Of a stretch of DNA of 64,000 nt, positions 1 to 64,000 are shown piece by piece. Source of the stretch: Olleya sediminilitoris. Its GTDB lineage: Bacteria; Bacteroidota; Bacteroidia; Flavobacteriales; Flavobacteriaceae. Location of the stretch: the NCBI RefSeq assembly GCF_016785945.1, contig NZ_JAEMEF010000007.1:62001-126000 (forward strand). The letters run 5' to 3'. Below the pieces are notes generated by a model, which did no database searches, was not told where the DNA came from, and saw only the letters and a program-made list of their open reading frames with translations. How positions within the stretch are numbered: position 1 is the stretch's first letter; each line of letters starts with the position of its first letter. The translations under genes were made by a program, and so were the position numbers.

Positions 1-273
1 AATAATATTAAAGTGGTACCCTTTAGTTTCTGGTGTTGGTTGAGCATTTTCAAGTGGAAATTGCCATGTACAAGTCGTTGCAGCAGAAGTAATTGTAATA
101 CCTCTTTCTTGCTCTTGCTCCATCCAGTCCATTGTAGCAGCACCATCATGTACTTCTCCAATTTTGTGAGAAACTCCTGTGTAATAAAGAATACGCTCTG
201 TTGTTGTAGTTTTACCTGCATCAATATGAGCTGCAATTCCGATATTTCTTGTGAATTTTAAATCTCTTGCCAT
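1..273 (-). CDS. fusA: Elongation factor G, N-terminal part (truncated by window edge)
   Basis: Translational GTPase that drives ribosome translocation in the cytoplasm. Only the first 91 codons are present; the gene runs off the left edge. The protein begins [20 protein letters not shown] and continues with [13 protein letters not shown], so the P-loop ([10 protein letters not shown]) lies at residues 15-24. The switch I region ends at [12 protein letters not shown], near residues 58-68. The ATG is 6 bp downstream of the rpsG stop, the usual rpsL-rpsG-fusA order of the str operon, so it should be transcribed from the promoter in front of rpsL. No sign of a frameshift in the visible part. Confidence 0.95.
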
Positions 274-279
274 TTCTTA

Positions 280-756
280 TTAAAATCTAAAGTGAGAGAA
301 TGCTTTGTTGGCTTCTGCCATTTTGTGTGTGTCCACACGTTTCTTTACTGCTGCCCCTTCTTCTTTAGCTGCTGCTAAAATTTCTGAAGCCAAACGCAAT
401 GCCATAGACTTTTCGTTTCTCTTACGAGAATAACTAATCAACCATTTCATTGCAGTTGAAACCTTACGATCTGCACGTATTGGATTAGGAATTTGAAATG
501 TTGCTCCTCCTACTCTACGACTACGTACTTCTACGTGAGGCATAACATTAGATAATGCATCTTTCCAAATTTCTAAAGCTGTTTTTTCTTCATCTGTCTT
601 TTTAGTATCTACGATATCAATTGCATCATAAAATACTTTAAAAGCTACAGACTTCTTTCCGTCCCACATCATCATATTAACAAATCTAGTTACTAACTGA
701 TCGTTAAAACGAGGATCCGGTAAAAGCGGTCTTTTTTTCGCTGCTCTTTTTCTCAT
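280..756 (-). CDS. rpsG: 30S ribosomal protein S7
   Basis: Primary 16S rRNA-binding protein that nucleates assembly of the 30S head; in E. coli it is also the translational repressor of the str operon. The 158-residue product has the usual S7 length and hallmarks: [19 protein letters not shown] at the start, the loop [11 protein letters not shown] near residues 80-90, and [11 protein letters not shown] near 103-113. It lies between rpsL (22 bp away) and fusA (6 bp away), so the three are one transcript. Whether S7 autoregulates here is unknown; I see no convincing copy of the E. coli-type S7 site in the short rpsL-rpsG gap. Confidence 0.97.
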
Positions 757-778
757 GTCTTCTTCTTAAGTTTTTTAA

Positions 779-1153
779 TTAACTTTTAGGGCGTTTTGCA
801 CCATACTTAGATCTACGTTGTGTTCTACCTGCAACACCTGCTGTGTCTAAAGCACCACGAACGATGTGATATCTAACTCCTGGCAAATCTTTTACCCTTC
901 CACCTCTAACCAATACTATCGAGTGCTCTTGTAAATTGTGACCTTCTCCGCCGATGTATGCATTTACTTCGTTTCCGTTTGTTAAACGAACCCTTGCCAC
1001 CTTACGCATTGCTGAGTTAGGCTTTTTAGGTGTCGTTGTATAAACACGAGTACACACACCACGTCTCTGAGGACACGAATCTAAAGCAGCCGATTTACTC
1101 TTCTTGGTTATTTTGGCTCTTCCTTTTCGTACTAATTGTGAAATTGTTGGCAT
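779..1153 (-). CDS. rpsL: 30S ribosomal protein S12
   Basis: Decoding-centre ribosomal protein of 124 residues. The S12 core is intact: [20 protein letters not shown] followed by [11 protein letters not shown], and [13 protein letters not shown] further on. Lys43 (in TPKKPNS) and Lys88 (in VKDLPG), the positions altered in classical streptomycin-resistant mutants, carry the sensitive-type residue. First gene of the rpsL-rpsG-fusA operon. Its ATG follows a short leader of about 40 nt behind a good TTG-N19-TACATTTG promoter. The leader contains a small inverted repeat (CCTCT/AGAGG), too weak to call a regulator. Confidence 0.97.
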
Positions 1154-1197
1154 ATAATTTTAATATAATTTTATGTTACCTCTCTCTAAGAGGGGTG

Positions 1198-1227
1198 CAA
1201 ATGTATGAATTATAATTCATAAATCAA
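1198..1227 (-). promoter_or_regulatory. Promoter of the str operon (rpsL-rpsG-fusA)
   Basis: On the minus strand a -33 TTG (1225-1227) is followed after 19 bp by a perfect Bacteroidota -7 box TACATTTG (1198-1205). Predicted transcription start is about 40 nt before the rpsL ATG. A perfect 12-bp palindrome, GAATTATAATTC (1207-1218), occupies the spacer. Confidence 0.7.
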
Positions 1228-1334
1228 ACCTTAATTCATTAATTTTCAATAGAATTTAAAATATATTCAAAGACTCATATTAAATAATAAGTTTTTTACG
1301 TTAAATTTATCTCTCACCTTTACAATCACACAAA

Positions 1335-3023
1335 TTGCTTTTAAGAAAATTTATTTTATTACTTTATATTTTACACTCTGTAACCTCACAAAGTCAAAAT
1401 ATTAATTTAAAAATTGAAACCTATCCAAATGCTGAATCAAAAATAATACCATACAACAAGCATCACTACTCATCTAAATCTATCACTAACGAAATTAAAG
1501 CATTTCAAAAACAACTATTCAACGAAGGATACTTAAACAATGAAGTTACTGAAATCTCAACAAAGGACTCTACAAATTACAAGTGCATCATAATACTAAA
1601 AAACAAAATAAAATTTGTTCATATATATATAGACAAAAAAAACATTACCGATTCAGTATATCAGGAACTAAATCTTACAAAGAGTAAAAACAAAAACTAT
1701 TATATATCTGAATACACAAAGCTTGAAAAAAACCTAGAACTTCAAAATAGAATAATCAACAACAAAGGCTATCCATTTAGCGAGTTAAGTTTAATTGAAA
1801 TACAAAAGAAAAATGACTCAACACTTACTGGAAAACTTAAAATTGATACTAATGAAAAAAAACGAGTACTAAACAGAATTGTCATTAAAGGATATGAAAA
1901 ATTCCCTAAATCTTACCTAAGACACTTTCTTAAAATAAAAAAAGACAAAACCTTTAATTTAGATGAAATTAATACAAAGACAATCAGCTTAAACAATCTT
2001 AATTTCTCGAAACAAATAAAAAGTCCCGAAGTCTTATTTTTAAAAGATTCCACCAAACTATATATCTATCTAAAAAAAACACCCAGTAATAATTTTGATG
2101 GTTATTTAGGATTTGCAACAAATGAAAATTCTAATAAAATTGAATTTAACGGTTATTTAAACTTAAATTTAATTAACAATTTAAACTATGGAGAAAGTCT
2201 TCATCTAGAATACAAATCAGATGAAACGGAACAAAAAAACTTTAACCTGACAACTAACCTTCCTTACATCTTCAACTCTCCAATAGGCATTGAAGCTTCA
2301 TTAAGCATCCTTAAAAGAGACTCTACCTTTATAAATACCAATCAAAAAGTTGATTTATTTTATCAACTAAATGATAAACACTCTATTTACACAGGTATTT
2401 CAACAACCGAATCAAGCGATTTGACAAATGAAAACACTAATTTGAATATAATAGATTATACCAATAACTTTTTTAATATAAAATACCAATACATCAAACA
2501 TCAAAAGGATGACTTATTATTTCCAATTCAAACTTTTGTAAAAATAGAAACAGGTTATGGCACAAGAAAATCCAACACAAACAATTTAAACCAAACATTA
2601 ATTAACATAGATGCTAATCACATTTTTAATTTAAATAATAAAAACAGTATTTACTTTAGAACCAGCATTAAGCTACTAAATTCTGAAAATTATTTAGAGA
2701 ATGAACTTTTTAGATTTGGAGGCATAAACAGCATAAGAGGCTTTACAGAAAACAGTTTAACCGCCAATAGCCTATATATACTTAATACAGAATACAGATA
2801 CAGACTAAGCAATAGCATTTTTGTTAATTCTATAATTGACGTTGCAACTTTTAAAAACAACTTAATTAAACAAGAGGAAAATCTATACGGATTTGGATTT
2901 GGATTTGGAGTCTTAACCAAAGGAGGTTTATTAAGATTTATCTACGCAAATGGAAAGCAAAAAAACGAAGTCTTCAATTTTTCCAACTCAAAAATACATC
3001 TAAGCATTAAAACGATATTTTAA
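1335..3023 (+). CDS. Short Omp85/BamA-TamA-like outer membrane protein (POTRA plus surface-antigen barrel)
   Basis: Likely an outer-membrane protein of the Omp85 superfamily, which inserts or secretes proteins or lipids at the outer membrane. The 562-residue protein has an N-terminal signal peptide (LLRKFILLLYILHSVTSQSQ), then POTRA-like units, the clearest around residues 170-215 (NRIVIKGYEKFPKSYLRHFL). The second half is a predicted 16-strand barrel with the loop-6 signature FGGINSIRGF near residue 460 and a terminal aromatic residue (KTIF). It is shorter than BamA (about 800) and has few POTRA repeats. No ATG lies in frame before the signal peptide, so TTG at 1335 is the best start. It stands alone, divergent from the str operon and upstream of susC. 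Its exact role (TamA-like or lineage-specific) is not clear. Confidence 0.75.
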   Translation: MLLRKFILLLYILHSVTSQSQNINLKIETYPNAESKIIPYNKHHYSSKSITNEIKAFQKQLFNEGYLNNEVTEISTKDSTNYKCIIILKNKIKFVHIYIDKKNITDSVYQELNLTKSKNKNYYISEYTKLEKNLELQNRIINNKGYPFSELSLIEIQKKNDSTLTGKLKIDTNEKKRVLNRIVIKGYEKFPKSYLRHFLKIKKDKTFNLDEINTKTISLNNLNFSKQIKSPEVLFLKDSTKLYIYLKKTPSNNFDGYLGFATNENSNKIEFNGYLNLNLINNLNYGESLHLEYKSDETEQKNFNLTTNLPYIFNSPIGIEASLSILKRDSTFINTNQKVDLFYQLNDKHSIYTGISTTESSDLTNENTNLNIIDYTNNFFNIKYQYIKHQKDDLLFPIQTFVKIETGYGTRKSNTNNLNQTLINIDANHIFNLNNKNSIYFRTSIKLLNSENYLENELFRFGGINSIRGFTENSLTANSLYILNTEYRYRLSNSIFVNSIIDVATFKNNLIKQEENLYGFGFGFGVLTKGGLLRFIYANGKQKNEVFNFSNSKIHLSIKTIF

Positions 3024-3083
3024 GTATTTTAACGCTATTGTAGAATAAATTTTAAATTTTATCAAAAATAATCGTCAAAATGA

Positions 3084-3114
3084 TTGTTTTGTTGGCATTA
3101 ATTTATGAGTTTTG
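3084..3114 (+). promoter_or_regulatory. Putative promoter of the first susC/susD pair
   Basis: TTG (3084-3086), 20 bp, then GAGTTTTG (3107-3114), a one-mismatch version of TAnnTTTG. It is followed by AGACTAATT (3120-3128), 12 bp before the ATG. The second susC gene has the same arrangement with the same 20-bp spacer. A weak hairpin (3063-3091) overlapping the -33 box may terminate the upstream gene. Confidence 0.5.
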
Positions 3115-3140
3115 AGATAAGACTAATTTAATATATCAAT

Positions 3141-6100
3141 ATGAAAACAAATTTAAATCGAATTTTAACATTGTTTTGTGTGACATTAGCGAGTTTCGCT
3201 TATGCGCAAGAACAAACAATTACCGGAACAATTTCCGATGAAAATGGCTTCCCCTTACCGTCTGCAACCATTGTAGTAAAAGGGACATCAAATGGAAGCA
3301 CATCAGACTTCGATGGGCAATACACCATTCAAGCAAATACGGGAGAAACATTAGTGTTTAGTTATGTTGGTTATGACACAGTTGAAAAAATTGTATCATC
3401 TTCAAGTAGCATTAATATATCTCTTAACCCAGGAAACACATTAGATGAAGTTGTTGTAACAGCGTTAGGGATTAAAAGAGAAAAGAAAAGTTTAGGTTAT
3501 GCAACTCAGGAAGTTGGAGGAGACGAAGTTTCTAAAGTTAAATCATCAAACTTTGTTAATTCTTTATCTGGTAAAGTAGCTGGATTAGATATTAAAAGCT
3601 CTGGTACATTAGGTGGATCAACAAATGTTGTTATTAGAGGTAACGCATCTATAGCTGGAAATAACCAAGCTTTATTTGTAATAGATGGTATACCTGTAGA
3701 TAACGGTAACTCAAACTCTGCCGGACAAAGAAGTGGTCGTGGTGGTTACGATTATGGTAATGCAGCTTCAGATATCAATCCAGATGATATTGAAACAATA
3801 AACGTATTAAAAGGTGCAGCTGCGACAGCTCTTTATGGATCAAGAGCATCTAATGGTGTTGTAATGATTACCACAAAAAAAGGAAAAAAAAGAAAAGGTA
3901 TTGGTGTAACATTAAACTCTAGTTATACTATAGGAAGTGCTGATTCAGAAACACTTCCAGTATACCAAAAATCTTACGGTGCCGGTTATGGACCGTATTA
4001 TGATGATCCATCAGGATTCTTTTTTTATGAAGATATCGATGGTGATGGTAATCCTGATTTGATTACTCCAACTACAGAAGACGCTTCTTACGGAGCTGCA
4101 TTTGACCCATCATTATTAGTATACCAATGGGATGCATTATACCCACAATTAGACACATACCTTCAAGCAACTCCATGGGTAGCAGGAGCAAACGATCCTA
4201 ATTCAGTATGGAAAAGCGGAGGAACAAGAGTTAACTCTGTTGCTTTAGACGGAGGAAATGACACAAGTAGCTTTAGATTAGGTTTTACTAACATGCTACA
4301 AGAAGGAAACTTACCAAACAGTGAAATTAAAAGAAATACAATAAATTTTTCTGCTTCACATAATTTAAGCGACAAATTTACTGCGTCAACTACTTTTACT
4401 TACACAAAAACAAATGGAAAAGGAAGATATGGTACTGGATACGATGCAAACAACGTTATGCAACAATTTAGACAATGGTTTCAAACAAATGTTGACTTAG
4501 AAGCTCAAAAAAATGCTTATTTTGCAACAGGACAAAACATCACTTGGAACACTTCATCTCCTACAGATTTATCTCCAATTTACTCTGACAATCCATATTG
4601 GACATTCTTTGAAAATTATGAAACAGATCAAAGAAACAGATACTTTGGAAACTTTGCCTTAAATTATGAAATCAATGATTGGCTAAGTGCCTTAGGAAGA
4701 TTCACTTTTGATACTTATTCTGAATTACAAGAAGAAAGAACAAACGTAGGAAGTGCTAACGTTTCAAAATATTCAAGATATAATAACAACGTAGCTGAAT
4801 ATAATTACGACTTTATTTTAACTGCTAATAAAAATTTAACTGACAAACTTAACTTAGAAGGTAATGTTGGTTTTAACCTAAGAAGAAATGATAGAAGCAG
4901 TATTTATGCTCAAACTAACGGAGGATTAAACTTACCCGGATTATACTCTTTATCTAATAGTGTTAATGCTATAGAAGCACCTACAGAATATGAAGCTGTT
5001 AGCAAAGTTGACGGTCTATATGCAAGAGCAAGTTTAGGTTATGATGGATTAGCTTACTTAGAAGGAACTTACAGAAGAGATAGAGCTTCAACACTACCAA
5101 TTAAAGACAATACATATGGTTATTTCTCAGTAGCATCAAGTTTAGTTTTTTCTAAATTAATTGATGCTGAATGGTTATCATTTGGAAAACTTAGTGCTAA
5201 CTATGCTGAAGTTGGAAATGCAACATCTGCATATAGGGTTTTTAATACTTACACAATCGAAACACCTTTTTCTGGTACAGCATATGCCACTAACCCAGGA
5301 GCTAGAAACAATTTAGAATTAAAACCTGAAAGACAAGAAAACTACGAATTTGGTCTTGAAGCTCAATTTTTTAATAGAAGAGCTGGACTTAATGTGTCAT
5401 ACTATAACACCACCAACAAAGATCAGATTACTTATGTACCAGTATCTAATGCAACAGGATACTCTTCTGTATTATTAAACGCAGGTACAATAGAAAACAA
5501 AGGATGGGAAGTACAATTAAATGTCACACCAATTAAAACAGAAAATTTCAGTTGGGATGTTAACTTAAACTGGGCAAAAAACAAAAGTTTAGTAGTTGAG
5601 CTTACTGATGGTATAGACAATCTACAATTAGCGTCATTACAAGGTGGTGTATCTATAAACGCGACTCCCGGTCAACCTTACGGTACAATTAGAGGTACAG
5701 ATTTTGTTTACCATGAAAACGGCCAACCAATAGTTGGTGCTAATGGATATTATGAAAGAACATCAAATAATGAAATTATTGGTGATATTAATCCTGAGTG
5801 GACAGCAGGACTAAACAACAGTATTAATTACAAAAACTTTAATCTAAGTTTTTTAATTGATATGCAAAAAGGAGGAGATGTATTTTCTCTTGATACATGG
5901 TACGGTTATGCTACAGGTTTATACGATATTACTGCTGGATCAAATGACTTAGGTAATCCCGTAAGAAACCCAGTAACATCTGGTGCTGATAGTGGTGGTA
6001 TAATTTTGCCTGGAGTTCAAGCAGACGGAACACCAAACACAGTTAGAGCAGATGCTAGCACATATGCTAACCCTTGGGGATATGCTAGAGCTACAAATAG

Positions 6101-6359
6101 CCAACACGTATATGACGCTGGTTTTATAAAATTAAGAGAAGCAAGCTTAACATATTCTTTTAACGACGATATGTTAAGTAGACTACCATTCACTGGAGCA
6201 TCAATATCTCTAATTGGTAGAAACCTTTGGATTATAGATAAAAACACACCTTATGCAGATCCAGAAGCTGGTTTAAGTTCAGGAAATATTCAAGGATACC
6301 AATCTGGTTCTTATCCAACAATACGTGAAATTGGAGCATCATTAAAGTTACAATTCTAA
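3141..6359 (+). CDS. SusC/RagA-family TonB-dependent outer membrane transporter
   Basis: TonB-energised outer-membrane channel that works with a SusD lipoprotein lid to import glycan- or peptide-sized substrates. The 1072-residue protein has a signal peptide ending at YAQ, then a carboxypeptidase-regulatory-like beta-sandwich (about residues 25-105, GTISDENGFPLPSATIVVKG). Next come a segment LDEVVVTALG, a plug domain (about 115-250) ending with the SusC signature ALYGSRASNGVVMITTKKGK, and a long barrel closing with SLKLQF. The next gene, 13 bp downstream, is a SusD-like lipoprotein, so the two are one operon. No glycosidase, sulfatase or peptidase adjoins, so the substrate cannot be deduced. 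Confidence is high for the family and low for any substrate. Confidence 0.95.
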   Translation: MKTNLNRILTLFCVTLASFAYAQEQTITGTISDENGFPLPSATIVVKGTSNGSTSDFDGQYTIQANTGETLVFSYVGYDTVEKIVSSSSSINISLNPGNTLDEVVVTALGIKREKKSLGYATQEVGGDEVSKVKSSNFVNSLSGKVAGLDIKSSGTLGGSTNVVIRGNASIAGNNQALFVIDGIPVDNGNSNSAGQRSGRGGYDYGNAASDINPDDIETINVLKGAAATALYGSRASNGVVMITTKKGKKRKGIGVTLNSSYTIGSADSETLPVYQKSYGAGYGPYYDDPSGFFFYEDIDGDGNPDLITPTTEDASYGAAFDPSLLVYQWDALYPQLDTYLQATPWVAGANDPNSVWKSGGTRVNSVALDGGNDTSSFRLGFTNMLQEGNLPNSEIKRNTINFSASHNLSDKFTASTTFTYTKTNGKGRYGTGYDANNVMQQFRQWFQTNVDLEAQKNAYFATGQNITWNTSSPTDLSPIYSDNPYWTFFENYETDQRNRYFGNFALNYEINDWLSALGRFTFDTYSELQEERTNVGSANVSKYSRYNNNVAEYNYDFILTANKNLTDKLNLEGNVGFNLRRNDRSSIYAQTNGGLNLPGLYSLSNSVNAIEAPTEYEAVSKVDGLYARASLGYDGLAYLEGTYRRDRASTLPIKDNTYGYFSVASSLVFSKLIDAEWLSFGKLSANYAEVGNATSAYRVFNTYTIETPFSGTAYATNPGARNNLELKPERQENYEFGLEAQFFNRRAGLNVSYYNTTNKDQITYVPVSNATGYSSVLLNAGTIENKGWEVQLNVTPIKTENFSWDVNLNWAKNKSLVVELTDGIDNLQLASLQGGVSINATPGQPYGTIRGTDFVYHENGQPIVGANGYYERTSNNEIIGDINPEWTAGLNNSINYKNFNLSFLIDMQKGGDVFSLDTWYGYATGLYDITAGSNDLGNPVRNPVTSGADSGGIILPGVQADGTPNTVRADASTYANPWGYARATNSQHVYDAGFIKLREASLTYSFNDDMLSRLPFTGASISLIGRNLWIIDKNTPYADPEAGLSSGNIQGYQSGSYPTIREIGASLKLQF

Positions 6360-6372
6360 AAAACAAAAAATT

Positions 6373-7782
6373 ATGAAAAAAACATATATAACAATTTTAT
6401 CAATCTTGGTATTATTCTCATGTCAAACAGATGAATTATACGAGGATTTAAATAGAGACCCAAAAAACCCAACACAAGTCGATGCAGACTTTTTGTTTAA
6501 TGGAGCTGTAAAAAGCTTATTTGATCAAATGACCAGCACAAATGTTAATTCAAACATCTTTAGATTATTTGGGCAGTATTGGACACAAACAACTTACATT
6601 GATGAGAGTAATTACAACCTAACAGAACGTAATATCCCTGAAAGTCATTGGTCAGAAATATACAGAGATGTGTTATTAGACTTAAAAACAGCTAAGGACA
6701 TAACTACATCTTCAACTAGTAAAGCACAAATTGAAATTTTAATGATTTATGCTTGGCAACAAATGGTAGATACTTTTGGTGATATACCTTATACAGAGGC
6801 ATTAGGAGATGTTACATTACCTAAATATGATGATGCAGAAACTATTTACACCGATTTAATTACAAGGGTAAATGAAGCTATCCCAAATCTAACAGGTAAC
6901 GGTTTTATAACTTCAGATAAAATCTATGGTGGAGACATGACAGCTTGGAATAAGTTTGCTAATTCTTTAAAGTTAAGATTAGGAATTAGGTTATCTGATG
7001 TAAACCCAACTTTATCTCAATCAACAGTTGAAGCTGCTTACACTGCAGGAGTATTCTCATCAAACGACGATAATGCATTACTTGCTTATGAGTCTGCAAC
7101 ACCTAACACAAACCCAATATGGGTTGACTTAGTTCAAACAGGAAGAACTGATTACGTTATCGCTAATACTCTAGCTGATGTAATGAATACGTTAAATGAC
7201 CCAAGGAGACCTGAATATTTTGATGATAATCTAGGGGCTGGAATCTACGAAGGAGGCCCTTATGGAGATAACAATTCATTTCCTGGATATACTCACATAG
7301 CAGGATATGATGATGAATTAGATATACATGACCCTGAAGCTAAAGGAGTATTATTAGACTATAGTGAAGTTTCTTTTTATTTAGCTGAAGCTGCTGCTAG
7401 AAATTGGTCTGTTGGAGGTACTGTAGAAGAACACTATGAAAATGGAATTACAGCTTCATTTGAATATTGGGAAGCTTCAGACTTAACAACTTATTTAGCA
7501 AATCCAGCTGTAGCCTATGCAACAGCATCTGGAGATTGGAGAGAGAAGATTGGAACTCAATTTTGGTTAGCAATGTACAATAGAGGATTTGAAGGTTGGA
7601 CAGTTTGGAGAAAATTTGACAGTCCACAGTTTAACTTACCAGTTAATACGGGTGATCCAATTCCTACCAGATATACATACCCTGTTAACGAACAAAATCT
7701 AAATGAAATTAACTGGGGTAAAGCATCAACTGCAATAGGAGGAGATACCAAAACCACTAAATTGTTTTGGGATATAAATTAA
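6373..7782 (+). CDS. SusD-like nutrient-binding outer membrane lipoprotein (SusD-like_2 type)
   Basis: Cell-surface lipoprotein expected to cap the partner SusC barrel and bind the substrate. It has a lipoprotein signal (ILVLFSCQ, lipid-modified Cys near residue 17), then DELYEDLNRDPKNPTQ, the opening typical of the SusD-like_2 branch rather than classical RagB/SusD. The helical body continues through FANSLKLRLGIRLSDVNP and the late EGWTVWRKFDSPQFNLP. At 469 residues it is of usual length. It lies 13 bp after its susC and is followed by a strong terminator, so this is a two-gene unit. Substrate unknown. Confidence 0.92.
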   Translation: MKKTYITILSILVLFSCQTDELYEDLNRDPKNPTQVDADFLFNGAVKSLFDQMTSTNVNSNIFRLFGQYWTQTTYIDESNYNLTERNIPESHWSEIYRDVLLDLKTAKDITTSSTSKAQIEILMIYAWQQMVDTFGDIPYTEALGDVTLPKYDDAETIYTDLITRVNEAIPNLTGNGFITSDKIYGGDMTAWNKFANSLKLRLGIRLSDVNPTLSQSTVEAAYTAGVFSSNDDNALLAYESATPNTNPIWVDLVQTGRTDYVIANTLADVMNTLNDPRRPEYFDDNLGAGIYEGGPYGDNNSFPGYTHIAGYDDELDIHDPEAKGVLLDYSEVSFYLAEAAARNWSVGGTVEEHYENGITASFEYWEASDLTTYLANPAVAYATASGDWREKIGTQFWLAMYNRGFEGWTVWRKFDSPQFNLPVNTGDPIPTRYTYPVNEQNLNEINWGKASTAIGGDTKTTKLFWDIN

Positions 7783-7802
7783 TATTTCTTTAACATTTTA
7801 TC

Positions 7803-7838
7803 AAAAGCCTTGAAAATTATTCCAAGGCTTTTTTTTTA
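7803..7838 (+). terminator. Rho-independent terminator after the first susCD pair
   Basis: Stem AAGCCTTG / CAAGGCTT (7805-7812 with 7823-7830) around a 10-nt loop, followed by a run of ten T. It ends the first susC-susD transcript about 20 bp after the susD stop. Confidence 0.9.
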
Positions 7839-7989
7839 GAAAAAATTATCCATAAAACATTATCATGCAAATAATTAGAACATGAATTACTTCTAAACAT
7901 TAAGAGTACAACATATTGAATTAATCTAAACAAAAGATAAGAATCATTAAACATTTCATTCGTGTAGAACAAAAATTATGACAAAAAAG

Positions 7990-8020
7990 TTGTTTTATTA
8001 AGTTTTTATTAAGATTTTTG
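7990..8020 (+). promoter_or_regulatory. Putative promoter of the second susC/susD pair
   Basis: TTG (7990-7992), 20 bp, then GATTTTTG (8013-8020), followed by AGACTAATT (8025-8033), 15 bp before the ATG. Spacer length, G at the first position of the -7 box and the AGACTAATT block all match the promoter of the first susC, which suggests shared control. Confidence 0.5.
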
Positions 8021-8048
8021 GCTCAGACTAATTCAAATAAAAATAAAA

Positions 8049-11000
8049 ATGAAAACAAAGTTTAGTGGAATTTTAACGCTATTTCTAGCGTTTGTTGTGC
8101 AAATATCGTTTGCACAAGACAAAACAGTTTCAGGTGTCGTAACTGACGAAAACGGTTTACCGTTGCCAACTGCCAATGTAGTTGTCGTTGGAACGTCTAA
8201 TGGAACATCAACAGATTTTGACGGAGGATACTCTATCAATGTAAATGTTGGTGAAAAATTACAATTCAGTTATGTTGGATATAGTAACAAAGAGGTTATA
8301 GTTGGTAGTGAAAACACTATCAATATATCTCTAGCTCCTGATAACCAACTAGAAGAAGTGCTAGTAATTGGTTACGGTACTTCTACAAAACAAGCTTTTG
8401 CGGGAACAGCAACTACTATTAGTTCTGAAAACCTTGAAGCAAAATCTTTTGCAAATGTTACTCAAGCCTTAGCTGGTGAGGTAGCAGGTGTTACTGTAAT
8501 TAATACCTCGGGACAACCAGGTACAGTTGCAACTGTACGTGTAAGAGGTTATGGGTCACCATTAGGAAACCGTTCTCCGTTATACGTAGTTGATGGTATA
8601 CCTTACAATGGTGTCTTTGAATTAAACTCTATTAACCCTTCTGATATTAAGAGTACAACAGTACTTAAAGATGCTACTGCTACTGCTATATATGGTTCAA
8701 GAGGAGCAAATGGAGTTGTATTAATCACGACTAAAACTGGTTCTAGAACTGATGGTTATGTAGAAGTTGATTTTAAATCTGGAGTTAACATGCAAATCAT
8801 ACCAAGGTATGATGTAATTACTAACCCTGAGGAATACATTGGATATGTTTGGGAAGGATTAAAAAACAGAGGTCAAGTTACAGGTAATCCAGATCCAGCA
8901 GGATTTGCGAATTCAACATTATTTACCGACGATGGTATAGGTGCTGGATACAATATGTGGGATGTTGCAACAGCTGAAGAATTAATTGATCCTACAACTG
9001 GACAAGTTAGAGCAGGTGTTAATAGATTATTTACACCTGAAAGATACGCTGATATAGCATTTGGAACTGGTATAAGAACAGAATCCAATGTTAGAATTGG
9101 TGGAGGATCAGAAAAATCAAAATACTTTGCTTCTGTTGGGTACTACGATGAAAAAGGATATTCAATAAACTCTGATTTTAAAAGAGTTACAGCTAGATTA
9201 AATTTAGACTCTGATGTAAAAGATTGGTTAAACGTTGGGGTAAACATTGGTTATTCAACTTCTAAAACCACAAACAATGGTCAGATAGAAGGATCTGAAA
9301 ATATATTTGAATTTGCTGATAAAATGGCACCTATATATCCAGTATATGCTCGTTTTCCAAATACAGGTACTTTAATTCCTGATAATATTTATGGTGGATA
9401 CCAATTTGATTATGGATCGCCTACTGGAGACTATAATGGTTTTACTAGAAATAGACCTAATGCCAATTTATTAAACCCAATTGGATCTGCAACACTTGAT
9501 AACGACCTTAGAAATACCCAAGGAATAAACGGTAATATTTCTATGAAATTCAAAATCTCTGATGACTTAAGTTTCGAAAATACTTTTGGTGGACAATATT
9601 CTTTTTTTAGAAGAAATAATGCATCTAATCATGTATACGGAACTGGAGCAAACACAAATGGAAGTTTATCAGTAACTGATCAAGTTAGGTGGACTAAGTC
9701 ATTTTTACAGTTATTGAAATATAATGCTCCATTTTCAAATGACAGACACTCTTTAGAGATTTTAGCGGCTCACGAATCGTTTGAATCTAGCTTTACTCAA
9801 TCAAGACAATTTATGCAAAATGTAATTGTACCTGGTATATATAATTTAAGTAATTATTTAGAAACAGCAGGTTTACCTGATGGATATGAAAATGCTTCTG
9901 CTATAGAATCTTATTTTGGTAAAGTAGATTACAATTTTGACAATACATACTTTTTAACTGGTTCAGTTCGTACTGATGGATCATCTAGGTTTGTTAATGA
10001 TCAATGGGGTGTATTTGGATCTATAGGAGCTGCATGGATAGTAAGTAATGAAGAATTCTTACAGGATAGTTTTATGTCTTATTTAAAAGTTAAAGCATCT
10101 TATGGTATAACAGGAGATCAGCAGGGTGTTAGTACAACACGTGGGTTTGATACTTATAATTCTAGTTTAGTTGGTGGAGAATTAGCTTTAGACTTAAATA
10201 TCGTTGGAAATCCTGATTTAACTTGGGAAACTTCTAAGATGATACAAGGAGGATTAGAAATGAGTTTTGGTAATTATTTAGATGTAAATTTAGATTACTA
10301 CAGAAAAAATACTGACAACTTATTTTTTAACCAACGTGTAGGACCTTCAGCTGGAATATCTAGTATTAGAGTTAATGATGGTGAGATTTTAAATGCAGGT
10401 TTAGAATTTGATGTAACAGGACATATTGTTAATACTAAAGATTTCAAATTAGATCTTTCTGTAAATGGTGAAGTTTTAAGTAACGAAATGAAAAGAATGC
10501 CTATAGATCCAAGTACAGGTGTTAGTAAAATAATTGATTCAGGATCATCATTAGATAGCGGTCTTTATGCTTTTGCGGAAGGTAGATCAATGTTTGATTT
10601 TTGGATGAGAGAATGGGCTGGAGTTGACCCATCAAATGGTTCACCTTTATGGTACCAATATTATGATGATGCCAATAATAACGGTGTACTTGATGCTGGT
10701 GAAGAATCTTTTTCTATCGATGATGGTAATGGTAATGATTTAAACACTTCTGGTTCTCTTTTTGAATATCAAAAGAAAAAACAAGGAAGCAATATCAAAA
10801 GAACTGTAACTGACACGTATGCTGATGCAACTCAAGTATTCATTGATAAATCATTTATACCTGATTTAAGAGGTGCTTTAAGACTTTCTGCTAGATACAA
10901 AAACTTTGATTTATCTACTCAATTTACTTACAGCATTGGTGGTTATGCTTATGATGCGCAATACGCAGAATTAATGAGTGATCGTTTTGGTGCTGCTGGT

Positions 11001-11351
11001 AATAATTATCATACTGATATATCTAACAGATGGCAAAACCCAGGAGATATAACAGATGTACCAATTTTATCAGACAATGCTATAGTTAATGGTACAAGTG
11101 CTTCAACAAGATTTATAACTAGTACAGACTATTTAGCGTTAAACAATGCTAGAATTGGATACACTTTACCAAGTAAAATGTTAGATAATATTGCTATTGA
11201 TGCTCTAAATTTCTGGGTATCTGGAGATAACTTATTCATTAAGTCTGCTAGAGAAGGATTTAACCCTTCTATTAATGAAACGGGTAATTCTGGGCGTAGA
11301 ACTTATGCTCCTCCAACAACAATTACGTTAGGAGCAAGAATTAAATTTTAA
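8049..11351 (+). CDS. SusC/RagA-family TonB-dependent outer membrane transporter
   Basis: Second SusC-type importer, 1100 residues. It has a signal peptide ending near SFAQ, a regulatory-like beta-sandwich (about residues 27-105, GVVTDENGLPLPTANVVVVG), a segment LEEVLVIGYG, a plug, and the signature AIYGSRGANGVVLITTKTG near residues 215-235. The barrel ends TLGARIKF. The first ~100 residues resemble those of the upstream SusC, but the barrel differs, so this is a paralogue rather than a recent copy. The plug carries the GYG variant (VIGYGTSTKQ) common in SusC proteins of polysaccharide loci. A RagB/SusD partner follows 10 bp downstream. No enzyme gene identifies the substrate. Confidence 0.95.
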   Translation: MKTKFSGILTLFLAFVVQISFAQDKTVSGVVTDENGLPLPTANVVVVGTSNGTSTDFDGGYSINVNVGEKLQFSYVGYSNKEVIVGSENTINISLAPDNQLEEVLVIGYGTSTKQAFAGTATTISSENLEAKSFANVTQALAGEVAGVTVINTSGQPGTVATVRVRGYGSPLGNRSPLYVVDGIPYNGVFELNSINPSDIKSTTVLKDATATAIYGSRGANGVVLITTKTGSRTDGYVEVDFKSGVNMQIIPRYDVITNPEEYIGYVWEGLKNRGQVTGNPDPAGFANSTLFTDDGIGAGYNMWDVATAEELIDPTTGQVRAGVNRLFTPERYADIAFGTGIRTESNVRIGGGSEKSKYFASVGYYDEKGYSINSDFKRVTARLNLDSDVKDWLNVGVNIGYSTSKTTNNGQIEGSENIFEFADKMAPIYPVYARFPNTGTLIPDNIYGGYQFDYGSPTGDYNGFTRNRPNANLLNPIGSATLDNDLRNTQGINGNISMKFKISDDLSFENTFGGQYSFFRRNNASNHVYGTGANTNGSLSVTDQVRWTKSFLQLLKYNAPFSNDRHSLEILAAHESFESSFTQSRQFMQNVIVPGIYNLSNYLETAGLPDGYENASAIESYFGKVDYNFDNTYFLTGSVRTDGSSRFVNDQWGVFGSIGAAWIVSNEEFLQDSFMSYLKVKASYGITGDQQGVSTTRGFDTYNSSLVGGELALDLNIVGNPDLTWETSKMIQGGLEMSFGNYLDVNLDYYRKNTDNLFFNQRVGPSAGISSIRVNDGEILNAGLEFDVTGHIVNTKDFKLDLSVNGEVLSNEMKRMPIDPSTGVSKIIDSGSSLDSGLYAFAEGRSMFDFWMREWAGVDPSNGSPLWYQYYDDANNNGVLDAGEESFSIDDGNGNDLNTSGSLFEYQKKKQGSNIKRTVTDTYADATQVFIDKSFIPDLRGALRLSARYKNFDLSTQFTYSIGGYAYDAQYAELMSDRFGAAGNNYHTDISNRWQNPGDITDVPILSDNAIVNGTSASTRFITSTDYLALNNARIGYTLPSKMLDNIAIDALNFWVSGDNLFIKSAREGFNPSINETGNSGRRTYAPPTTITLGARIKF

Positions 11352-11361
11352 AAAAAAAAAA

Positions 11362-12867
11362 ATGAAAAAAATATTAAAAATCGCTTTTGTATCAAGTTTG
11401 ATGCTAAGCATTACAGGATGTTCTGATGATCTTCTAGATAATACTGGTGTCTCAGGAACTAGTCAACCAACTCAATTCCTGACTTCAGATCAATTAGCTG
11501 AAGGGGCAGAAACTAATTTAGCAATTCCAGCTGCTTTCATTAATGGATTGTATGCACAGATGATACAAGCTGGATCAGGAGGAACTACTAACCATGATGA
11601 CTTTGGTCATAAATCTTATGATGTTTTTGGAGACATGCTTTCTGGTGACATGGCTTTAAGTAATAGTACTTTTGGATGGTATCGTGCCGAAATAACAGAG
11701 TTTCAAGCACCATTAGATTTTACTAGAGCAAGAAACAGAATGGTTTGGAGGTACTATTATAGAATAGTAAGGTCTGCAAATACTGTTATTGAAAACTTAG
11801 GAGGTAACAATGCAATACCAGAAATAGAAGAAAACAAGTATGCTATGGGTCAAGCCAAAGCAATGAGAGCTCACTCATACTTCTATTTGACACAATATTT
11901 TCAAAAAGAATATAATGCATCTGAAGAAATATTACCATTATATACAGAGCCACAAAATCAAAACCTTCCAAAATCTACAGCTGAACAAGTTTATGATTTA
12001 ATGGAAAATGATTTGACAGAAGCAATAGAATTATTAGATGGATTTAATAGAGCTGCTAAAAACCAAGTAAATCAAGATGTAGCTAAAGCTATATTAGCAT
12101 ATGTATTAGGCGCTAAAGGAGGTAGAGATGTAGATGTAGCTTCTTTAACTAATGATGTTATTAATTCAGGTAATTATTCAATGCTAGCAAGTGGAGATGT
12201 AACAAATTGTTTCTGTGATGTAAATAATCCAAGTTGGATGTGGGGTATTGATGTAACTGAAAATAACGGATTAGGACTAATCTCTTGGTGGGGACAAATT
12301 GATCAATTTTCATACAGTTATGCTTGGGCAGGTGATTATAAAGCAATTGATGCTGATTTATATGATGCTATTCCAAATAACGACTTTAGAAAGGCACAAT
12401 TTATAAATAATCCAACTAATGATAGACACTTACAACCTGCTGGTAAATTTTATGCATCTGGTTCTATAGGTGGAACATCACAAGTTGTAACTGCTGATTA
12501 TGTATACATGCGTGTTGAAGAAATGTATTTACTAAATGCTGAAGCAAATGCAAAACTAGGTTTTGATGGTCCAGCTAGAACAAGCTTAAAAGCTTTATTA
12601 GACAATAGACTAACTGATGCTTCATATGTAGATGCATTATCAGGTCAAGCTTTACAAGACGAAATATACCTTCAAACTAGAATTGAGTTATGGGGAGAAG
12701 GAAAATCTTTCTTAGCAATGAAACGTAATAAAGCAACTACACAAAGAGGTGATAATCACTTATCTTTTGTAGGAGAGGCTATCGATTACAATGATGAGAG
12801 AATGCAATTTGAAATTCCTCAAGATGAGATCCAAAATAATCCATTTTTAGGATCACAAAACCAATAA
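11362..12867 (+). CDS. RagB/SusD-family nutrient uptake outer membrane lipoprotein
   Basis: Surface lipoprotein partner of the preceding SusC. It has a lipoprotein signal peptide with lipobox SITGC (Cys near residue 20) and a helical SusD fold: RNRMVWRYYYRIVRSANTVI near residues 122-141, then AKAMRAHSYFYLTQYF, and VYMRVEEMYLLNAEANAKLG near 375-394. The C-terminal part ends ...FEIPQDEIQNNPFLGSQNQ, with the IPQDEI.NP ending typical of RagB/SusD. It belongs to the classical RagB/SusD branch, unlike the first SusD of this window. A strong terminator follows at once, so the downstream lipoprotein gene may be read only through leaky termination or its own promoter. Confidence 0.94.
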   Translation: MKKILKIAFVSSLMLSITGCSDDLLDNTGVSGTSQPTQFLTSDQLAEGAETNLAIPAAFINGLYAQMIQAGSGGTTNHDDFGHKSYDVFGDMLSGDMALSNSTFGWYRAEITEFQAPLDFTRARNRMVWRYYYRIVRSANTVIENLGGNNAIPEIEENKYAMGQAKAMRAHSYFYLTQYFQKEYNASEEILPLYTEPQNQNLPKSTAEQVYDLMENDLTEAIELLDGFNRAAKNQVNQDVAKAILAYVLGAKGGRDVDVASLTNDVINSGNYSMLASGDVTNCFCDVNNPSWMWGIDVTENNGLGLISWWGQIDQFSYSYAWAGDYKAIDADLYDAIPNNDFRKAQFINNPTNDRHLQPAGKFYASGSIGGTSQVVTADYVYMRVEEMYLLNAEANAKLGFDGPARTSLKALLDNRLTDASYVDALSGQALQDEIYLQTRIELWGEGKSFLAMKRNKATTQRGDNHLSFVGEAIDYNDERMQFEIPQDEIQNNPFLGSQNQ

Positions 12868-12880
12868 TTTAAACTAATTA

Positions 12881-12917
12881 AAAACACTTTTTTACTTCAT
12901 GTAAAAAAGTGTTTTTT
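12881..12917 (+). terminator. Rho-independent terminator after the second susD
   Basis: A 14-bp A/T-rich stem (12882-12895 with 12901-12914; AAACACTTTTTTAC and its complement) with loop TTCAT and a following T run. It lies 16 bp before the ATG of the next lipoprotein gene. Confidence 0.88.
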
Positions 12918-12933
12918 GCTAAAATCAAATCTT

Positions 12934-13668
12934 ATGAAAAATAATAAAATAATATTATTAATATTTATGTTTGCTTTATTCATATTCACAAGTTGTGAAG
13001 AAGAAGTAGAAGCTCCTGGAACGAATTATGTTTCATTTGAAAATAACAGGACATTAGAAGTTGAAGCAGACGGTACATCAACATTTGAAGTAATGGTCTA
13101 TTCAGCAAACATTGTTGATTCTGACAGAACATTCAACATTATGTTATCACCAGATTCTACTTTAGACCCTTCAACTTACACTTTACCCTCTACGGTTACA
13201 ATACCAGGTTCTACAAATGTTGGTAAAATAGATATTTCAATAACAGATGTTGACTTAACATTAGCTAACTCAGAATCGATAATCTTAAACTTACAGGGTG
13301 GTGATGGTCTTTTCTTAGGTGATGGAATAACATTATCTGTATTAGAAGAGTGTTTATTTAACAAAGTTAATTTAAATATCACTTTAGATGATTGGCCAGA
13401 AGAATTATACTGGGCAATAGAAGATGCTGAAGGTAATGTAGTAGTAGAAAACGGACCATATGCTTCATATGCTAATGCATATGCTGGATTATCAGGGTCA
13501 ATTGAAACTACACTATGTGTTGAAAGTGGTACATACCAGTTTATTGTTTCTGATGATTACGGAGATGGTGCTGGAGCAATAGAACTTATCACGTCTACAG
13601 GAACTGTATTGTTTAGTTCTGATGGATCATATGGTTCAGGATCAAGCGCAACGTTTACGTTACCATAA
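12934..13668 (+). CDS. Surface lipoprotein, susCD-associated, with Calx-beta-like and C-terminal pre-peptidase-like domains
   Basis: Lipoprotein of 244 residues from the ATG at 12934. An in-frame TTG 18 bp earlier falls inside the terminator and is rejected. It has a signal peptide with lipobox IFTSC, an N-terminal beta domain (about residues 30-125; ESIILNLQGG resembles Calx-beta or DUF4843-type domains), and a C-terminal module (about 130-244). The module contains LNITLDDWPEELYWAIEDAE, ENGPYASY, LCVESGTYQFIVSDDYGDG. This W-x-DxxG / C...SGxY.F.I.D.YGDG pattern is familiar from C-terminal modules of flavobacterial secreted proteases and surface proteins. Next to susCD it is best viewed as an accessory surface glycan-binding (SusE/F-position) protein. 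That is inference from position; binding has not been shown. Confidence 0.7.
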   Translation: MKNNKIILLIFMFALFIFTSCEEEVEAPGTNYVSFENNRTLEVEADGTSTFEVMVYSANIVDSDRTFNIMLSPDSTLDPSTYTLPSTVTIPGSTNVGKIDISITDVDLTLANSESIILNLQGGDGLFLGDGITLSVLEECLFNKVNLNITLDDWPEELYWAIEDAEGNVVVENGPYASYANAYAGLSGSIETTLCVESGTYQFIVSDDYGDGAGAIELITSTGTVLFSSDGSYGSGSSATFTLP

Positions 13669-13687
13669 CTTAAGTGTTAGAATATTT

Positions 13688-13720
13688 AAAAAGAGCCTGC
13701 AATTTGCAGGCTCTTTTTTT
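13688..13720 (+). terminator. Rho-independent terminator
   Basis: Stem AAGAGCCTGC / GCAGGCTCTT (13691-13700 with 13706-13715), loop AATTT, followed by a run of T. It ends the surface-lipoprotein transcript; the rlmB -7 box begins 2 bp after the T run. Confidence 0.92.
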
Positions 13721-13721
13721 A

Positions 13722-13729
13722 TACCTTTG
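13722..13729 (+). promoter_or_regulatory. -7 box (TACCTTTG) of rlmB, predicted leaderless
   Basis: Perfect TAnnTTTG whose last base is only 4 bp from the rlmB ATG (13734), so transcription should begin at or beside the start codon. The best TTG (13704-13706) is 15 bp upstream, a little closer than usual, and lies in the terminator stem. Confidence 0.5.
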
Positions 13730-13733
13730 TATC

Positions 13734-14468
13734 ATGGAAAAATCAACTCAAATATTTGGTCTTAGAGCTATTATTGAAGCATTAAATGCAGGAGAAAATG
13801 TAGATAAAGTCTTTTTACAAAAAGGGCTAAAAGGAGAACTGTTTCAAGAGTTACAAGCTGTATTGAAAGATAAAAGAGTTAATTCGTCTTACGTACCTGT
13901 TGAAAAACTAAACCGACTAACTAAAAATAATCATCAAGGTGCTGTTGCACAAATAGCTCCTATTAAGTTTTATGACATTGAAGAACTTTATGAAAAAGTG
14001 TCTGCAAAAAATGAAAGGCCTTTATTTTTGTTACTGGATCAATTAAGTGACGTTAGAAATTTTGGAGCTATTATACGTACTGCTGAATGTACAGGTGTTG
14101 ATGGAATAATAATCCAAAGTAAAGGTGCTGCTCCTGTAAATGGAGACACTATTAAAACAAGTGCTGGAGCTGTATTTAAAATTCCAATTTGTAGAGTGGA
14201 TCATATTAAAGATGCTGTGTTTTTTCTTCAAGCCTCAGATATAAAAGTTATAGCTGCTACTGAAAAAACTGATAACACAATTTTTGATGTGTCTTTTAAA
14301 AAGCCTTGCGCAATAATAATGGGATCAGAAGGTCGTGGAATAAATCCTTCTATTTTGAAAATTGCAGATGAAAAAGCTAAATTACCTTTGTTAGGAGATA
14401 TTGAATCCCTTAATGTAAGCGTTGCTTGTGGTGCATTTTTATATGAGGCTGTAAGGCAACGATTATAA
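13734..14468 (+). CDS. rlmB: 23S rRNA (guanosine-2'-O)-methyltransferase (TrmH/SpoU family)
   Basis: SAM-dependent 2'-O-methyltransferase of the SPOUT class, expected to modify G2251-type sites in the 23S rRNA P-loop. Start chosen at MEKSTQIFGLRAIIEALNAG because it matches family N-termini; the 20 codons upstream cover the terminator and promoter. The three SpoU motifs are present: motif 1 DQLSDVRNFGAIIRTAE (about residues 103-119), motif 2 IIMGSEGRGI (about 195-204), motif 3 LNVSVACGAFLYEAVRQR at the end. The N-terminal substrate-binding domain is about residues 1-80. 244 residues is normal. The last 6 bp overlap the convergent rhomboid gene. Confidence 0.93.
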   Translation: MEKSTQIFGLRAIIEALNAGENVDKVFLQKGLKGELFQELQAVLKDKRVNSSYVPVEKLNRLTKNNHQGAVAQIAPIKFYDIEELYEKVSAKNERPLFLLLDQLSDVRNFGAIIRTAECTGVDGIIIQSKGAAPVNGDTIKTSAGAVFKIPICRVDHIKDAVFFLQASDIKVIAATEKTDNTIFDVSFKKPCAIIMGSEGRGINPSILKIADEKAKLPLLGDIESLNVSVACGAFLYEAVRQRL

Positions 14469-15230
14469 ATCGTTGCTACTTGTTTTATTTTCTTTAAAAG
14501 TGTAGTGTATTTTTAATGGTAACGTTGAATCTGATTCTTGTAAATCTAAATCCTCCTCCTCCTCCTCTACCCTTTCTATAAAGTATCCGTTTTCATCAAA
14601 TTGTTGTAAAAACTCATCGTCTGCTTCATTATAATCAGGCTCTTCCCAAACATAACGTTTTGGTTTTGCTATTTGCTTTCTAAAAAACAAAGCAAATAAT
14701 AACCCTACTATTAAACCACTTAAATGTCCTTCCCATGAAATACCTTCTTCTAAGGGAATGGTATTCCAAATCATACTTCCGTACAAGAATGCTACTAATA
14801 ATGATAATGCTATTAACCTATAATATTTAGCAAAAACACCTTTAAAAAAAATAAAACTTGCTAAGACGTATATTAAACCACTAGCTCCAATATGGTATGA
14901 AGGTCTACCAATACACCAAGTTAAAAAGCCTGACAAAAGAATACCGTAAATTAATACCTTAAATGCTATGGATCTATAAAAATAAAATAATGCTGTGGTT
15001 AACACAAACAAAGGAATAGTGTTATGCCATAAATGCGAAATACCAGAATGTATAAAGGGACTACAAATTACACCTATTAAACCCGTCAGATTTTGTGGGT
15101 AAATACCAAGAAAGTTTAATGAAAAACCATACCTTATTTCGGTAGCAAAAATTAACCATAATAATATCACAAATGCTATAGGATAAATTAAAACGTCATT
15201 GGTAAATTTAAAAGGTTCTTGGTGTTTCAT
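14463..15230 (-). CDS. Rhomboid-family intramembrane serine protease
   Basis: Inner-membrane protease that cleaves transmembrane substrates within the bilayer. The 255-residue protein has about six membrane segments. It has the conserved SHLWHN (near residue 65-70), the catalytic serine in HIGASGLIY (near 113-121) and the catalytic histidine in WEGHLSGLIVG (near 166-176). The Ser/His pair is intact, so it should be active. It ends in an acidic cytoplasmic tail of about 70 residues rich in Glu/Asp (EEEEEDLDL), larger than usual for the family. Convergent with rlmB, 6-bp overlap. Substrates unknown. Confidence 0.92.
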   Translation of the reverse strand: MKHQEPFKFTNDVLIYPIAFVILLWLIFATEIRYGFSLNFLGIYPQNLTGLIGVICSPFIHSGISHLWHNTIPLFVLTTALFYFYRSIAFKVLIYGILLSGFLTWCIGRPSYHIGASGLIYVLASFIFFKGVFAKYYRLIALSLLVAFLYGSMIWNTIPLEEGISWEGHLSGLIVGLLFALFFRKQIAKPKRYVWEEPDYNEADDEFLQQFDENGYFIERVEEEEEDLDLQESDSTLPLKIHYTFKENKTSSNDL

Positions 15231-15293
15231 TGTTAATTAGATAGCAAATAGTTATCCATTTTTAATGTAATGCAATAATGTCAGTTGGTAGGT

Positions 15294-15365
15294 GCGTGAG
15301 GGATGGAACGGTTTGTTTGAAATCCTTTTTGCCTAAGCGAAAAGATTGAGTAGTGAGAGCCCGAC
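15294..15365 (+). repeat. Extragenic repeat element, copy 1
   Basis: Non-coding gap between the rhomboid gene and rarA. The block runs GCGTGAGGGATGGAACGG ... AATCCTTTTTGCC ... AAAAGATTGAGTAGTGAG ... GCCCGAC. The same succession of short blocks occurs at 24354-24426. Copy 1 is followed by TTTTTTG-12 nt-CAAAAAA, a small hairpin (15366-15387). No open frame explains the conservation. Confidence 0.5.
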
Positions 15366-15426
15366 TTTTTTGTGAAGAATGAGCAAAAAAGGCACGCCAA
15401 AACAAAATTTAATTTAATTTTACAGT

Positions 15427-16704
15427 ATGAATACGCCTTTAGCAGAAAGATTACGTCCAAAAACATTAGATGACTATATAAGTCAATCGCATTTAGTGGG
15501 TCCAAACGGAACTTTAACAACTCATATTAAACAAGGTATTATTCCGAGTATGATACTTTGGGGACCACCTGGAATAGGCAAAACTACCTTGGCCAATATT
15601 ATTGCTACTACCTCTAATAGACCGTTTTATACTTTAAGCGCAATTAGCTCTGGTGTAAAGGATGTACGTGAGGTAATTGATAAGGCTAAAAATAGTGGTG
15701 GTTTGTTTACTGCTAAAAACCCGATTTTATTTATTGATGAAATCCATAGGTTTAGTAAATCTCAACAAGATAGTTTATTGCAAGCTGTAGAAAAGGGTTG
15801 GGTGACATTAATTGGTGCAACGACTGAAAACCCTAGTTTTGAAGTAATATCGGCATTATTGTCACGCTGTCAGGTTTATATCTTAAAAGCTTTTGAAAAA
15901 ACCGATTTAGAAGACCTTTTAAAGCGTGCTATTAAAAAAGATGAGTACTTATCGCAAAAAAACATAACACTTAAAGAAACCAGTGCTTTATTACGTTTAT
16001 CTGGTGGTGATGCTAGAAAATTATTAAATATTTTTGAGCTAATTGTAAATAGTGAAGATAAAGATCCTGTAACTATTACTGATGCTATGGTGTTAGATAA
16101 GGTACAAAATAATACTGTTCGCTATGATAAAACTGGTGAACAGCATTATGATATTATTTCGGCATTTATAAAATCTATAAGAGGTAGTGACCCAAATGCT
16201 GCTGTATATTACTTAGCTAGAATGGTTGAAGGTGGTGAGGACGTAAAGTTTATTGCTAGACGCATGTTAATTTTGGCTAGTGAGGACATTGGTAATGCTA
16301 ATCCTACTGCATTGGTAATGGCTAATACAACATTTCAAGCTGTAACAACTATTGGCTATCCTGAATCTAGAATTATTTTAAGCCAATGTGCGACATACCT
16401 TGCGTGCTCACCAAAAAGTAATGCTGCTTATATGGCTATTAACCATGCACAACAATTAGTTAAACAAACTGGAGATTTAAGTGTACCACTAAATATCAGG
16501 AATGCACCTACAAAATTAATGAAAGATATTGGTTATGGTGATGACTATAAATACAGCCATGATTATGACAATAATTTTGCTACGCAAGAGTTTTTACCTA
16601 AAGAGATTAGTAATACTAAACTATACCAACCTGGTAACAATGCTAGAGAAAATGCCCAACGTGAATTTTTAAGATCACGTTGGAAAGAAAAATATGGATA
16701 TTAA
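15427..16704 (+). CDS. rarA: Replication-associated recombination protein A (AAA+ ATPase, MgsA/RarA)
   Basis: Clamp-loader-like AAA+ ATPase acting at stalled replication forks. The 425-residue protein begins MNTPLAERLRPKTLDDYI, as in RarA/WRNIP1 proteins. It has Walker A GPPGIGKTT (near residues 46-54), Walker B ILFIDEIHRF with the RarA-typical HRFSKSQQD, sensor 1 IGATTENPSFEV, and LLSRCQVYIL. The C-terminal tetramerisation region carries EGGEDVKFIARRMLILASED and ends SRWKEKYGY. Full length. The last 4 bp overlap the convergent downstream gene. Confidence 0.96.
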   Translation: MNTPLAERLRPKTLDDYISQSHLVGPNGTLTTHIKQGIIPSMILWGPPGIGKTTLANIIATTSNRPFYTLSAISSGVKDVREVIDKAKNSGGLFTAKNPILFIDEIHRFSKSQQDSLLQAVEKGWVTLIGATTENPSFEVISALLSRCQVYILKAFEKTDLEDLLKRAIKKDEYLSQKNITLKETSALLRLSGGDARKLLNIFELIVNSEDKDPVTITDAMVLDKVQNNTVRYDKTGEQHYDIISAFIKSIRGSDPNAAVYYLARMVEGGEDVKFIARRMLILASEDIGNANPTALVMANTTFQAVTTIGYPESRIILSQCATYLACSPKSNAAYMAINHAQQLVKQTGDLSVPLNIRNAPTKLMKDIGYGDDYKYSHDYDNNFATQEFLPKEISNTKLYQPGNNARENAQREFLRSRWKEKYGY

Positions 16705-17456
16705 AATTTAATATCTAACATTTGTTTTTGTAAGATACCTTTATCGTAGTATTCAATATACCAGCTATTATCTTTCTTGTAAATGATAGCTTCTTTACCT
16801 TCTACTATAAAAACATTTTCAAGATTGGTGTTTTTAATTTTATAGACTACTTTAGGTTGGCTATCTAATAATTGAAACCCTTCTGAAATTTTTTGAGCAT
16901 AAAGCATTGAGTCTTTTGCTTTTGTTTCAATAATTGTTGCTTCAGCTTCTTGAATGTCAGGAACCGTTTCTTTAACTGTCTTGTTTAAGATAACTGGTTG
17001 GGTTTCTGTTGTAGCAGAATAATTATGTTTAAATGTTTCAAAAGTTTTAATAGTATTACGCAATGCTACGTTATAAGCTACCTTATATTCTTTGTCTCTA
17101 GACACTCCTTCTTGAGAGGTAAAAACTACTTGATTTTTACAGTTTTTAAAATTAATTTTTAGCTTAGTTTTAAACATGCTACTATCTTCTGTAACATCTG
17201 CATACAATACTAAACATCCATTGTTTGCTGCATCTGATGGTAATTGCTCAGAATCTAGAAAAACTGTAAAATTTTGTTTTTCTAATAAAAATTTGGTCAA
17301 GCCATTTAGTCTATAATTATTAGGCTTTTTTTGACAAGAAAATTGCTCTGGCACAACTACATACTTGTAGTCATTAAGTTCTGATTGAGCATATAAACCA
17401 AATGATAGATTTAATAATAAAAATAAGATTAAAGTAATTTTATATTTAAGTTTCAT
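16701..17456 (-). CDS. Conserved flavobacterial hypothetical protein, exported
   Basis: 251 residues with an N-terminal signal peptide (KITLILFLLLNLSFGLYAQS), so probably periplasmic or outer-membrane associated. I recognise no catalytic family. The folded part (about residues 30-150) begins DYKYVVVPEQFSCQKKPNNY and contains FLLEKQNFTVFLDSEQLP, reminiscent of small alpha/beta domains in envelope proteins. The remainder is a Thr/Glu-rich linker and a C-terminal beta-rich segment (YKKDNSWYIEYYDKGIL). Last gene of the minus-strand run radC, deacetylase-like, HAD, this gene; it is 2 bp from the HAD gene and overlaps rarA by 4 bp at its 3' end. Confidence 0.6.
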   Translation of the reverse strand: MKLKYKITLILFLLLNLSFGLYAQSELNDYKYVVVPEQFSCQKKPNNYRLNGLTKFLLEKQNFTVFLDSEQLPSDAANNGCLVLYADVTEDSSMFKTKLKINFKNCKNQVVFTSQEGVSRDKEYKVAYNVALRNTIKTFETFKHNYSATTETQPVILNKTVKETVPDIQEAEATIIETKAKDSMLYAQKISEGFQLLDSQPKVVYKIKNTNLENVFIVEGKEAIIYKKDNSWYIEYYDKGILQKQMLDIKF

Positions 17457-17458
17457 AG

Positions 17459-18151
17459 TTATAAATAATCTTTAATGTCTAATAAATTCTGGACAACTTT
17501 AATGTCCTTTGTCAGTTCTGTTTTATGATAATTAAAACAAATGGCATCTAAACCAATGTTTAAAGCACCTTGTATATCTGCTTCGTAACTATCACCAATC
17601 ATGATACTGTTTGATGTTTCGGCTTTAGCCGAATTTAATGCAAAATTAAATATTTTAGGATTCGGTTTTTTAACTCCTGCACTTTCAGAGTTTGTAATGG
17701 TCTCAAAATAATGATCCAGTTTTGAGGCTTTTAATTTATTATTCTGAGCTTCTTTAAATCCATTTGTAATAATATGTAAAGTATATTTTGTTTTTAAATA
17801 ATCTAAAAGCTGAAATGTACCTTCAAACACATGATTAAAACTTGATAAGTTAGTAATATAATCGTCTGACAATTGATGTATTAAATTATCCTGAACCGTA
17901 TAATTTAAAGCATCAAAAGTATCTTTTAATCTATGATATCTTAAATAGTCCTTAGTAACTTTTTCATCGCGATACAACTTCCAATATTGAAGATTTATAG
18001 GTTCATAAAAACTTAAAAAATCTTTAATGTTAGTACCAACTTTATGTTTCTTGAAAATAAAATCGAAAGTCAATGCAGAGTTTTTATCAAAATCCCAAAG
18101 TGTATGATCTAAATCAAAAAAAACATGTTGAATATTATTTAGTTTTTGCAT
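17459..18151 (-). CDS. HAD-superfamily hydrolase, YjjG-type (noncanonical pyrimidine nucleotidase)
   Basis: Cytoplasmic HAD phosphatase that probably dephosphorylates nucleoside monophosphates (YjjG of E. coli clears noncanonical pyrimidine nucleotides). The 230-residue protein carries motif I FFDLDHTLWDFDKNS with nucleophile and acid Asp (near residues 13-15), motif II LHIITNGFKEAQ, the motif III lysine near KKPNPKIF, and motif IV MIGDSYEADIQGA. The DLDHTLWDF variant is characteristic of YjjG. Its 5' end overlaps the upstream gene by 17 bp, implying translational coupling. Substrate is inferred from family only. Confidence 0.85.
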   Translation of the reverse strand: MQKLNNIQHVFFDLDHTLWDFDKNSALTFDFIFKKHKVGTNIKDFLSFYEPINLQYWKLYRDEKVTKDYLRYHRLKDTFDALNYTVQDNLIHQLSDDYITNLSSFNHVFEGTFQLLDYLKTKYTLHIITNGFKEAQNNKLKASKLDHYFETITNSESAGVKKPNPKIFNFALNSAKAETSNSIMIGDSYEADIQGALNIGLDAICFNYHKTELTKDIKVVQNLLDIKDYL

Positions 18152-19433
18152 CTATAATTATGTTGAATAAGTTTTTAAAATGTTGCCAACGTGGATTGTT
18201 ACCAAAGGTATAATTATGAAACACTGGTACAAAGGTACCATTTACTTGTTTTATAGACTGTATTAATCGTTTTAAAGCCTGTTGCTTATCTAATAAAGAA
18301 TGGTACTTTAAAAAGGCAAAATCTAAGGCTTGAAATGGCACTATTTTTAATGGTGTTTGTACTTCAAAATCCAAATCATAAAATAAAAAAGGTGTACATG
18401 TACCTGCTCTAAAACCTAAATAATTAACATAACCCATGGTAAAGTCTTCTGGTATTTCTAACTCTACTAAATGACGATAAGACTCTGGCAAATTAACTTT
18501 TGAAAACGAATGTCTTGAACCTACAATTGCAGTGTTAATAATGCGTTCCATTCGTGCTTTTTCTTCTTTTAAAATCTCGATATTAGATAACGCAAAAAAA
18601 GAGGTTTTAATACCAACTTGACAATAGTCGCCAACGTGTTTTATAAGTGAAATAAATTTTTGTTTCTGAAAATTTATATTTTTATCGTAGGTCGAAAAAT
18701 CGCCCAATAAAAAGAAAAAAACAAACTTATATTTTGAAGTTTTTTGCTTATTAATTACGTATTTATATGTGTCGTATGGGTCACGTTTAAAGCCCATAAC
18801 AACAGAATATCTTTGGTATAAACGTTTAAATTTAAATGTAAAAAAATCTTTAAACGTACCTCCTATTGTACGCATCAACCCTTTTAATTTATAATCATAA
18901 GCTACTGGAATATCTATTACAGGTCTAACAGTATATTTTTGGTCTGGAAAATCAAAATCAGGATAGTTATCTTGTAAAATAGCTTTAAATTTATAAGCCC
19001 AAATATCTACAACAGGTTGGTCTAAAAATTTATTTTTAAAAGCTAAACTTTCTTGTGCAGTGAAACGTCCATAGTCATCTTTTACATGAGGTAAATACTC
19101 TTCATAACGACTAATTAGATAAAACGTAGCTGCAAAAACATCAAATGGTAAGGCACTTTTTTCTCCAGTAGGAAAAAAGCATTTAGTCTCTTCCCATGGT
19201 AATACATTTATATCCAAATCGGATAAACCTTGTTCAAAAAGTAACTCGTTTGCGCGTACAAAAATCTCGTTACTTAAAGGTTGCCTTGTGTACGACATTT
19301 TTAAGCTGTCATGTGCAATAAATTCCTCTATAACGGTTGTAAAGTTTACTGGAATCCCTAAAATTCTGGTACAAATTTGTTTAAAAACATATTTGAATCT
19401 AGGTGTAATTTTATGTGTGTATACTAGTAGCAT
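18135..19433 (-). CDS. Polysaccharide-deacetylase-like protein (DUF7033 N-domain), active site apparently altered
   Basis: A 432-residue protein of the two-domain family common in Bacteroidota: an N-terminal domain (about 1-150, with SRYEEYLPHVKDDYGRF) and a NodB-like polysaccharide deacetylase domain. Family landmarks include VVDIWAYKFKAIL, RTIGGTFKDFF, FFFLLGDFSTYDKNI, and FRAGTCTPFLFYDL. Where relatives as I remember them read VGIHPS and RQHF, this protein reads VGIKTS and RHSF, so two expected histidines are replaced or displaced. It may be inactive as a metal-dependent deacetylase. The ATG directly abuts the radC stop codon and the 3' end overlaps the HAD gene by 17 bp, so it is co-transcribed. 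Confidence 0.7.
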   Translation of the reverse strand: MLLVYTHKITPRFKYVFKQICTRILGIPVNFTTVIEEFIAHDSLKMSYTRQPLSNEIFVRANELLFEQGLSDLDINVLPWEETKCFFPTGEKSALPFDVFAATFYLISRYEEYLPHVKDDYGRFTAQESLAFKNKFLDQPVVDIWAYKFKAILQDNYPDFDFPDQKYTVRPVIDIPVAYDYKLKGLMRTIGGTFKDFFTFKFKRLYQRYSVVMGFKRDPYDTYKYVINKQKTSKYKFVFFFLLGDFSTYDKNINFQKQKFISLIKHVGDYCQVGIKTSFFALSNIEILKEEKARMERIINTAIVGSRHSFSKVNLPESYRHLVELEIPEDFTMGYVNYLGFRAGTCTPFLFYDLDFEVQTPLKIVPFQALDFAFLKYHSLLDKQQALKRLIQSIKQVNGTFVPVFHNYTFGNNPRWQHFKNLFNIIIDAKTK

Positions 19434-20132
19434 TTACAGTAGGTTTTCGTCTGCAAAGCTAAAATAAGCGTTTTCTGTAACAATTAAATGGTCTAAGACT
19501 TTTATATCTAAACTTTGTGCTGCAGTTTTAAGTTTTAAAGTTACGGCTTTGTCTGCTTGACTTGGAACTAATGTACCTGATGGATGGTTGTGCGATAAAA
19601 TAAGTCCCACTGCTCCAACCTCTAAAGCCGTTTTTAAAACCAAACGTGTATCTACTAAAGTACCTGTAATTCCGCCTTTACTTAATTGACTTTTATGTAT
19701 CACTTTATTAGAGTTGTTTAAATATATAATCCAAAATTCCTCATGTGGTAACTCTCCAATAATAGGTTGCATAAGTTCAAAAACAGATTTACTTGAAGTA
19801 ATTTTCTTTTTTTGCAAAGCTTCCTCTCCTCTTCGACGTCTTCCTAGCTCTAAGGCAGCAATAATGCTAATGGCTTTAGCTTCACCTATTCCTTTAAATT
19901 CCAATAATTGTTTGATACTAAGTTTACCTAATTCGCTTAAATTATTATCTACACTAGACAAGATGCGTTTACACAAGGACACAGCACTTTCATTTCTGTT
20001 TCCAGAGCCTATTAGAATAGCAACTAATTCGGCATCACTTAAAGATGCTTTTCCTTTGTATAATAGTTTTTCTCTAGGTTGATCATCTTGAGACCAATTT
20101 TTAATTGAAAATGAAGTACTTTTATCAGACAT
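19434..20132 (-). CDS. radC: RadC family JAMM/MPN domain protein
   Basis: A 232-residue RadC protein. Family motifs: N-terminal helix-hairpin-helix (LLEFKGIGEAKAISIIAALE, near residues 68-87) and a JAMM metalloprotease-like site LILSHNHPSGTLVPSQAD (near 182-199) with the H-x-H-x10-D pattern intact. The N-terminus IKNWSQDDQPREKLL is the usual RadC start. Named after an old DNA-repair mutant whose link was later questioned, so its true job is unsettled. Here it heads a tight minus-strand operon, since the next ATG follows its stop codon without a gap. Confidence 0.92.
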   Translation of the reverse strand: MSDKSTSFSIKNWSQDDQPREKLLYKGKASLSDAELVAILIGSGNRNESAVSLCKRILSSVDNNLSELGKLSIKQLLEFKGIGEAKAISIIAALELGRRRRGEEALQKKKITSSKSVFELMQPIIGELPHEEFWIIYLNNSNKVIHKSQLSKGGITGTLVDTRLVLKTALEVGAVGLILSHNHPSGTLVPSQADKAVTLKLKTAAQSLDIKVLDHLIVTENAYFSFADENLL

Positions 20133-20203
20133 TTTATAAAACTACATATAATTTTGTAATTTTTAAATGAAATAAAACACATTAACCCATACAACCAAGC
20201 CAA

Positions 20204-20797
20204 TTGTATCCACCTCAAAAACATCAGGATAACGACAAAAACCACTTGATTGAAGTGATTAAAACGTATCCCTTAGCTACAGTAATTTCTGTCAAAGACA
20301 ACACACCTTTAATTACACATTTACCATTAATATATCGTGAGGAAGACGGGAAATTAATTGGTCATATTGATATTTACAATCCACAAACCAATCTATTAAA
20401 AGACAAAAACAAGGTGACTGTGCTTTTTTCTGGTCCTGAATGTTATATCTCACCAAGTATATATACCACAACGCAATTACCTACCTGGAATTATATTAAA
20501 GTACATTTAACAGGTACTGTAACACAAATTGAAAATAAAGCCGAATTAAAACAGTCTTTAATAACAATGACCCAATTTTTAGAGGCTCCTGACCATAAAT
20601 ATACTCTAGAGGCAGACAATCCAAGGTTAGATAAAAATTTAGAATATATCAAACTTTTTGAAATTTCAATAGATACTTGGGAAGGTAAATTTAAACTGTC
20701 ACAGGACAAAAAACCAAAAGATAAAGCTAATGCTAGACAAGAGCTTTTACGTGCTAATCAACAAAGTATTACACACTTTTTAGACAAGATTTTTTAA
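20204..20797 (+). CDS. FMN-binding negative transcriptional regulator, PaiB type
   Basis: Split-barrel FMN-binding fold protein (197 residues) of the PaiB family, first described in Bacillus as a repressor of sporulation and protease genes. It reads MYPPQKHQDNDKNHLIEVIK, followed by YPLATVISV and THLPLIYREEDGKLIGHI. PSIYTTTQLPTWNYIKVHL is the family signature and WEGKFKLSQDK sits near the end. The start is TTG at 20204, chosen because PaiB proteins begin MYxP at exactly this point and no ATG is available. Divergent from radC; followed 20 bp later by a DUF1304 gene on the same strand. Confidence 0.85.
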   Translation: MYPPQKHQDNDKNHLIEVIKTYPLATVISVKDNTPLITHLPLIYREEDGKLIGHIDIYNPQTNLLKDKNKVTVLFSGPECYISPSIYTTTQLPTWNYIKVHLTGTVTQIENKAELKQSLITMTQFLEAPDHKYTLEADNPRLDKNLEYIKLFEISIDTWEGKFKLSQDKKPKDKANARQELLRANQQSITHFLDKIF

Positions 20798-20817
20798 CCC
20801 ACAAATTAACTGTTATT

Positions 20818-21183
20818 ATGGAAATACTTATAAAAACAATCATTGCTTTTGTAGCAATTTTACACTTATATTTTTTATATTTTGAAATGTTTGCTTGGGA
20901 AACTACAGGTCGAAAAGTCTTTAAAAATTTTCCTAAAGACTTATTTAAGCCAACAAAAAGTATGGCTGCCAACCAAGGTTTATATAATGGCTTTTTAGCA
21001 GCAGGATTAATTTGGTCTTTCTTAATTAAATCTCCAGAGTGGTCTGCAAATATTGCTATTTTCTTTTTGGGCTGTGTTACTGTAGCAGGTATTTATGGCG
21101 CATTAAGTGTTTCAAAAAAAATATTTTTCATTCAAGCCTTACCAGCAATTATAGGTATTGTCTTAATACTTTTAAACAGCTAA
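20818..21183 (+). CDS. DUF1304 family small membrane protein
   Basis: Integral membrane protein of 121 residues with about four hydrophobic helices. The first contains the family signature HLYFLYFEMFAWETTGRKVF, followed by MAANQGLYNGFLAAGLIWS. Function of DUF1304 is not established. It follows the PaiB-like gene by 20 bp and is probably co-transcribed with it. It converges on the HxlR regulator gene with only 9 bp between stop codons and no visible terminator. Confidence 0.85.
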   Translation: MEILIKTIIAFVAILHLYFLYFEMFAWETTGRKVFKNFPKDLFKPTKSMAANQGLYNGFLAAGLIWSFLIKSPEWSANIAIFFLGCVTVAGIYGALSVSKKIFFIQALPAIIGIVLILLNS

Positions 21184-21192
21184 TTGGAAGCG

Positions 21193-21537
21193 TTAAATTG
21201 TACTATCAATTTTACCCCAAGCATCTAAATCTTTTAATATTTTTTCTAGAGATTCACCTCTAGAGGTTAGTTTATACTCTACCTTTGGAGGCACCACTGG
21301 ATACACTTTTCTGGATATTAAACCCTCTTTTTCTAATTCTCTAACCGTTTGTGTAAACATTTTATTAGAAATCCCAGGAATATGCTTTTGTAAAATTCCT
21401 GAACGTAAAGCACCATCTAATAAATGAAACAAAACTAATGGTTTCCACTTTGTACCTATTAAGTCCATAGTATAATGTAATGGACAAGTTACATTTTTTT
21501 TCAAAATAAAAATTTTTATATCATTAAAAATCAACAA
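21193..21537 (-). CDS. HxlR-family winged-helix transcriptional regulator
   Basis: DNA-binding regulator of 114 residues. HxlR family pattern: CPLHYTMDLIGTKWKPLVLF with the conserved Cys at the head, then LRSGILQKHIPGISNKMFTQ, TVRELEKEGLISRKVYP and VVPPKVEYKLTSRG (wing). In several members the N-terminal Cys senses electrophiles such as aldehydes or quinones. The start is uncertain: the only initiator-like codon before the domain is TTG at 21537. It is divergent from the VOC gene with an 89-bp shared control region that contains the spaced inverted repeat TAACT...AGTTA. It probably regulates that gene. Confidence 0.85.
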   Translation of the reverse strand: MLIFNDIKIFILKKNVTCPLHYTMDLIGTKWKPLVLFHLLDGALRSGILQKHIPGISNKMFTQTVRELEKEGLISRKVYPVVPPKVEYKLTSRGESLEKILKDLDAWGKIDSTI

Positions 21538-21626
21538 TTTACTCGTTTTGGTAACTATATCACTTTTAGGTAAGTTATTGTTAATTAGGTAAATATAAAT
21601 TAATTTTACGATCTAAAATAAAGTAT

Positions 21627-22145
21627 ATGAAAAATAATAAAGATTATCCAAAATCCTTTTCACATATTGGACTAACTGTACCTGATATAAAAGAAGCTGT
21701 TAAATTTTACTCTGAAGTTATGGGTTGGTATGTCATTATGGAACCATCGGAAATTAAAAAAGAAAAAGATACTGCTATAGGTCAAATGTGTATTGATGTT
21801 TTTGGTGACGACTGGCAGACTTTTGAAATTGCGCATTTAGCTACATCAGATGGTGTTGGAGTTGAGTTGTTTTCTTTTCCGCATGGAGTTAAAGAGGCTC
21901 CAGATTTTAATCCATTTAACACAGGTTTATTTCATTTTTGCATTCAAGATCCTAATATTGAAGATTTAATTGAAAAAATTGTTGCCTATGGAGGTAAACA
22001 GCGCATGCCTATTAGAGCGTATTATCCTGAAGACAAACCCTTTAAAATGTGTTATATTGAAGATCCATTTGGGATTGTATTTGAGATTTACACACATAGC
22101 TACGAGTTAACTTACAGCTCTGGTGCTTATCAAAATAAAAACTAA
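21627..22145 (+). CDS. VOC (glyoxalase/bleomycin resistance) family protein
   Basis: Vicinal-oxygen-chelate protein of 172 residues with two beta-alpha-beta-beta-beta modules. The first is SHIGLTVPDIKEAVKFYSEV (about residues 11-30), the second begins FHFCIQDPNIEDLI and ends YIEDPFGIVFEIY, with the metal-ligand-like His and Glu residues of the family present. The exact reaction is not evident (glyoxalase, dioxygenase or ring-opening are all possible). Its position opposite an HxlR regulator suggests an inducible detoxification enzyme. Terminated by a clear hairpin. Confidence 0.85.
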   Translation: MKNNKDYPKSFSHIGLTVPDIKEAVKFYSEVMGWYVIMEPSEIKKEKDTAIGQMCIDVFGDDWQTFEIAHLATSDGVGVELFSFPHGVKEAPDFNPFNTGLFHFCIQDPNIEDLIEKIVAYGGKQRMPIRAYYPEDKPFKMCYIEDPFGIVFEIYTHSYELTYSSGAYQNKN

Positions 22146-22155
22146 TTTAATTATT

Positions 22156-22185
22156 AAAAAACGTAAGTCTAAGGCTTACGTTTTT
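22156..22185. terminator. Bidirectional terminator between the VOC gene and the glycosylase-like gene
   Basis: Stem AAAAACGTAAG / CTTACGTTTTT around loop TCTAAGG, with A-runs and T-runs on both sides, so it can stop transcription from either strand. It sits in the 44-bp gap between two convergent genes. Confidence 0.85.
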
Positions 22186-22189
22186 GTTT

Positions 22190-22861
22190 TTATAGATACT
22201 CACGATACTGCATAACCCTAAAATCAAAAGTATTAAACTTTGGATTTTTAGCTTTTAATTGTTTGTACAATGGATTACTACCAATAGCAATATTTGCTGC
22301 TCCTGACCCAGAAGTTAAAGAGACTGTTTTAATAATCCTATTGGGCTTATTACTTTTAGTGGGTAATTCAAATTGATGAATTTTAGGCGTGATTTTACTT
22401 ACCAAGTTCAGTTTTATATTGTAATCTTTTATATGTTTCCTGAAAAAATATTCAGGACCATTTTTGCTATTTCCTCCTGTAAATAACAAAGTGTCTATAC
22501 TTGGATATTGCTTTAAATACCCAATAACATCTCGTAATTTTATATTAAGCATTCCTAAATCTGAAGCATCAACTTTTTCACGTTGCGCACTATCTACAAT
22601 ATCGCAAACACCTATTTTATGTGCTATTAAAAACTGTTTACGCTGGTCAATTGCTTCTTGACTATTATCATAAAACAAACCCAAATCATGAATTTTATCT
22701 ATATATAACCACAAGCTATTATAGTAACTACCATAGCAAAAGTCCACATCTTTTTCTAACAATTCTCCTGTTGTAAAACGTGGAGGTGGTAACGTCCCAA
22801 CGATTAACTTTTTAGTATCGTCTTTAATAAATGGAGCGTATGGATGTTTATGGTTAAACAT
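22190..22861 (-). CDS. Uracil-DNA glycosylase superfamily protein
   Basis: A 223-residue member of the uracil-DNA glycosylase fold. The N-terminal LIVGTLPPPRFTTGELL takes the position of the usual GxxPG motif and is followed by FCYGSYYNSLWLYIDKI. Near the C-terminus VSLTSGSGAANIAIGSNPLY occupies the second DNA-binding loop. I see no canonical GQDPYH motif, so it is not a family-1 UDG, and the catalytic residue is unclear. Probably cytoplasmic DNA-base repair or a divergent nucleobase-binding protein. It stands alone, convergent with the VOC gene. Confidence 0.65.
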   Translation of the reverse strand: MFNHKHPYAPFIKDDTKKLIVGTLPPPRFTTGELLEKDVDFCYGSYYNSLWLYIDKIHDLGLFYDNSQEAIDQRKQFLIAHKIGVCDIVDSAQREKVDASDLGMLNIKLRDVIGYLKQYPSIDTLLFTGGNSKNGPEYFFRKHIKDYNIKLNLVSKITPKIHQFELPTKSNKPNRIIKTVSLTSGSGAANIAIGSNPLYKQLKAKNPKFNTFDFRVMQYREYL

Positions 22862-22989
22862 AGTGTTTACAAAGATTTATAACAATTTTAAGTTTTTAAT
22901 CTTGGTTAAAAATAGTGGTTTTGTTACCTTATAAGAAGTAATTAATTTAAATATTTTCACTTACGTGGAAATTAAAACAATACTAAACT

Positions 22990-23127
22990 ATGGGAAAAGG
23001 AGATAAAAAAACTAAACGAGGAAAAATAAACAGAGGGACTTTTGGTGCTAGACGACCACGTATAAAAAAACGAGTAAGACCTGAAACCAAAATTGATATT
23101 GAAAAAAAAGGAACGGTTAAACCTTAA
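22990..23127 (+). CDS. Small ribosomal protein THX (bTHX)
   Basis: A 45-residue, strongly basic protein reading MGKGDKKTKRGKINRGTFGA, then RRPRIKKRVRPETKIDIEKK and GTVKP. The GDKKTKRGKI..G.FG..RPR pattern is that of the small THX protein that fills a cavity at the top of the 30S head in Thermus and is widespread in Bacteroidota. No other gene lies in the 22862-23116 gap. Its last 11 bp overlap the 3' end of the convergent membrane-protein gene. High confidence from sequence and length despite the tiny size. Confidence 0.9.
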   Translation: MGKGDKKTKRGKINRGTFGARRPRIKKRVRPETKIDIEKKGTVKP

Positions 23128-23455
23128 ACCTATTCCCTATTTTTTTACCAACTACAAATGCTCCATAAACTGCTAATATTAGTATTACTATAGTCCCAAA
23201 CACATACAATGGATATAGGATTGTATTACTATTAGAGTTTAAACACAAGGTATCTGTAATACATACAATTACTTCTTGATCATACAACATTGGTAACACA
23301 AAGCTAACTACTAAAAGCACAGCAATAACACTAAACAAATACACCACGTTTTTGTTTTTTTTAGGTTTACCTGTTGCTTTAAATAAATTGCGTTGCGCTT
23401 CTGTACGTTTATTATCTTGTAAAGACCAAGTTTTTTTCGGTTGAGAGGTTGCCAT
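23117..23455 (-). CDS. Small two-helix membrane protein, hypothetical
   Basis: 112 residues from the ATG at 23455 (the codon before it is TTG). A basic N-terminus (KKTWSLQDNKRTEAQRNLFK) is followed by two hydrophobic segments, NVVYLFSVIAVLLVVSFVLP (about residues 37-57) and LYPLYVFGTIVILILAVYGA (about 81-100), and a basic tail. Two cysteines (VCITDTLC) lie between the helices on the probable periplasmic side. Function not recognised. Its start overlaps the 3' end of yaaA by 44 bp, so the two are translationally linked; its end overlaps THX on the other strand. Confidence 0.6.
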   Translation of the reverse strand: MATSQPKKTWSLQDNKRTEAQRNLFKATGKPKKNKNVVYLFSVIAVLLVVSFVLPMLYDQEVIVCITDTLCLNSNSNTILYPLYVFGTIVILILAVYGAFVVGKKIGNRFKV

Positions 23456-24170
23456 CAAATTGGTAATTATTGTAGTTAAACTGTTTTAAATCTTCAATTG
23501 TTTTTGCATTAGTTTCAATAACGTATTTAGCCATTAAACCTCTTGCCTCTTTTGCATAAAACGAAATGATTTTAAGTTTTCCGTTTTTTAATTCTTTAAA
23601 GGTAACATCTATAACTGGTACTTTAAGTGCTTTTGTATTTATGGCTTTAAAATACTCGTTTGATGCTAGATTTAAAAATAACTCATCATCTTCTAACTCT
23701 TCATTTAAAGACTTTACAATGTCTTCTTTCCAGAATTCGTATAAATTTTTATTGCTACCAACTGGTAACTTTGTTCCCATTTCTAATCGGTAAGGTTGAA
23801 TTAAATCTAATGGTTTAAGCACACCATATAATCCTGATAAAATCCTTACTGTACTTTGCATTAAGTCTATTTTATCTTCGGGTAAGTTATAAGCGTCTAA
23901 ACCTTTATAAACGTCACCATTAAAAGCGTAAACTGCTGGTCTTGCATTATCTTTTGTAAATGGTAAACTCCAGTCTTGATTACGATTATAATTAAGTTGT
24001 GCTAATTTATCACTAATGTGCATCAAGTCTGATAAATGCTGAGGTTTTTGTTTTTTTAAAACAGCATTTAGGGTTTTTGCTTGTTTTAAAAATTGCGAAT
24101 CTGTCGTTTTTGCTGTTGGTAATGTTGACTCAAAATCTAATGATTTTGCTGGAGATATAACTAGTTTCAT
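23412..24170 (-). CDS. yaaA: Peroxide stress protein YaaA
   Basis: 252-residue YaaA (DUF328). The E. coli homologue limits free iron and protects DNA and proteins during hydrogen peroxide stress. Landmarks: MKLVISPAKSLDFESTLPT at the start, NARPAVYAFNGDVYKGLDAY (about residues 73-92), ILSGLYGVLKPLDLIQPYRL, EMGTKL, and KIISFYAKEARGLMAKYVI. The start is the ATG at 24170; an in-frame TTG at 24206 is part of the promoter, not a start codon. The -7 box lies 6 bp upstream, so the mRNA is probably leaderless. A small membrane-protein gene overlaps its 3' end. Confidence 0.92.
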   Translation of the reverse strand: MKLVISPAKSLDFESTLPTAKTTDSQFLKQAKTLNAVLKKQKPQHLSDLMHISDKLAQLNYNRNQDWSLPFTKDNARPAVYAFNGDVYKGLDAYNLPEDKIDLMQSTVRILSGLYGVLKPLDLIQPYRLEMGTKLPVGSNKNLYEFWKEDIVKSLNEELEDDELFLNLASNEYFKAINTKALKVPVIDVTFKELKNGKLKIISFYAKEARGLMAKYVIETNAKTIEDLKQFNYNNYQFDGNLSTEKNLVFTR

Positions 24171-24176
24171 ATGCTG

Positions 24177-24206
24177 TAAATTTAGTGTTGTTTTGCTTTG
24201 CAGCAA
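24177..24206 (-). promoter_or_regulatory. Promoter of yaaA (predicted leaderless)
   Basis: TTG (24204-24206), 19 bp, then TAAATTTA (24177-24184), one mismatch from TAnnTTTG. Only 6 bp separate the box from the yaaA ATG. Confidence 0.55.
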
Positions 24207-24353
24207 TACATTACGTTGGTATATAATGCGGTATTATATACTAATTGTTAATTTTTGTTGTTACGAAATTACAAATAACCCTTTGGTTTTAAAAGCTGGA
24301 TCTATAGTAATTTACAATACTAAAATTTAGTATTACTATGGAAAACTTGAGTT

Positions 24354-24426
24354 GCGTTAGCGATAGTAATGGCATCCTTTTTTTGCTGCCATAAATGGCA
24401 AAAAAAGATATAATGGATAGCGCGAC
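24354..24426 (+). repeat. Extragenic repeat element, copy 2
   Basis: Runs GCGTTAGCGATAGTAATGG, CATCCTTTTTTTGC, a GCCAT/ATGGC hairpin, AAAAAAAGATATAATGGATAG, CGCGACC. The order of blocks (GCGTnAG, GATnGnAAnGG, ATCCTTTTT, AAAAGAT, AGnGCnCGAC) matches the element at 15294-15365 in the same orientation. The central hairpin is absent from copy 1. Confidence 0.5.
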
Positions 24427-24458
24427 CCTTAAGCTGATCCTAAAATCAGGTTAAGGGT
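24425..24458. terminator. Two-part hairpin at the end of extragenic element copy 2
   Basis: Outer stem ACCCTTAA/TTAAGGGT (24425-24432 with 24451-24458), one mismatch, inner stem CTGAT/ATCAG (24434-24438 with 24445-24449), six-base loop. There is no T run on either side, so it may be an RNA structure rather than a terminator. Confidence 0.4.
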
Positions 24459-24488
24459 AACGTCCAAATTTGTAATGTTATAAGAATG

Positions 24489-25529
24489 TTATTCCATGTG
24501 TTTAGAGTAGCCTCTCCATTTTTCGATACACTGTTGTATATCGTCTGGAATTGCAGACTCAAAACTCATAAACTTATTGGTGGTTGGATGCACAAATCCT
24601 AATGTTTTTGCATGTAGAGCTTGACGTGGTAGTACTTTAAAACAATTATCTACAAATTGTTTGTACTTGGTAAATGTGGTTCCTTTTAAGATTAAATTAC
24701 CTCCATAACGCTCGTCATTAAAAAGGGTATGTCCTATGTGTTTCATGTGGACACGTATTTGATGCGTGCGACCTGTTTCTAGTTTACAGCTTACTAATGT
24801 AACGTAGCCTAAACGCTCTAAAACTTTATAATGTGTGACTGCTGGTTTACCTTTATCTGCATCGTCATCTAGATACACCGTGTTTTGTAATCTGTTTTTT
24901 GGATGACGTCCAATGTTACCTTCTATTGTACCATCTTCTTCATCCATATTTCCCCAAACTATGGCTACATATTCACGCTCGCTAGTTTTGGCTTTAAATT
25001 GTGCAGACAGATGTGCCATAGCGACTTCTGTTTTGGCTACGACTAACAATCCTGAAGTGTCTTTATCTATCCTGTGGACTAATCCTGGACGATCACTTGA
25101 ATTGTTTGGAAGGTTATCAAAATGAAAAATTAAGGCATTTATTAACGTCCCAGAATAGTTACCATGTCCTGGATGCACTACCATTCCTGCTGGTTTATTA
25201 ACCACTAGTAGTTGATCGTCTTCATAAACGACGTCCAAAGGAAGATCCTCTCCTACCAACAAATTCTCGTGTGGAGGATACTCGAAACGTACTTTTATAA
25301 CGTCCTCTGGTTTTACTTTGTAATTGGATTTTACAGCAATTTCGTTTACAAAAATACTTCCGTTTTTTGCTGCGTCTTGTATTTTGTTACGTGTAGCGTT
25401 TTCGATTTTGTTCATTAACCATTTATCAATTCGTAATGGTTTTTGACCTTTATCTGCTACAAAAGAATGATGCTCATATAAGGTATCATTATCTTCTTGT
25501 TCTGGTAATTCTGGTGTGTAATCGTTCAT
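24489..25529 (-). CDS. rluD: RluA-family pseudouridine synthase (RluD-like)
   Basis: Converts uridines of rRNA to pseudouridine in the cytoplasm. The 346-residue protein has an N-terminal S4 RNA-binding domain (LRIDKWLMNKIENATRNKIQ, about residues 32-51) and a catalytic domain with the RluA motif II GLVHRIDKDTSGLLVVAKT (catalytic Asp in HRIDKDTSG, near residue 157). Further motifs are TLVSCKLETGRTHQIRVHM and FNDERYGG. The full-length S4-plus-catalytic arrangement fits RluD, the enzyme for 23S helix 69, better than RluA or RluC, but site specificity is inferred. It lies 10 bp downstream of the PASTA protein gene, so the two are one operon. Confidence 0.9.
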   Translation of the reverse strand: MNDYTPELPEQEDNDTLYEHHSFVADKGQKPLRIDKWLMNKIENATRNKIQDAAKNGSIFVNEIAVKSNYKVKPEDVIKVRFEYPPHENLLVGEDLPLDVVYEDDQLLVVNKPAGMVVHPGHGNYSGTLINALIFHFDNLPNNSSDRPGLVHRIDKDTSGLLVVAKTEVAMAHLSAQFKAKTSEREYVAIVWGNMDEEDGTIEGNIGRHPKNRLQNTVYLDDDADKGKPAVTHYKVLERLGYVTLVSCKLETGRTHQIRVHMKHIGHTLFNDERYGGNLILKGTTFTKYKQFVDNCFKVLPRQALHAKTLGFVHPTTNKFMSFESAIPDDIQQCIEKWRGYSKHME

Positions 25530-25539
25530 TATATAGTAT

Positions 25540-26094
25540 TTATGGACGGTTACCGTTTCCTAAAACAACATCTATTGCTGTTGTTTTAGGTAGTTTTGTT
25601 CCTGGTTTTAACACTTTACCTTGATAACGTAAACCTAAAACCATGTCCTTACCAATATTGTCTATGTATGTTTTTTTACCTACTTTAAATCCTAAGGCTT
25701 CTATCATTGGCTTAGCTTGTCTGTAGGATTTCTGATATAAATCTGGCACTGCTATTTTACGGTATCCTGATGGATTTAAAGTAATATAAATTTTACGGTT
25801 TTCTTTAACTTGCTCATTAGCTTTTGGATCTTGGTCTATTACAGAAAACTTTGGGTAATTAGGGTTAAAATTAGCCGAATCCTGAATTTGCATCACAAGA
25901 TTATTGTTTTCTAACTCTATCTGAGCCACTTTAATAGATTTACCTTTTAAGTCTGGAACGGTTTCAAACTCACCATTATTAGTGGTAATATCTAACCATT
26001 TTAATATTATAAAACCTAGCACAAACAAGGCAACTATTGCTATTGCTAATTGCGTAAAAAACGCTTTACTTTTAAGAAAACTTATGAAACTCAT
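25540..26094 (-). CDS. PASTA-domain membrane-anchored protein
   Basis: 184 residues: a short cytoplasmic N-terminus, one transmembrane helix (FFTQLAIAIVALFVLGFIIL, about residues 12-31), then PASTA modules in the periplasm (TVPDLKGKSIKVAQIELEN, VIDQDPKANEQVKENRKIYI, VPDLYQKSYRQAKPMIEALG). PASTA modules in other proteins bind peptidoglycan fragments or mediate protein contacts. There is no kinase or transpeptidase domain. It is divergent from ddl (126 bp apart), which suits a cell-wall role, and co-transcribed with the pseudouridine synthase gene. Confidence 0.88.
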   Translation of the reverse strand: MSFISFLKSKAFFTQLAIAIVALFVLGFIILKWLDITTNNGEFETVPDLKGKSIKVAQIELENNNLVMQIQDSANFNPNYPKFSVIDQDPKANEQVKENRKIYITLNPSGYRKIAVPDLYQKSYRQAKPMIEALGFKVGKKTYIDNIGKDMVLGLRYQGKVLKPGTKLPKTTAIDVVLGNGNRP

Positions 26095-26220
26095 TTAACT
26101 AATTTTTGTAGGCAAATATATAAAAACTAAAAGGTTTTATCTTCGGAATAAAATAAATGATATTTTTACAAAACGAATATTATAACTGTTTATTGGATAT
26201 CTGATATAATTTAGATTTAA

Positions 26221-27195
26221 ATGAAAAAAAACATTGCCATAATAATGGGAGGTTATTCTAGCGAATATAAAATCTCTCTTGACAGCGGAAACGTTGTATA
26301 TCAAAACTTAGACAACACTAAATACAATGCATATCGCATTCATATATTTAAAGATAAATGGGTGTATGTTGATGATAATAATACCGAATTTGCTATTGAT
26401 AAAAATGATTTTTCAGTAACTATTAATGGTACAAAAACAACTTTTGACTGTGTCTTTAATGCCATACATGGTAGTCCTGGTGAAGATGGTTTTATGCAAG
26501 GTTATTTCAAATTACTAAACATACCTCACACTAGTTGTGGTATGTATCAAGCTGGATTAACCTTTAATAAACGTGATTGTTTAAGTGTTTTAAAACCTTA
26601 CGGAATACTAACTGCTGAGAGTTTTTACATCAATTTAGGAGATACTATAAACGAAGACGCAATTATTGACAAAGTAGGTTTACCATGCTTTGTTAAAGCT
26701 AATAAAGCTGGTAGCAGTTTTGGAATTAGTAAAGTCCATAAAAAAGAAGATTTACAACAAGCAATTGATCATGCTTTTAAAGAGGATGACGAAATTATAA
26801 TTGAATCTTTTTTAGACGGAACAGAAGTGTCTGTAGGTGTGATTACCTATAAAGGCGAAACTAAAGTATTACCAATCACAGAAATTGTAAGTGAGAATGA
26901 TTTTTTTGATTACGAAGCTAAATACTTAGGTAAATCCAACGAAATTACTCCTGCAAGATTAACACAAACACAAGAAGAACAAGTTAATACTGTTGCTAAA
27001 AAAGTTTATGAGGTTTTAAAAATGAAAGGCTTTTCTAGAAGTGAATTTATATTTAAAAACAACCAACCACATTTACTTGAAATAAATACTGTACCTGGCT
27101 TAACGACTGCCAGTATCTTACCACAACAGGCTAAAGTTGCTGGTATTAGCATGGAAGCCTTGTTTAGTAATGCTATTGAGGAAGCTTTACTTTAA
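26221..27195 (+). CDS. ddl: D-alanine--D-alanine ligase
   Basis: ATP-grasp ligase that makes the D-Ala-D-Ala dipeptide for peptidoglycan, in the cytoplasm. The 324-residue protein shows IAIIMGGYSSEYKISLDSGN at the start, the HGSPGEDGFMQGYFKLLNIP region (near residues 88-107), and ATP-grasp signatures LPCFVKANKAGSSFGISKVH, EIIIESFLDGTEVSVGVI, KMKGFSRSEFIF and LLEINTVPGLT at the Mg-binding end. Start codon is the ATG at 26221. First of three plus-strand genes with coaD at the end. Confidence 0.95.
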   Translation: MKKNIAIIMGGYSSEYKISLDSGNVVYQNLDNTKYNAYRIHIFKDKWVYVDDNNTEFAIDKNDFSVTINGTKTTFDCVFNAIHGSPGEDGFMQGYFKLLNIPHTSCGMYQAGLTFNKRDCLSVLKPYGILTAESFYINLGDTINEDAIIDKVGLPCFVKANKAGSSFGISKVHKKEDLQQAIDHAFKEDDEIIIESFLDGTEVSVGVITYKGETKVLPITEIVSENDFFDYEAKYLGKSNEITPARLTQTQEEQVNTVAKKVYEVLKMKGFSRSEFIFKNNQPHLLEINTVPGLTTASILPQQAKVAGISMEALFSNAIEEALL

Positions 27196-27233
27196 AAAGT
27201 ATATATTTAGAGACTAACCAAACTTAAACTAAT

Positions 27234-27842
27234 ATGATTTTTTACGGTAGAAAAGCAACCACTATAAAGGAAGGTAGGCTTGTTAATGTTAATTGTCCTA
27301 ATTGTGAAGATGGTCGTACTATGCGATATTCTATCTTTGGTAAATACGCATACTTATATTGGATACCTATGTTTCCGTTAGGTAAAGAAAATATTTTAGA
27401 GTGCACCAATTGTCATAAAACATTTGATTTAAAATCGTTACCTAATTCAATAAAAGAAAAATTTAATATTGAAAAAGCTGATGCTAAATATCCAATTTGG
27501 TATTTTAGTGGGTTAGCAGTTTTAGTTTTACTAATTAGTTTTGCTGTTTACACAAGTAAAAAGGACGACGAGAACGACAAACGCTATATCAAAGAACCTA
27601 TGATTGGCGACGTATATTCTGTTGAGACTTCACAAAGTGGTTATTACAGCACAATGAAAGTTAACAAAGTAACAAAGGATAGTATATTTGTAATTTACAA
27701 TGATGTACTAATTGACAGAAAATCTAAAGTTTATAAAATAGATAAAGCTAAAAATTACACCACAGAAACAGATGGCTATACTAGAAGTGAAATACAATCA
27801 CTTTTTGACAAACAAACCATCTACGAAGTAGATAGAGATTAA
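27234..27842 (+). CDS. Zinc-ribbon membrane protein, hypothetical
   Basis: 202 residues. The N-terminal CPNCEDGRTMRYSIFGKYAY and later ECTNCHKTF form a four-cysteine zinc ribbon (Cys near residues 21, 24, 60, 63). It is followed by one transmembrane helix (WYFSGLAVLVLLISFAVYTS, about residues 88-107) and a charged C-terminal domain with DVYSVETSQSGYYSTMKVNK and IYEVDRD. Topology is probably ribbon inside, tail outside. No known function. It sits between ddl and coaD, spaced 38 and 12 bp, so it is likely co-transcribed. Confidence 0.7.
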   Translation: MIFYGRKATTIKEGRLVNVNCPNCEDGRTMRYSIFGKYAYLYWIPMFPLGKENILECTNCHKTFDLKSLPNSIKEKFNIEKADAKYPIWYFSGLAVLVLLISFAVYTSKKDDENDKRYIKEPMIGDVYSVETSQSGYYSTMKVNKVTKDSIFVIYNDVLIDRKSKVYKIDKAKNYTTETDGYTRSEIQSLFDKQTIYEVDRD

Positions 27843-27854
27843 AAAAAACAAAAC

Positions 27855-28313
27855 ATGAGACGCGCAATTTTCCCTGGATCCTTTGATCCAATAACCCTTG
27901 GACATTATGATATTATTAAACGTGGTGTCAAATTATTTGACGAAGTTGTGGTTGCTATTGGAGTGAATTCTGAAAAAAAATACATGTTTTCTTTAGAAGA
28001 AAGACAACGTTTTTTAGAAGAAGCCTTTAAAGACCAACCAAAAGTAAAAGTTGTAACTTATAAAGGTTTAACAATTGATTTTTGTAAAGAAATTGATGCT
28101 CAATTTATTTTACGTGGATTACGTAATCCTGCAGATTTTGAATTTGAAAAAGCTATAGCACACACTAATCGTAAATTATCAAAAATCGAAACTGTGTTTT
28201 TATTAACTGCTGCAAGAACCAGTTATATATCATCTTCAATTGTAAGAGACGTTATAAGAAACAATGGTGATTACACTGTACTAGTACCAGATAGTGTAAG
28301 ACTAAAAGACTAA
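27855..28313 (+). CDS. coaD: Phosphopantetheine adenylyltransferase
   Basis: Transfers AMP from ATP to 4'-phosphopantetheine, the penultimate step of coenzyme A synthesis. The 152-residue protein is of the usual length, with nucleotidyltransferase motif FPGSFDPITLGHYDIIKRG (T/HxGH near residues 15-18), the GLRNPADFEFEKAIAHTNRK substrate loop, ETVFL, and YISSSIVRDVIRNNG (ISSSxxR). All hallmarks are intact. A bidirectional terminator follows. Confidence 0.96.
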   Translation: MRRAIFPGSFDPITLGHYDIIKRGVKLFDEVVVAIGVNSEKKYMFSLEERQRFLEEAFKDQPKVKVVTYKGLTIDFCKEIDAQFILRGLRNPADFEFEKAIAHTNRKLSKIETVFLLTAARTSYISSSIVRDVIRNNGDYTVLVPDSVRLKD

Positions 28314-28329
28314 GTATTACGTTAAACAT

Positions 28330-28367
28330 AAAAAAAGCATAACAATTTAAATTGTTATGCTTTTTTT
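28330..28367. terminator. Bidirectional terminator between coaD and the SulP gene
   Basis: Perfect stem GCATAACAAT / ATTGTTATGC with loop TTAA, flanked by seven or more A on the left and seven T on the right. It serves coaD (plus) and the SulP transporter (minus). Confidence 0.92.
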
Positions 28368-28389
28368 ATGTTTTAAGTTTAAAATAATA

Positions 28390-30051
28390 TTAAAACTTAT
28401 ATTCTGATAAAGGTTTAGGAAACTCTTCTGGATTAGCTGCTAAATGGTATCTAGGATCATCTATATCCTCTACAACTACTTCTCTAAACTTTGGACTAGA
28501 TTTGTATAGTAATACTTTACAATCTTCGCTTAAATGTTTTAATCGTATTTGCTTTCCTTCTTTTTCATATTTTTCAACCAGATTAAAAATGGCTTCTAAT
28601 GCGGAGTGATCACTTACTCTAGATTCTATAAAATCAATTTCTACTGTATCTGGATCATTTTTAATATCAAATTTTTCATTAAAAGCTTGAATACTTCCAA
28701 AAAATAATGGTCCCCAAATTTCATACACTTTAGTTCCATCTGCTTTAATACGTTTTCTAGCTCTAATTTTTTTAGCATTTTCCCAAGCAAAAACTAATGC
28801 TGAAATAATCACACCAATAAATACTGCTACAGCTAAATCCACAAAAACAGTTACTAATGATACTGTAATTAGTACTACTGCATCAGACTTAGGGATTTTC
28901 TTTAATATTCTAAAACTTGACCAAGCAAAAGTCTCTATAACCATCATAAACATAACACCAACTAAAGCTGCAATTGGCACCATTTCTATTAATTTATCTG
29001 CAAACAAAATAAACGATAGTAGTGTTACAGCCATCATAATACCTGACAAACGTCCACGACCACCTGCATTAATATTAATTACGGTTTGTCCAATCATACC
29101 ACAACCACCTGTTCCTCCAAATAGACCAGACACTATATTTCCTGCTCCTTGCGCAACGCATTCTCTGTTTCCGTTACCTCTTGTTTCTGTCAACTCGTCC
29201 ACAAGATTCATAGTCATTAAAGATTCAATCAATCCAACTGATGATGCTAAAAATGCAGGTAATGCTATAAATTTTAAAGTATCTAAGTTAAAAGGTAGTT
29301 TTTCCCAAAGCTCCATATTTGGTGTTGGAAACTCTCCTTTTAAACCAGTTCCTCCTCCTTCTATAATATATGATCCTACAGTAGACACATCCATATTAAA
29401 TCCAATAACAATAAGGCTTGTTACTAATATAGCTGTCAAAGCTGCTGGTAATTTTTTAGTTAATTTAGGTAATCCCCAAATAATTCCCATGGTTAACAAT
29501 ACTAAACCAATCATGGTATATAGTTCTGCACCTTGCATAAATGTACTAACATACTCTTTAACACCTGCTTCTGATACTTGTAACGATTTATGTGAAAACA
29601 TTTTTACCTGTGCAATAAATATTACAATTGATAAACCGTTAACAAATCCCATCATAACAGGATGTGGAATCAAACGCACAAAGCGACCTAATTTAAAAAC
29701 ACCTGCTAAAATCTGTATTAAACCCATTAATACCACACAGGCCATAAGATAGAAAAAACCCATGTTTTCAATAGGTGTATCCATTAACATCCCTTTGGTA
29801 TGTCCATCTGCAATCATGGTTACAAAAATTACCGCTACTGCTCCTGCTGCTCCAGATATTAAACCTGGACGTCCACCAAAAATAGCTGTTATTAAACCAA
29901 TTATAAAAGCACCTGATAAAGCCATTAATGGATCTATTTGTGCTACAAAAGCAAATGCTACTACTTCTGGAATCATTGCTAATGATACTGTAATACCTGC
30001 TAAAACGTCGTCCTTTGCATTTGGGACTATTTTTCTAATAAACTCTGTCAT
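28390..30051 (-). CDS. SulP-family inorganic anion transporter with STAS domain
   Basis: Inner-membrane anion transporter or exchanger (sulfate, bicarbonate or similar) of 553 residues from the ATG at 30051 (MTEFIRKIVPNAKDDVLAGI); codons upstream overlap the promoter. About eleven hydrophobic helices are visible. Family motifs: VSLAMIPEVVAFAFVAQIDP near the start, AIFGGRPGLISGAAGAVAVI, and GLFGGTGGCGMIGQTVININ. The cytoplasmic C-terminal STAS domain begins near residue 440 (IKADGTKVYEIWGPLFFGS). Ions are not decidable from sequence; many marine SulP proteins carry bicarbonate. It faces its own promoter, divergent from the M14 peptidase gene. Confidence 0.92.
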   Translation of the reverse strand: MTEFIRKIVPNAKDDVLAGITVSLAMIPEVVAFAFVAQIDPLMALSGAFIIGLITAIFGGRPGLISGAAGAVAVIFVTMIADGHTKGMLMDTPIENMGFFYLMACVVLMGLIQILAGVFKLGRFVRLIPHPVMMGFVNGLSIVIFIAQVKMFSHKSLQVSEAGVKEYVSTFMQGAELYTMIGLVLLTMGIIWGLPKLTKKLPAALTAILVTSLIVIGFNMDVSTVGSYIIEGGGTGLKGEFPTPNMELWEKLPFNLDTLKFIALPAFLASSVGLIESLMTMNLVDELTETRGNGNRECVAQGAGNIVSGLFGGTGGCGMIGQTVININAGGRGRLSGIMMAVTLLSFILFADKLIEMVPIAALVGVMFMMVIETFAWSSFRILKKIPKSDAVVLITVSLVTVFVDLAVAVFIGVIISALVFAWENAKKIRARKRIKADGTKVYEIWGPLFFGSIQAFNEKFDIKNDPDTVEIDFIESRVSDHSALEAIFNLVEKYEKEGKQIRLKHLSEDCKVLLYKSSPKFREVVVEDIDDPRYHLAANPEEFPKPLSEYKF

Positions 30052-30072
30052 TGTCTTCAATTTTAGAAGCTG

Positions 30073-30102
30073 CAAAAGTACGCTTAATTCCAACAATCAC
30101 AA
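30073..30102 (-). promoter_or_regulatory. Promoter of the SulP transporter gene
   Basis: TTG (30100-30102), 19 bp, then a perfect TACTTTTG (30073-30080) on the minus strand, 21 bp before the ATG. It has the same spacing as the rpsL promoter. Confidence 0.7.
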
Positions 30103-30113
30103 GTCTATAATAT

Positions 30114-30121
30114 TATATTTG
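30114..30121 (+). promoter_or_regulatory. -7 box (TATATTTG) upstream of the M14 peptidase gene
   Basis: Perfect TAnnTTTG, 27 bp before the ATG. No TTG is found at the expected -33 distance, so the call is tentative. Confidence 0.35.
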
Positions 30122-30148
30122 TATAACCCTTGTTAAAAATAACTTTCA

Positions 30149-31882
30149 ATGAAAAAAATTTTAGTACTATGTCTAGTCTTTATGTCTTGTCAACCTAAGC
30201 TTAAAAAAGACTTTGATTTTACAACTGTATTTGAAAAATCTAAAGGATTAGAAACCGCAACCTACCAGCAAACTATTACATATTATAACAATCTAGCTAC
30301 TACCTACCCTTCTATATCCATTGACTCGATAGGTATAACGGATTCTGGAAAACCACTACATATAGTTACTTTAAATCCTGATAAAAATTTTGATTTTAAC
30401 GCTATAAGAAATGACAAACGTATTTTATTAATTAATAACGGGATACATCCAGGAGAATCTGATGGAATTGATGCTACTATGATGTTATTTAGAGATATTG
30501 CAAATGGAGACATTCAAATGCCTAAACACACTGTTTTAGCTACAATCCCAATTTATAATGTTGGTGGTAGCTTAAACCGAAACACATCCACGAGAACCAA
30601 TCAAAATGGACCTAAAGCTTATGGTTTTAGAGGCAATGCTAGAAACTATGATTTAAATCGTGACTTTATAAAAAGTGATACAAAAAATGCTGAGACTTTT
30701 GCTAGAATATTTCATTTAATACAACCTGATGTTTTTATAGACAATCATGTTAGTAATGGAGCAGATTACCAATATACATTAACACATTTATTTACGCAAC
30801 ATAACAAATTAGGTGGTTTGTTAGGAGATTATCTTCATAACACAATGCAACCTAATTTAGAGGATAATTTATCTAAACACAATTGGGATATCACACCTTA
30901 CGTCAATGTGTTTAATACTGTTCCGGAAGCAGGTTTTAGTCAATTTATGGACAGTCCAAGATACTCAACTGGTTACACTACATTGTTTAACACTTTAGGC
31001 ATGATGGTAGAAACACATATGCTAAAACCATACAAACAACGTGTTGAAGGGACTTATCAATTAATGAAATCTATGATTGATATTATTGAAAACGATTACT
31101 CAAAAATTAAAGACTTACGTCAAAAGGCTACAAAACAATTAATCGCAAAAACGACTTATCCTTTACAATGGGAAATTGACACCACAAAATCTACAACTTT
31201 AAATTTTAAAGGTTATGAAGGTCATAAAATACCAAGTAATATTACAGAAACCAATCGTCTAAAATATAATCGAAATGAACCATTTACTAAGCAGGTTAAT
31301 TATCAAAACTACTTTAAACCAAGCTTAGAAGTCGTGATACCTAAAGCATATATTATACCTCAAGGTTGGTGGTCTGTTATTAAACGATTAAAATCTAATA
31401 ACGTTATTTTAAAACCCTTACAACAGGACTCTACAATAACTGTACAATCCTACAAAATTGATGATTATAAAACTAGAACAAATGCCTATGAAGGACATTA
31501 CCAACATTATAACACTAATGTAAAAACCACAACAGAAAAATTGATTTTTAAAAAGGGAGATTATATCATAGATACCAATCAATATGCGTTTAGATATTTA
31601 ATAGAAACGTTAGAACCTCAAGCTCCAGATTCGTTTTTTAATTGGAACTTTTTTGATACCATTTTACAACAAAAAGAAGGGTTTTCTCCATATGTTTGGG
31701 AAGATAAAGCCGAAAGTATATTGGAAAATAACCCTAAACTAAAAAATGATTTCAACTTAAAAAAAGCTAATGATTCTGGTTTTGCTGAAAATTGGTATGC
31801 ACAATTGGATTGGCTACATAAACATAGTAAAAACTATGAAAAGGCACATTTACAATATCCTGTTTTTAGAATATTAAGATAG
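30149..31882 (+). CDS. M14-family zinc carboxypeptidase-like lipoprotein
   Basis: Envelope metallopeptidase of 577 residues. The lipoprotein signal ends VFMSC (Cys near residue 14). The M14 zinc site is complete: INNGIHPGESDGIDATMMLF gives the H-x-x-E pair (near residues 98-101), FIDNHVSNGADYQ gives the third ligand His, and GMMVETHMLKPY holds the likely catalytic Glu. SLNRNTSTRTNQNGPKAYGF and GNARNYDLNRDF are family loops for substrate binding. M14 enzymes cleave C-terminal residues of peptides or peptidoglycan stems; which applies here is not visible. The C-terminal 200 residues are of unknown function. Single-gene unit, divergent from the SulP gene. Confidence 0.85.
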   Translation: MKKILVLCLVFMSCQPKLKKDFDFTTVFEKSKGLETATYQQTITYYNNLATTYPSISIDSIGITDSGKPLHIVTLNPDKNFDFNAIRNDKRILLINNGIHPGESDGIDATMMLFRDIANGDIQMPKHTVLATIPIYNVGGSLNRNTSTRTNQNGPKAYGFRGNARNYDLNRDFIKSDTKNAETFARIFHLIQPDVFIDNHVSNGADYQYTLTHLFTQHNKLGGLLGDYLHNTMQPNLEDNLSKHNWDITPYVNVFNTVPEAGFSQFMDSPRYSTGYTTLFNTLGMMVETHMLKPYKQRVEGTYQLMKSMIDIIENDYSKIKDLRQKATKQLIAKTTYPLQWEIDTTKSTTLNFKGYEGHKIPSNITETNRLKYNRNEPFTKQVNYQNYFKPSLEVVIPKAYIIPQGWWSVIKRLKSNNVILKPLQQDSTITVQSYKIDDYKTRTNAYEGHYQHYNTNVKTTTEKLIFKKGDYIIDTNQYAFRYLIETLEPQAPDSFFNWNFFDTILQQKEGFSPYVWEDKAESILENNPKLKNDFNLKKANDSGFAENWYAQLDWLHKHSKNYEKAHLQYPVFRILR

Positions 31883-32070
31883 TAGTATATTATATTTCGT
31901 GGTTATTGATGTTTCTATACTATTATAAAACCTGCTATAAATTAAGTCTTAAATCATGATCAATTTGTTCTAAATAATTCAATCTAGAAACATTGATTAA
32001 CTTCTAATGTAGACTATAAGTTTATCAATATAATTAAATACATCTAAAGATTCATCTAATTTTAAAGCAT

Positions 32071-32104
32071 AAAAAAACCGTTACAAACTGTAACGGTTTT
32101 TTTT
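32071..32104. terminator. Bidirectional terminator
   Basis: Perfect stem AACCGTTACA / TGTAACGGTT with loop AAC, seven A before and eight T after. It ends the T9SS surface-protein gene (minus) and can also stop readthrough from the M14 peptidase gene. Confidence 0.92.
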
Positions 32105-32121
32105 ATTATATGAGATAATGA

Positions 32122-34647
32122 CTACTTTTTAACCATTATCTTTTTAGAAATATTTCTTACTTCAGAGTTTAACTTAAGGATGTAAAATCCTGCAGCTAAT
32201 TCTGATGTACTAATTACACTAGAATTGTTAGATAACCTTCCTGCAAGTACTTGTTTTCCGTTTATGTCTATCATATAGTAATTAAGCGCTTCATCTTTTA
32301 ATAAATTAACTTTTACGTTTAATTGATTTACTACTGGATTAGGAAAGGTTTTTACATCTGTAGATAGTTGAGCTTCTATAACAGCGTTACCTTTTACCTG
32401 TCCTACAGACACATTACTATTTCTATCTGTTGAACCAACAACAATTACCATTAATGGACTTCCTACTTCATCTAAATCTGCACAAATTTGGTTATTTGCG
32501 ATTAAATCTAAAATATCAAAAGCTGTTGTTGTTCCTAAAGTAATAGCATTTAAATTAAAAGTCTCAGGATTATAAGCTAAAGTATGCACTTTATAAAAAC
32601 CTCCAACTTCAGGAATTGTTAGTTCTTGTGTGCTACTGTAACCCTCAATTACTAAGTCATCTCCTTTTGTTAATAAAGTACTTAATTGGTAACCATTAGG
32701 TAAAACTGCATCATTGTTTAGGTTTACAGTAACTGTTACAGAAATTCCTGGTGACACAATAGCTAAACCAGTTGATAAAGTAGAAGTTCCTGCTGAAGTT
32801 GCTTCGCATTCTAATACATCTACTAAAAAGAATGTAACTTCTTGTACATCACATAGTGTTGATGAAGCGTCATCTCCTGCAAATAATTGAGTTTCCACTT
32901 TAAAATTTCCAATACCTAAATCCCAACTAGTTTCAGTTGTTGGATAAGCATAAGGTAAAGTATTATCTGTAACAACAGTTGTTGCTCCAGTTTCTAAATT
33001 TGTTATCGTAGTTATAGTACTTTCAGAAGCACCTACAACTAATGCATCAATATAAAAATCTGAAGGTAAATCTGAAATATTATACTCGCCACCTTCAGTA
33101 ATTGTAACTGATTCTGATCCGTTTGAAAAAGCAAAAACCTTTAAATTACCACAAGGTGCTTCACAATTAATTGTGAATGTTACACAACTGTTAGCGCATT
33201 CAGTTCCGTTAGTATTATTCTCTGTATATATACTTGTACATAATTGGAAAGTACCACAACCGTGAGACCAAACTGAATTTGTTGCTCCAGGATATGTATA
33301 AGGCACAACGTTTTCAGTTTTGTTAAACACTTCTCCTGTATCAACATTTGTTAATGTAAAGTATGCGCTTTCAAGAGGTCCTGAAGTTAATAAGTTAATA
33401 TTAAAATCTGATGGAAGATTTTCTAAATCGTAACTTGATCCATCTACAATTGCAACTGTTGCGTCAGAAAAGTTAGAAAACTCGAATCCATCAATTGTTC
33501 CACAAGGATCTTCACAAGTAATTGTAAATGTTAGACATGCTGAATCACATTCTGTTCCATTTGCATAATTAGCTTGGTAAACACTCGAGCAGATTTGAAA
33601 CGTACCACAACCATGAGACCAAACCGAATTAGTGGCTCCAGGATAAGTATAAGGCACTACATTTTCAGTTTTATTAAAAACTTCACCTGTATCGACATTT
33701 GTTAAAGTAAAATATGCGCTTTCAAGAGGTCCGGAAGTTAACAAGTTAATATTAAAGTCTGCAGGAAGATTTTCTAAATCATAACTTGCTCCATCTACAA
33801 TTGTAATTGCAGCATCAGAGAAGTTAGAAAACTCAAATCCGTCTATTTGACCACAAACAGTATTGTTTATTGTAAAATAAACCACTTCTTTATCACACAT
33901 TGTGCTTTGACAGTAGTTATTTTCAAAAATCTTACCTATTAACTTAAAGTCACCTGTACCATAACTCCAAGCAGCATTACCACCTGGAATAGTGTATGGC
34001 AAATAATTTTCACCTACATTAAAAATTTGACCTGTTGTTAAGTTTTTTAGTCTTAAACTAGCACTTTCAGACTGACCATCTACCAATAAATCTACATAAA
34101 AATTATTTGGCAAAGCATCCAACTCATAAACACCATTATTTGTTATGGCAACGCTTTCGGTTCCGTTTGTAAATTGGTAACCTGTAATATCTCCACAAGT
34201 TTGAGCAGGAGCACATGAAATATTAAATCTAATAGTTTCACTATCACAATAACGTCCACAACTATTATATTTGTAAAGTTTTGCTTTAATTTCAAAATTT
34301 CCGCAACCATAATTCCAAGCACCATTTCCTCCAGGAAAAGTATATGGTAAATGATTTTCAGAAATAGTATATGATTGACCTGTATCTAAATTTCTTACAT
34401 AATACTTGGCACTTTGTGAGTAACCATTTACTAATAAATCAATATAAAAATTGTTTGGTAAATCATTAATATAATAAGATTGATTATAATTTATTGCTGT
34501 TGAAGTTGTTCCGTTAGAAAACTGAAAACCTGAAATAGAACCACAACGAGTGTCTTCTAAACCATAGGATTGAGATGAAAAAGCGAAAGCAAATAGCATT
34601 AATAACGCTTTAAAAACAAGCGTCTTTTTGGGTAGTTTTTTATACAT
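32122..34647 (-). CDS. T9SS-exported surface protein with five tandem Cys-rich repeats
   Basis: 841 residues. Signal peptide (LVFKALLMLFAFAFSSQSYG), then five tandem modules of about 112-117 residues starting near 35, 151, 265, 382 and 499. Each opens with CGxIxGFxFSNG-like sequence, carries a LPxxFYIDLLVxG core and a PYTxPG...W.xGxGxF block, and ends with a cysteine pair. Then comes a non-repetitive region (610-755) and a type A T9SS sorting domain (FPNPVVNQLNVKVNL ... ISKKIMVKK). Modules 3 and 4 are almost identical in protein sequence. The cysteines probably form intramodule disulfides outside the cell. I do not recognise a ligand; adhesion or polymer binding is plausible. It has its own promoter and terminator. 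Confidence 0.8.
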   Translation of the reverse strand: MYKKLPKKTLVFKALLMLFAFAFSSQSYGLEDTRCGSISGFQFSNGTTSTAINYNQSYYINDLPNNFYIDLLVNGYSQSAKYYVRNLDTGQSYTISENHLPYTFPGGNGAWNYGCGNFEIKAKLYKYNSCGRYCDSETIRFNISCAPAQTCGDITGYQFTNGTESVAITNNGVYELDALPNNFYVDLLVDGQSESASLRLKNLTTGQIFNVGENYLPYTIPGGNAAWSYGTGDFKLIGKIFENNYCQSTMCDKEVVYFTINNTVCGQIDGFEFSNFSDAAITIVDGASYDLENLPADFNINLLTSGPLESAYFTLTNVDTGEVFNKTENVVPYTYPGATNSVWSHGCGTFQICSSVYQANYANGTECDSACLTFTITCEDPCGTIDGFEFSNFSDATVAIVDGSSYDLENLPSDFNINLLTSGPLESAYFTLTNVDTGEVFNKTENVVPYTYPGATNSVWSHGCGTFQLCTSIYTENNTNGTECANSCVTFTINCEAPCGNLKVFAFSNGSESVTITEGGEYNISDLPSDFYIDALVVGASESTITTITNLETGATTVVTDNTLPYAYPTTETSWDLGIGNFKVETQLFAGDDASSTLCDVQEVTFFLVDVLECEATSAGTSTLSTGLAIVSPGISVTVTVNLNNDAVLPNGYQLSTLLTKGDDLVIEGYSSTQELTIPEVGGFYKVHTLAYNPETFNLNAITLGTTTAFDILDLIANNQICADLDEVGSPLMVIVVGSTDRNSNVSVGQVKGNAVIEAQLSTDVKTFPNPVVNQLNVKVNLLKDEALNYYMIDINGKQVLAGRLSNNSSVISTSELAAGFYILKLNSEVRNISKKIMVKK

Positions 34648-34683
34648 ACTTTTAGGGTTTTGGATTAATTACATTTACAAATG

Positions 34684-34712
34684 CAAATCTAATTAACAAT
34701 ATTTTCCTACAA
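34684..34712 (-). promoter_or_regulatory. Promoter of the T9SS repeat-protein gene
   Basis: TTG (34710-34712), 18 bp, then TAGATTTG (34684-34691) on the minus strand. Predicted leader about 30 nt. Confidence 0.65.
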
Positions 34713-34815
34713 TAAAATATTGGCTTAAGTGTTAAAAACTAGGCATTAAAAGTTAAACGGTTAGATTGTTAAGACCAAACGCAGCAATATAAATTTTAAC
34801 AAAAAAATTAAGGTT

Positions 34816-35397
34816 TTAAAATAACAACTTGATATTGGCGTATGAATTACTTAATGCTTGTTTGGCTGCTTTTTCATTCAACCATTCTACTTTAGTAATA
34901 CCTTCATTAATTTGAGGTTGCAACTCGTCTTCAAAATCAGAATACATTTCAAACCAATGCGTAATTTTCAACTTTGATTTACCATTTCTTTTAAAAACAT
35001 GATAAGTAACAGGAAGCGGTTTTACTATTTTTAAACCATCAACACCTGTCTCTTCTGCAACTTCTCTTATAGCTGTTTCTTCAATGGTTTCTTTTTTTTC
35101 GGCTTTACCTTTTGGTAAATCCCATTTATCATTTCTGTAAATAAATAAAATGTCTCCTTTATTATTTAAAACCTTTCCACCTCCTGCAATAACATTGGGT
35201 AGTTTTTTTTTAAAAGCTTTCATTAATTTATCCTTATCATGACCAATCAACCTAACAGAATTAATAGACTTTTTAGATATAGTCTGCAAGACCAAATCAA
35301 TATTTACATCTTTAAGTAAAAAGTTTTTAAAGTCTGTTTCTTTTTCAACTGTGGTTGTAAGATATATTGGTTTATCGTTAACAAAAATACATTGCAT
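34816..35397 (-). CDS. Nudix hydrolase
   Basis: 193-residue protein with a complete Nudix box, GKAEKKETIEETAIREVAEE followed by TGV (about residues 118-140), giving the GX5EX7REUXEEXGU pattern needed for Mg binding and pyrophosphate cleavage. The N-terminal 60 residues (MQCIFVNDKPIYLTTTVEKE) are specific to a flavobacterial subgroup. WDLPKGKAEKKE and THWFEMYSDF are further family landmarks. The substrate (nucleoside diphosphate-X) is not predictable. Divergent from pyrE with a 121-bp gap; a -7-like TAATTTTG at 35435-35442 may serve it. Confidence 0.9.
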   Translation of the reverse strand: MQCIFVNDKPIYLTTTVEKETDFKNFLLKDVNIDLVLQTISKKSINSVRLIGHDKDKLMKAFKKKLPNVIAGGGKVLNNKGDILFIYRNDKWDLPKGKAEKKETIEETAIREVAEETGVDGLKIVKPLPVTYHVFKRNGKSKLKITHWFEMYSDFEDELQPQINEGITKVEWLNEKAAKQALSNSYANIKLLF

Positions 35398-35506
35398 AAA
35401 AAATGGTGAATCAAGTTTAGTTAGGTAAAAATATCAAAATTAATGACATGGTTTGCAGCTTGTAATTTATTTTAAAATTAATTTTAAGTCAAATTAAATA
35501 AATCAG

Positions 35507-35514
35507 TATTTTTG
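35507..35514 (+). promoter_or_regulatory. -7 box (TATTTTTG) of pyrE, predicted leaderless
   Basis: Perfect TAnnTTTG ending 4 bp before the pyrE ATG (35519), the same distance as at rlmB. No good TTG at -33. Confidence 0.45.
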
Positions 35515-35518
35515 TCCT

Positions 35519-36163
35519 ATGATTTTTAATAAACAAACTGCCAGACAAACCGCAAAAGTATTATTGCAAATTAATGCGATAAAATTACAACCAAAGGATC
35601 CTTTTACTTGGGCTTCAGGTTGGAAATCGCCAATATACTGTGATAATCGCGTTGTATTATCTTACCCTCCTGTAAGAAATTATATTAGAGAAGAAATAAG
35701 TAAATTTATAGAAGAGCATTATGGAAAACCAGATGTAATTGCTGGTGTTGCAACAGGTGCAATTGGTATAGGAATACTTGTAGCAGAATATTTAGGATTA
35801 CCTTTTGTATATGTACGTCCAGAAGCTAAGGGTCATGGTCGTAAAAACCAAATTGAAGGTCATATAGAAAGCGGACAAAATGTAGTTGTTGTAGAAGATC
35901 TGATTAGCACAGGAAAAAGTAGCCTTAATGCTGTTAAAGCTTTAAAAGAAGCTAATGTTAACGTTAAGGGTATGATTGCAATATTTTCTTATGGTTTTGA
36001 AGTTTCTAAAAACAATTTCGAGTCAGAAAACATTACTTTACACACATTAAGTAATTACGAAAACCTTTTAAAAGAAGCTGCTTCAAGTAACTATATTTCT
36101 GAAAAAGAAATAGAAACGTTAAGTCAATGGAATGCCAACCCAAGTGTTTGGAACGCTAATTGA
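35519..36163 (+). CDS. pyrE: Orotate phosphoribosyltransferase
   Basis: Makes OMP from orotate and PRPP in pyrimidine synthesis; cytoplasmic. 214 residues, normal length. Motifs: FTWASGWKSPIYCDNRVVLS (orotate-binding start, near residues 27-46), AGVATGAIGIGILVAEYLGL, VYVRPEAKGHGRKNQIEG (catalytic loop), and the PRPP-binding motif VVVVEDLISTGKSS (near residues 121-134). Followed 64 bp later by the SRPBCC gene on the same strand. Confidence 0.96.
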   Translation: MIFNKQTARQTAKVLLQINAIKLQPKDPFTWASGWKSPIYCDNRVVLSYPPVRNYIREEISKFIEEHYGKPDVIAGVATGAIGIGILVAEYLGLPFVYVRPEAKGHGRKNQIEGHIESGQNVVVVEDLISTGKSSLNAVKALKEANVNVKGMIAIFSYGFEVSKNNFESENITLHTLSNYENLLKEAASSNYISEKEIETLSQWNANPSVWNAN

Positions 36164-36227
36164 TATAGTAGTATTAATTGTGTAAAACACAATCAAATTT
36201 TAAACTTAATTTAAAGACCATTAAATA

Positions 36228-36635
36228 ATGACATTAGAAAGCCCAAAAGCAATCCTTGATAAATCAGCCGAAGACACGTTTAACTTTTTAAGCGATGTTA
36301 AAAACTTTAAAAGCTTAATGCCTGAAAACATAAGCAAATTTGAAGTTTTAGGTGAAGATAAATTTTTATTTGCACTTAAAGGAATGCCAGAAATAGTATT
36401 AAAAAAGAAAGAAATGACGCCTAACAGCAAAATTGTTTTAGGTGCTGCTGGAGGTAAAATTGACTTTGCTTTAATTGGTAACATCAAAGAAATTGAGGCT
36501 AATAAAACTGAGGTTCAGTTAACTTTTGAAGGCGAGTTTAATGCTATGATGGCAATGATGATTAAAAAGCCAATTAGTAAATTTATAGAGACTTTAGCTG
36601 CAAATATGCCTGAAGCAATTAATACAACAGCTTAA
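36228..36635 (+). CDS. SRPBCC (START-like) family protein
   Basis: 135-residue helix-grip fold protein. LDKSAEDTFNFLSDVKNFKS (about residues 11-30) is the typical SRPBCC opening, and the long C-terminal helix KPISKFIETLAANMPEAI closes the cavity. The family binds small hydrophobic ligands, and several members act near ubiquinone or polyketides. Ligand here unknown. Its 3' end overlaps the convergent birA gene by 17 bp. Confidence 0.8.
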   Translation: MTLESPKAILDKSAEDTFNFLSDVKNFKSLMPENISKFEVLGEDKFLFALKGMPEIVLKKKEMTPNSKIVLGAAGGKIDFALIGNIKEIEANKTEVQLTFEGEFNAMMAMMIKKPISKFIETLAANMPEAINTTA

Positions 36636-37344
36636 TAGTTTTCAAATCAAAGGTTTTTAGTTCTTGATCTTCAACCATAACTTTTAATAAACCTTCATTA
36701 GAGACACCTTTTATAATACCAGAAAATAAACCTTCATCAGATTTAAATGTTGAAGGTTTTTCTTTTCTAAATAAATAAGATTCATAATTATTTTTTAAAG
36801 CTGAAGTATCATTTTCTAAAAGCTTTAATTGTATTTCTAGATGCTTAAGTATTAGATGTAAGATTTCATCTAAATCATAATTTAATCCTGTTATTAATTT
36901 TAAAGATCCTGCCTGAGGTAAATCTTCAAATTTTAGCTGGTTGACATTTAAACCAACACCTACTATTGAGGACACAATATGACTTTGTTTTATGACATTT
37001 TCAATTAAAATACCACATATTTTTTTATTAGCTGACAAAATGTCGTTAGGCCATTTTATACTTAATTTAGGAATTTGTAACGTTTCTAAAGCTTTAATAA
37101 TTGCTAAAGACACAGCCATGCTAATTTTAAATTGGTCTTCAAACTCAAACTGCTTAAAGCCTTTATAGACACTAAACGTTAGGTTTTTAAAAGATTCTGA
37201 TTGCCAAGCAGATCCCATTTGACCTCGTCCTTTAGACTGTGTGCTAGTGACAACAGTTGTAAAATCTTGTACAGAACTTTCCAAACTTAGATTACGCATA
37301 AACCTATTTGTGGATTCAGTGGCATTAAGTTTGATTATACGCAT
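36619..37344 (-). CDS. birA: Biotin--[acetyl-CoA-carboxylase] ligase (catalytic domain only)
   Basis: Attaches biotin to the carboxylase BCCP subunit. 241 residues. Motifs: LNATESTNRFMRNLS (biotin-binding N-terminus), TVVTSTQSKGRGQMGSAWQS (the GRGRxGR-type ATP/biotin loop, here GRGQMGS), LSIKWPNDILSANKKICGIL, and VGVGLNVNQ. There is no N-terminal winged helix, so it lacks the repressor function of E. coli BirA. Divergent from rsfS (95 bp). Confidence 0.92.
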   Translation of the reverse strand: MRIIKLNATESTNRFMRNLSLESSVQDFTTVVTSTQSKGRGQMGSAWQSESFKNLTFSVYKGFKQFEFEDQFKISMAVSLAIIKALETLQIPKLSIKWPNDILSANKKICGILIENVIKQSHIVSSIVGVGLNVNQLKFEDLPQAGSLKLITGLNYDLDEILHLILKHLEIQLKLLENDTSALKNNYESYLFRKEKPSTFKSDEGLFSGIIKGVSNEGLLKVMVEDQELKTFDLKTIKLLY

Positions 37345-37411
37345 ATTAAATAGTTATCTTCGTATTGTAAAATCTTATGATTTTTTTAGAGTATAAAGAA
37401 CTTAAAAATAA

Positions 37412-37419
37412 TAACTTTG
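37412..37419 (+). promoter_or_regulatory. -7 box (TAACTTTG) of the rsfS-ftsH operon
   Basis: Perfect TAnnTTTG 20 bp before the rsfS ATG. No TTG at the usual -33 distance. Confidence 0.45.
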
Positions 37420-37439
37420 CACAAATTTAAATATTATTA

Positions 37440-37811
37440 ATGGCGAAAAAAGATTCAAACGTAGACGCGCTAATTGCAACAATGCTAGAAGGCATAGAGG
37501 ATGTTAAAGGAAAAGGAATAAACATTCTTGATTTAAGAGAAATTGAAAACACGGTTTGTGACTACTTTGTAATTTGCGAAGGTACTTCTAACACACAAGT
37601 TAACGCCATTGTCAATTCAATACAAAAAAAAGTAAGTAAATCATTAAAAGATAAACCTTGGCATATTGAAGGTGAATCTAATGGTGAATGGGTACTTATG
37701 GATTACGTAAACGTCGTGGTTCACGTTTTTCAAAAACACATAAGAGAATATTACGATATAGAGAGTCTTTGGGGAGATGCTAAATTGACCGTTATCGAAA
37801 CAAATTATTAA
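37440..37811 (+). CDS. rsfS: Ribosome silencing factor
   Basis: RsfS (Iojap/YbeB) binds ribosomal protein L14 and blocks subunit joining during starvation. 123 residues with the family features: DLREIENTVCDYFVICEGTS (about residues 27-46), NSIQKKVSK, KPWHIEGESNGEWVLMDYVN and VVVHVFQKHIREYYDIESLW. First gene of a run with ftsH (9 bp downstream). Confidence 0.95.
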   Translation: MAKKDSNVDALIATMLEGIEDVKGKGINILDLREIENTVCDYFVICEGTSNTQVNAIVNSIQKKVSKSLKDKPWHIEGESNGEWVLMDYVNVVVHVFQKHIREYYDIESLWGDAKLTVIETNY

Positions 37812-37820
37812 ACACATTAC

Positions 37821-39785
37821 ATGGCTGATAAAAACAAAAAAATAGCACCAAAAAAACCTAAATTTAATCCATATTGGATTTATGGAGGTATCATAATCTT
37901 TTTTATAGCACTTCAAGTATTTGGTAGTAGCTCTAGCAGTGCCGAAAAAACTTCGCCTTCACAATTTTTTGATTATTTAAGAAATGGTGATGTTGAAAAA
38001 GTAGATATCGTAAACGAAACTACTGCTAAAGTTTACCTTACTAAAGAAGCTGAAGCAAAAGAAGAGCATAAAAAATCTAAGCCAACTTCAATTTTTCCAA
38101 CAACAACAAAATTACCTAACTACTCTTTTCAGTTTGGTGATTTAGCGTTGTTTCAAGAATCTATTGATGATATTAATAAAGAGTTAGGTAAAGACAATGC
38201 TGCACAAGTAACTTTTAGCATTGATAGTAACCCTTGGGGAGAACTACTTTTCAGCTTACTACCATTTGTTTTACTTATTGGTGTTTGGATTTTCATTATG
38301 CGTCGCATGTCCTCTGGAGGAGGTGGAGGTGCTGGTGGACAGATATTTAATATTGGTAAATCTAAAGCCAAATTATTTGACGAAAACTCGCAAGTAAAAA
38401 CAACCTTTAAAGATGTTGCTGGATTAGAAGGCGCAAAAGAAGAAGTTCAAGAAATTGTTGATTTCTTAAAAAACCCAGAAAAATACACCAATTTAGGAGG
38501 TAAAATACCTAAAGGAGCCTTGTTAGTAGGACCTCCAGGAACAGGAAAAACCTTATTAGCAAAAGCTGTAGCAGGTGAAGCTAAAGTGCCATTTTTCTCT
38601 TTATCAGGATCAGATTTTGTAGAAATGTTTGTTGGTGTTGGAGCTTCTCGTGTGAGAGACTTATTTAAACAAGCTAAAGAAAAATCTCCTGCAATTATTT
38701 TTATTGATGAAATTGATGCAATAGGAAGAGCAAGAGGTAAAAACGCAATGTCTGGTAGTAATGATGAACGTGAAAACACGCTTAACCAATTACTAACTGA
38801 AATGGATGGTTTTGGAACTAACACTAACGTTATAGTTTTAGCTGCCACAAACAGAGCTGATATTTTAGATAAAGCATTAATGCGTGCAGGACGTTTTGAT
38901 AGACAAATACATGTAGATCTTCCAAACTTAACTGAGCGTAAAGCAATATTTGAAGTACACCTTAAACCACTAAAAAAAGTAGCTGGTTTAGATATTGAAT
39001 TTTTATCAAAACAAACACCAGGATTTTCTGGAGCTGATATTGCAAACTTATGTAACGAAGCTGCATTAATTGCTGCAAGAAACGATAAAAAAGCTGTTGA
39101 AAAGCAAGACTTTTTAGATGCTGTTGACCGTATTGTAGGTGGACTTGAAAAACGTAGTAATTTATTTTCTGTAGAAGAAAAGAAAACTATTGCTTATCAT
39201 GAAGCTGGACACGCAACAGTAAGTTGGTTTTTAGAGCATGCAGATCCATTAGTAAAAGTGACTATCGTACCAAGAGGTCGTAGTTTAGGTGCTGCATGGT
39301 ATTTACCACAAGAGGCTTACATCACTAGAACCAATAAGTTTTTAGACGAAATCTGTGTAACAATGGGAGGACGTGCTGCCGAAAAAATAATCTTTGATCA
39401 AATATCTACAGGTGCTTTAAGCGATCTTGAAAACGTAACCAAAAAAGCAAAAGCAATGGTTATGATATACGGATTAAATGAAAAGGTAGGAAACATAACG
39501 TATTACGATCCTGCTGGAGAAAGTGGCTTTGTAAAGCCTTACAGTGAAAAAACAGCTGAATTAATTGATAACGAAATTAAGAATATAGTTGAAACTCAGT
39601 TTCAACGTGCTTTAGACTTATTAGAATCTAAAAAGGATGTCCTTAACAAGTTAGCAGAACGATTAATTGAAAGAGAAGTTATATTTAAGGATGATTTAGA
39701 AGAAATTTTAGGAAAGCGTCCTTTTGAAGATATCGATAGAAAACCTTCTGAAAAACTTTTACCTGAAAACAATTTAGAGAACTAA
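37821..39785 (+). CDS. ftsH: ATP-dependent zinc metalloprotease FtsH
   Basis: Membrane-bound AAA+ protease that degrades misfolded and regulatory membrane proteins. 654 residues: two membrane segments (about 18-34, YWIYGGIIIFFIALQVFG, and 141-160), with the periplasmic domain between them. The AAA domain has Walker A GPPGTGKT (237-244), Walker B IIFIDEIDA, SRH with RAGRFDRQIHVDLP, and zinc site HEAGH (460-464). A C-terminal charged tail ends the protein. Full length, all catalytic residues present. The phospholipid-synthesis genes cdsA and psd lie downstream, so membrane quality control and lipid synthesis are neighbours. Confidence 0.97.
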   Translation: MADKNKKIAPKKPKFNPYWIYGGIIIFFIALQVFGSSSSSAEKTSPSQFFDYLRNGDVEKVDIVNETTAKVYLTKEAEAKEEHKKSKPTSIFPTTTKLPNYSFQFGDLALFQESIDDINKELGKDNAAQVTFSIDSNPWGELLFSLLPFVLLIGVWIFIMRRMSSGGGGGAGGQIFNIGKSKAKLFDENSQVKTTFKDVAGLEGAKEEVQEIVDFLKNPEKYTNLGGKIPKGALLVGPPGTGKTLLAKAVAGEAKVPFFSLSGSDFVEMFVGVGASRVRDLFKQAKEKSPAIIFIDEIDAIGRARGKNAMSGSNDERENTLNQLLTEMDGFGTNTNVIVLAATNRADILDKALMRAGRFDRQIHVDLPNLTERKAIFEVHLKPLKKVAGLDIEFLSKQTPGFSGADIANLCNEAALIAARNDKKAVEKQDFLDAVDRIVGGLEKRSNLFSVEEKKTIAYHEAGHATVSWFLEHADPLVKVTIVPRGRSLGAAWYLPQEAYITRTNKFLDEICVTMGGRAAEKIIFDQISTGALSDLENVTKKAKAMVMIYGLNEKVGNITYYDPAGESGFVKPYSEKTAELIDNEIKNIVETQFQRALDLLESKKDVLNKLAERLIEREVIFKDDLEEILGKRPFEDIDRKPSEKLLPENNLEN

Positions 39786-39812
39786 GTTTTTTCAGTTTAT
39801 CATAATATTGTC

Positions 39813-39854
39813 AAAAATCTTAGATTATCGCTTTAGATAGTCTAAGATTTTTTA
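39813..39854 (+). terminator. Rho-independent terminator after ftsH
   Basis: Stem AAAAATCTTAGA / TCTAAGATTTTT with inner TATC/GATA pairing, followed by T-rich sequence. It lies 28 bp after the ftsH stop codon. A -7-like TATATTTG (39853-39860) begins at its end. Confidence 0.8.
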
Positions 39855-39860
39855 TATTTG
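39853..39860 (+). promoter_or_regulatory. -7 box (TATATTTG) upstream of the LUD-cdsA-psd run
   Basis: Perfect TAnnTTTG directly after the ftsH terminator and 39 bp before the LUD gene. No TTG at -33, so tentative. Confidence 0.35.
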
Positions 39861-39899
39861 GTAATTCCTAGAATAAATCATAGATTATAGCAGTGAATA

Positions 39900-40508
39900 A
39901 TGAGCTTGTTTAGAAAATTTTTTAGTTCTAAATCTCAAAAGGAAAAGGAAGAAACAAAGTCTGATGAAAGAGGCAAGTATATGCCTACTCAAGAATTACC
40001 TATAGACGAAAGCTTCACTATTAATTTCAAAAAAAATGGAGGTAAATTTCTATACTGCGATTCCATGGATGAAGTTTATGATAATTTAAACAATATTATT
40101 TTAGAAAACAATTGGGAAGACCATTCTGCTTTTTTTTATGATGAAAATTTAAATGATAAATTTAAATCTTCACAATTAAAAACAAGTAAAACACTATCAG
40201 AATGCACTTATTTTATTACTACTTGTGAAAATCTAATTGCTAATGATGGTTCATTATTAGTGTGCTCTAATCAATTGGCTGAGAAAAAGCTAAATGAATT
40301 CCCAAATAACGTTATTGTATTTGCGACTACAAGCCAGATTGTTTCAAACATAGGTGAAGGCCTTAGAGAAATAAAAAACAAAAACACTTCTAAAATCCCT
40401 ACAAACATCACAACCATAAAACATTTTAAATTACAAGAGGAAAAAGACTTTTTATCTTATGGAAGCAGTACAAAAAACTTATATTTGTTGCTTTTAGAAG
40501 ACCTTTAG
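39900..40508 (+). CDS. LUD-domain protein (LutC/YkgG-like)
   Basis: 202 residues. The C-terminal two thirds resemble LUD domains of lactate-utilisation proteins: SECTYFITTCENLIANDGSL (about residues 99-118), NNVIVFATTSQIVSNIGEGL, then YGSSTKNLYLLLLEDL, the usual LUD ending. The N-terminal 40 residues are basic and low-complexity. No lutA or lutB partner is present, so this is probably not part of a lactate oxidase. It lies 4 bp upstream of cdsA and is likely co-transcribed with the lipid genes. Role unknown. Confidence 0.75.
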   Translation: MSLFRKFFSSKSQKEKEETKSDERGKYMPTQELPIDESFTINFKKNGGKFLYCDSMDEVYDNLNNIILENNWEDHSAFFYDENLNDKFKSSQLKTSKTLSECTYFITTCENLIANDGSLLVCSNQLAEKKLNEFPNNVIVFATTSQIVSNIGEGLREIKNKNTSKIPTNITTIKHFKLQEEKDFLSYGSSTKNLYLLLLEDL

Positions 40509-40512
40509 TTTT

Positions 40513-41334
40513 ATGAATGAAACCCTTACAAGAGCACTTTCTGGATTCTTATACGTAAGTCTACTAGTTGCATCACTTTTAAACCAACATGCGTTTTTCG
40601 TGTTGTTTTTTGTGTTTGGAACTGTATCCTTAATCGAGTTCTGTAAACTGATTCAACTTAAAAGCATCGCGCCTTATATTATTTTTACAATCTTATATGG
40701 TGTCTTTGGCTATTGGCAATTTGTAATGAGATCTGATAAAGGGTTTGATGAAGCTGCACAGATATTACAAGTCATTACCATATTTGTACAATTAATTTTA
40801 ATTAAAGATTTATTTTCAGAAAAGAAAATTCCTTTATTCAGTTCTAAAAGGTTTATTATAACAACTTTCTACCTGTCCAGTGGTTTTGTTTTTTTATTAC
40901 TTATTGCAAATCATAATGGCTCATTTACTCCAGAGTACATTCTAGGATCATTTATATTAGTTTGGGTAAATGATACATTTGCTTATTTAGTTGGAAAAAA
41001 CTTTGGTAAACAAAAGCTTTTTCCAAGCATATCTCCAAAAAAGACGGTTGAAGGTTTTTTAGGCGGTTTATTTTTTGCAACTATTGCTAGTTATTTTATT
41101 TATATCTTTACAGAGACCTTAAGCTTTACTAATTGGCTGATTTTAAGCATAATTATTAGCGTTATTGGTACCTTAGGGGACTTAATAGAATCTAAATTTA
41201 AACGTCAAGCAAAAGTAAAAGACAGTGGTGTAATTATGCCAGGACATGGTGGATTATTAGACCGTTTTGACAGCATGATATTTGCTGCTCCATTTATTTA
41301 TTTATTTCTAAGAATTTTAAAATATGTTTCATAA
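40513..41334 (+). CDS. cdsA: Phosphatidate cytidylyltransferase
   Basis: Makes CDP-diacylglycerol from phosphatidate and CTP, in the inner membrane. 273 residues with about seven hydrophobic segments. The family signature is near the C-terminus: LIESKFKRQAKVKDSGVIMP then GHGGLLDRFDSM (about residues 220-252), with the D and R residues of the active site present. VWVNDTFAYLVGKNFGKQKL and SPKKTVEGFLGGLFFA are the other conserved cytoplasmic segments. Its 3' end overlaps psd by 11 bp. Confidence 0.95.
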   Translation: MNETLTRALSGFLYVSLLVASLLNQHAFFVLFFVFGTVSLIEFCKLIQLKSIAPYIIFTILYGVFGYWQFVMRSDKGFDEAAQILQVITIFVQLILIKDLFSEKKIPLFSSKRFIITTFYLSSGFVFLLLIANHNGSFTPEYILGSFILVWVNDTFAYLVGKNFGKQKLFPSISPKKTVEGFLGGLFFATIASYFIYIFTETLSFTNWLILSIIISVIGTLGDLIESKFKRQAKVKDSGVIMPGHGGLLDRFDSMIFAAPFIYLFLRILKYVS

Positions 41335-41974
41335 AGAAGGCTTTAAAATAATTGCAATTACATTTATGATTATTGCAATTTTGACTGTAATAATAGATCG
41401 TTTTGTATCTATACAATGGTTACAATACCTGTTGTTTTTTACACTATTTATATTTTTAGTATTAATACTTCAATTTTTTAGAAACCCAAAACGACTAACT
41501 GTATTAAGCGACAGTACTGTTGTGTCTCCTGTAGACGGAAAAGTAGTTGTAATTGAAGAAGTTTTTGAACCAGAATATTTTAAAGACAAACGTTTACAAG
41601 TTAGTGTATTTATGTCACCAATAAATGTACACGTTACACGTTACCCAATTAGTGGTCAAGTTGCTTACAGTAAATACCATCCTGGAAAATACCTTGTAGC
41701 ATGGCATCCTAAAGCTAGTACTGATAATGAACGTACAACCGTAGTTGTTGAAAACCAAGCTTATGGTAAAGTTTTATATAGACAAATAGCAGGAGCTTTG
41801 GCAAAACGAATTGTCAACTATGCAAAAGAAGGTGATACTGCTGCACAAGGATCCGACTCTGGATTTATTAAATTTGGGTCAAGAGTAGATTTATATTTAC
41901 CTTTAGGTACAAATATTAAGGTTGGTTTAAACCAGAAAGTTAAAGGAGGCGAAAGTATTATTGCCGAAATCTAG
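41324..41974 (+). CDS. psd: Phosphatidylserine decarboxylase (short, archaeal/Bacteroidota type)
   Basis: Pyruvoyl-dependent enzyme making phosphatidylethanolamine. 216 residues: two N-terminal membrane segments (about 6-45), VVSPVDGKVVVIEEVFEPEY, VFMSPINVHVTRYPISG, and the C-terminal GFIKFGSRVDLYLPLGTNIK. Self-cleavage between Gly and Ser of FGSR (near residue 186) would form the alpha subunit with its pyruvoyl group. Translationally coupled to cdsA by an 11-bp overlap; its product uses CDP-diacylglycerol-derived phosphatidylserine. A pssA gene is not in the window. Confidence 0.93.
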   Translation: MFHKEGFKIIAITFMIIAILTVIIDRFVSIQWLQYLLFFTLFIFLVLILQFFRNPKRLTVLSDSTVVSPVDGKVVVIEEVFEPEYFKDKRLQVSVFMSPINVHVTRYPISGQVAYSKYHPGKYLVAWHPKASTDNERTTVVVENQAYGKVLYRQIAGALAKRIVNYAKEGDTAAQGSDSGFIKFGSRVDLYLPLGTNIKVGLNQKVKGGESIIAEI

Positions 41975-41977
41975 ACT

Positions 41978-42244
41978 ATGACTACCGAAGAATTAGATAT
42001 CATTTTTGATGAGGCTGTAGAGCGAATTAATGCGCATACGGAACCTTTTCCTGCCGATTTTTTACTTCGTTTGTATGCTTATTATAAAAAGGCTACAAAC
42101 AACTATGAAAGACCTAGCAGTAAAAAGCCTATCATAAATGCTTTTAAAACCAATGCCTTATTTCAAATTAAAAATATTACACCTGACCAAGCTAAAGAAG
42201 CTTACATAGAATTGGTGAATAACTATTTTTTATACAGAAAATAA
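41978..42244 (+). CDS. Acyl-CoA-binding protein
   Basis: 88-residue four-helix ACBP that buffers long-chain acyl-CoA in the cytoplasm. Landmarks: FPADFLLRLYAYYKKATNNY (about residues 24-43, containing the acyl-CoA contacts) and AFKTNALFQIKNITPDQAKE followed by AYIELVNNYF. Placed 3 bp after psd at the end of the lipid run, which fits a role in supplying or protecting acyl-CoA. Bacterial ACBPs are uncommon outside a few phyla but frequent in Bacteroidota. Confidence 0.9.
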   Translation: MTTEELDIIFDEAVERINAHTEPFPADFLLRLYAYYKKATNNYERPSSKKPIINAFKTNALFQIKNITPDQAKEAYIELVNNYFLYRK

Positions 42245-42310
42245 ATATTAAAATAAATTTAATAGTATTCTGGACTAGTTTGAAAAGAATAAACTTTAAT
42301 TACTATTATT

Positions 42311-42354
42311 AAAAAAAGCAGTACATAAACTAAGTTTAAGTACTGCTTTTTTTT
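42311..42354. terminator. Bidirectional terminator after the ftsH-cdsA-psd-ACBP run
   Basis: Stem AAAAAAAGCAGTAC / GTACTGCTTTTTTT with a 15-nt loop containing AAAC/GTTT, seven A before and eight T after. Lies between the ACBP gene (plus) and pafA (minus). Confidence 0.9.
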
Positions 42355-42380
42355 ATCTAAACGGTTTTAATTACCAGTAA

Positions 42381-44042
42381 TTATTTTTGTATTACAAATT
42401 CCAATGGTTTACCAGTCGCTCCATTTGGAAAACTAATTCCTAATAAAGCTGACATTGTTGGAGCAATATCTGGTATTGTAGTATGCTGTAAAGTACTTCC
42501 TTTTTGTATACCTTTACCATAAAACAATAATGGTACATGTGTATCATAGTTTAAAGCAGAACCATGTGTAGATCCTGTTTTACTATAACTAATTACCGCT
42601 GGATCTAATACAAACAAAACATCACCAGAACGTTTTTGATTATAACCTTTTTGTAATAAACTTTCAATTCCATTTGAAAATTCTGTATTACTCATACTTG
42701 TAGCTGTATACGCTTTGTTGATACTTGGGTAATCAATAACAGTATTTACAATTTCTTGTTGTACTTGAGCTAAATTCAACCCATAATCTTTAATCACTTT
42801 ACGATCCAAAAACACTTGATTATTACTTATGTTTTTAATTAGCTTTTCTGCTTTATGATTAAAAATCATAGTTTCATTTAAACGATTTTTAAAATCATCT
42901 GTATCAAAATATCCTGCAGGAATTTTTACAGACTGTAAATAACTTGGTACTTCCACTGCTCCATGATCTGAAGATAAAAACAAGGTGTAATTACCTTGAC
43001 CAACTTTATCGTCTAATGCAGTTAATAATCGCTCTATATCTTTATCCAATCTTAAATAGGTGTCTTGTACTTCTTTACTGTTAACTCCAAAATTATGACC
43101 AACATAATCTGTGCTAGAAAAACTAACTGTTAAGACATCTGTAAAATCATCTTGACCTAATTGCTCTCCTGCAATTGCTGCAATAGCAAAATCTGCAACA
43201 ATGCTGTTTCCGTAAGGTGTTGCTTTAATAATATCATACCCTCTATTTTCTTTGCTTAAAGCTTTTAAGTCATAAGGAAACGTTGCTGTTTCTTTTCCTT
43301 TAAAACCACCTTCAAAGGTGTTAAAATCGCTTCCACTTTCTATGTAAGTATTTATATCATAAAGCGTATTCCATTCTTTCAAATAACTTTCTGCAACAGC
43401 ATTATTATTAAAATCGTTAACCCAACTAGGTAATGCTTCTAAATAATAAGTACTTGAAATAAAACGACCTTGGTCTGCACCATGAAACCAATAAGCAGCA
43501 TTTGCAGTATGTCCAGCAGGTAAAATTGCACCTCTATCTTTTACAGAGATACCAATGGTTTTACCTTTCATTTGAGTAAATAATCTGTTTTGATCTGCAA
43601 AAGATGTTGTTTTTAATCTATGAGGAGACATTTGTCCAGCTTTGTGGCTTGTACCTACAGATTGTACAGTTGTATCTCCTGCACAATAAACGTAGCTGTC
43701 AGATACTTTATCATACCAATTATTAGATATTATACCATGCATTTTTGGTGTAGTACCACTGTATATTGACGCATGTCCAGGTCCTGTATAAGTTGGCACA
43801 TAATTAAAATGGTTATTTTTACAATTAAACCCTTGAGTAATCAAGCGTTTAAAACCACCTTCGCCATATTTGTTATAAAATCTAGTTAAATAATCATAAC
43901 GCATTTGGTCCACAACAATTCCAATTACAAGTTTTGGTTTTGAATGCATAACTGTCGTGTTATTATCTGAAGTCACCACAGTTTTTTGTGCCTTACAACT
44001 TAACAGAAAACAAATAAAAAATAGGGATACTATCGCTCTCAT
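42381..44042 (-). CDS. pafA: PafA-type alkaline phosphatase lipoprotein
   Basis: Phosphate-irrepressible periplasmic/outer-membrane alkaline phosphatase, 553 residues from the ATG at 44042. The lipoprotein signal ends FLLSC. Phosphatase residues: metal ligand Asp in IGIVVDQMRYD (about residue 45), Thr nucleophile in PTYTGPGH (T86), Asn in IISNNWYD (N107), and the pair K168/R170 in SVKDRG that marks the monoesterase PafA subclass. A metal-ligand region SSDHGAVEVPSY follows and the C-terminus is ISFPNGATGKPLEF. Known PafA enzymes liberate phosphate from many monoesters, even without phosphate starvation. Single-gene unit with -7 box at 44067-44074. Confidence 0.92.
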   Translation of the reverse strand: MRAIVSLFFICFLLSCKAQKTVVTSDNNTTVMHSKPKLVIGIVVDQMRYDYLTRFYNKYGEGGFKRLITQGFNCKNNHFNYVPTYTGPGHASIYSGTTPKMHGIISNNWYDKVSDSYVYCAGDTTVQSVGTSHKAGQMSPHRLKTTSFADQNRLFTQMKGKTIGISVKDRGAILPAGHTANAAYWFHGADQGRFISSTYYLEALPSWVNDFNNNAVAESYLKEWNTLYDINTYIESGSDFNTFEGGFKGKETATFPYDLKALSKENRGYDIIKATPYGNSIVADFAIAAIAGEQLGQDDFTDVLTVSFSSTDYVGHNFGVNSKEVQDTYLRLDKDIERLLTALDDKVGQGNYTLFLSSDHGAVEVPSYLQSVKIPAGYFDTDDFKNRLNETMIFNHKAEKLIKNISNNQVFLDRKVIKDYGLNLAQVQQEIVNTVIDYPSINKAYTATSMSNTEFSNGIESLLQKGYNQKRSGDVLFVLDPAVISYSKTGSTHGSALNYDTHVPLLFYGKGIQKGSTLQHTTIPDIAPTMSALLGISFPNGATGKPLEFVIQK

Positions 44043-44066
44043 GGTATTAAATTTAATTTTGAACGC

Positions 44067-44074
44067 CAAAAATA
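44067..44074 (-). promoter_or_regulatory. -7 box (TATTTTTG) of pafA
   Basis: Perfect TAnnTTTG on the minus strand, 24 bp before the pafA ATG. No TTG at the usual distance upstream. Confidence 0.4.
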
Positions 44075-44152
44075 CAGCTTTTAAAACATCTAATTTGAAA
44101 TTAAGGTTAAATACATATTAGAATTTTATATTTTAGCGGTAACAAATAAAGC

Positions 44153-44893
44153 ATGAATTACCTACACTATATTGGGACTTACTTTTTAATGGTTGTCGAA
44201 ATGTTTCGAAAACCAACAAAGTGGTCCGTAATGAAAAAATTAATCCTAAAAGATGTCGACGATTTAATTATTGGCTCATTAGGTATTGTTGCATTTATCT
44301 CGTTTTTTGTTGGTGGTGTTGTAACCATACAAACTGCCTTAAATATTGACAATCCATTAATACCAAAAAACTTAGTTGGTTTTGCAACAAGACAATCAAT
44401 TGTACTAGAATTTGCACCTACATTTATGTCCATAATTATGGCTGGAAAAGTAGGTAGTTTTATTACATCAAGCATTGGTACAATGCGAGTTACAGAACAA
44501 ATTGATGCTTTAGAAGTTATGGGTATTAATAGTTTAAACTACTTAGTGTTTCCTAAATTTATAGCACTAACCTTGTATCCTTTTGTAATATCAATTTCAA
44601 TGTTTTTAGGTATTATGGGTGGATTAGCTGCTTGTGTTTATGGTGGATATGCCACAATGCCAGATTACATTGAAGGTATACAGTTAGACTTTAAGCCTTT
44701 TCATATGGCCTATGCATTTATAAAAACATTAATTTTTGCTTTCATTTTAGCAACTATCCCATCTTATCATGGTTATTACATGAAAGGTGGTGCACTTGAA
44801 GTTGGTAAGGCTAGTACAACATCGTTTGTTTGGACTAGTGTCGTTATCATTCTTTTAAACTATATATTAACGCAACTACTTTTAAGTCAATGA
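44153..44893 (+). CDS. mlaE: MlaE-family ABC transporter permease
   Basis: Inner-membrane permease of a phospholipid ABC transporter (Mla/MCE system). 246 residues with about five helices. Family landmarks: IGSLGIVAFISFFVGGVVTI, QSIVLEFAPTFMSIIMAGKV, SSIGTMRVTEQIDALEVMGI (the EQ..ALE.MGI signature) and MLG-like IMGGLAACVYGG. The last 4 bp overlap mlaF. No MlaD (MCE) gene follows, so the third component must be encoded elsewhere. Confidence 0.93.
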   Translation: MNYLHYIGTYFLMVVEMFRKPTKWSVMKKLILKDVDDLIIGSLGIVAFISFFVGGVVTIQTALNIDNPLIPKNLVGFATRQSIVLEFAPTFMSIIMAGKVGSFITSSIGTMRVTEQIDALEVMGINSLNYLVFPKFIALTLYPFVISISMFLGIMGGLAACVYGGYATMPDYIEGIQLDFKPFHMAYAFIKTLIFAFILATIPSYHGYYMKGGALEVGKASTTSFVWTSVVIILLNYILTQLLLSQ

Positions 44894-45657
44894 TAGAAGT
44901 TAAAAACTTAAACAAATCGTTTGGAGATGCTCATATTTTAAAAGGAGTTACTACTACTTTTGAAAAAGGAAAAACCAACCTTATCATCGGACAAAGTGGT
45001 TCTGGTAAAACTGTATTTTTAAAATGTTTACTAGGATTATTTGACTATGAAGAAGGAAGTATTGCTTATGATGGGAAAATTTTTTCTAAACTAAGTGAAG
45101 ACGAAAAACGATTGATTAGAGCAGATATTGGAATGGTTTTTCAAGGAAGTGCCTTGTTTGACTCAATGACCATTGCAGAAAATGTAATGTTTCCGTTAAA
45201 AATGTTTACTTCTCAAAGTAAAAGTGAAATGGAAGATCGTGTAAACTTTGTTTTACAACGTGTCAACTTAGAAAACGCACACCATAAAAAACCTAGTGAA
45301 GCTTCTGGAGGAATGCAAAAACGTGTTGCTATTGCACGCGCAATAGTAAACAAACCTAAGTATTTATTTTGTGACGAACCTAACTCTGGTTTAGACCCAA
45401 AAACTTCTATTGTTATAGATAATTTAATTAAAGAAATAACCGAAGAGTACCAAATAACAACGGTAATAAACTCGCATGATATGAATTCGGTTATGCAAAT
45501 TGGAGAGAAAATTATTTTTCTTAAAAATGGTTTAAAGGAATGGGAAGGTTCTAGATATGATATTTTTAAGACAGATAATGAAGCTGTAACAGACTTTGTT
45601 TATTCTTCTGAATTATTTAAAAAAGTACGTCAAATGTACTTGGAAGAACGTAGTTAA
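44890..45657 (+). CDS. mlaF: MlaF-family ABC transporter ATP-binding protein
   Basis: ATPase subunit of the phospholipid transporter, 255 residues. Walker A GQSGSGKTVFLKCLLG (about residues 35-50), Q-loop VFQGSALFDSMTIAENVMFP, ABC signature ASGGMQKRVAIARAI, Walker B YLFCDEPNSGLDP and H-switch NSHDMNSV. The SGGM signature, in place of LSGGQ, is typical of MlaF. Overlaps mlaE by ATGA, so the pair is translationally coupled. Confidence 0.94.
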   Translation: MIEVKNLNKSFGDAHILKGVTTTFEKGKTNLIIGQSGSGKTVFLKCLLGLFDYEEGSIAYDGKIFSKLSEDEKRLIRADIGMVFQGSALFDSMTIAENVMFPLKMFTSQSKSEMEDRVNFVLQRVNLENAHHKKPSEASGGMQKRVAIARAIVNKPKYLFCDEPNSGLDPKTSIVIDNLIKEITEEYQITTVINSHDMNSVMQIGEKIIFLKNGLKEWEGSRYDIFKTDNEAVTDFVYSSELFKKVRQMYLEERS

Positions 45658-45704
45658 TATCTATTTAATGACTTTAATTGTCGTTTAGGTTACACCATAA
45701 AACT

Positions 45705-45745
45705 ATAAAGAATTTACAATCGCATAATGATTATAAATTCTTTAT
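45705..45745. terminator. Bidirectional terminator between mlaF and the DUF389 gene
   Basis: A 12-bp perfect stem ATAAAGAATTTA / TAAATTCTTTAT plus an inner AATC/GATT stem, loop GCATAAT. The A/T-rich arms supply T tails on either strand. Confidence 0.75.
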
Positions 45746-45777
45746 TAAAATTTGTATCAATAAATATTTACTATAAT

Positions 45778-47256
45778 TTATTTAACTTGATTCACGACTA
45801 AAGTATCTAACTTAAGTTTAAGCTTTAACCAACGATATAGCTTATCTCTTTCTTTTGAAATTTGACTAGCGTTAACTAAACTATCATTCCATTTTACATT
45901 AAACACTGCTAGTGTATCTATCTTTTTGAAGTTAGAATTTACAACGCTAGCATAAGATAAAGATTTAATGTTTTCGTAATTGATATTAACCTCTTTAGTT
46001 AACTCTTCAAAAGGCACATAACCACGTTCAAGTTTTGATAATTCTCTAACCTTGTCTTCCAAGAATGTGATTTTTTGTTGCTGACTCATTAGATCTAAAG
46101 AATCTCTGGTACGCAGCTCTTCCATATATTCAAGGTTATTAATCTGTCTGTTTTTAGACTGATTAATCAATAATTTTGAACTTTTTAAATATGAATATTC
46201 CTGTAAACGATTTTCTAAAAAATGTATCATATCATCAGAAATAACATCTGTTCCAAATGTTGTTAACTCGATATTAGATTCGCCATTAGGCGTATAATTT
46301 GGAGTCGCGTATTTTTGTATATAACTAGCGTTTGGTAATGACTTAAGTTCATTATTAATAAAGTCTTTAGCATCTACTTTAAACTGGCTTTCTCTTAACA
46401 CATTTAAAAAAGTAAACATAGCAGGTATCATAACTACTATTGCTATCAATGATGCAATTCGTGCTGTACGCTTACGTTTAGCTGAATTAGCATATTTAAG
46501 CATTGGAAAACGCAATATTTTAAGTACTAAAAAAGTTGCTAAAGCTATAAAAATGGTATTAATTGTAAACAAATACATAGCTTGACCGAAATACACCCAA
46601 TTACCTTTTGCTAATCCATAACCTGCTGTACACAATGGTGGCATTAATGCTGTAGCAATTGCTACACCAAAAATTACTGAAGCAATAGTACCACGTTTGG
46701 TACGTGCAATAATTAAGGCCAATCCACCAAAAAAAGCAATTAACACATCTCGAATATCTGGTTGTACACGTCCTAAAAGCTCTGAAGTATCTTCGCTTAA
46801 AGGAAAAAACCTAAAAAACAAAAAGGCTGTTAATAAACTTAGCACAATCATTATAGCTAAGTTGACTAATGATCGTTTTAATGTATCAATATCGTTTATT
46901 GCAATAGATAATCCAACACCAAGTATTGGTCCCATTAACGGAGAAATTAACATGGCTCCAATAACAACTGCTGTACTATTTGCATTTAAACCAATAGAAG
47001 CCACAAAAATAGAACATATCAAAATCCATGCAGTTGCACCTTTAAATGGTATATCTGCTTTTATCGCTTCAATAGTCGCATCACGATCTGTATCCTCTCT
47101 AAAATCTAACAGTTCTTGTAAAAAGGTTTTTATACTTTTAAATAACCCTTTTGCATCTTTTTTAACTGCTTGCTTTTTTTGGTCAACAGCTTCTTTTTGT
47201 TTCTCTTCATCAGAGAAATCAAATTTATTTTCTTTTGGCTTGTTGTTTTCTTCCAT
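45778..47256 (-). CDS. DUF389 integral membrane protein
   Basis: 492 residues. Hydrophilic N-terminal part (about 1-70) followed by five or more helices with the DUF389 core: AWILICSIFVASIGLNANST, AVVIGAMLISPLMGPILGVG, GLALIIARTKRGTIASVIFG, and VAIATALMPPLCTAGYGLAK. A large C-terminal soluble domain (about 290-492) probably lies outside the inner membrane. Function of DUF389 is unknown. It is 10 bp downstream of the mannose-1-phosphate guanylyltransferase gene, in the order sprT-like, manC, this gene. Confidence 0.85.
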   Translation of the reverse strand: MEENNKPKENKFDFSDEEKQKEAVDQKKQAVKKDAKGLFKSIKTFLQELLDFREDTDRDATIEAIKADIPFKGATAWILICSIFVASIGLNANSTAVVIGAMLISPLMGPILGVGLSIAINDIDTLKRSLVNLAIMIVLSLLTAFLFFRFFPLSEDTSELLGRVQPDIRDVLIAFFGGLALIIARTKRGTIASVIFGVAIATALMPPLCTAGYGLAKGNWVYFGQAMYLFTINTIFIALATFLVLKILRFPMLKYANSAKRKRTARIASLIAIVVMIPAMFTFLNVLRESQFKVDAKDFINNELKSLPNASYIQKYATPNYTPNGESNIELTTFGTDVISDDMIHFLENRLQEYSYLKSSKLLINQSKNRQINNLEYMEELRTRDSLDLMSQQQKITFLEDKVRELSKLERGYVPFEELTKEVNINYENIKSLSYASVVNSNFKKIDTLAVFNVKWNDSLVNASQISKERDKLYRWLKLKLKLDTLVVNQVK

Positions 47257-47266
47257 GTTTTAAAAC

Positions 47267-48349
47267 CTATCCATAATGTTCTCCATATTGGTCTTTAACC
47301 TTTTGAAGGACTTTTTTAATATCTTGTTCTTTAGACTTTGGAAAGATAAGTAAAACTTCGTCTTTATCAACAATTATATAATCTTGCAATCCATCAACCA
47401 CCACCACTTTATCAGATTTAGTACGTATCATGTTTCCAGACGCATCTTCTGTTAAAGTTTTTGCATTAACAACAGCATTATTGTCATTATCTTTATCTAA
47501 TTTATCATACAAACTTCCCCAAGTACCTAAGTCATTCCAATCAAAAGTTGCTGGTATTACGTATACGTTTGTTGAAGATTCCATAATAGCATAATCTACT
47601 GAGATGTTTTCCGCTTTAGCGTAATTATCTCTTATAAAATCGTCTTCAAACTCTGTATTATAAGTTGACAAACCGTTTTTAAACAGCTCAAATAATTCTG
47701 GTTGTTTATCTTGAAATGCTTTTACTACACTGGTTGCACTCCACATAAATATTCCTGCATTCCATAAAAAGTTTCCTTGATCTAAAAATTGCTTAGCGGT
47801 TTCATAATCTGGCTTTTCGCGAAACTGAACCACGTCGCTAATATTTTCAGCGGAAGCGTTACCACACTCGATATAACCATATCCTGTATTTGGAAACGTT
47901 GGCTTGATCCCTAAGGTTATTAAGGCATCATTATCTTGACAATACTCAAACGCTTGTTTTACGTTTTCAGTAAATGCACTTTCGTCCTCAATCCAATGGT
48001 CACTTGGTGCAACAATCATGACTGCGTCAGGATTTTCTTTTTGTATTTTAAGACTTGCGTATAAGATACAAGGTGCTGTATTACGCATTGCTGGCTCTAA
48101 AACCACTTGACGTTGCTTAACTTCTGGAAGTTGCTCCAAGACTAAGTCATTGTACTTCTCGTTGGTTAAAATAAAAATGTTTTCTTTAGGAATTAAGGTA
48201 CTTAAACGACTAAACGTTTTTTGAATTAAAGTATCTCCAGTACCTAACATATCATGAAATTGCTTAGGAAACTCAGATGTACTTACTGGCCAAAATCTAG
48301 AGCCTACTCCTCCAGCCATTAAAATGGCATAATAATTTTTATTTTGCAT
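47267..48349 (-). CDS. manC: Mannose-1-phosphate guanylyltransferase
   Basis: Makes GDP-mannose from GTP and mannose-1-phosphate for exopolysaccharide, lipopolysaccharide or glycoprotein synthesis. 360 residues. Nucleotidyltransferase signature ILMAGGVGSRFWPVSTSEFP with K-Q-F following (about residues 9-30), LEPAMRNTAPCILYASLKIQ, VAPSDHWIEDESAF, TLGIKPTFPNTGYGYIECG, VVQFREKPDYETAKQFL, WNAGIFMWSATSV and FDWNDLGTWGSLYDK. It lacks the isomerase domain of bifunctional AlgA, so ManC in the single-function sense. In an operon with the DUF389 gene; not beside a polysaccharide cluster. Confidence 0.93.
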   Translation of the reverse strand: MQNKNYYAILMAGGVGSRFWPVSTSEFPKQFHDMLGTGDTLIQKTFSRLSTLIPKENIFILTNEKYNDLVLEQLPEVKQRQVVLEPAMRNTAPCILYASLKIQKENPDAVMIVAPSDHWIEDESAFTENVKQAFEYCQDNDALITLGIKPTFPNTGYGYIECGNASAENISDVVQFREKPDYETAKQFLDQGNFLWNAGIFMWSATSVVKAFQDKQPELFELFKNGLSTYNTEFEDDFIRDNYAKAENISVDYAIMESSTNVYVIPATFDWNDLGTWGSLYDKLDKDNDNNAVVNAKTLTEDASGNMIRTKSDKVVVVDGLQDYIIVDKDEVLLIFPKSKEQDIKKVLQKVKDQYGEHYG

Positions 48350-48372
48350 GTCTTGGTGTATTATGTGTATTT

Positions 48373-48972
48373 TTAATTATTGATTATATCTACTTCTGCA
48401 TTGGCATTAAACAAATAAACTTTACCTGTTTTAACCTCAACACACTCATGACGAGTACGTCGCTTTACTCCTTTTTTAAACACACGACCATTGTGTATTT
48501 TAAAGGTTTGATGCAAAGGTACTTCAAATATAAAACTTTTATTATTTGGAGCGTCCAATTGTTTTAAAGCTAAGGCGAGTTGCACATCTGTATCGCTAGA
48601 TGCCTTTGGGTTTTTAAAGTGTTTTGCTAAATGCGGAAGCAAGTTGTCTGGGAAAACATCAGGATTTATAAAAGGTAACATTAAATGCTGAAAGGTACGC
48701 TTCCACTCTGCTCCATGAGGTTTAATATGTCGTCCAAATTTAGAAAAAGCTTCTAAATGTGCTATTTCATGAATTAAAGTAATTAAAAAACGATACTTAT
48801 TTAAATTTCCATTAACAGTAATTTGATGTTTCCCATTTGGTAATCTTCTATAATCGCCATGTCTCGTTTTACGTTCTTTTTTAACTTTTACTACCAAATG
48901 GTCATGTGCTAAAAGTTGTAAAACTTTTGGAACTGCTGCTTCTGGAATGTAGTGAGAAATGGTGTTTTGCAT
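48373..48972 (-). CDS. SprT-like zinc metallopeptidase-like protein
   Basis: 199 residues from the ATG at 48972 (MQNTISHYIPEAAVPKVLQL). It has the zinc motif ITLIHEIAHLEAF (HEIAH) and a third ligand in GRHIKPHGAEWKRTFQHL. The C-terminal half carries VKRRTRHECVEVKTGKVYLF, the ribbon-like region of SprT relatives but with fewer cysteines. Related SprT/SPRTN proteins cleave DNA-crosslinked proteins; a role for this shorter form is inferred only. First gene of a minus-strand run with manC and the DUF389 gene. Its -7 box lies 5 bp from the ATG, which implies a leaderless mRNA. Confidence 0.82.
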   Translation of the reverse strand: MQNTISHYIPEAAVPKVLQLLAHDHLVVKVKKERKTRHGDYRRLPNGKHQITVNGNLNKYRFLITLIHEIAHLEAFSKFGRHIKPHGAEWKRTFQHLMLPFINPDVFPDNLLPHLAKHFKNPKASSDTDVQLALALKQLDAPNNKSFIFEVPLHQTFKIHNGRVFKKGVKRRTRHECVEVKTGKVYLFNANAEVDIINN

Positions 48973-48977
48973 TTCAA

Positions 48978-48985
48978 CAAAAATA
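48978..48985 (-). promoter_or_regulatory. -7 box (TATTTTTG) of the sprT-like gene, predicted leaderless
   Basis: Perfect TAnnTTTG with only 5 bp to the ATG at 48972. No TTG at -33. Confidence 0.45.
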
Positions 48986-49097
48986 ATGGATTTATGTAAA
49001 ATGAAATAATATTGACTATTGATTTTTAAATCTAAAAACGAGTCACCAATTAACAATACTTTATAAAAAGTATTTTTTGAATGTTGTATATTTAGCT

Positions 49098-49643
49098 ATG
49101 AAAGACTTAATACTAATAGCGACTATATTTATGACCTCAGCAACTGGATTAACAATAGATTTTGGAAAAGATAAAACTGGAGCATCTTGGCGAATAGTTA
49201 ATGATGGAGTAATGGGTGGATTATCTACCTCTGAAATAAATCTAAAAGATGACAGCCTATTGTTTACAGGAAATGTTAGCCTTGAAAACAATGGTGGTTT
49301 TGCTAGTGTACGCACTTTAATAGACGAAGGTGCTTTAAACAATTGTAAAATCATGATAATCCGCTACAAGAGTGATAATACCAATCGTAATTTTGGATTG
49401 TCTTTAAAAAGTAGTCAACAATATTACATACCTTATTACAAACATATTTTTAGTCCAAAAACTAAAGATTGGGAAACCATTGAAGTACCATTATCCGAAT
49501 TTAAACATTATAAAATTAGTGAGATAATTGGCAACAATATGCCTGCTGAGGATTTAAAAGACGTTTTTAATATTGCTTTAATTATTAGCGATAAAAAAGA
49601 AGGTGAATTTAACATTGAAATTGATTATATCAAGTTTATATAA
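49098..49643 (+). CDS. CIA30-family (NDUFAF1-like) domain protein, probably exported
   Basis: 181 residues from the ATG at 49098. A hydrophobic N-terminus (MKDLILIATIFMTSATGLTI) may be a signal sequence. The CIA30/galactose-binding-like beta-sandwich fills the rest: SWRIVNDGVMGGLSTSEINL (about residues 28-47), GFASVRTLIDEG, GLSLKSSQQYY, and the C-terminal IEIDYIKFI. In eukaryotes the domain is in a complex I assembly factor; in bacteria its role is unknown. The last 80 bp reappear downstream at 52240-52320 in a damaged form, beyond the alpha-amylase gene. Confidence 0.8.
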   Translation: MKDLILIATIFMTSATGLTIDFGKDKTGASWRIVNDGVMGGLSTSEINLKDDSLLFTGNVSLENNGGFASVRTLIDEGALNNCKIMIIRYKSDNTNRNFGLSLKSSQQYYIPYYKHIFSPKTKDWETIEVPLSEFKHYKISEIIGNNMPAEDLKDVFNIALIISDKKEGEFNIEIDYIKFI

Positions 49644-49644
49644 A
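49563..49644 (+). repeat. Direct repeat A: 3' end of the CIA30 gene (intact copy)
   Basis: 82 bp starting GTTTTTAATATTGCTTTAAT and ending TTTATATAAA, covering the last 27 codons and the stop of the CIA30 gene. It matches 52240-52320 with one single-base deletion and two substitutions. Confidence 0.9.
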
Positions 49645-49734
49645 TATCATTTTGCTAAAAGGTAAAACCAACCGAAATTTATAAAAAAAAAAAAAATGAA
49701 TCTCAGTTTATAAAATTTATACTATTTAAGTGAT

Positions 49735-49770
49735 AACAAAAAGAGCTACCTTTTAGGTAGCTCTTAATTT
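49735..49770 (-). terminator. Rho-independent terminator after the alpha-amylase gene
   Basis: Stem AAGAGCTACC / GGTAGCTCTT with loop TTTTA; on the minus strand a run of five T follows. It lies 20 bp past the amylase stop. Confidence 0.85.
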
Positions 49771-49789
49771 CTAAAAAAACAAATTTAAA

Positions 49790-51892
49790 TTACTCTAAAC
49801 TAATCTTTTTATTAATGATTTTACCGTTTACAGCAACTCTTAAGAAATAAAGTCCGTTAGCTAACTTTAAATCATCTCTATTAAATGTAATAGTATGCTT
49901 TCCTTTATTAAGTGTGTTAGAATACACATTAGTTGATACGCCTTTAAAATTTATAATTTTAACTGAAACTGTCCCCTTAGCGTCTTTGATATTTACATTA
50001 AAAAACACCTTATCTTTCAATGGATTAGGATATAATACAAAATCATTTACTGTAGATTTTTCATTAGTGCTTAATCGCATATCTGTCGGAGTACTGTGCC
50101 ATGCATTATCATAGTAATAAGGCATATTTGAGCACGTGCTTAAATTTACTGTTTGATTATTTCCGTTATAACTAAAAATAATATTTGAGCAATCTTGATC
50201 TATTGTTATAGTTTTGTAACCATTATTAGCCTCATTTAATTCTGTTCCAGGCCATTCTCCGCTAGTAGCTTCTTGATTATTATTCCATGTATAAACATGA
50301 GTATAATCTTTTACATAAATTTTGAAGCTCTCTAAAGTTGTATTTGGAGGAGAGGCATGCCATGAATTGTCATAATAGTAAGGCATGTTTGAACAAGTAA
50401 ATAAATCATCTGTTTGATTCCCTCCATTATTACTAAAAATAAGGTTTGAACAGTTTCCTATCACTGTTGCAGAAAACCAACCATTCCCTTCATTATTTAG
50501 TGTTGTTCCAGGCCAAACTCCATTAGTTGCATTTAAGTTATCATCCCAACTATAAATAGTAGCATAATCTTGTGTATAAACCTTAAAAGTACTTGTATCG
50601 TTATCATTATCTGTTGTACCGTCATTATTAGTCCAAACTGCATAATTATTTCCAGAAGCAATTAGAGTCCAATTAGATCCAGATGGAGACCAGTCATTAG
50701 GTCCTATTTTCATTGCAACATCATAATTATTTCCATTTACAATAGCTGCATAAAGACCGTTTTGGGCAGTATTAATTGTTACATTACTCTGACTATGTAT
50801 ACCTGCATTTTTTCGAATAGTAATTAAATCACTAATCTCTCCTTTTACCGCATTTCCCCAATCAAATAAATGTGGCCAATAAATACATGGTACACCAGGA
50901 TGTGTTAACAGGTAAGCATAAGTTTGTACAACATTGCCACTATTTAATACATTGTTTGGTGTATCATATCTTGGTGTGTCATGATTTTCAACAAACGTTG
51001 TATTGTTTCTAGGATCCCATCCTATTCCTCCAGAGGCTTCACCATTATTTGCTAAATAAGAATAATTGTTGTCTCTTATTACAGATTTCAAAGTAAAATA
51101 AGTTGGAAAATCAAAAGCAGTTGATCCAGTACCATCAATCCAATCTTGAATTACTTGCTTACTAGAGTTGTAATTTTCTCCAACCGAAAAAGTTGGGTTA
51201 GTAGCTCCATTATACAATGTATAATAATAATTATCAAAACCATGAACAAAATCGTATCGCCATCCTTTATAACCTATATTTTTTAGATTATTTAAAAAAT
51301 TGATAATACTGTTTTGAACATATGTTTTTGTATGATCAATATCTCTTGCTGCTTCATACGACGTTCCTGTATCATAACTACCTCTTGGGTTAGTATTAAA
51401 ATACTCTGGAACACTCCATACTTCATCATTAGAGGTAATAGCATCTGTTCCCCATTCTGGATTTGTAAAGTCTACATAATTGGTTGAACCTACTCGGTGA
51501 TTTATTACAATGTCTGCAATTGGTTCTATTCCTTTAGAATTTAGTGCATTTAATAAATCTAAATGAGCTTGTAAACTCCCATAATTATTTTCAAAATTAT
51601 TAAGTTCTCTTGGTAAATAACCCTCAAGTGAACCTGCATCACTTGGAGGTGGAAGCCATATCATATCGATACCTATATCTGATATTTCTTGGGACAAATT
51701 ATTAACAATATTATACCAGTTATTTGGATTATTTGCTGCAGATTCCCAATAGAAACCTTGAAGCATTACACGATCATCATTTTCCCGCTGTGCTGTTAAA
51801 AGAAAGCTGTGTAGAAAAGCAAAAATTAAGCAATACGTTTTAAGTGAAAAACGTCCTAATTTGAATGTTTTAAAATAAGTTTTGGTTGTCAT
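49790..51892 (-). CDS. Secreted GH13 alpha-amylase with two C-terminal starch-binding-like modules and T9SS signal
   Basis: Extracellular endo-acting alpha-amylase, 700 residues. Signal peptide (LKTYCLIFAFLHSFLLTAQ). The GH13 barrel (about 40-350) has region I DIVINH, region II GWRYDFVHG (nucleophile D214), region III VGEN (acid E239) and region IV FVENHDT (D305). The strands YAYLLTHPGVPCIYWPHLFD are like plant/archaeal-type GH13_6/7 enzymes. A small C-domain is followed by two tandem modules (about 433-510 and 521-600), each with YSWDD/YTWNN...WPGT...CSNLIFS...TCSNMPYYYD, resembling CBM26-type starch-binding modules. A type A sorting domain (YPNPLKDKVFFNV ... KISLE) follows. Stands alone, flanked by a direct repeat, so perhaps an insertion; substrate is starch or glycogen. 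Confidence 0.92.
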   Translation of the reverse strand: MTTKTYFKTFKLGRFSLKTYCLIFAFLHSFLLTAQRENDDRVMLQGFYWESAANNPNNWYNIVNNLSQEISDIGIDMIWLPPPSDAGSLEGYLPRELNNFENNYGSLQAHLDLLNALNSKGIEPIADIVINHRVGSTNYVDFTNPEWGTDAITSNDEVWSVPEYFNTNPRGSYDTGTSYEAARDIDHTKTYVQNSIINFLNNLKNIGYKGWRYDFVHGFDNYYYTLYNGATNPTFSVGENYNSSKQVIQDWIDGTGSTAFDFPTYFTLKSVIRDNNYSYLANNGEASGGIGWDPRNNTTFVENHDTPRYDTPNNVLNSGNVVQTYAYLLTHPGVPCIYWPHLFDWGNAVKGEISDLITIRKNAGIHSQSNVTINTAQNGLYAAIVNGNNYDVAMKIGPNDWSPSGSNWTLIASGNNYAVWTNNDGTTDNDNDTSTFKVYTQDYATIYSWDDNLNATNGVWPGTTLNNEGNGWFSATVIGNCSNLIFSNNGGNQTDDLFTCSNMPYYYDNSWHASPPNTTLESFKIYVKDYTHVYTWNNNQEATSGEWPGTELNEANNGYKTITIDQDCSNIIFSYNGNNQTVNLSTCSNMPYYYDNAWHSTPTDMRLSTNEKSTVNDFVLYPNPLKDKVFFNVNIKDAKGTVSVKIINFKGVSTNVYSNTLNKGKHTITFNRDDLKLANGLYFLRVAVNGKIINKKISLE

Positions 51893-52239
51893 ATTTTTAT
51901 TTTATTGGTTAATTATCAATAATATAGTAATTTTTCAACCCTAAATTTATTATTAAAACAACTACAACGTTTTCGAGTTAATAACTTTTATTAATTTAAC
52001 ATTTACACATAGAATATTGACGAATTTTACCAAAATATTGAGATAATCATAATTAATTAGTAAAATTCTGTTTATTCAGAAATATAATCGCGTTAATTAT
52101 CATTATTCTTATAATCCATAAAAACTGATTACATAATTAAACTAACAATACATAATTAGTTAATTTTAAAGTCCGAAAACAACTTTCAAGTACAAAAAAA
52201 CATGAAACATGTAAGGTTTTTTATGTGGCATTAAAAATT

Positions 52240-52320
52240 GTTTTTAATATTGCTTTAATTATTAGCGATAAAAAGAAGGTGAATTTAACATTGAAATTGA
52301 CTATATCAATTTTATATAAA
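52240..52320 (+). pseudogene. Direct repeat B: truncated remnant of the CIA30 gene 3' end
   Basis: 81 bp matching the last part of the CIA30 gene (49563-49644) except for one lost A in a run of six (frameshift) and two substitutions (GAT to GAC, AAG to AAT). Nothing of the 5' part is recognisable. Same strand and orientation as the intact gene. Confidence 0.88.
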
Positions 52321-52354
52321 AAAACGCTCTCAAAATATTGAGAGCATTTTTTTT
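52313..52354. terminator. Bidirectional terminator
   Basis: Stem GCTCTCAA / TTGAGAGC with loop AATA (52326-52345), A run before and nine T after. Ends the barrel-protein gene on the minus strand and, in the ancestral arrangement, probably the CIA30 gene. Confidence 0.88.
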
Positions 52355-52374
52355 ATGAAGGGAATATGTTTGTG

Positions 52375-52968
52375 TTAAAAAGCAAATCCAACCGAGAATT
52401 GCCAAACTCTGTTTTTAGGTTCTCCTTCATCATATACATCTCCTAATCCTAAATGGTAACGTGCGCCAAGAGTGACACCAGATTCTGTTTTAAAACCTGC
52501 CCCAAAATTAACTCCGTAATCAAAATTATTTGGTTCAAACTCTTGTGAGGTATCAAATAAATTAAAGTTTGCATCATAAGTTTCTTTATGAGAAATGGCA
52601 TAACCTATTTGCGGTCCAGCTTCTAAATAAAACGTGCTGACAGGATATAATTTTAGTAATAAAGGTAAATTAATATAATTAAGTTTTTGAGTGAATATAC
52701 CTGCATCTGTTTCAATTTCATAACCTTGTTGTGAATACATTACTTCAATTTGTATGGCAGCAAACTCGGTAAAATAAGATTCTCCATACAAACCAACATG
52801 AAAACCACTACGTTGACCAGTTTCTGCTTCTCCATCATATTGTACTGAAGCTAAATTATAACCTGCTTTTAATCCTCCGTTTGATTTACTTTTCAAGTCA
52901 TTATCTTGTGCTTGACCTATAAATAATGCACTAAAAAATAGTGCTATTGCTACATATTGCTTTTTCAT
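52375..52968 (-). CDS. Outer membrane beta-barrel protein (porin/PorT-like family)
   Basis: 197 residues: signal peptide (VAIALFFSALFIGQAQ), then an eight-stranded barrel of the OmpA/PorT-like type, with GGLKAGYNLASVQYDGEAET, YINLPLLLKLYPVSTFYLEA, GPQIGYAIS, and the terminal strand RVWQFSVGFAF ending in Phe. The LPLLLKLYP..TFYLEAGPQIGY pattern is typical of Bacteroidota PorT/porin_family proteins of unknown role. It is 43 bp downstream of the metalloprotease lipoprotein gene on the same strand, so the two are likely one transcript. Confidence 0.85.
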   Translation of the reverse strand: MKKQYVAIALFFSALFIGQAQDNDLKSKSNGGLKAGYNLASVQYDGEAETGQRSGFHVGLYGESYFTEFAAIQIEVMYSQQGYEIETDAGIFTQKLNYINLPLLLKLYPVSTFYLEAGPQIGYAISHKETYDANFNLFDTSQEFEPNNFDYGVNFGAGFKTESGVTLGARYHLGLGDVYDEGEPKNRVWQFSVGFAF

Positions 52969-53011
52969 AATATTAAATTTTAAGTTATTATTTGTAAATG
53001 ATAATTAGTCA

Positions 53012-53779
53012 TTATTTTCCACCATTGGCTTGCAAGTCTGCAATACATTGTGCATCTAATTGTGGTGCATTGCCTCCAGAAATCATATCCATAACATTAC
53101 TTCCAGATTCGGCTTGCCAATACATTAAGCATGACTCGACATCACAATGTTTAGGATGATCTAAATCTTCGTGATCGGACTGCAAATCTGAGCCTAAATT
53201 TGTTAGTCCAAGTATATGTCCAAACTCATGCGTTATTACAGTTGTTTCTAAAATTGGTCGTGTATTACTTAGGGTACCAGACGTTAACTCTTGAATAGTT
53301 TCTTGATATATCACAAATGATGTATTGCGATAGGCTGTACCTAATACAACACCTTCATCTGTATTACTTGCAGATTCTCCATCTGCAAAAAATACCCAAA
53401 CTGTTATTTGGTTATCATTGTTAAATAAGGTACGATTGGCATCTTCTATTGCTATAATTTCTTGATTAGTGTAAGGGGATTGATTTGTTGTTGAAATAGC
53501 TCTTTTTTGTACCGTAATTCCGTCAGGTTTAAATGTTCTGTCTTCTAAAAAAGACACAAAATTATTAACTGCTGTTTGTGATGGTTCAAAACCCTCAACA
53601 TATACTAACTCGATTACTAAACTGGTAAAAGTATTGTCTGATAATAAATCGTTTGCAGAGGTACCAACTGCTAATTGATTGGCTTGTTCTGGTGTGTCAA
53701 ACGTTTCGGTTTGAGCATCATCACTGCTACAAGACCAGATCAGCCCCAAAACCGCAACTAAAAACATTACTTTTTTCAT
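53012..53779 (-). CDS. Zinc metalloprotease lipoprotein (matrixin-like)
   Basis: 255 residues. The lipoprotein signal ends LGLIWSC (Cys near residue 17). The zinc motif ITHEFGHILGLTNLGS (about residues 186-201) gives HExxHxxG and a further Ser/Asp region, and SCLMYWQAESGSNVMDMI resembles the Met-turn of metzincins. The N-terminal 170 residues include FTSLVIELVYVEGFEPSQTA and are specific to this group. It is expected on the outer-membrane surface or in the periplasm. Followed by the barrel-protein gene (43 bp) and preceded by the repeat lipoprotein gene. Target unknown. Confidence 0.85.
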   Translation of the reverse strand: MKKVMFLVAVLGLIWSCSSDDAQTETFDTPEQANQLAVGTSANDLLSDNTFTSLVIELVYVEGFEPSQTAVNNFVSFLEDRTFKPDGITVQKRAISTTNQSPYTNQEIIAIEDANRTLFNNDNQITVWVFFADGESASNTDEGVVLGTAYRNTSFVIYQETIQELTSGTLSNTRPILETTVITHEFGHILGLTNLGSDLQSDHEDLDHPKHCDVESCLMYWQAESGSNVMDMISGGNAPQLDAQCIADLQANGGK

Positions 53780-53814
53780 CTTACTATTTTTTCTTTTTAC
53801 TTATTTTAAAATTA

Positions 53815-53844
53815 CTGCCTCTAAGTTTAGAGACAGCAAAGTTA
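53815..53844 (-). promoter_or_regulatory. -7 box and hairpin in front of the metalloprotease gene
   Basis: Perfect TAACTTTG on the minus strand (53837-53844) without a -33 TTG. Directly after it lies the inverted repeat CTGCCTCTAA-GT-TTAGAGACAG (53815-53836), one mismatch. The hairpin could be a terminator of the upstream gene or a leader structure. Confidence 0.4.
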
Positions 53845-53874
53845 AACAAACTAATAATCACTTAATTTACTTAT

Positions 53875-54933
53875 CTATATTTGTGTTAACACTAAGGTTA
53901 GTGCTGCATTGGTTGTACTTTGTAATGATATTGATGTACTACTATAATTTGTAACAACCCAATTTTGATTTAAAATATTAAACGTTGTGTTATTACTAAA
54001 CGTTAGATTTACGTGTACTTCTGTTTGTGATGTTACTTCGTATGTACCTTGAACATCTTGTACTGTTGTATTAACAACATTTTCAGCTACAACTGATAAA
54101 TCATTGGCAAAATCAATTGTGAATTCTGCAAAGTCTACAGCTGTATCAACTCCTGCTTCAATAATAGACTGCACTTCAAAAACACCATCTACTAAAATCA
54201 TTTCAACCTCATCCGCATCATTTTGAGCTTGCTCTTCGATTGATTCTATACCTAAACAATCAGAGATTTCCGCTTGTAATTGTGCGTCACTATTAATAGA
54301 TATGGTTTGAGATGTATCTCCTTCAACCGTTGCTGTAATTGGATAGTTAACCGAAAATAACTGATCGTCTCCCATACTGTTTATGTACGTATATAATTGT
54401 TGTTCGGTTTCAACAACAACACTTCCTGTTTGTTCAAAATCTAAACTGTAAGTCAATATTGTAATTGGAAAGTTAAAGTCAATACAAGAAATAGCGTCTT
54501 CACCAGCGTCTTCTAACGTTTCACAAACATTCATAATTTCGTCATAATCAGACTGGCTAGCTATAACAACTTCAGTATAATTACTTAATGTTACTGCAAA
54601 CGGGAATTGTAATACTACTGTGTCATTATCGTTATTAAATTGAGCTAAAATATCAATAACTTGTTGGTAATCTGACTGACTAATAATACTTACCTGAGTC
54701 CCATTAACAGTTGCTGTAACTGGCAATATAATAGAAGAACAAGATACGCCATCTAAAAAGTCATCAAATGATCCATCATAAGCAGAAGCACGCTCAAGGT
54801 TACTTGCTGTTTGTGAGTTAGCTGTGTTTGTATTTGGATTGTCTCCATTTTCATTATCAATTTCATCTTGACAAGATGTAAATGAAAAGATTGCTAATAG
54901 ACAAAGTGCTGTAATTAATTTTAAGTTTTTCAT
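53875..54933 (-). CDS. Lipoprotein with about four internal repeats, hypothetical
   Basis: 352 residues. The lipoprotein signal ends FSFTSC (Cys near 21). A 40-residue Asn/Thr/Ala-rich linker precedes about four related units, each starting with a Pro-containing strand. They are ILPVTATVNGTQVSIISQSD (about 69-88), FPFAVTLSNYTEVVIASQSD, FNFPITILTYSLDFEQTGSV and VNYPITATVEGDTSQTISIN, each followed by an acidic helix (YQQVIDIL, YDEIMNVCE, LYTYINSM, LQAEISDC). The C-terminal 100 residues form a separate beta-rich domain (FSNNTTFNILNQNWVVTNYS). No family recognised. Probably anchored at the outer membrane, upstream of the metalloprotease and barrel genes. Confidence 0.6.
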   Translation of the reverse strand: MKNLKLITALCLLAIFSFTSCQDEIDNENGDNPNTNTANSQTASNLERASAYDGSFDDFLDGVSCSSIILPVTATVNGTQVSIISQSDYQQVIDILAQFNNDNDTVVLQFPFAVTLSNYTEVVIASQSDYDEIMNVCETLEDAGEDAISCIDFNFPITILTYSLDFEQTGSVVVETEQQLYTYINSMGDDQLFSVNYPITATVEGDTSQTISINSDAQLQAEISDCLGIESIEEQAQNDADEVEMILVDGVFEVQSIIEAGVDTAVDFAEFTIDFANDLSVVAENVVNTTVQDVQGTYEVTSQTEVHVNLTFSNNTTFNILNQNWVVTNYSSTSISLQSTTNAALTLVLTQI

Positions 54934-55034
54934 AATTTTTAATGGTTTGTAAATTTAATTTTTCTTTTTGTTAATTGTAGTTTAATACTTTTTGATTTTT
55001 CTTTTTCAAAGCTATTTTTTCGCCTTTCTATAGG

Positions 55035-55063
55035 TAAGACAACTAATTTTTATTTTACCCTAC
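55035..55063 (+). promoter_or_regulatory. Bipartite motif, copy 1 (ECF cassette)
   Basis: TAAGACAAC, 10 bp, TTTACCCTAC; 219 bp upstream of the sigma factor start. Same halves and spacing as copies 2 and 3. Confidence 0.6.
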
Positions 55064-55202
55064 CCTAAAATTTTAATTAATTGATTTATTGTGTAAATTA
55101 TAGTTGCAAAGCTTGATATTAGTACTACTGTTAGTATGACTTCTATTATTGTACTAACTTTTTCGGTATTCATATTTTTATATCTTTGGGCTAATATGTA
55201 CT

Positions 55203-55231
55203 TAAGACAACCCAAAGTTTTTTTACCCTAC
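55203..55231 (+). promoter_or_regulatory. Bipartite motif, copy 2 (ECF cassette)
   Basis: TAAGACAAC, 10 bp, TTTACCCTAC; 51 bp upstream of the sigma factor ATG. Positioned where an autoregulated promoter would lie. Confidence 0.65.
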
Positions 55232-55281
55232 TTTTGGTTTCAATTATTTTTAATTATTGTCTTTAATACTATAAATGATAT

Positions 55282-55797
55282 ATGACAGACAGCCAAAACA
55301 ACCTTTGTGAGGACCAGTTTTTTAGCGACTTTTATTTAAAGCACGTGCAAAAAGCTAGCAACTTTGCTTATTATAAATGTGGTGACAATGCTAAAGCTTT
55401 AGATTTAGTACAAGATGCGTTTTCTAAGATTTGGGAACATTGTGCTAAAATTGAATTTAGTAAAGCCAAAACCTATTTATTTACCTCCATTAATAATATG
55501 TTTTTAAATACTATAAAGCACAATAAAGTAGTCATGGATTATGCAAAAGCTGCTCCATATATAGATAGAGATAATCAAAGTCCTGAATATTTATTAGAGG
55601 AAGAAGAATTTAAAACCAAGTTACAACAAGCCATTGCTTTATTAACAGACGGTCAGCGCGAAGTCTTTTTATTAAATAGAATTGACGGAAAAAAATATCG
55701 TGAAATAGCAGAACTACTTGGTATATCACAAAAAGCAGTAGAAAAACGAATGTCTGGTGCCTTAAAAACATTAAAGCAGCACATAAAAAATATTTAA
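55282..55797 (+). CDS. ECF-type RNA polymerase sigma-70 factor
   Basis: 171-residue extracytoplasmic-function sigma factor of the FecI-like, Bacteroidota type. Region 2 carries FAYYKCGDNAKALDLVQDAF and SKIWEHC (about residues 27-55) and region 4 carries LTDGQREVFLLNRIDGKKYR followed by EIAELLGISQKAVEKRM (about 125-160). No region 1 or 3. Followed 52 bp later by the FecR gene, then a TonB receptor: a complete sigma/anti-sigma/receptor cassette. Two copies of the bipartite motif precede it, so it probably controls its own operon. Confidence 0.94.
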   Translation: MTDSQNNLCEDQFFSDFYLKHVQKASNFAYYKCGDNAKALDLVQDAFSKIWEHCAKIEFSKAKTYLFTSINNMFLNTIKHNKVVMDYAKAAPYIDRDNQSPEYLLEEEEFKTKLQQAIALLTDGQREVFLLNRIDGKKYREIAELLGISQKAVEKRMSGALKTLKQHIKNI

Positions 55798-55800
55798 TAA

Positions 55801-55829
55801 GTAGGGTAAAACTAGACTTAATTGTCTTA
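55801..55829 (-). promoter_or_regulatory. Bipartite motif, copy 3, inverted, between sigma and anti-sigma genes
   Basis: Read on the minus strand: TAAGACAAT, 10 bp, TTTACCCTAC. It fills most of the 52-bp gap before fecR. Identical spacing to copies 1 and 2 but pointing back towards the sigma gene. Confidence 0.6.
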
Positions 55830-55849
55830 AGATTGAAGGACTTATACCA

Positions 55850-56764
55850 ATGAAAAAAGAAAACGACATATTAAAATGGTTTGATGACCAATTAACCAAA
55901 CCAGAACTTGATGCTTTAAAACAGTCTGAAGATTTTAAAACTTTAGAAAAAATTAAGCATTATAGCTCACAAATGGAGGCTCCAAAAGTAGATGCACAAC
56001 AAGCGTTAAATGCTTTTAAGCAACGTCCATTAACTAAAACCGAACCTAAAGTTATTAGCTTAAACTTTAAAACCTTTTTTAAGGTAGCAGCAATGCTTAT
56101 TTTTATGCTTGGCATCTCATACTTTGCCTTTTTTAATAACACCAAAAATTTTGAAACAACAGTTGCCCAAACTCAAACATTTAAATTACCTGATAACTCT
56201 GAGGTAATATTAAATGCACAATCTAGCTTATCTTATAACTCAAAAACTTGGGATGATAAACGCGATTTAACATTAGATGGTGAAGCCTTTTTTAAAGTTG
56301 AAAAAGGACAAAAATTTACCGTTAATACTTCTGCAGGTTTAGTACAAGTTTTAGGTACACAGTTTAATGTTAAGGAGCGTGACAACTATTTTGAAGTCGT
56401 ATGTTTTGAAGGATTGGTTAGTGTAACACATAATAACAAAACTATTAAACTATCAAAAGGTAAAGGTTTTAAGGTTGTTAATGATAATATAGAATTAATA
56501 GATAACACAAAAGCAACATCTCCTAGTTGGCTTAAAGCCGAAAGTACTTTTACTAACATTAGCTTACAACAAGTCATTGCAGAAGTACAACGTCAATATG
56601 ATGTAACTATTAATGCTGATGCTATTGACACTACACAATTATTTACAGGTACCTTTACACACAGCAACTTAAATACTGCATTACAAGCCATAACAATACC
56701 TTTAAAATTAAGTTATAAAATTAATAATACTACTGTTACCTTATATAAATATGAAGGGCAATAA
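55850..56764 (+). CDS. FecR-family anti-sigma factor
   Basis: 304-residue inner-membrane regulator. Short cytoplasmic N-terminus (KENDILKWFDDQLTKPELDA), one transmembrane helix (FFKVAAMLIFMLGISYFAFF, about residues 75-94), and a periplasmic FecR domain (about 105-215, LPDNSEVILNAQSSLSYNSK, LDGEAFFKVEKGQKFTVNTS, VQVLGTQFNVKERDNYFEVV). A C-terminal STN-like domain follows (FTNISLQQVIAEVQRQYDVT). Expected to hold the sigma factor until the TonB receptor signals. The 3' end overlaps the receptor gene by 14 bp. Confidence 0.93.
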   Translation: MKKENDILKWFDDQLTKPELDALKQSEDFKTLEKIKHYSSQMEAPKVDAQQALNAFKQRPLTKTEPKVISLNFKTFFKVAAMLIFMLGISYFAFFNNTKNFETTVAQTQTFKLPDNSEVILNAQSSLSYNSKTWDDKRDLTLDGEAFFKVEKGQKFTVNTSAGLVQVLGTQFNVKERDNYFEVVCFEGLVSVTHNNKTIKLSKGKGFKVVNDNIELIDNTKATSPSWLKAESTFTNISLQQVIAEVQRQYDVTINADAIDTTQLFTGTFTHSNLNTALQAITIPLKLSYKINNTTVTLYKYEGQ

Positions 56765-59288
56765 CTGGCTAACCTACTGTTTAATGTTTTGGATTGTTAT
56801 TAGTTTTGGTCAAACTAATAGCTTGCCTTTAGCTGATTACTTAATAAGTATTCAAGAGCAATTTGATGTAAAATTTAGTTATGCTGTAGACGATGTTGCT
56901 AACATCAACATACCTCAACCGGAAAGGGAATTAAATTTACAACAAACGTTACAACACTTAAACGCTAATACCTTACTAAATTTTAAAACAATAGATAGTC
57001 GGTATATTACCGTTTCTGTGTTAGAAAAAACAATTTCTATTTGTGGTACTTTAGTTTCAAAAGAAACCAATGAAGCGCTGATTGGCGCTTCAGTTATTAT
57101 TGATAATACGTATCAAGGTACAAGCACAAATTATAATGGTGAATTTAACTTAACCGAAATTCCGCTTAAAGCGACACTTTCTATTTCTTATTTAGGTTAT
57201 CAAACGTTAAAAATTTCTGCTAAAACATTATTTAACAATCAACAATCTTGTCCAACAATTGCACTTACAGAGGACAACCAAATGTTAACCGAAGTTTTAA
57301 TTACTAAATACTTAACTACAGGTTTGCAAAAATTTATAGATGGTAGTATTGTGTTAAACACAGAAGAATTCGGGAATTTACCAGGCTTAATCGAACCTGA
57401 TATTTTACAGTCCATACAAGCTTTACCAGGCGTTGAAAGCGTTAACGAAAGTATTGCCAACATTAATGTAAGAGGAGGAACAAATGACCAAAATTTAATC
57501 CTTTGGGATGGTATAAAAATGTATCATTCTGGTCACTTTTTTGGGTTAATATCTGCTTATAACCCAAACTTAACTAACAAAGTTATTGTGACTAAAAACG
57601 GAACCAGCAGTCAATACAGTGACGGTGTTTCAAGTACCATTAGCATGTATACTAAAGATAAAATTGAAGATACTTTTTCTGGAGGAGCTGGTGTAAATTT
57701 AATTAGTGCAGATGCTTTTTTAGAAATTCCTGTTAGTAAAAAACTAGCATTACATATTTCAGGAAGACGTTCTATCACTGATGTGATTAGCACACCTACT
57801 TATGATAATTATTTTGAAAGAAGTTTTCAGGATAGTGATATAAATATCAATTCTAATATTGAAAACAGCACAACTTCTTCTGATTTTGTCTTTTATGATT
57901 TTACTGCAAAACTACTTTTTGACTTAAACAAAAAACATCGTTTTAGAGCTAATATTATTGGTATTAATAACAATTTAGATTATGCCGAAACTATTACTGA
58001 TAGCGATAATACAACCACGTCAAAAACCAGTAATTTAGCTCAAGACAATTTAGGTTATGGTGGACATTGGAAAGCACAATGGACAAAAAACTTTAGCACA
58101 GACGTATCTGGTAACTACTCTAGATATACAGTAGATGCTTCAGATTTAAGAGTCCAAACAGAGCAACGCTTAACACAAGCTAATGAAGTATTAGAAACCA
58201 GTATACAGGTTAAAACCAACTATAGTTTTACTCCGTTTTTAAATTTTTTAAATGGTTATCAGTTTAACGAGATTGGTATATTAAATGAAACTACTGTAAC
58301 TGCCCCTTCTTATTCACGTACAAAAAAAGATGTTCTGTTAAACCATGCATTGTTTACACAAATAGAATACCATAAAGACAATACCTTTTTAAGGATTGGA
58401 CTACGCGGAAATTATTTTCAGAAATTTGATAAGTTATTAATAGAACCTCGTATTACTGCAAGACAAAAACTATCTAATCAATGGGCTTTAAAATTAGAAG
58501 GAGAATTTAAAAATCAGTCTGCAACACAAATTGTAGATTTTCAGGATGATTTTTTAGGCGTTGAAAATAGACGCTGGATATTAGCAGACAATAATACCAT
58601 ACCAATATCTACTAGTAAACAAGCATCATTTGGTGTTGATTATAGTAAACATAATTTAAATATTGATATTAATGGATTTTACAAAACGGTTGATGGGATT
58701 ACAGCTAGCAATCAAGGTTTTTATAATAATTTTCAATATCTGAGTGCCACAGGAAGTTACACTGCAAAAGGCATAGAGTTTTTAGCAAATAAAACTACTG
58801 ATAAATTTAGCACATGGTTAAGTTACACTTATAGTATTAACAATTATACTTTTGAAAGCTTTACACCTAGTGTTTTCCCTAATAATGTAGACATTAGACA
58901 CTCTATCTCTTTGGCTATAAATTATTCTATAATAAAAAACTTAGAATTATCATTAGGTGGTATTTGGCATTCTGGACAACCATACACAAAACCTCTTGAA
59001 GCTAACCCAACAATTGAAATTAACAACAATTATTATGTCAATTATGACCAACCCAATATCCAAAATGTAGACGATTTTTTACGTTTAGATGCCTCTTTAG
59101 GTTATACCTATGATTTTAATAACACAACTAATATTAGTCTAAAAGCAGGTGTACGTAACTTAAGTAATGAAGACAATGTAATTAATAGATATTATCAAGT
59201 AGATCCTGAGGATAGCAACAATACTATTGAGGTAAACAACCTGTCTTTAGGCCTAACGCCAAACGTAAGTCTACGCGTTAATTTTTAA
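56751..59288 (+). CDS. FecA-like TonB-dependent receptor with STN and carboxypeptidase-like domains
   Basis: 845 residues. Signal peptide (LMFWIVISFGQ), STN signalling domain (about 20-90, SIQEQFDVKFSYAVDDVANI), carboxypeptidase-regulatory-like beta domain (about 95-180), plug (about 185-310, LPGVESVNESIANINVRGG), and a barrel ending SLRVNF. STN plus FecR plus ECF sigma defines a trans-envelope signalling receptor. It is not a SusC (no SusC signature, no SusD partner). Ligand unknown; many Bacteroidota members sense glycans or host or prey components. Translationally coupled to fecR. Confidence 0.92.
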   Translation: MKGNNWLTYCLMFWIVISFGQTNSLPLADYLISIQEQFDVKFSYAVDDVANINIPQPERELNLQQTLQHLNANTLLNFKTIDSRYITVSVLEKTISICGTLVSKETNEALIGASVIIDNTYQGTSTNYNGEFNLTEIPLKATLSISYLGYQTLKISAKTLFNNQQSCPTIALTEDNQMLTEVLITKYLTTGLQKFIDGSIVLNTEEFGNLPGLIEPDILQSIQALPGVESVNESIANINVRGGTNDQNLILWDGIKMYHSGHFFGLISAYNPNLTNKVIVTKNGTSSQYSDGVSSTISMYTKDKIEDTFSGGAGVNLISADAFLEIPVSKKLALHISGRRSITDVISTPTYDNYFERSFQDSDININSNIENSTTSSDFVFYDFTAKLLFDLNKKHRFRANIIGINNNLDYAETITDSDNTTTSKTSNLAQDNLGYGGHWKAQWTKNFSTDVSGNYSRYTVDASDLRVQTEQRLTQANEVLETSIQVKTNYSFTPFLNFLNGYQFNEIGILNETTVTAPSYSRTKKDVLLNHALFTQIEYHKDNTFLRIGLRGNYFQKFDKLLIEPRITARQKLSNQWALKLEGEFKNQSATQIVDFQDDFLGVENRRWILADNNTIPISTSKQASFGVDYSKHNLNIDINGFYKTVDGITASNQGFYNNFQYLSATGSYTAKGIEFLANKTTDKFSTWLSYTYSINNYTFESFTPSVFPNNVDIRHSISLAINYSIIKNLELSLGGIWHSGQPYTKPLEANPTIEINNNYYVNYDQPNIQNVDDFLRLDASLGYTYDFNNTTNISLKAGVRNLSNEDNVINRYYQVDPEDSNNTIEVNNLSLGLTPNVSLRVNF

Positions 59289-59401
59289 TACTATTTACCA
59301 AATATCTTTATTTAATAAAAGAAACAAACCAACAACTGTATTTCAATAAGTTACAACAAACAAACCAAAAAACACCTATAGCATTTAAAAATAAATAATG
59401 T

Positions 59402-59409
59402 TATGTTTG
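59402..59409 (+). promoter_or_regulatory. -7 box (TATGTTTG) upstream of the effector-like gene
   Basis: Perfect TAnnTTTG 45 bp before the ATG at 59455. No TTG at the expected distance. Confidence 0.4.
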
Positions 59410-59454
59410 TATACCGAATGATTTAAATTGTTTTACTAAATAACTTATTATACA

Positions 59455-60525
59455 ATGTTAAATGAAAAATTAAAAGCATTACAAATAGTACTACAGCAAG
59501 AAGTAGACTTTGCTTGGCAATGTAAAATGGGAACATCTGTATACAATCAAAACAACCGCAGTTTTGGTAGTTATCTAGAGTCGTCTTTAAACGCACATAA
59601 CAAAGAAATTTCTCAAATTTTAGACGATATTGCTCGAGAACAAACTCAAAACCAAGAGCCTCCTAATTTTAATAATTATATTAGGTATTCTACTAGCTCA
59701 ATGACACACAAAGAAGTCTTTGTTGGTGACAAGTGGATATTGGTACCAAATACGGCATGTGTAGATTTTAGAACAACCACTTTAGGTGGTAGTAGAGCTT
59801 TTACTGTAACTGTAAGTAATGGTAGCGATTATGCTACGTTTACCTCAACCGAAAGTTTACAATCTTACCAACAAAACCAACAACTTTTAGAAGCTGATCC
59901 AATACATTTAGAACTACAAAATGATTATGTGTCTAAAGAAGAATATGATTGGATGTTATTAGCTTCTCAAGTTTACGGAACAACTAAAAAAAACATTAGT
60001 GGTTTAGGTGATCTTGCAGAATTGTACAGCAGAACACCAAAGGAATTTAAAAGACATTATGCTTACAAGATTTCAAAAGTTGCAAAAAGCGTAGGCAAAC
60101 CAGCAAAAGCAGGTAAAATATTTCATGGAGCTGAAAAGGTTATGAAAAAAGCAGGAAAAGTAGCAAAAGTTGGACCTTATCTATCTGCAGGTACAATTAT
60201 ATATGAAGTTGGTGATGCCTATATTAATGATACAGAAATTAAACCACACACTTACGTTGACGGAACCCTTTTAGTGGTAGGTATAGCTGCAACAGCAGTT
60301 GGTGCTCCTGCAGTAGTTGTTGGTTTAGCTATATATGGTATTTTAGATTATGCTTTTAATATTAGCGAAGGAATTGATAATACTTTTGGAAGTGATTCTG
60401 ATCTTTGGAACAACAAACCTATAAAGCATTTTCCTAAAAAAACAACTCCAATATTTAATGACGTAAAAATTGACAACACCTATGTTGCTCCTAACATAAA
60501 ACTACCTCCAAATTTTAAAAATTAA
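59455..60525 (+). CDS. Effector-like protein with C-terminal hydrophobic hairpin, hypothetical
   Basis: 356 residues, not recognised. No signal peptide. N-terminal part (1-170) is mixed, with charged helices (LQQEVDFAWQCKMGTSVYNQ, LNAHNKEISQILDDIAREQT) and a beta segment (VFVGDKWILVPNTACVDFRT). A basic Lys/Ala/Gly-rich stretch (about 205-240, AKSVGKPAKAGKIFHGAEKV) leads to two hydrophobic segments, PYLSAGTIIYEVGDAYI and LLVVGIAATAVGAPAVVVGL with AIYGILDYAF (about 241-301). It ends ISEGIDNTFG plus a polar tail. The basic region followed by a Gly/Ala/Val-rich hairpin recalls C-terminal regions of polymorphic toxin-like proteins. The next gene starts within its stop codon. A pore-forming or membrane-acting effector is a possibility, not a conclusion. 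Confidence 0.5.
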   Translation: MLNEKLKALQIVLQQEVDFAWQCKMGTSVYNQNNRSFGSYLESSLNAHNKEISQILDDIAREQTQNQEPPNFNNYIRYSTSSMTHKEVFVGDKWILVPNTACVDFRTTTLGGSRAFTVTVSNGSDYATFTSTESLQSYQQNQQLLEADPIHLELQNDYVSKEEYDWMLLASQVYGTTKKNISGLGDLAELYSRTPKEFKRHYAYKISKVAKSVGKPAKAGKIFHGAEKVMKKAGKVAKVGPYLSAGTIIYEVGDAYINDTEIKPHTYVDGTLLVVGIAATAVGAPAVVVGLAIYGILDYAFNISEGIDNTFGSDSDLWNNKPIKHFPKKTTPIFNDVKIDNTYVAPNIKLPPNFKN

Positions 60526-60935
60526 TGTTCAAACAAATATTTCAAAAATTATTATTGGCATTTTATTGTACTTCAAAATGGCTCGTAAATAAAAAAATGC
60601 CAGAAAAAATTATTCCATCCACTATATTATTTTTTTCATTTCCTTTTACATTTATAGCTACTGGTTTATATCTAATACTAGCTTTATCTTTAATATTAAG
60701 TAACTCTAAAAACTTAGCAGTTTTAGTTATTGGTGGATTTATATTTATTACACCAGTATATTATTTAGCCTCAAAAATGGCTAAAAAAGGCATTGTTAAA
60801 TGGGACATTAGCAAACACTACAAAACTTTAACAAAAAATGATAGAGCTAATAAAATAACGCTTGCTTTTATTGTTTTTTGGGGAAGCTTTATTATTCAGT
60901 TTTGGCTTGCCAATATGGCTTTGAGCTCAAAATAG
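60525..60935 (+). CDS. Small multi-helix membrane protein, candidate cognate immunity protein
   Basis: 136 residues with three to four hydrophobic segments: PSTILFFSFPFTFIATGLYL plus ILALSLIL (about residues 31-58), LAVLVIGGFIFITPVYYLAS (about 64-83) and ITLAFIVFWGSFIIQFWLAN (about 111-130). Its ATG overlaps the TAA of the preceding gene (TAATG), so the two are translated together. No homology recognised. Coupling of a small membrane protein to an effector-like protein is the layout of toxin-immunity pairs in which the partner protects the inner membrane; this is inference. Confidence 0.5.
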   Translation: MFKQIFQKLLLAFYCTSKWLVNKKMPEKIIPSTILFFSFPFTFIATGLYLILALSLILSNSKNLAVLVIGGFIFITPVYYLASKMAKKGIVKWDISKHYKTLTKNDRANKITLAFIVFWGSFIIQFWLANMALSSK

Positions 60936-60964
60936 AGAAGCAATTAGTAGATCTATTAATAAAT

Positions 60965-60996
60965 AAACGCTTTCAATTTCTTGAAAGCGTTTTTAA
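60965..60996. terminator. Terminator between the membrane protein gene and argS
   Basis: Stem AACGCTTTCAA / TTGAAAGCGTT with loop TTTC, followed by five T on the plus strand. The minus-strand tail is A/T-rich but lacks a long T run. Confidence 0.85.
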
Positions 60997-61019
60997 TATC
61001 ATATTCTAAATAAGAGTAA

Positions 61020-62804
61020 CTACATACGCTCTGGCACGTCAATTCCTAATAGGTTAAAAGCATTTTTAATAGTATTAGCTACAGCTTGAGATAACTGTAC
61101 TCTAAATACAATTTCATTTTGTGTTTCTGCACCTAATATTGATACGTTTTGGTAAAAACTATTGAAAGCTTTTACTAAATCATAAGTATAATTAGCTATT
61201 AAAGCAGGACTGTGGTTATTAGCTGCAAGTTGTATTACTTCTGGAAACAACTGTAATTGTTTAATTAAGTCTCGTTCTTTATCTTCTAAAGCAACATCAC
61301 TAGACTTAAGTGTTACACTAGTATCTTCATTAGCTTTGCGTAAAATAGATTGTATTCTAGCATAAGTATATTGTATAAAAGGACCTGTATTACCTTGAAA
61401 GTCTATAGACTCTTTTGGGTCAAACAAAATACGTTTTTTAGGATCTACTTTTAGTATATAATATTTTAAAGCGCCTAAACCTATTGTTTTATATAGTTCT
61501 GCTTTTTCCTGATCTGTATAACCATCTAATTTGCCTAAATCTTCAGATATGGTTTGAGCTGTATCAGCCATTTCAACAATTAAATCATCTGCATCAACAA
61601 CAGTACCTTCTCTACTCTTCATTTTACCTGAAGGTAAATCTACCATTCCGTAGCTTAAATGAAATAAGTTTTTAGCCCAATCAAATCCAAGTTTTTTAAT
61701 AATTAAAAACAATACTTGAAAATGGTATTCTTGCTCATTACCAACAGTATAAACCATACCTCCAACATCAGGATAATCTTTTACACGTTGTATAGCTGTA
61801 CCAATATCTTGAGTCATATAAACTGCTGTCCCATCAGAACGAAGCACTATTTTCTCGTCAAGACCATCATCTGTCAAATCACACCAAACAGATCCATCTT
61901 CTTTTTTAAAGAATACACCAGATTTTAAACCTTCTGCAATAAACTCTTTACCTAAAAGATACGTTTGACTTTCATAGTATAAGTTATCAAAATCAACACC
62001 AAGGTTTTTGTAAGTCGTATTAAAACCATCATAAACCCAACCATTCATTGTTTCCCAAAGGGCAACTACTTCTTTATCTCCTGCTTCCCATTTTTGAAGC
62101 ATTTGCTGAGCTTCAGTTAAAATAGGTGCTTCCTTTTTAGCATCCTCTTCTGTTTTTCCTTTGGCTACTAAAGCTGCTATTTCTTTTTTATATTCTTGAT
62201 CAAATTTGACATAGTAATTACCTACTAATTTATCTCCTTTTAATCCTGTAGACTCTGGTGTTTCATTGTTTCCAAAACGCTTCCAAGCCAACATACTTTT
62301 ACAAATATGTATACCTCTATCATTAATAATTTGCGTTTTGTAAACTTTTTTACCTGAAGCTTTCAAAATTTCAGAAACACTATAACCCAATAAGTTATTT
62401 CTAATATGTCCTAAGTGTAAGGGTTTGTTTGTATTAGGTGAAGAGTATTCAACCATAACAGCTTTATTTTCCGCGGAAGCGTCAACAAAACCATAATTTA
62501 CATTTTGTTTTATAGTATTGAAAAAATCCACAAAATAGAAAGCTGAAATTTCAAGATTTAAAAACCCTTTTACGACATTAAAAGCCTCAACTTGCTCTAC
62601 ATTTTGCACTAAATACTCACCAATAGCTTGACCAATTTGGACTGGATTACCTTTTACAACACGTAACATAGGAAACACGACTACTGTAATATCTCCAGCA
62701 AATTCTTTTCTAGTTGCTTGAAACTCGACCGTTTCTAAATTAGCATTATAAATGGTATTAACCGCTTGTTTAATGTGTTGCTCTAATGTGTTTTGAAGAC
62801 TCAT
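61020..62804 (-). CDS. argS: Arginine--tRNA ligase
   Basis: Class I aminoacyl-tRNA synthetase, cytoplasmic, 594 residues. Motifs: PNTNKPLHLGHIRNNLLGYS (HIGH equivalent HLGH, near residue 132), YHFQVLFLIIKKLGF (substrate region), GKMKSREGTVVDADDLI (KMSKS region), and a C-terminal anticodon-binding domain ending FNLLGIDVPERM. Full length for the family. Transcribed alone from a promoter with TATATTTG box. Confidence 0.96.
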   Translation of the reverse strand: MSLQNTLEQHIKQAVNTIYNANLETVEFQATRKEFAGDITVVVFPMLRVVKGNPVQIGQAIGEYLVQNVEQVEAFNVVKGFLNLEISAFYFVDFFNTIKQNVNYGFVDASAENKAVMVEYSSPNTNKPLHLGHIRNNLLGYSVSEILKASGKKVYKTQIINDRGIHICKSMLAWKRFGNNETPESTGLKGDKLVGNYYVKFDQEYKKEIAALVAKGKTEEDAKKEAPILTEAQQMLQKWEAGDKEVVALWETMNGWVYDGFNTTYKNLGVDFDNLYYESQTYLLGKEFIAEGLKSGVFFKKEDGSVWCDLTDDGLDEKIVLRSDGTAVYMTQDIGTAIQRVKDYPDVGGMVYTVGNEQEYHFQVLFLIIKKLGFDWAKNLFHLSYGMVDLPSGKMKSREGTVVDADDLIVEMADTAQTISEDLGKLDGYTDQEKAELYKTIGLGALKYYILKVDPKKRILFDPKESIDFQGNTGPFIQYTYARIQSILRKANEDTSVTLKSSDVALEDKERDLIKQLQLFPEVIQLAANNHSPALIANYTYDLVKAFNSFYQNVSILGAETQNEIVFRVQLSQAVANTIKNAFNLLGIDVPERM

Positions 62805-63148
62805 GAATTGTACTTTTTTGAAAAGGCAAATATAGTATTTCTTGCAAGAAATTGTTATTTTTTGATAGGCTTTATATTAGATTAACTAACCGTTATATGA
62901 CCTGTATTTAAAACACTTTAAAACAGTTACATTACATGAAGAAAACAAATCTTACCGTTAGTCTAATTTTTTGGTATTACCTCTTAAAAATTATGTTTTA
63001 AACTTATTAATATTGACTTTTATGTTTTGAAGGAAAATCCCTCTATTTTCTTCTTTTAATTTAATTAACTTAGAAAGTACATAAAATTTTAAAGTTTATT
63101 TTGAGACATTCGCAATTTGTCACGTTTTATGTACAGTTAAATTTTTAA
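62805..63148. other. 344-bp gap between argS and the TPR gene
   Basis: Contains the argS -7 box and the TTTCTTGCAAGAAA palindrome on the left, then AT-rich sequence. An in-frame ATG at 62936 opens only 21 codons (MKKTNLTVSLIFWYYLLKIM), not supported as a gene. An imperfect inverted repeat ACTAACCGT / ACCGTTAGT lies near 62885 and 62953. No clean promoter for the TPR gene is visible. Confidence 0.5.
62827..62851 (-). promoter_or_regulatory. argS -7 box with adjacent 14-bp palindrome
   Basis: Perfect TATATTTG on the minus strand (62827-62834), followed upstream by the perfect palindrome TTTCTTGCAAGAAA (62838-62851), in the spacer where a regulator could block RNA polymerase. The ATG is 22 bp downstream. 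Confidence 0.45.
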
Positions 63149-64000
63149 ATGAAGAGACTACTTGTCCTATTTTTATTATGTAATTTAACCTTTGGTTTTT
63201 CTCAAGATGAAGAGCTAGAGCGCTTAACTATACAGTTAGCTTATCAAAATCCAGATTCGATTAAAGTTAACACTTCTCTGAATATTATAAAATACTTATT
63301 TGAAGACAAACAATATAGCAAAGCATTGAAATTTGTTAACGAAAGTGAAAAGCTTGCAAAAGATATTGACTACAAAAAAGGACTTGCAAATATCATTTTA
63401 TACAAAGCTAAAATCCATACCCAAGAAGGAAACATACATAAAGCAATAGATTATTTTAAAACCGCTAAAGTACTTTTCTCTAATATTGAAGACTCAATAT
63501 CTGTTGCACAAATAGATAGTAATCTTGGAATAATTGAGATTAAAAATGGAAATTACAAAGACGGATTAGCTCATGCATTAGCTGCTATTAACGAGTTAGA
63601 AAAACGTGAACTATATGATGATTTGTCAAAAAATTATCAAAGTCTTGCCAAAGCTTACGATACTGCTGGAAACACAGAAAAGGCAATTGCTTTTAATATT
63701 AAAAAACTAAATGTAGATAAAAAATCAAACAGCATCGCTGGCTTAATTGAAACTAATAAAGAATTAGGCTACTTATATCTAAAAAAAGAAAAATATAATC
63801 TAGCCATTAACTATTTTGAGAGTGCTTTAGGTTATGCTAGCTCTAAAGACCACAATTTGCGCGCACAAATATTACCTCATCTTGGTAACGCATATCTGAA
63901 AAATAACGATTACCGTACTGCAACCAGATATCTAGCTGAATCAATAAACATTAATAGACGTTTAGATAATAAAAACGAAATTTTAATTGCCTTAAATAGT
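63149..64000 (+). CDS. Tetratricopeptide repeat protein, N-terminal part (cut by window edge)
   Basis: 284 codons, open to the window end. Signal peptide (MKRLLVLFLLCNLTFGFSQ), then helical TPR units: SKALKFVNESEKLAKDIDYK, KAIDYFKTAKVLFSNIEDS, SQIDSNLGIIE-like VAQIDSNLGIIEIKNGNYKD, LSKNYQSLAKAYDTAGNTEK, ETNKELGYLYLKKEKYNLAI and ILPHLGNAYLKNNDYRTATR. Exported TPR proteins of this layout in Bacteroidota often continue into a transmembrane helix and a histidine kinase or LuxR-type domain; the remainder is outside the window. Partner unknown. Confidence 0.75.
   Translation, partial: MKRLLVLFLLCNLTFGFSQDEELERLTIQLAYQNPDSIKVNTSLNIIKYLFEDKQYSKALKFVNESEKLAKDIDYKKGLANIILYKAKIHTQEGNIHKAIDYFKTAKVLFSNIEDSISVAQIDSNLGIIEIKNGNYKDGLAHALAAINELEKRELYDDLSKNYQSLAKAYDTAGNTEKAIAFNIKKLNVDKKSNSIAGLIETNKELGYLYLKKEKYNLAINYFESALGYASSKDHNLRAQILPHLGNAYLKNNDYRTATRYLAESININRRLDNKNEILIALNS

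Follow-up and report, generated by a model that had tools for sequence, protein, structure and literature searches.

How does a single gene come to lie between two resident neighbours, with a piece of one of them repeated on its far side? This question is raised by a locus in a 64,000-nucleotide stretch of the genome of Olleya sediminilitoris (hereafter the window; the whole genome comprises 3.4 Mb in 37 contigs), where a predicted alpha-amylase gene stands between two convergent genes, one encoding a CIA30-family protein and the other an outer-membrane beta-barrel protein (OMP). The reading that we favour, and hold to be probable, is that the amylase was gained as a one-gene cassette and that the CIA30-OMP junction was duplicated along with it, both neighbours remaining intact.

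The repeated CIA30 end and the gene that it flanks

The CIA30-family gene (49101-49643, plus strand; Pfam CIA30, E 3.8e-31), which is the source of the repeat, is intact, and an alternative in-frame TTG start is possible at 49077. Its closest named matches come from Olleya aquimaris, O. marilimosa, an Olleya MAG and O. namhaensis; three of these four are genomes G001, G002 and G003 of our genus set, in which eight of the nine genomes other than the host carry an ortholog. On the left, the 82-bp repeat is intact (49563-49644, plus strand) and runs one base beyond the CIA30 stop at 49643. The right copy of this 3′ end (52240-52320, plus strand) aligns to it with 79 identities, two mismatches and one gap in a run of A, and this single gap, which reflects the deletion of one A, leaves the right copy frameshifted. 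When the alignment is extended to 49554-49644 and 52231-52320, it covers 91 columns at 93.4% identity. A whole-genome search with the repeat gives two strong matches (E 4.9e-58 and 1.9e-32) and no third copy, the third-ranked match reaching only 0.002, and the remainder of the CIA30 gene has no second copy within the window. A convergent terminator hairpin (52326-52345, recorded without strand) is retained beside the right copy and is missing after the left one.

The initial annotation had described this repeat, its single deletion and two substitutions, a frameshifted downstream copy followed by a terminator and an otherwise unrepeated CIA30 gene (here, within the window); on realignment its coordinates proved exact to the base, and the other details were borne out. 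It had also stated that a repeat present at many unrelated places in the genome would count against its reading, and the whole-genome search shows no such spread. Its statement that the amylase lies exactly between the copies was right about the position and wrong about the exactness, as very AT-rich spacers of 92 bp (18.5% GC) and 250 bp (about 21% GC) intervene between the cassette and the repeat.

The six-A run that is shortened in the right copy is kept by six of nine relatives whose CIA30 ends were compared, and the same fraction keeps the lysine codon that is altered there. The TTTATATAA ending, in turn, is common to both copies and present in none of these nine CIA30 ends. Because most of these relatives keep the A-run and the lysine codon, and because this ending is private to the two copies, the right copy most likely derives from the host lineage's own CIA30 gene and decayed afterwards.

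The gene between the copies (49790-51892, minus strand) encodes a probably secreted GH13 alpha-amylase of 700 aa according to Pfam. Its PF00128 score of 48.8 bits, against a curated cut-off of 22, indicates a GH13 catalytic domain, and the other predicted domains are Alpha-amyl_C2, CBM26 (two starch-binding stretches) and Por_Secre_tail. No other ORF of more than 70 aa exists in the slot between the CIA30 and OMP genes. The likely transferred cassette is delimited by the DNA similarity (77%) to the nearest amylase relative, in genome G170, which extends over 49735-51989 (minus strand) and spans the terminator, the gene and the operator only, ending at these two positions; the amylase terminator hairpin (49741-49765, minus strand) lies within this common DNA. 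Loose gapped alignments of the regions upstream and downstream of the gene extended over long stretches, and whatever they align beyond the operator and terminator was discounted as noise. Between the operator and the right repeat copy, the AT-rich stretch 51990-52239 (no strand assigned) matches nothing strongly, the repeat itself apart, either in the rest of the genome or in the loci retrieved from relatives.

Two further repeats were seen in the window. Within the amylase gene, the two repeats of the CBM26-coding part (50097-50580) are 70% identical in DNA, which indicates an internal duplication. An imperfect tandem-like direct repeat (32985-33856; 76%, offset of about 348 bp) lies inside the gene at 32122-34647, which encodes an 841-aa Por-tail protein with no other Pfam domain at E 1e-5.

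A probable second scar at the opposite edge

The OMP gene (52375-52968, minus strand; OMP_b-brl_2, Pfam E 3e-24) is also intact, and has orthologs at 78-83% in seven of the nine other genus genomes. To the left of the cassette, a stretch of 36 bp (49644-49679, minus strand) matches positions 52364-52400 with 29 identities, seven mismatches and one gap (37 columns, 78%), corresponding to 11 noncoding bases and the final 26 bases of the OMP gene. It begins at the first base past the CIA30 stop, in the expected order and orientation, and is a probable decayed remnant of the OMP 3′ end with its noncoding tail. This remnant beyond the CIA30 end, which the initial annotation did not contain, would probably constitute a second scar. 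As an OMP end lies at the left and a CIA30 end at the right, the amylase is probably bordered on either side by fragments of one convergent CIA30-OMP junction. Fourteen consecutive A (49683-49696) occur near the left edge of the cassette, between the OMP-like stretch and the amylase terminator.

So short a match, 37 columns at 78% in an AT-rich context, invites the alternative that the similarity is due to chance and that the CIA30 end alone was duplicated. Its local score of 32 arose by chance in 0.16% of 20,000 double shuffles and in 0.03% when only one side was shuffled; other set-ups gave 0.1% and, in the less favourable tests, 0.65% with longer stretches (0.0065) and 0.67% with the host's own OMP end against the whole slot (0.0067), placing the chance of such a match at 0.0003-0.007 depending on the test. 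Elsewhere in the window, 7 out of 12,572 stretches scored at least 32; among AT-rich controls the figure was 3 in 1,750, a point in favour of chance. A genome-wide search with 49644-49735 likewise favours it, the OMP end being absent among the 40 matches listed; because this genome-wide rank gives no support, the case for a remnant rests on position and order. Decay is moreover unequal, with 2 mismatches in 81 positions of the CIA30 fragment versus 7 in 36 of the OMP fragment (Fisher p 0.0036), a poor fit to one event followed by neutral decay, which predicts similar values; the OMP fragment may be older, may come from a diverged donor or may be a chance match. Against chance stand the start of the stretch right after the CIA30 stop, its order and orientation, the inclusion of the noncoding tail, and its specificity, as scores of only 15-20 are obtained when OMP ends from seven other genomes are aligned to 49644-49679. 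The same test on the slots of six relatives also speaks against chance, since it returned no OMP-end fragment below 0.05 (0.08-0.95). On balance, we regard a chance similarity as rather unlikely.

Probable gain of the amylase and its predicted regulation

No ortholog of the amylase was found in the rest of the genus set, nine genomes of which G007 is 75% complete; the best matches there are an amylase at 35% in two genomes and C-terminal matches in three. In a family search over 397 genomes, drawn from a larger group, 17 genomes including the host match the amylase at E <= 1e-60. The nearest relatives, at 61-79%, occur in five other genomes (G170, G226, G019, G128 and G249), and in the protein tree the amylase pairs with G170a with a support of 1.000. 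The amylases of G170 and G226 share a different neighbourhood, between peptidyl-prolyl isomerase-like and NUDIX-like genes (by eye), and when the loci of the five amylase-bearing relatives were searched by tblastn with 13 window proteins, the amylase was the sole match. G170 has two tandem amylase genes of the same family, of 704 and 604 aa (L200 6358-10627), which are a possible source of shuffled copies.

The absence from the genus, the patchy distribution in the family and the separate neighbourhood in G170 and G226 agree with the earlier proposal of a gain in the host lineage, and horizontal acquisition of the amylase as a one-gene cassette appears well supported by these comparisons; we infer transfer instead of repeated loss. 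Of the two checks that the initial annotation had suggested, the phylogeny of the amylase came out in favour of a gain, and the composition gave no foreign signal, GC being 31.3% in the gene versus 31.1% in the window and codon use being ordinary. No recent donor is seen, as the nearest relative is merely 77% identical in DNA, and a search for a closer donor in the genus of that relative returned a match in one of three genomes, the one already known. Carriage by a plasmid or phage was considered and rejected, as the five plasmid records that match all do so at less than 60% identity and no phage record matches.

Upstream of the gene, the cassette carries a LacI-type operator-like site (51961-51979, minus strand; ACTACAACGTTTTCGAGTT on the plus strand), whose core is also conserved ahead of the amylase genes in G170 and G226. 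When at most two mismatches are allowed, the host genome contains eight such sites, the amylase's own included, against 17 for a reversed control pattern. The number of sites by itself is thus not enriched, and the evidence lies in their locations. Four of the eight are at alpha-glucan genes: one at the amylase; one in the lacI-susC gap, where the neighbours are a regulator of LacI type and a SusC-type receptor, in a locus that also holds SusD, GH65 and a transporter; one at a second amylase; and one upstream of a GH31 enzyme (alpha-glucosidase) that adjoins a branching-enzyme-like gene (by eye). The other four fall within or beside unrelated ORFs. The second alpha-amylase of the host (Alpha-amy_C_pro type; L233 9373-10743), likewise preceded by an operator-like site of this kind, has no further starch gene beside it, by eye, among the ORFs listed. 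Because the operator matches sites at the maltodextrin locus, the second amylase and the alpha-glucosidase, the cassette probably entered an existing LacI-type maltodextrin regulon, and a resident LacI-type protein is the likely controller of the acquired amylase, a prediction made from sequence.

The proposed insertion site, its possible routes and known systems

The slot into which the cassette would have entered varies widely within the genus. Measured from the CIA30 stop to the OMP stop, it is 2,731 bp long in the host, 1,140 in G001, 862 in G002, 870 in G004, 4,229 in G005, 4,265 in G006 and 1,492 in G008. A fasciclin-type gene occupies it in four relatives (a Pfam check covers the G002 protein only), and the slots of G005 and G006 contain regulator-, symporter- and dehydrogenase-like genes (by eye). 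In G003 and G007, where no OMP ortholog was found (G007 being 75% complete), other ORFs come after CIA30 (in G007 one of them is 525 aa long) and precede an argS-like gene (by eye); in G009, where CIA30 was not found, OMP adjoins an SprT-like gene. The nine relatives thus comprise six with other slot genes, two with CIA30 in which OMP was not found and one with OMP in which CIA30 was not found, and a bare CIA30-OMP junction occurs in none of them. In an unrooted tree of eight neighbouring proteins, built with missing data, the host groups with G003, G005 and G006 (support 0.993).

In the host, the block from OMP to a TonB-dependent receptor, with the next gene (52375-60525), separates CIA30 from argS (61020-62804). 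This block is absent between CIA30 and the argS-like gene (named by eye) in L012/L199 (G003), L013 and L011 (G007), which makes the CIA30-adjacent region variable on a larger scale.

A search for a second CIA30 end in seven slots (those between CIA30 and OMP in six relatives, together with the SprT-OMP gap of G009) found none above chance (p 0.13-0.60). The initial annotation had predicted that relatives without the amylase would show a single copy of the repeat, as they do in these seven slots, and CIA30 directly convergent with the barrel gene, as none of the nine does. Its central claim, that the amylase arrived between two copies of one junction, consequently stands in part: the gain and the two-sided fragments agree with it, and the relatives with a bare junction that it predicted did not appear.

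We propose that an alpha-amylase cassette, consisting of the gene with its own LacI-type operator and its own terminator, would have come from a different lineage of Flavobacteriaceae and entered the junction at which the CIA30 and OMP genes converge. Its entry would have duplicated this junction: to the left, the whole CIA30 gene would remain with part of the OMP end, and to the right, part of the CIA30 end with the terminator and the whole OMP gene. Both fragments would stem from this one event, and the junction pieces, having no function, would then have decayed. Both resident genes would have escaped damage because each side retains one full gene.

Several observations bear on the route. 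In agreement with the initial annotation, which saw no transposase at the locus, domain scans of 34 proteins, from the 50 window ORFs that reach 140 aa, showed neither an integrase nor a transposase, and a transposon was rejected on this ground and on the lack of any slot ORF above 70 aa except the amylase. None of the ten inverted-repeat pairs listed joins the cassette ends, and a tRNA target was discarded, as no tRNA was found in the window and 48900-53100 gives no Rfam match. Direct repeats of resident sequence, as flank homologous (Campbell or transformation-type) integration, are present on both sides, the OMP-like left fragment being the weaker of the two. Ku was found in none of the ten genus genomes, with a control search positive in B. 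subtilis. As neither integrase or transposase nor Ku was found, our best guess is a RecA-type integration, by a single crossover or with one homologous and one illegitimate end, and Ku-free end joining ranks second; we infer the RecA-type route, no donor molecule with the junction having been seen, and hold it tentatively, at slightly less than an even chance.

End joining in general, in which a break at the junction would be joined to a foreign fragment and its overlapping ends filled to give a long target duplication, should yield two-sided junction fragments with no homology in the incoming DNA. As Ku was not found in the genus, its classical form is unlikely, a Ku-free form is possible, and the whole explanation seems to us unlikely, although less so than the others. 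Site-specific integration would turn the locus into an island at the CIA30 3′ end that has since lost its integrase, with the repeat as attachment core and the gene end restored. The confirmed repeat and an intact CIA30 gene with a displaced 3′ end, the usual signature of islands, fit such an origin, but the slot holds no integrase-sized ORF, the scanned neighbours show no integrase domain, 82 bp is long for an attachment core, and an OMP-like remnant past the CIA30 end is not expected; we consider this the least probable of the alternatives. Slightly less improbable is a long residence of the amylase in this slot followed by its loss from the other species, the CIA30 fragment being a later, unrelated local copy. 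The ordinary composition and codon use of the gene, the frequent turnover of slot genes and the unequal decay of the two fragments would agree with old residence, while the lack of orthologs in all nine other genus genomes, the common neighbourhood of the related genes elsewhere in G170 and G226, and the fragments of one junction on both sides argue against it.

If the gain with junction duplication is correct, the locus would connect the horizontal acquisition of an extracellular enzyme with an insertion scar that can still be seen and with a ready-made regulatory site, illustrating how one gene could enter a resident polysaccharide regulon with no mobile element and no damage to its neighbours. 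More speculatively, and we think improbably, single genes bearing operator and terminator would move between Flavobacteriaceae as plug-in units, captured integrase-free with duplication of the junction, the CIA30 slot being a hotspot; such a gene would come immediately under a resident regulator, with both neighbours surviving.

Among literature titles and abstract openings, no description of this locus was found, and it is best placed by comparison. Genomic islands at gene 3′ ends have direct-repeat attachment sites, and share with our locus an intact gene end and a displaced 3′ copy at the far side; unlike them, the locus shows no integrase, one gene, a longer repeat and an OMP-like remnant opposite. 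In merodiploids made by transformation, a foreign cassette can sit between the copies, and the duplications are large, the duplicated length at our locus being about 0.2 kb at most. The duplication of chromosome segments during transformation is described in PMC3784515. Another close system is homology-facilitated illegitimate recombination (PMC3240628), from which our locus differs in that no donor-side homology could be identified and resident sequence ends up duplicated. The enzyme itself resembles the Flavobacteriaceae GH13 amylases with CBM26 and a Por (type IX) tail, five of which are related to it at 61-79% (the domains being those of the window protein only), and its gene is here solitary and at a different genomic place from those of G170 and G226. 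The gain of the amylase appears to be an ordinary gene gain by a mechanism of known type and not a new mechanism.
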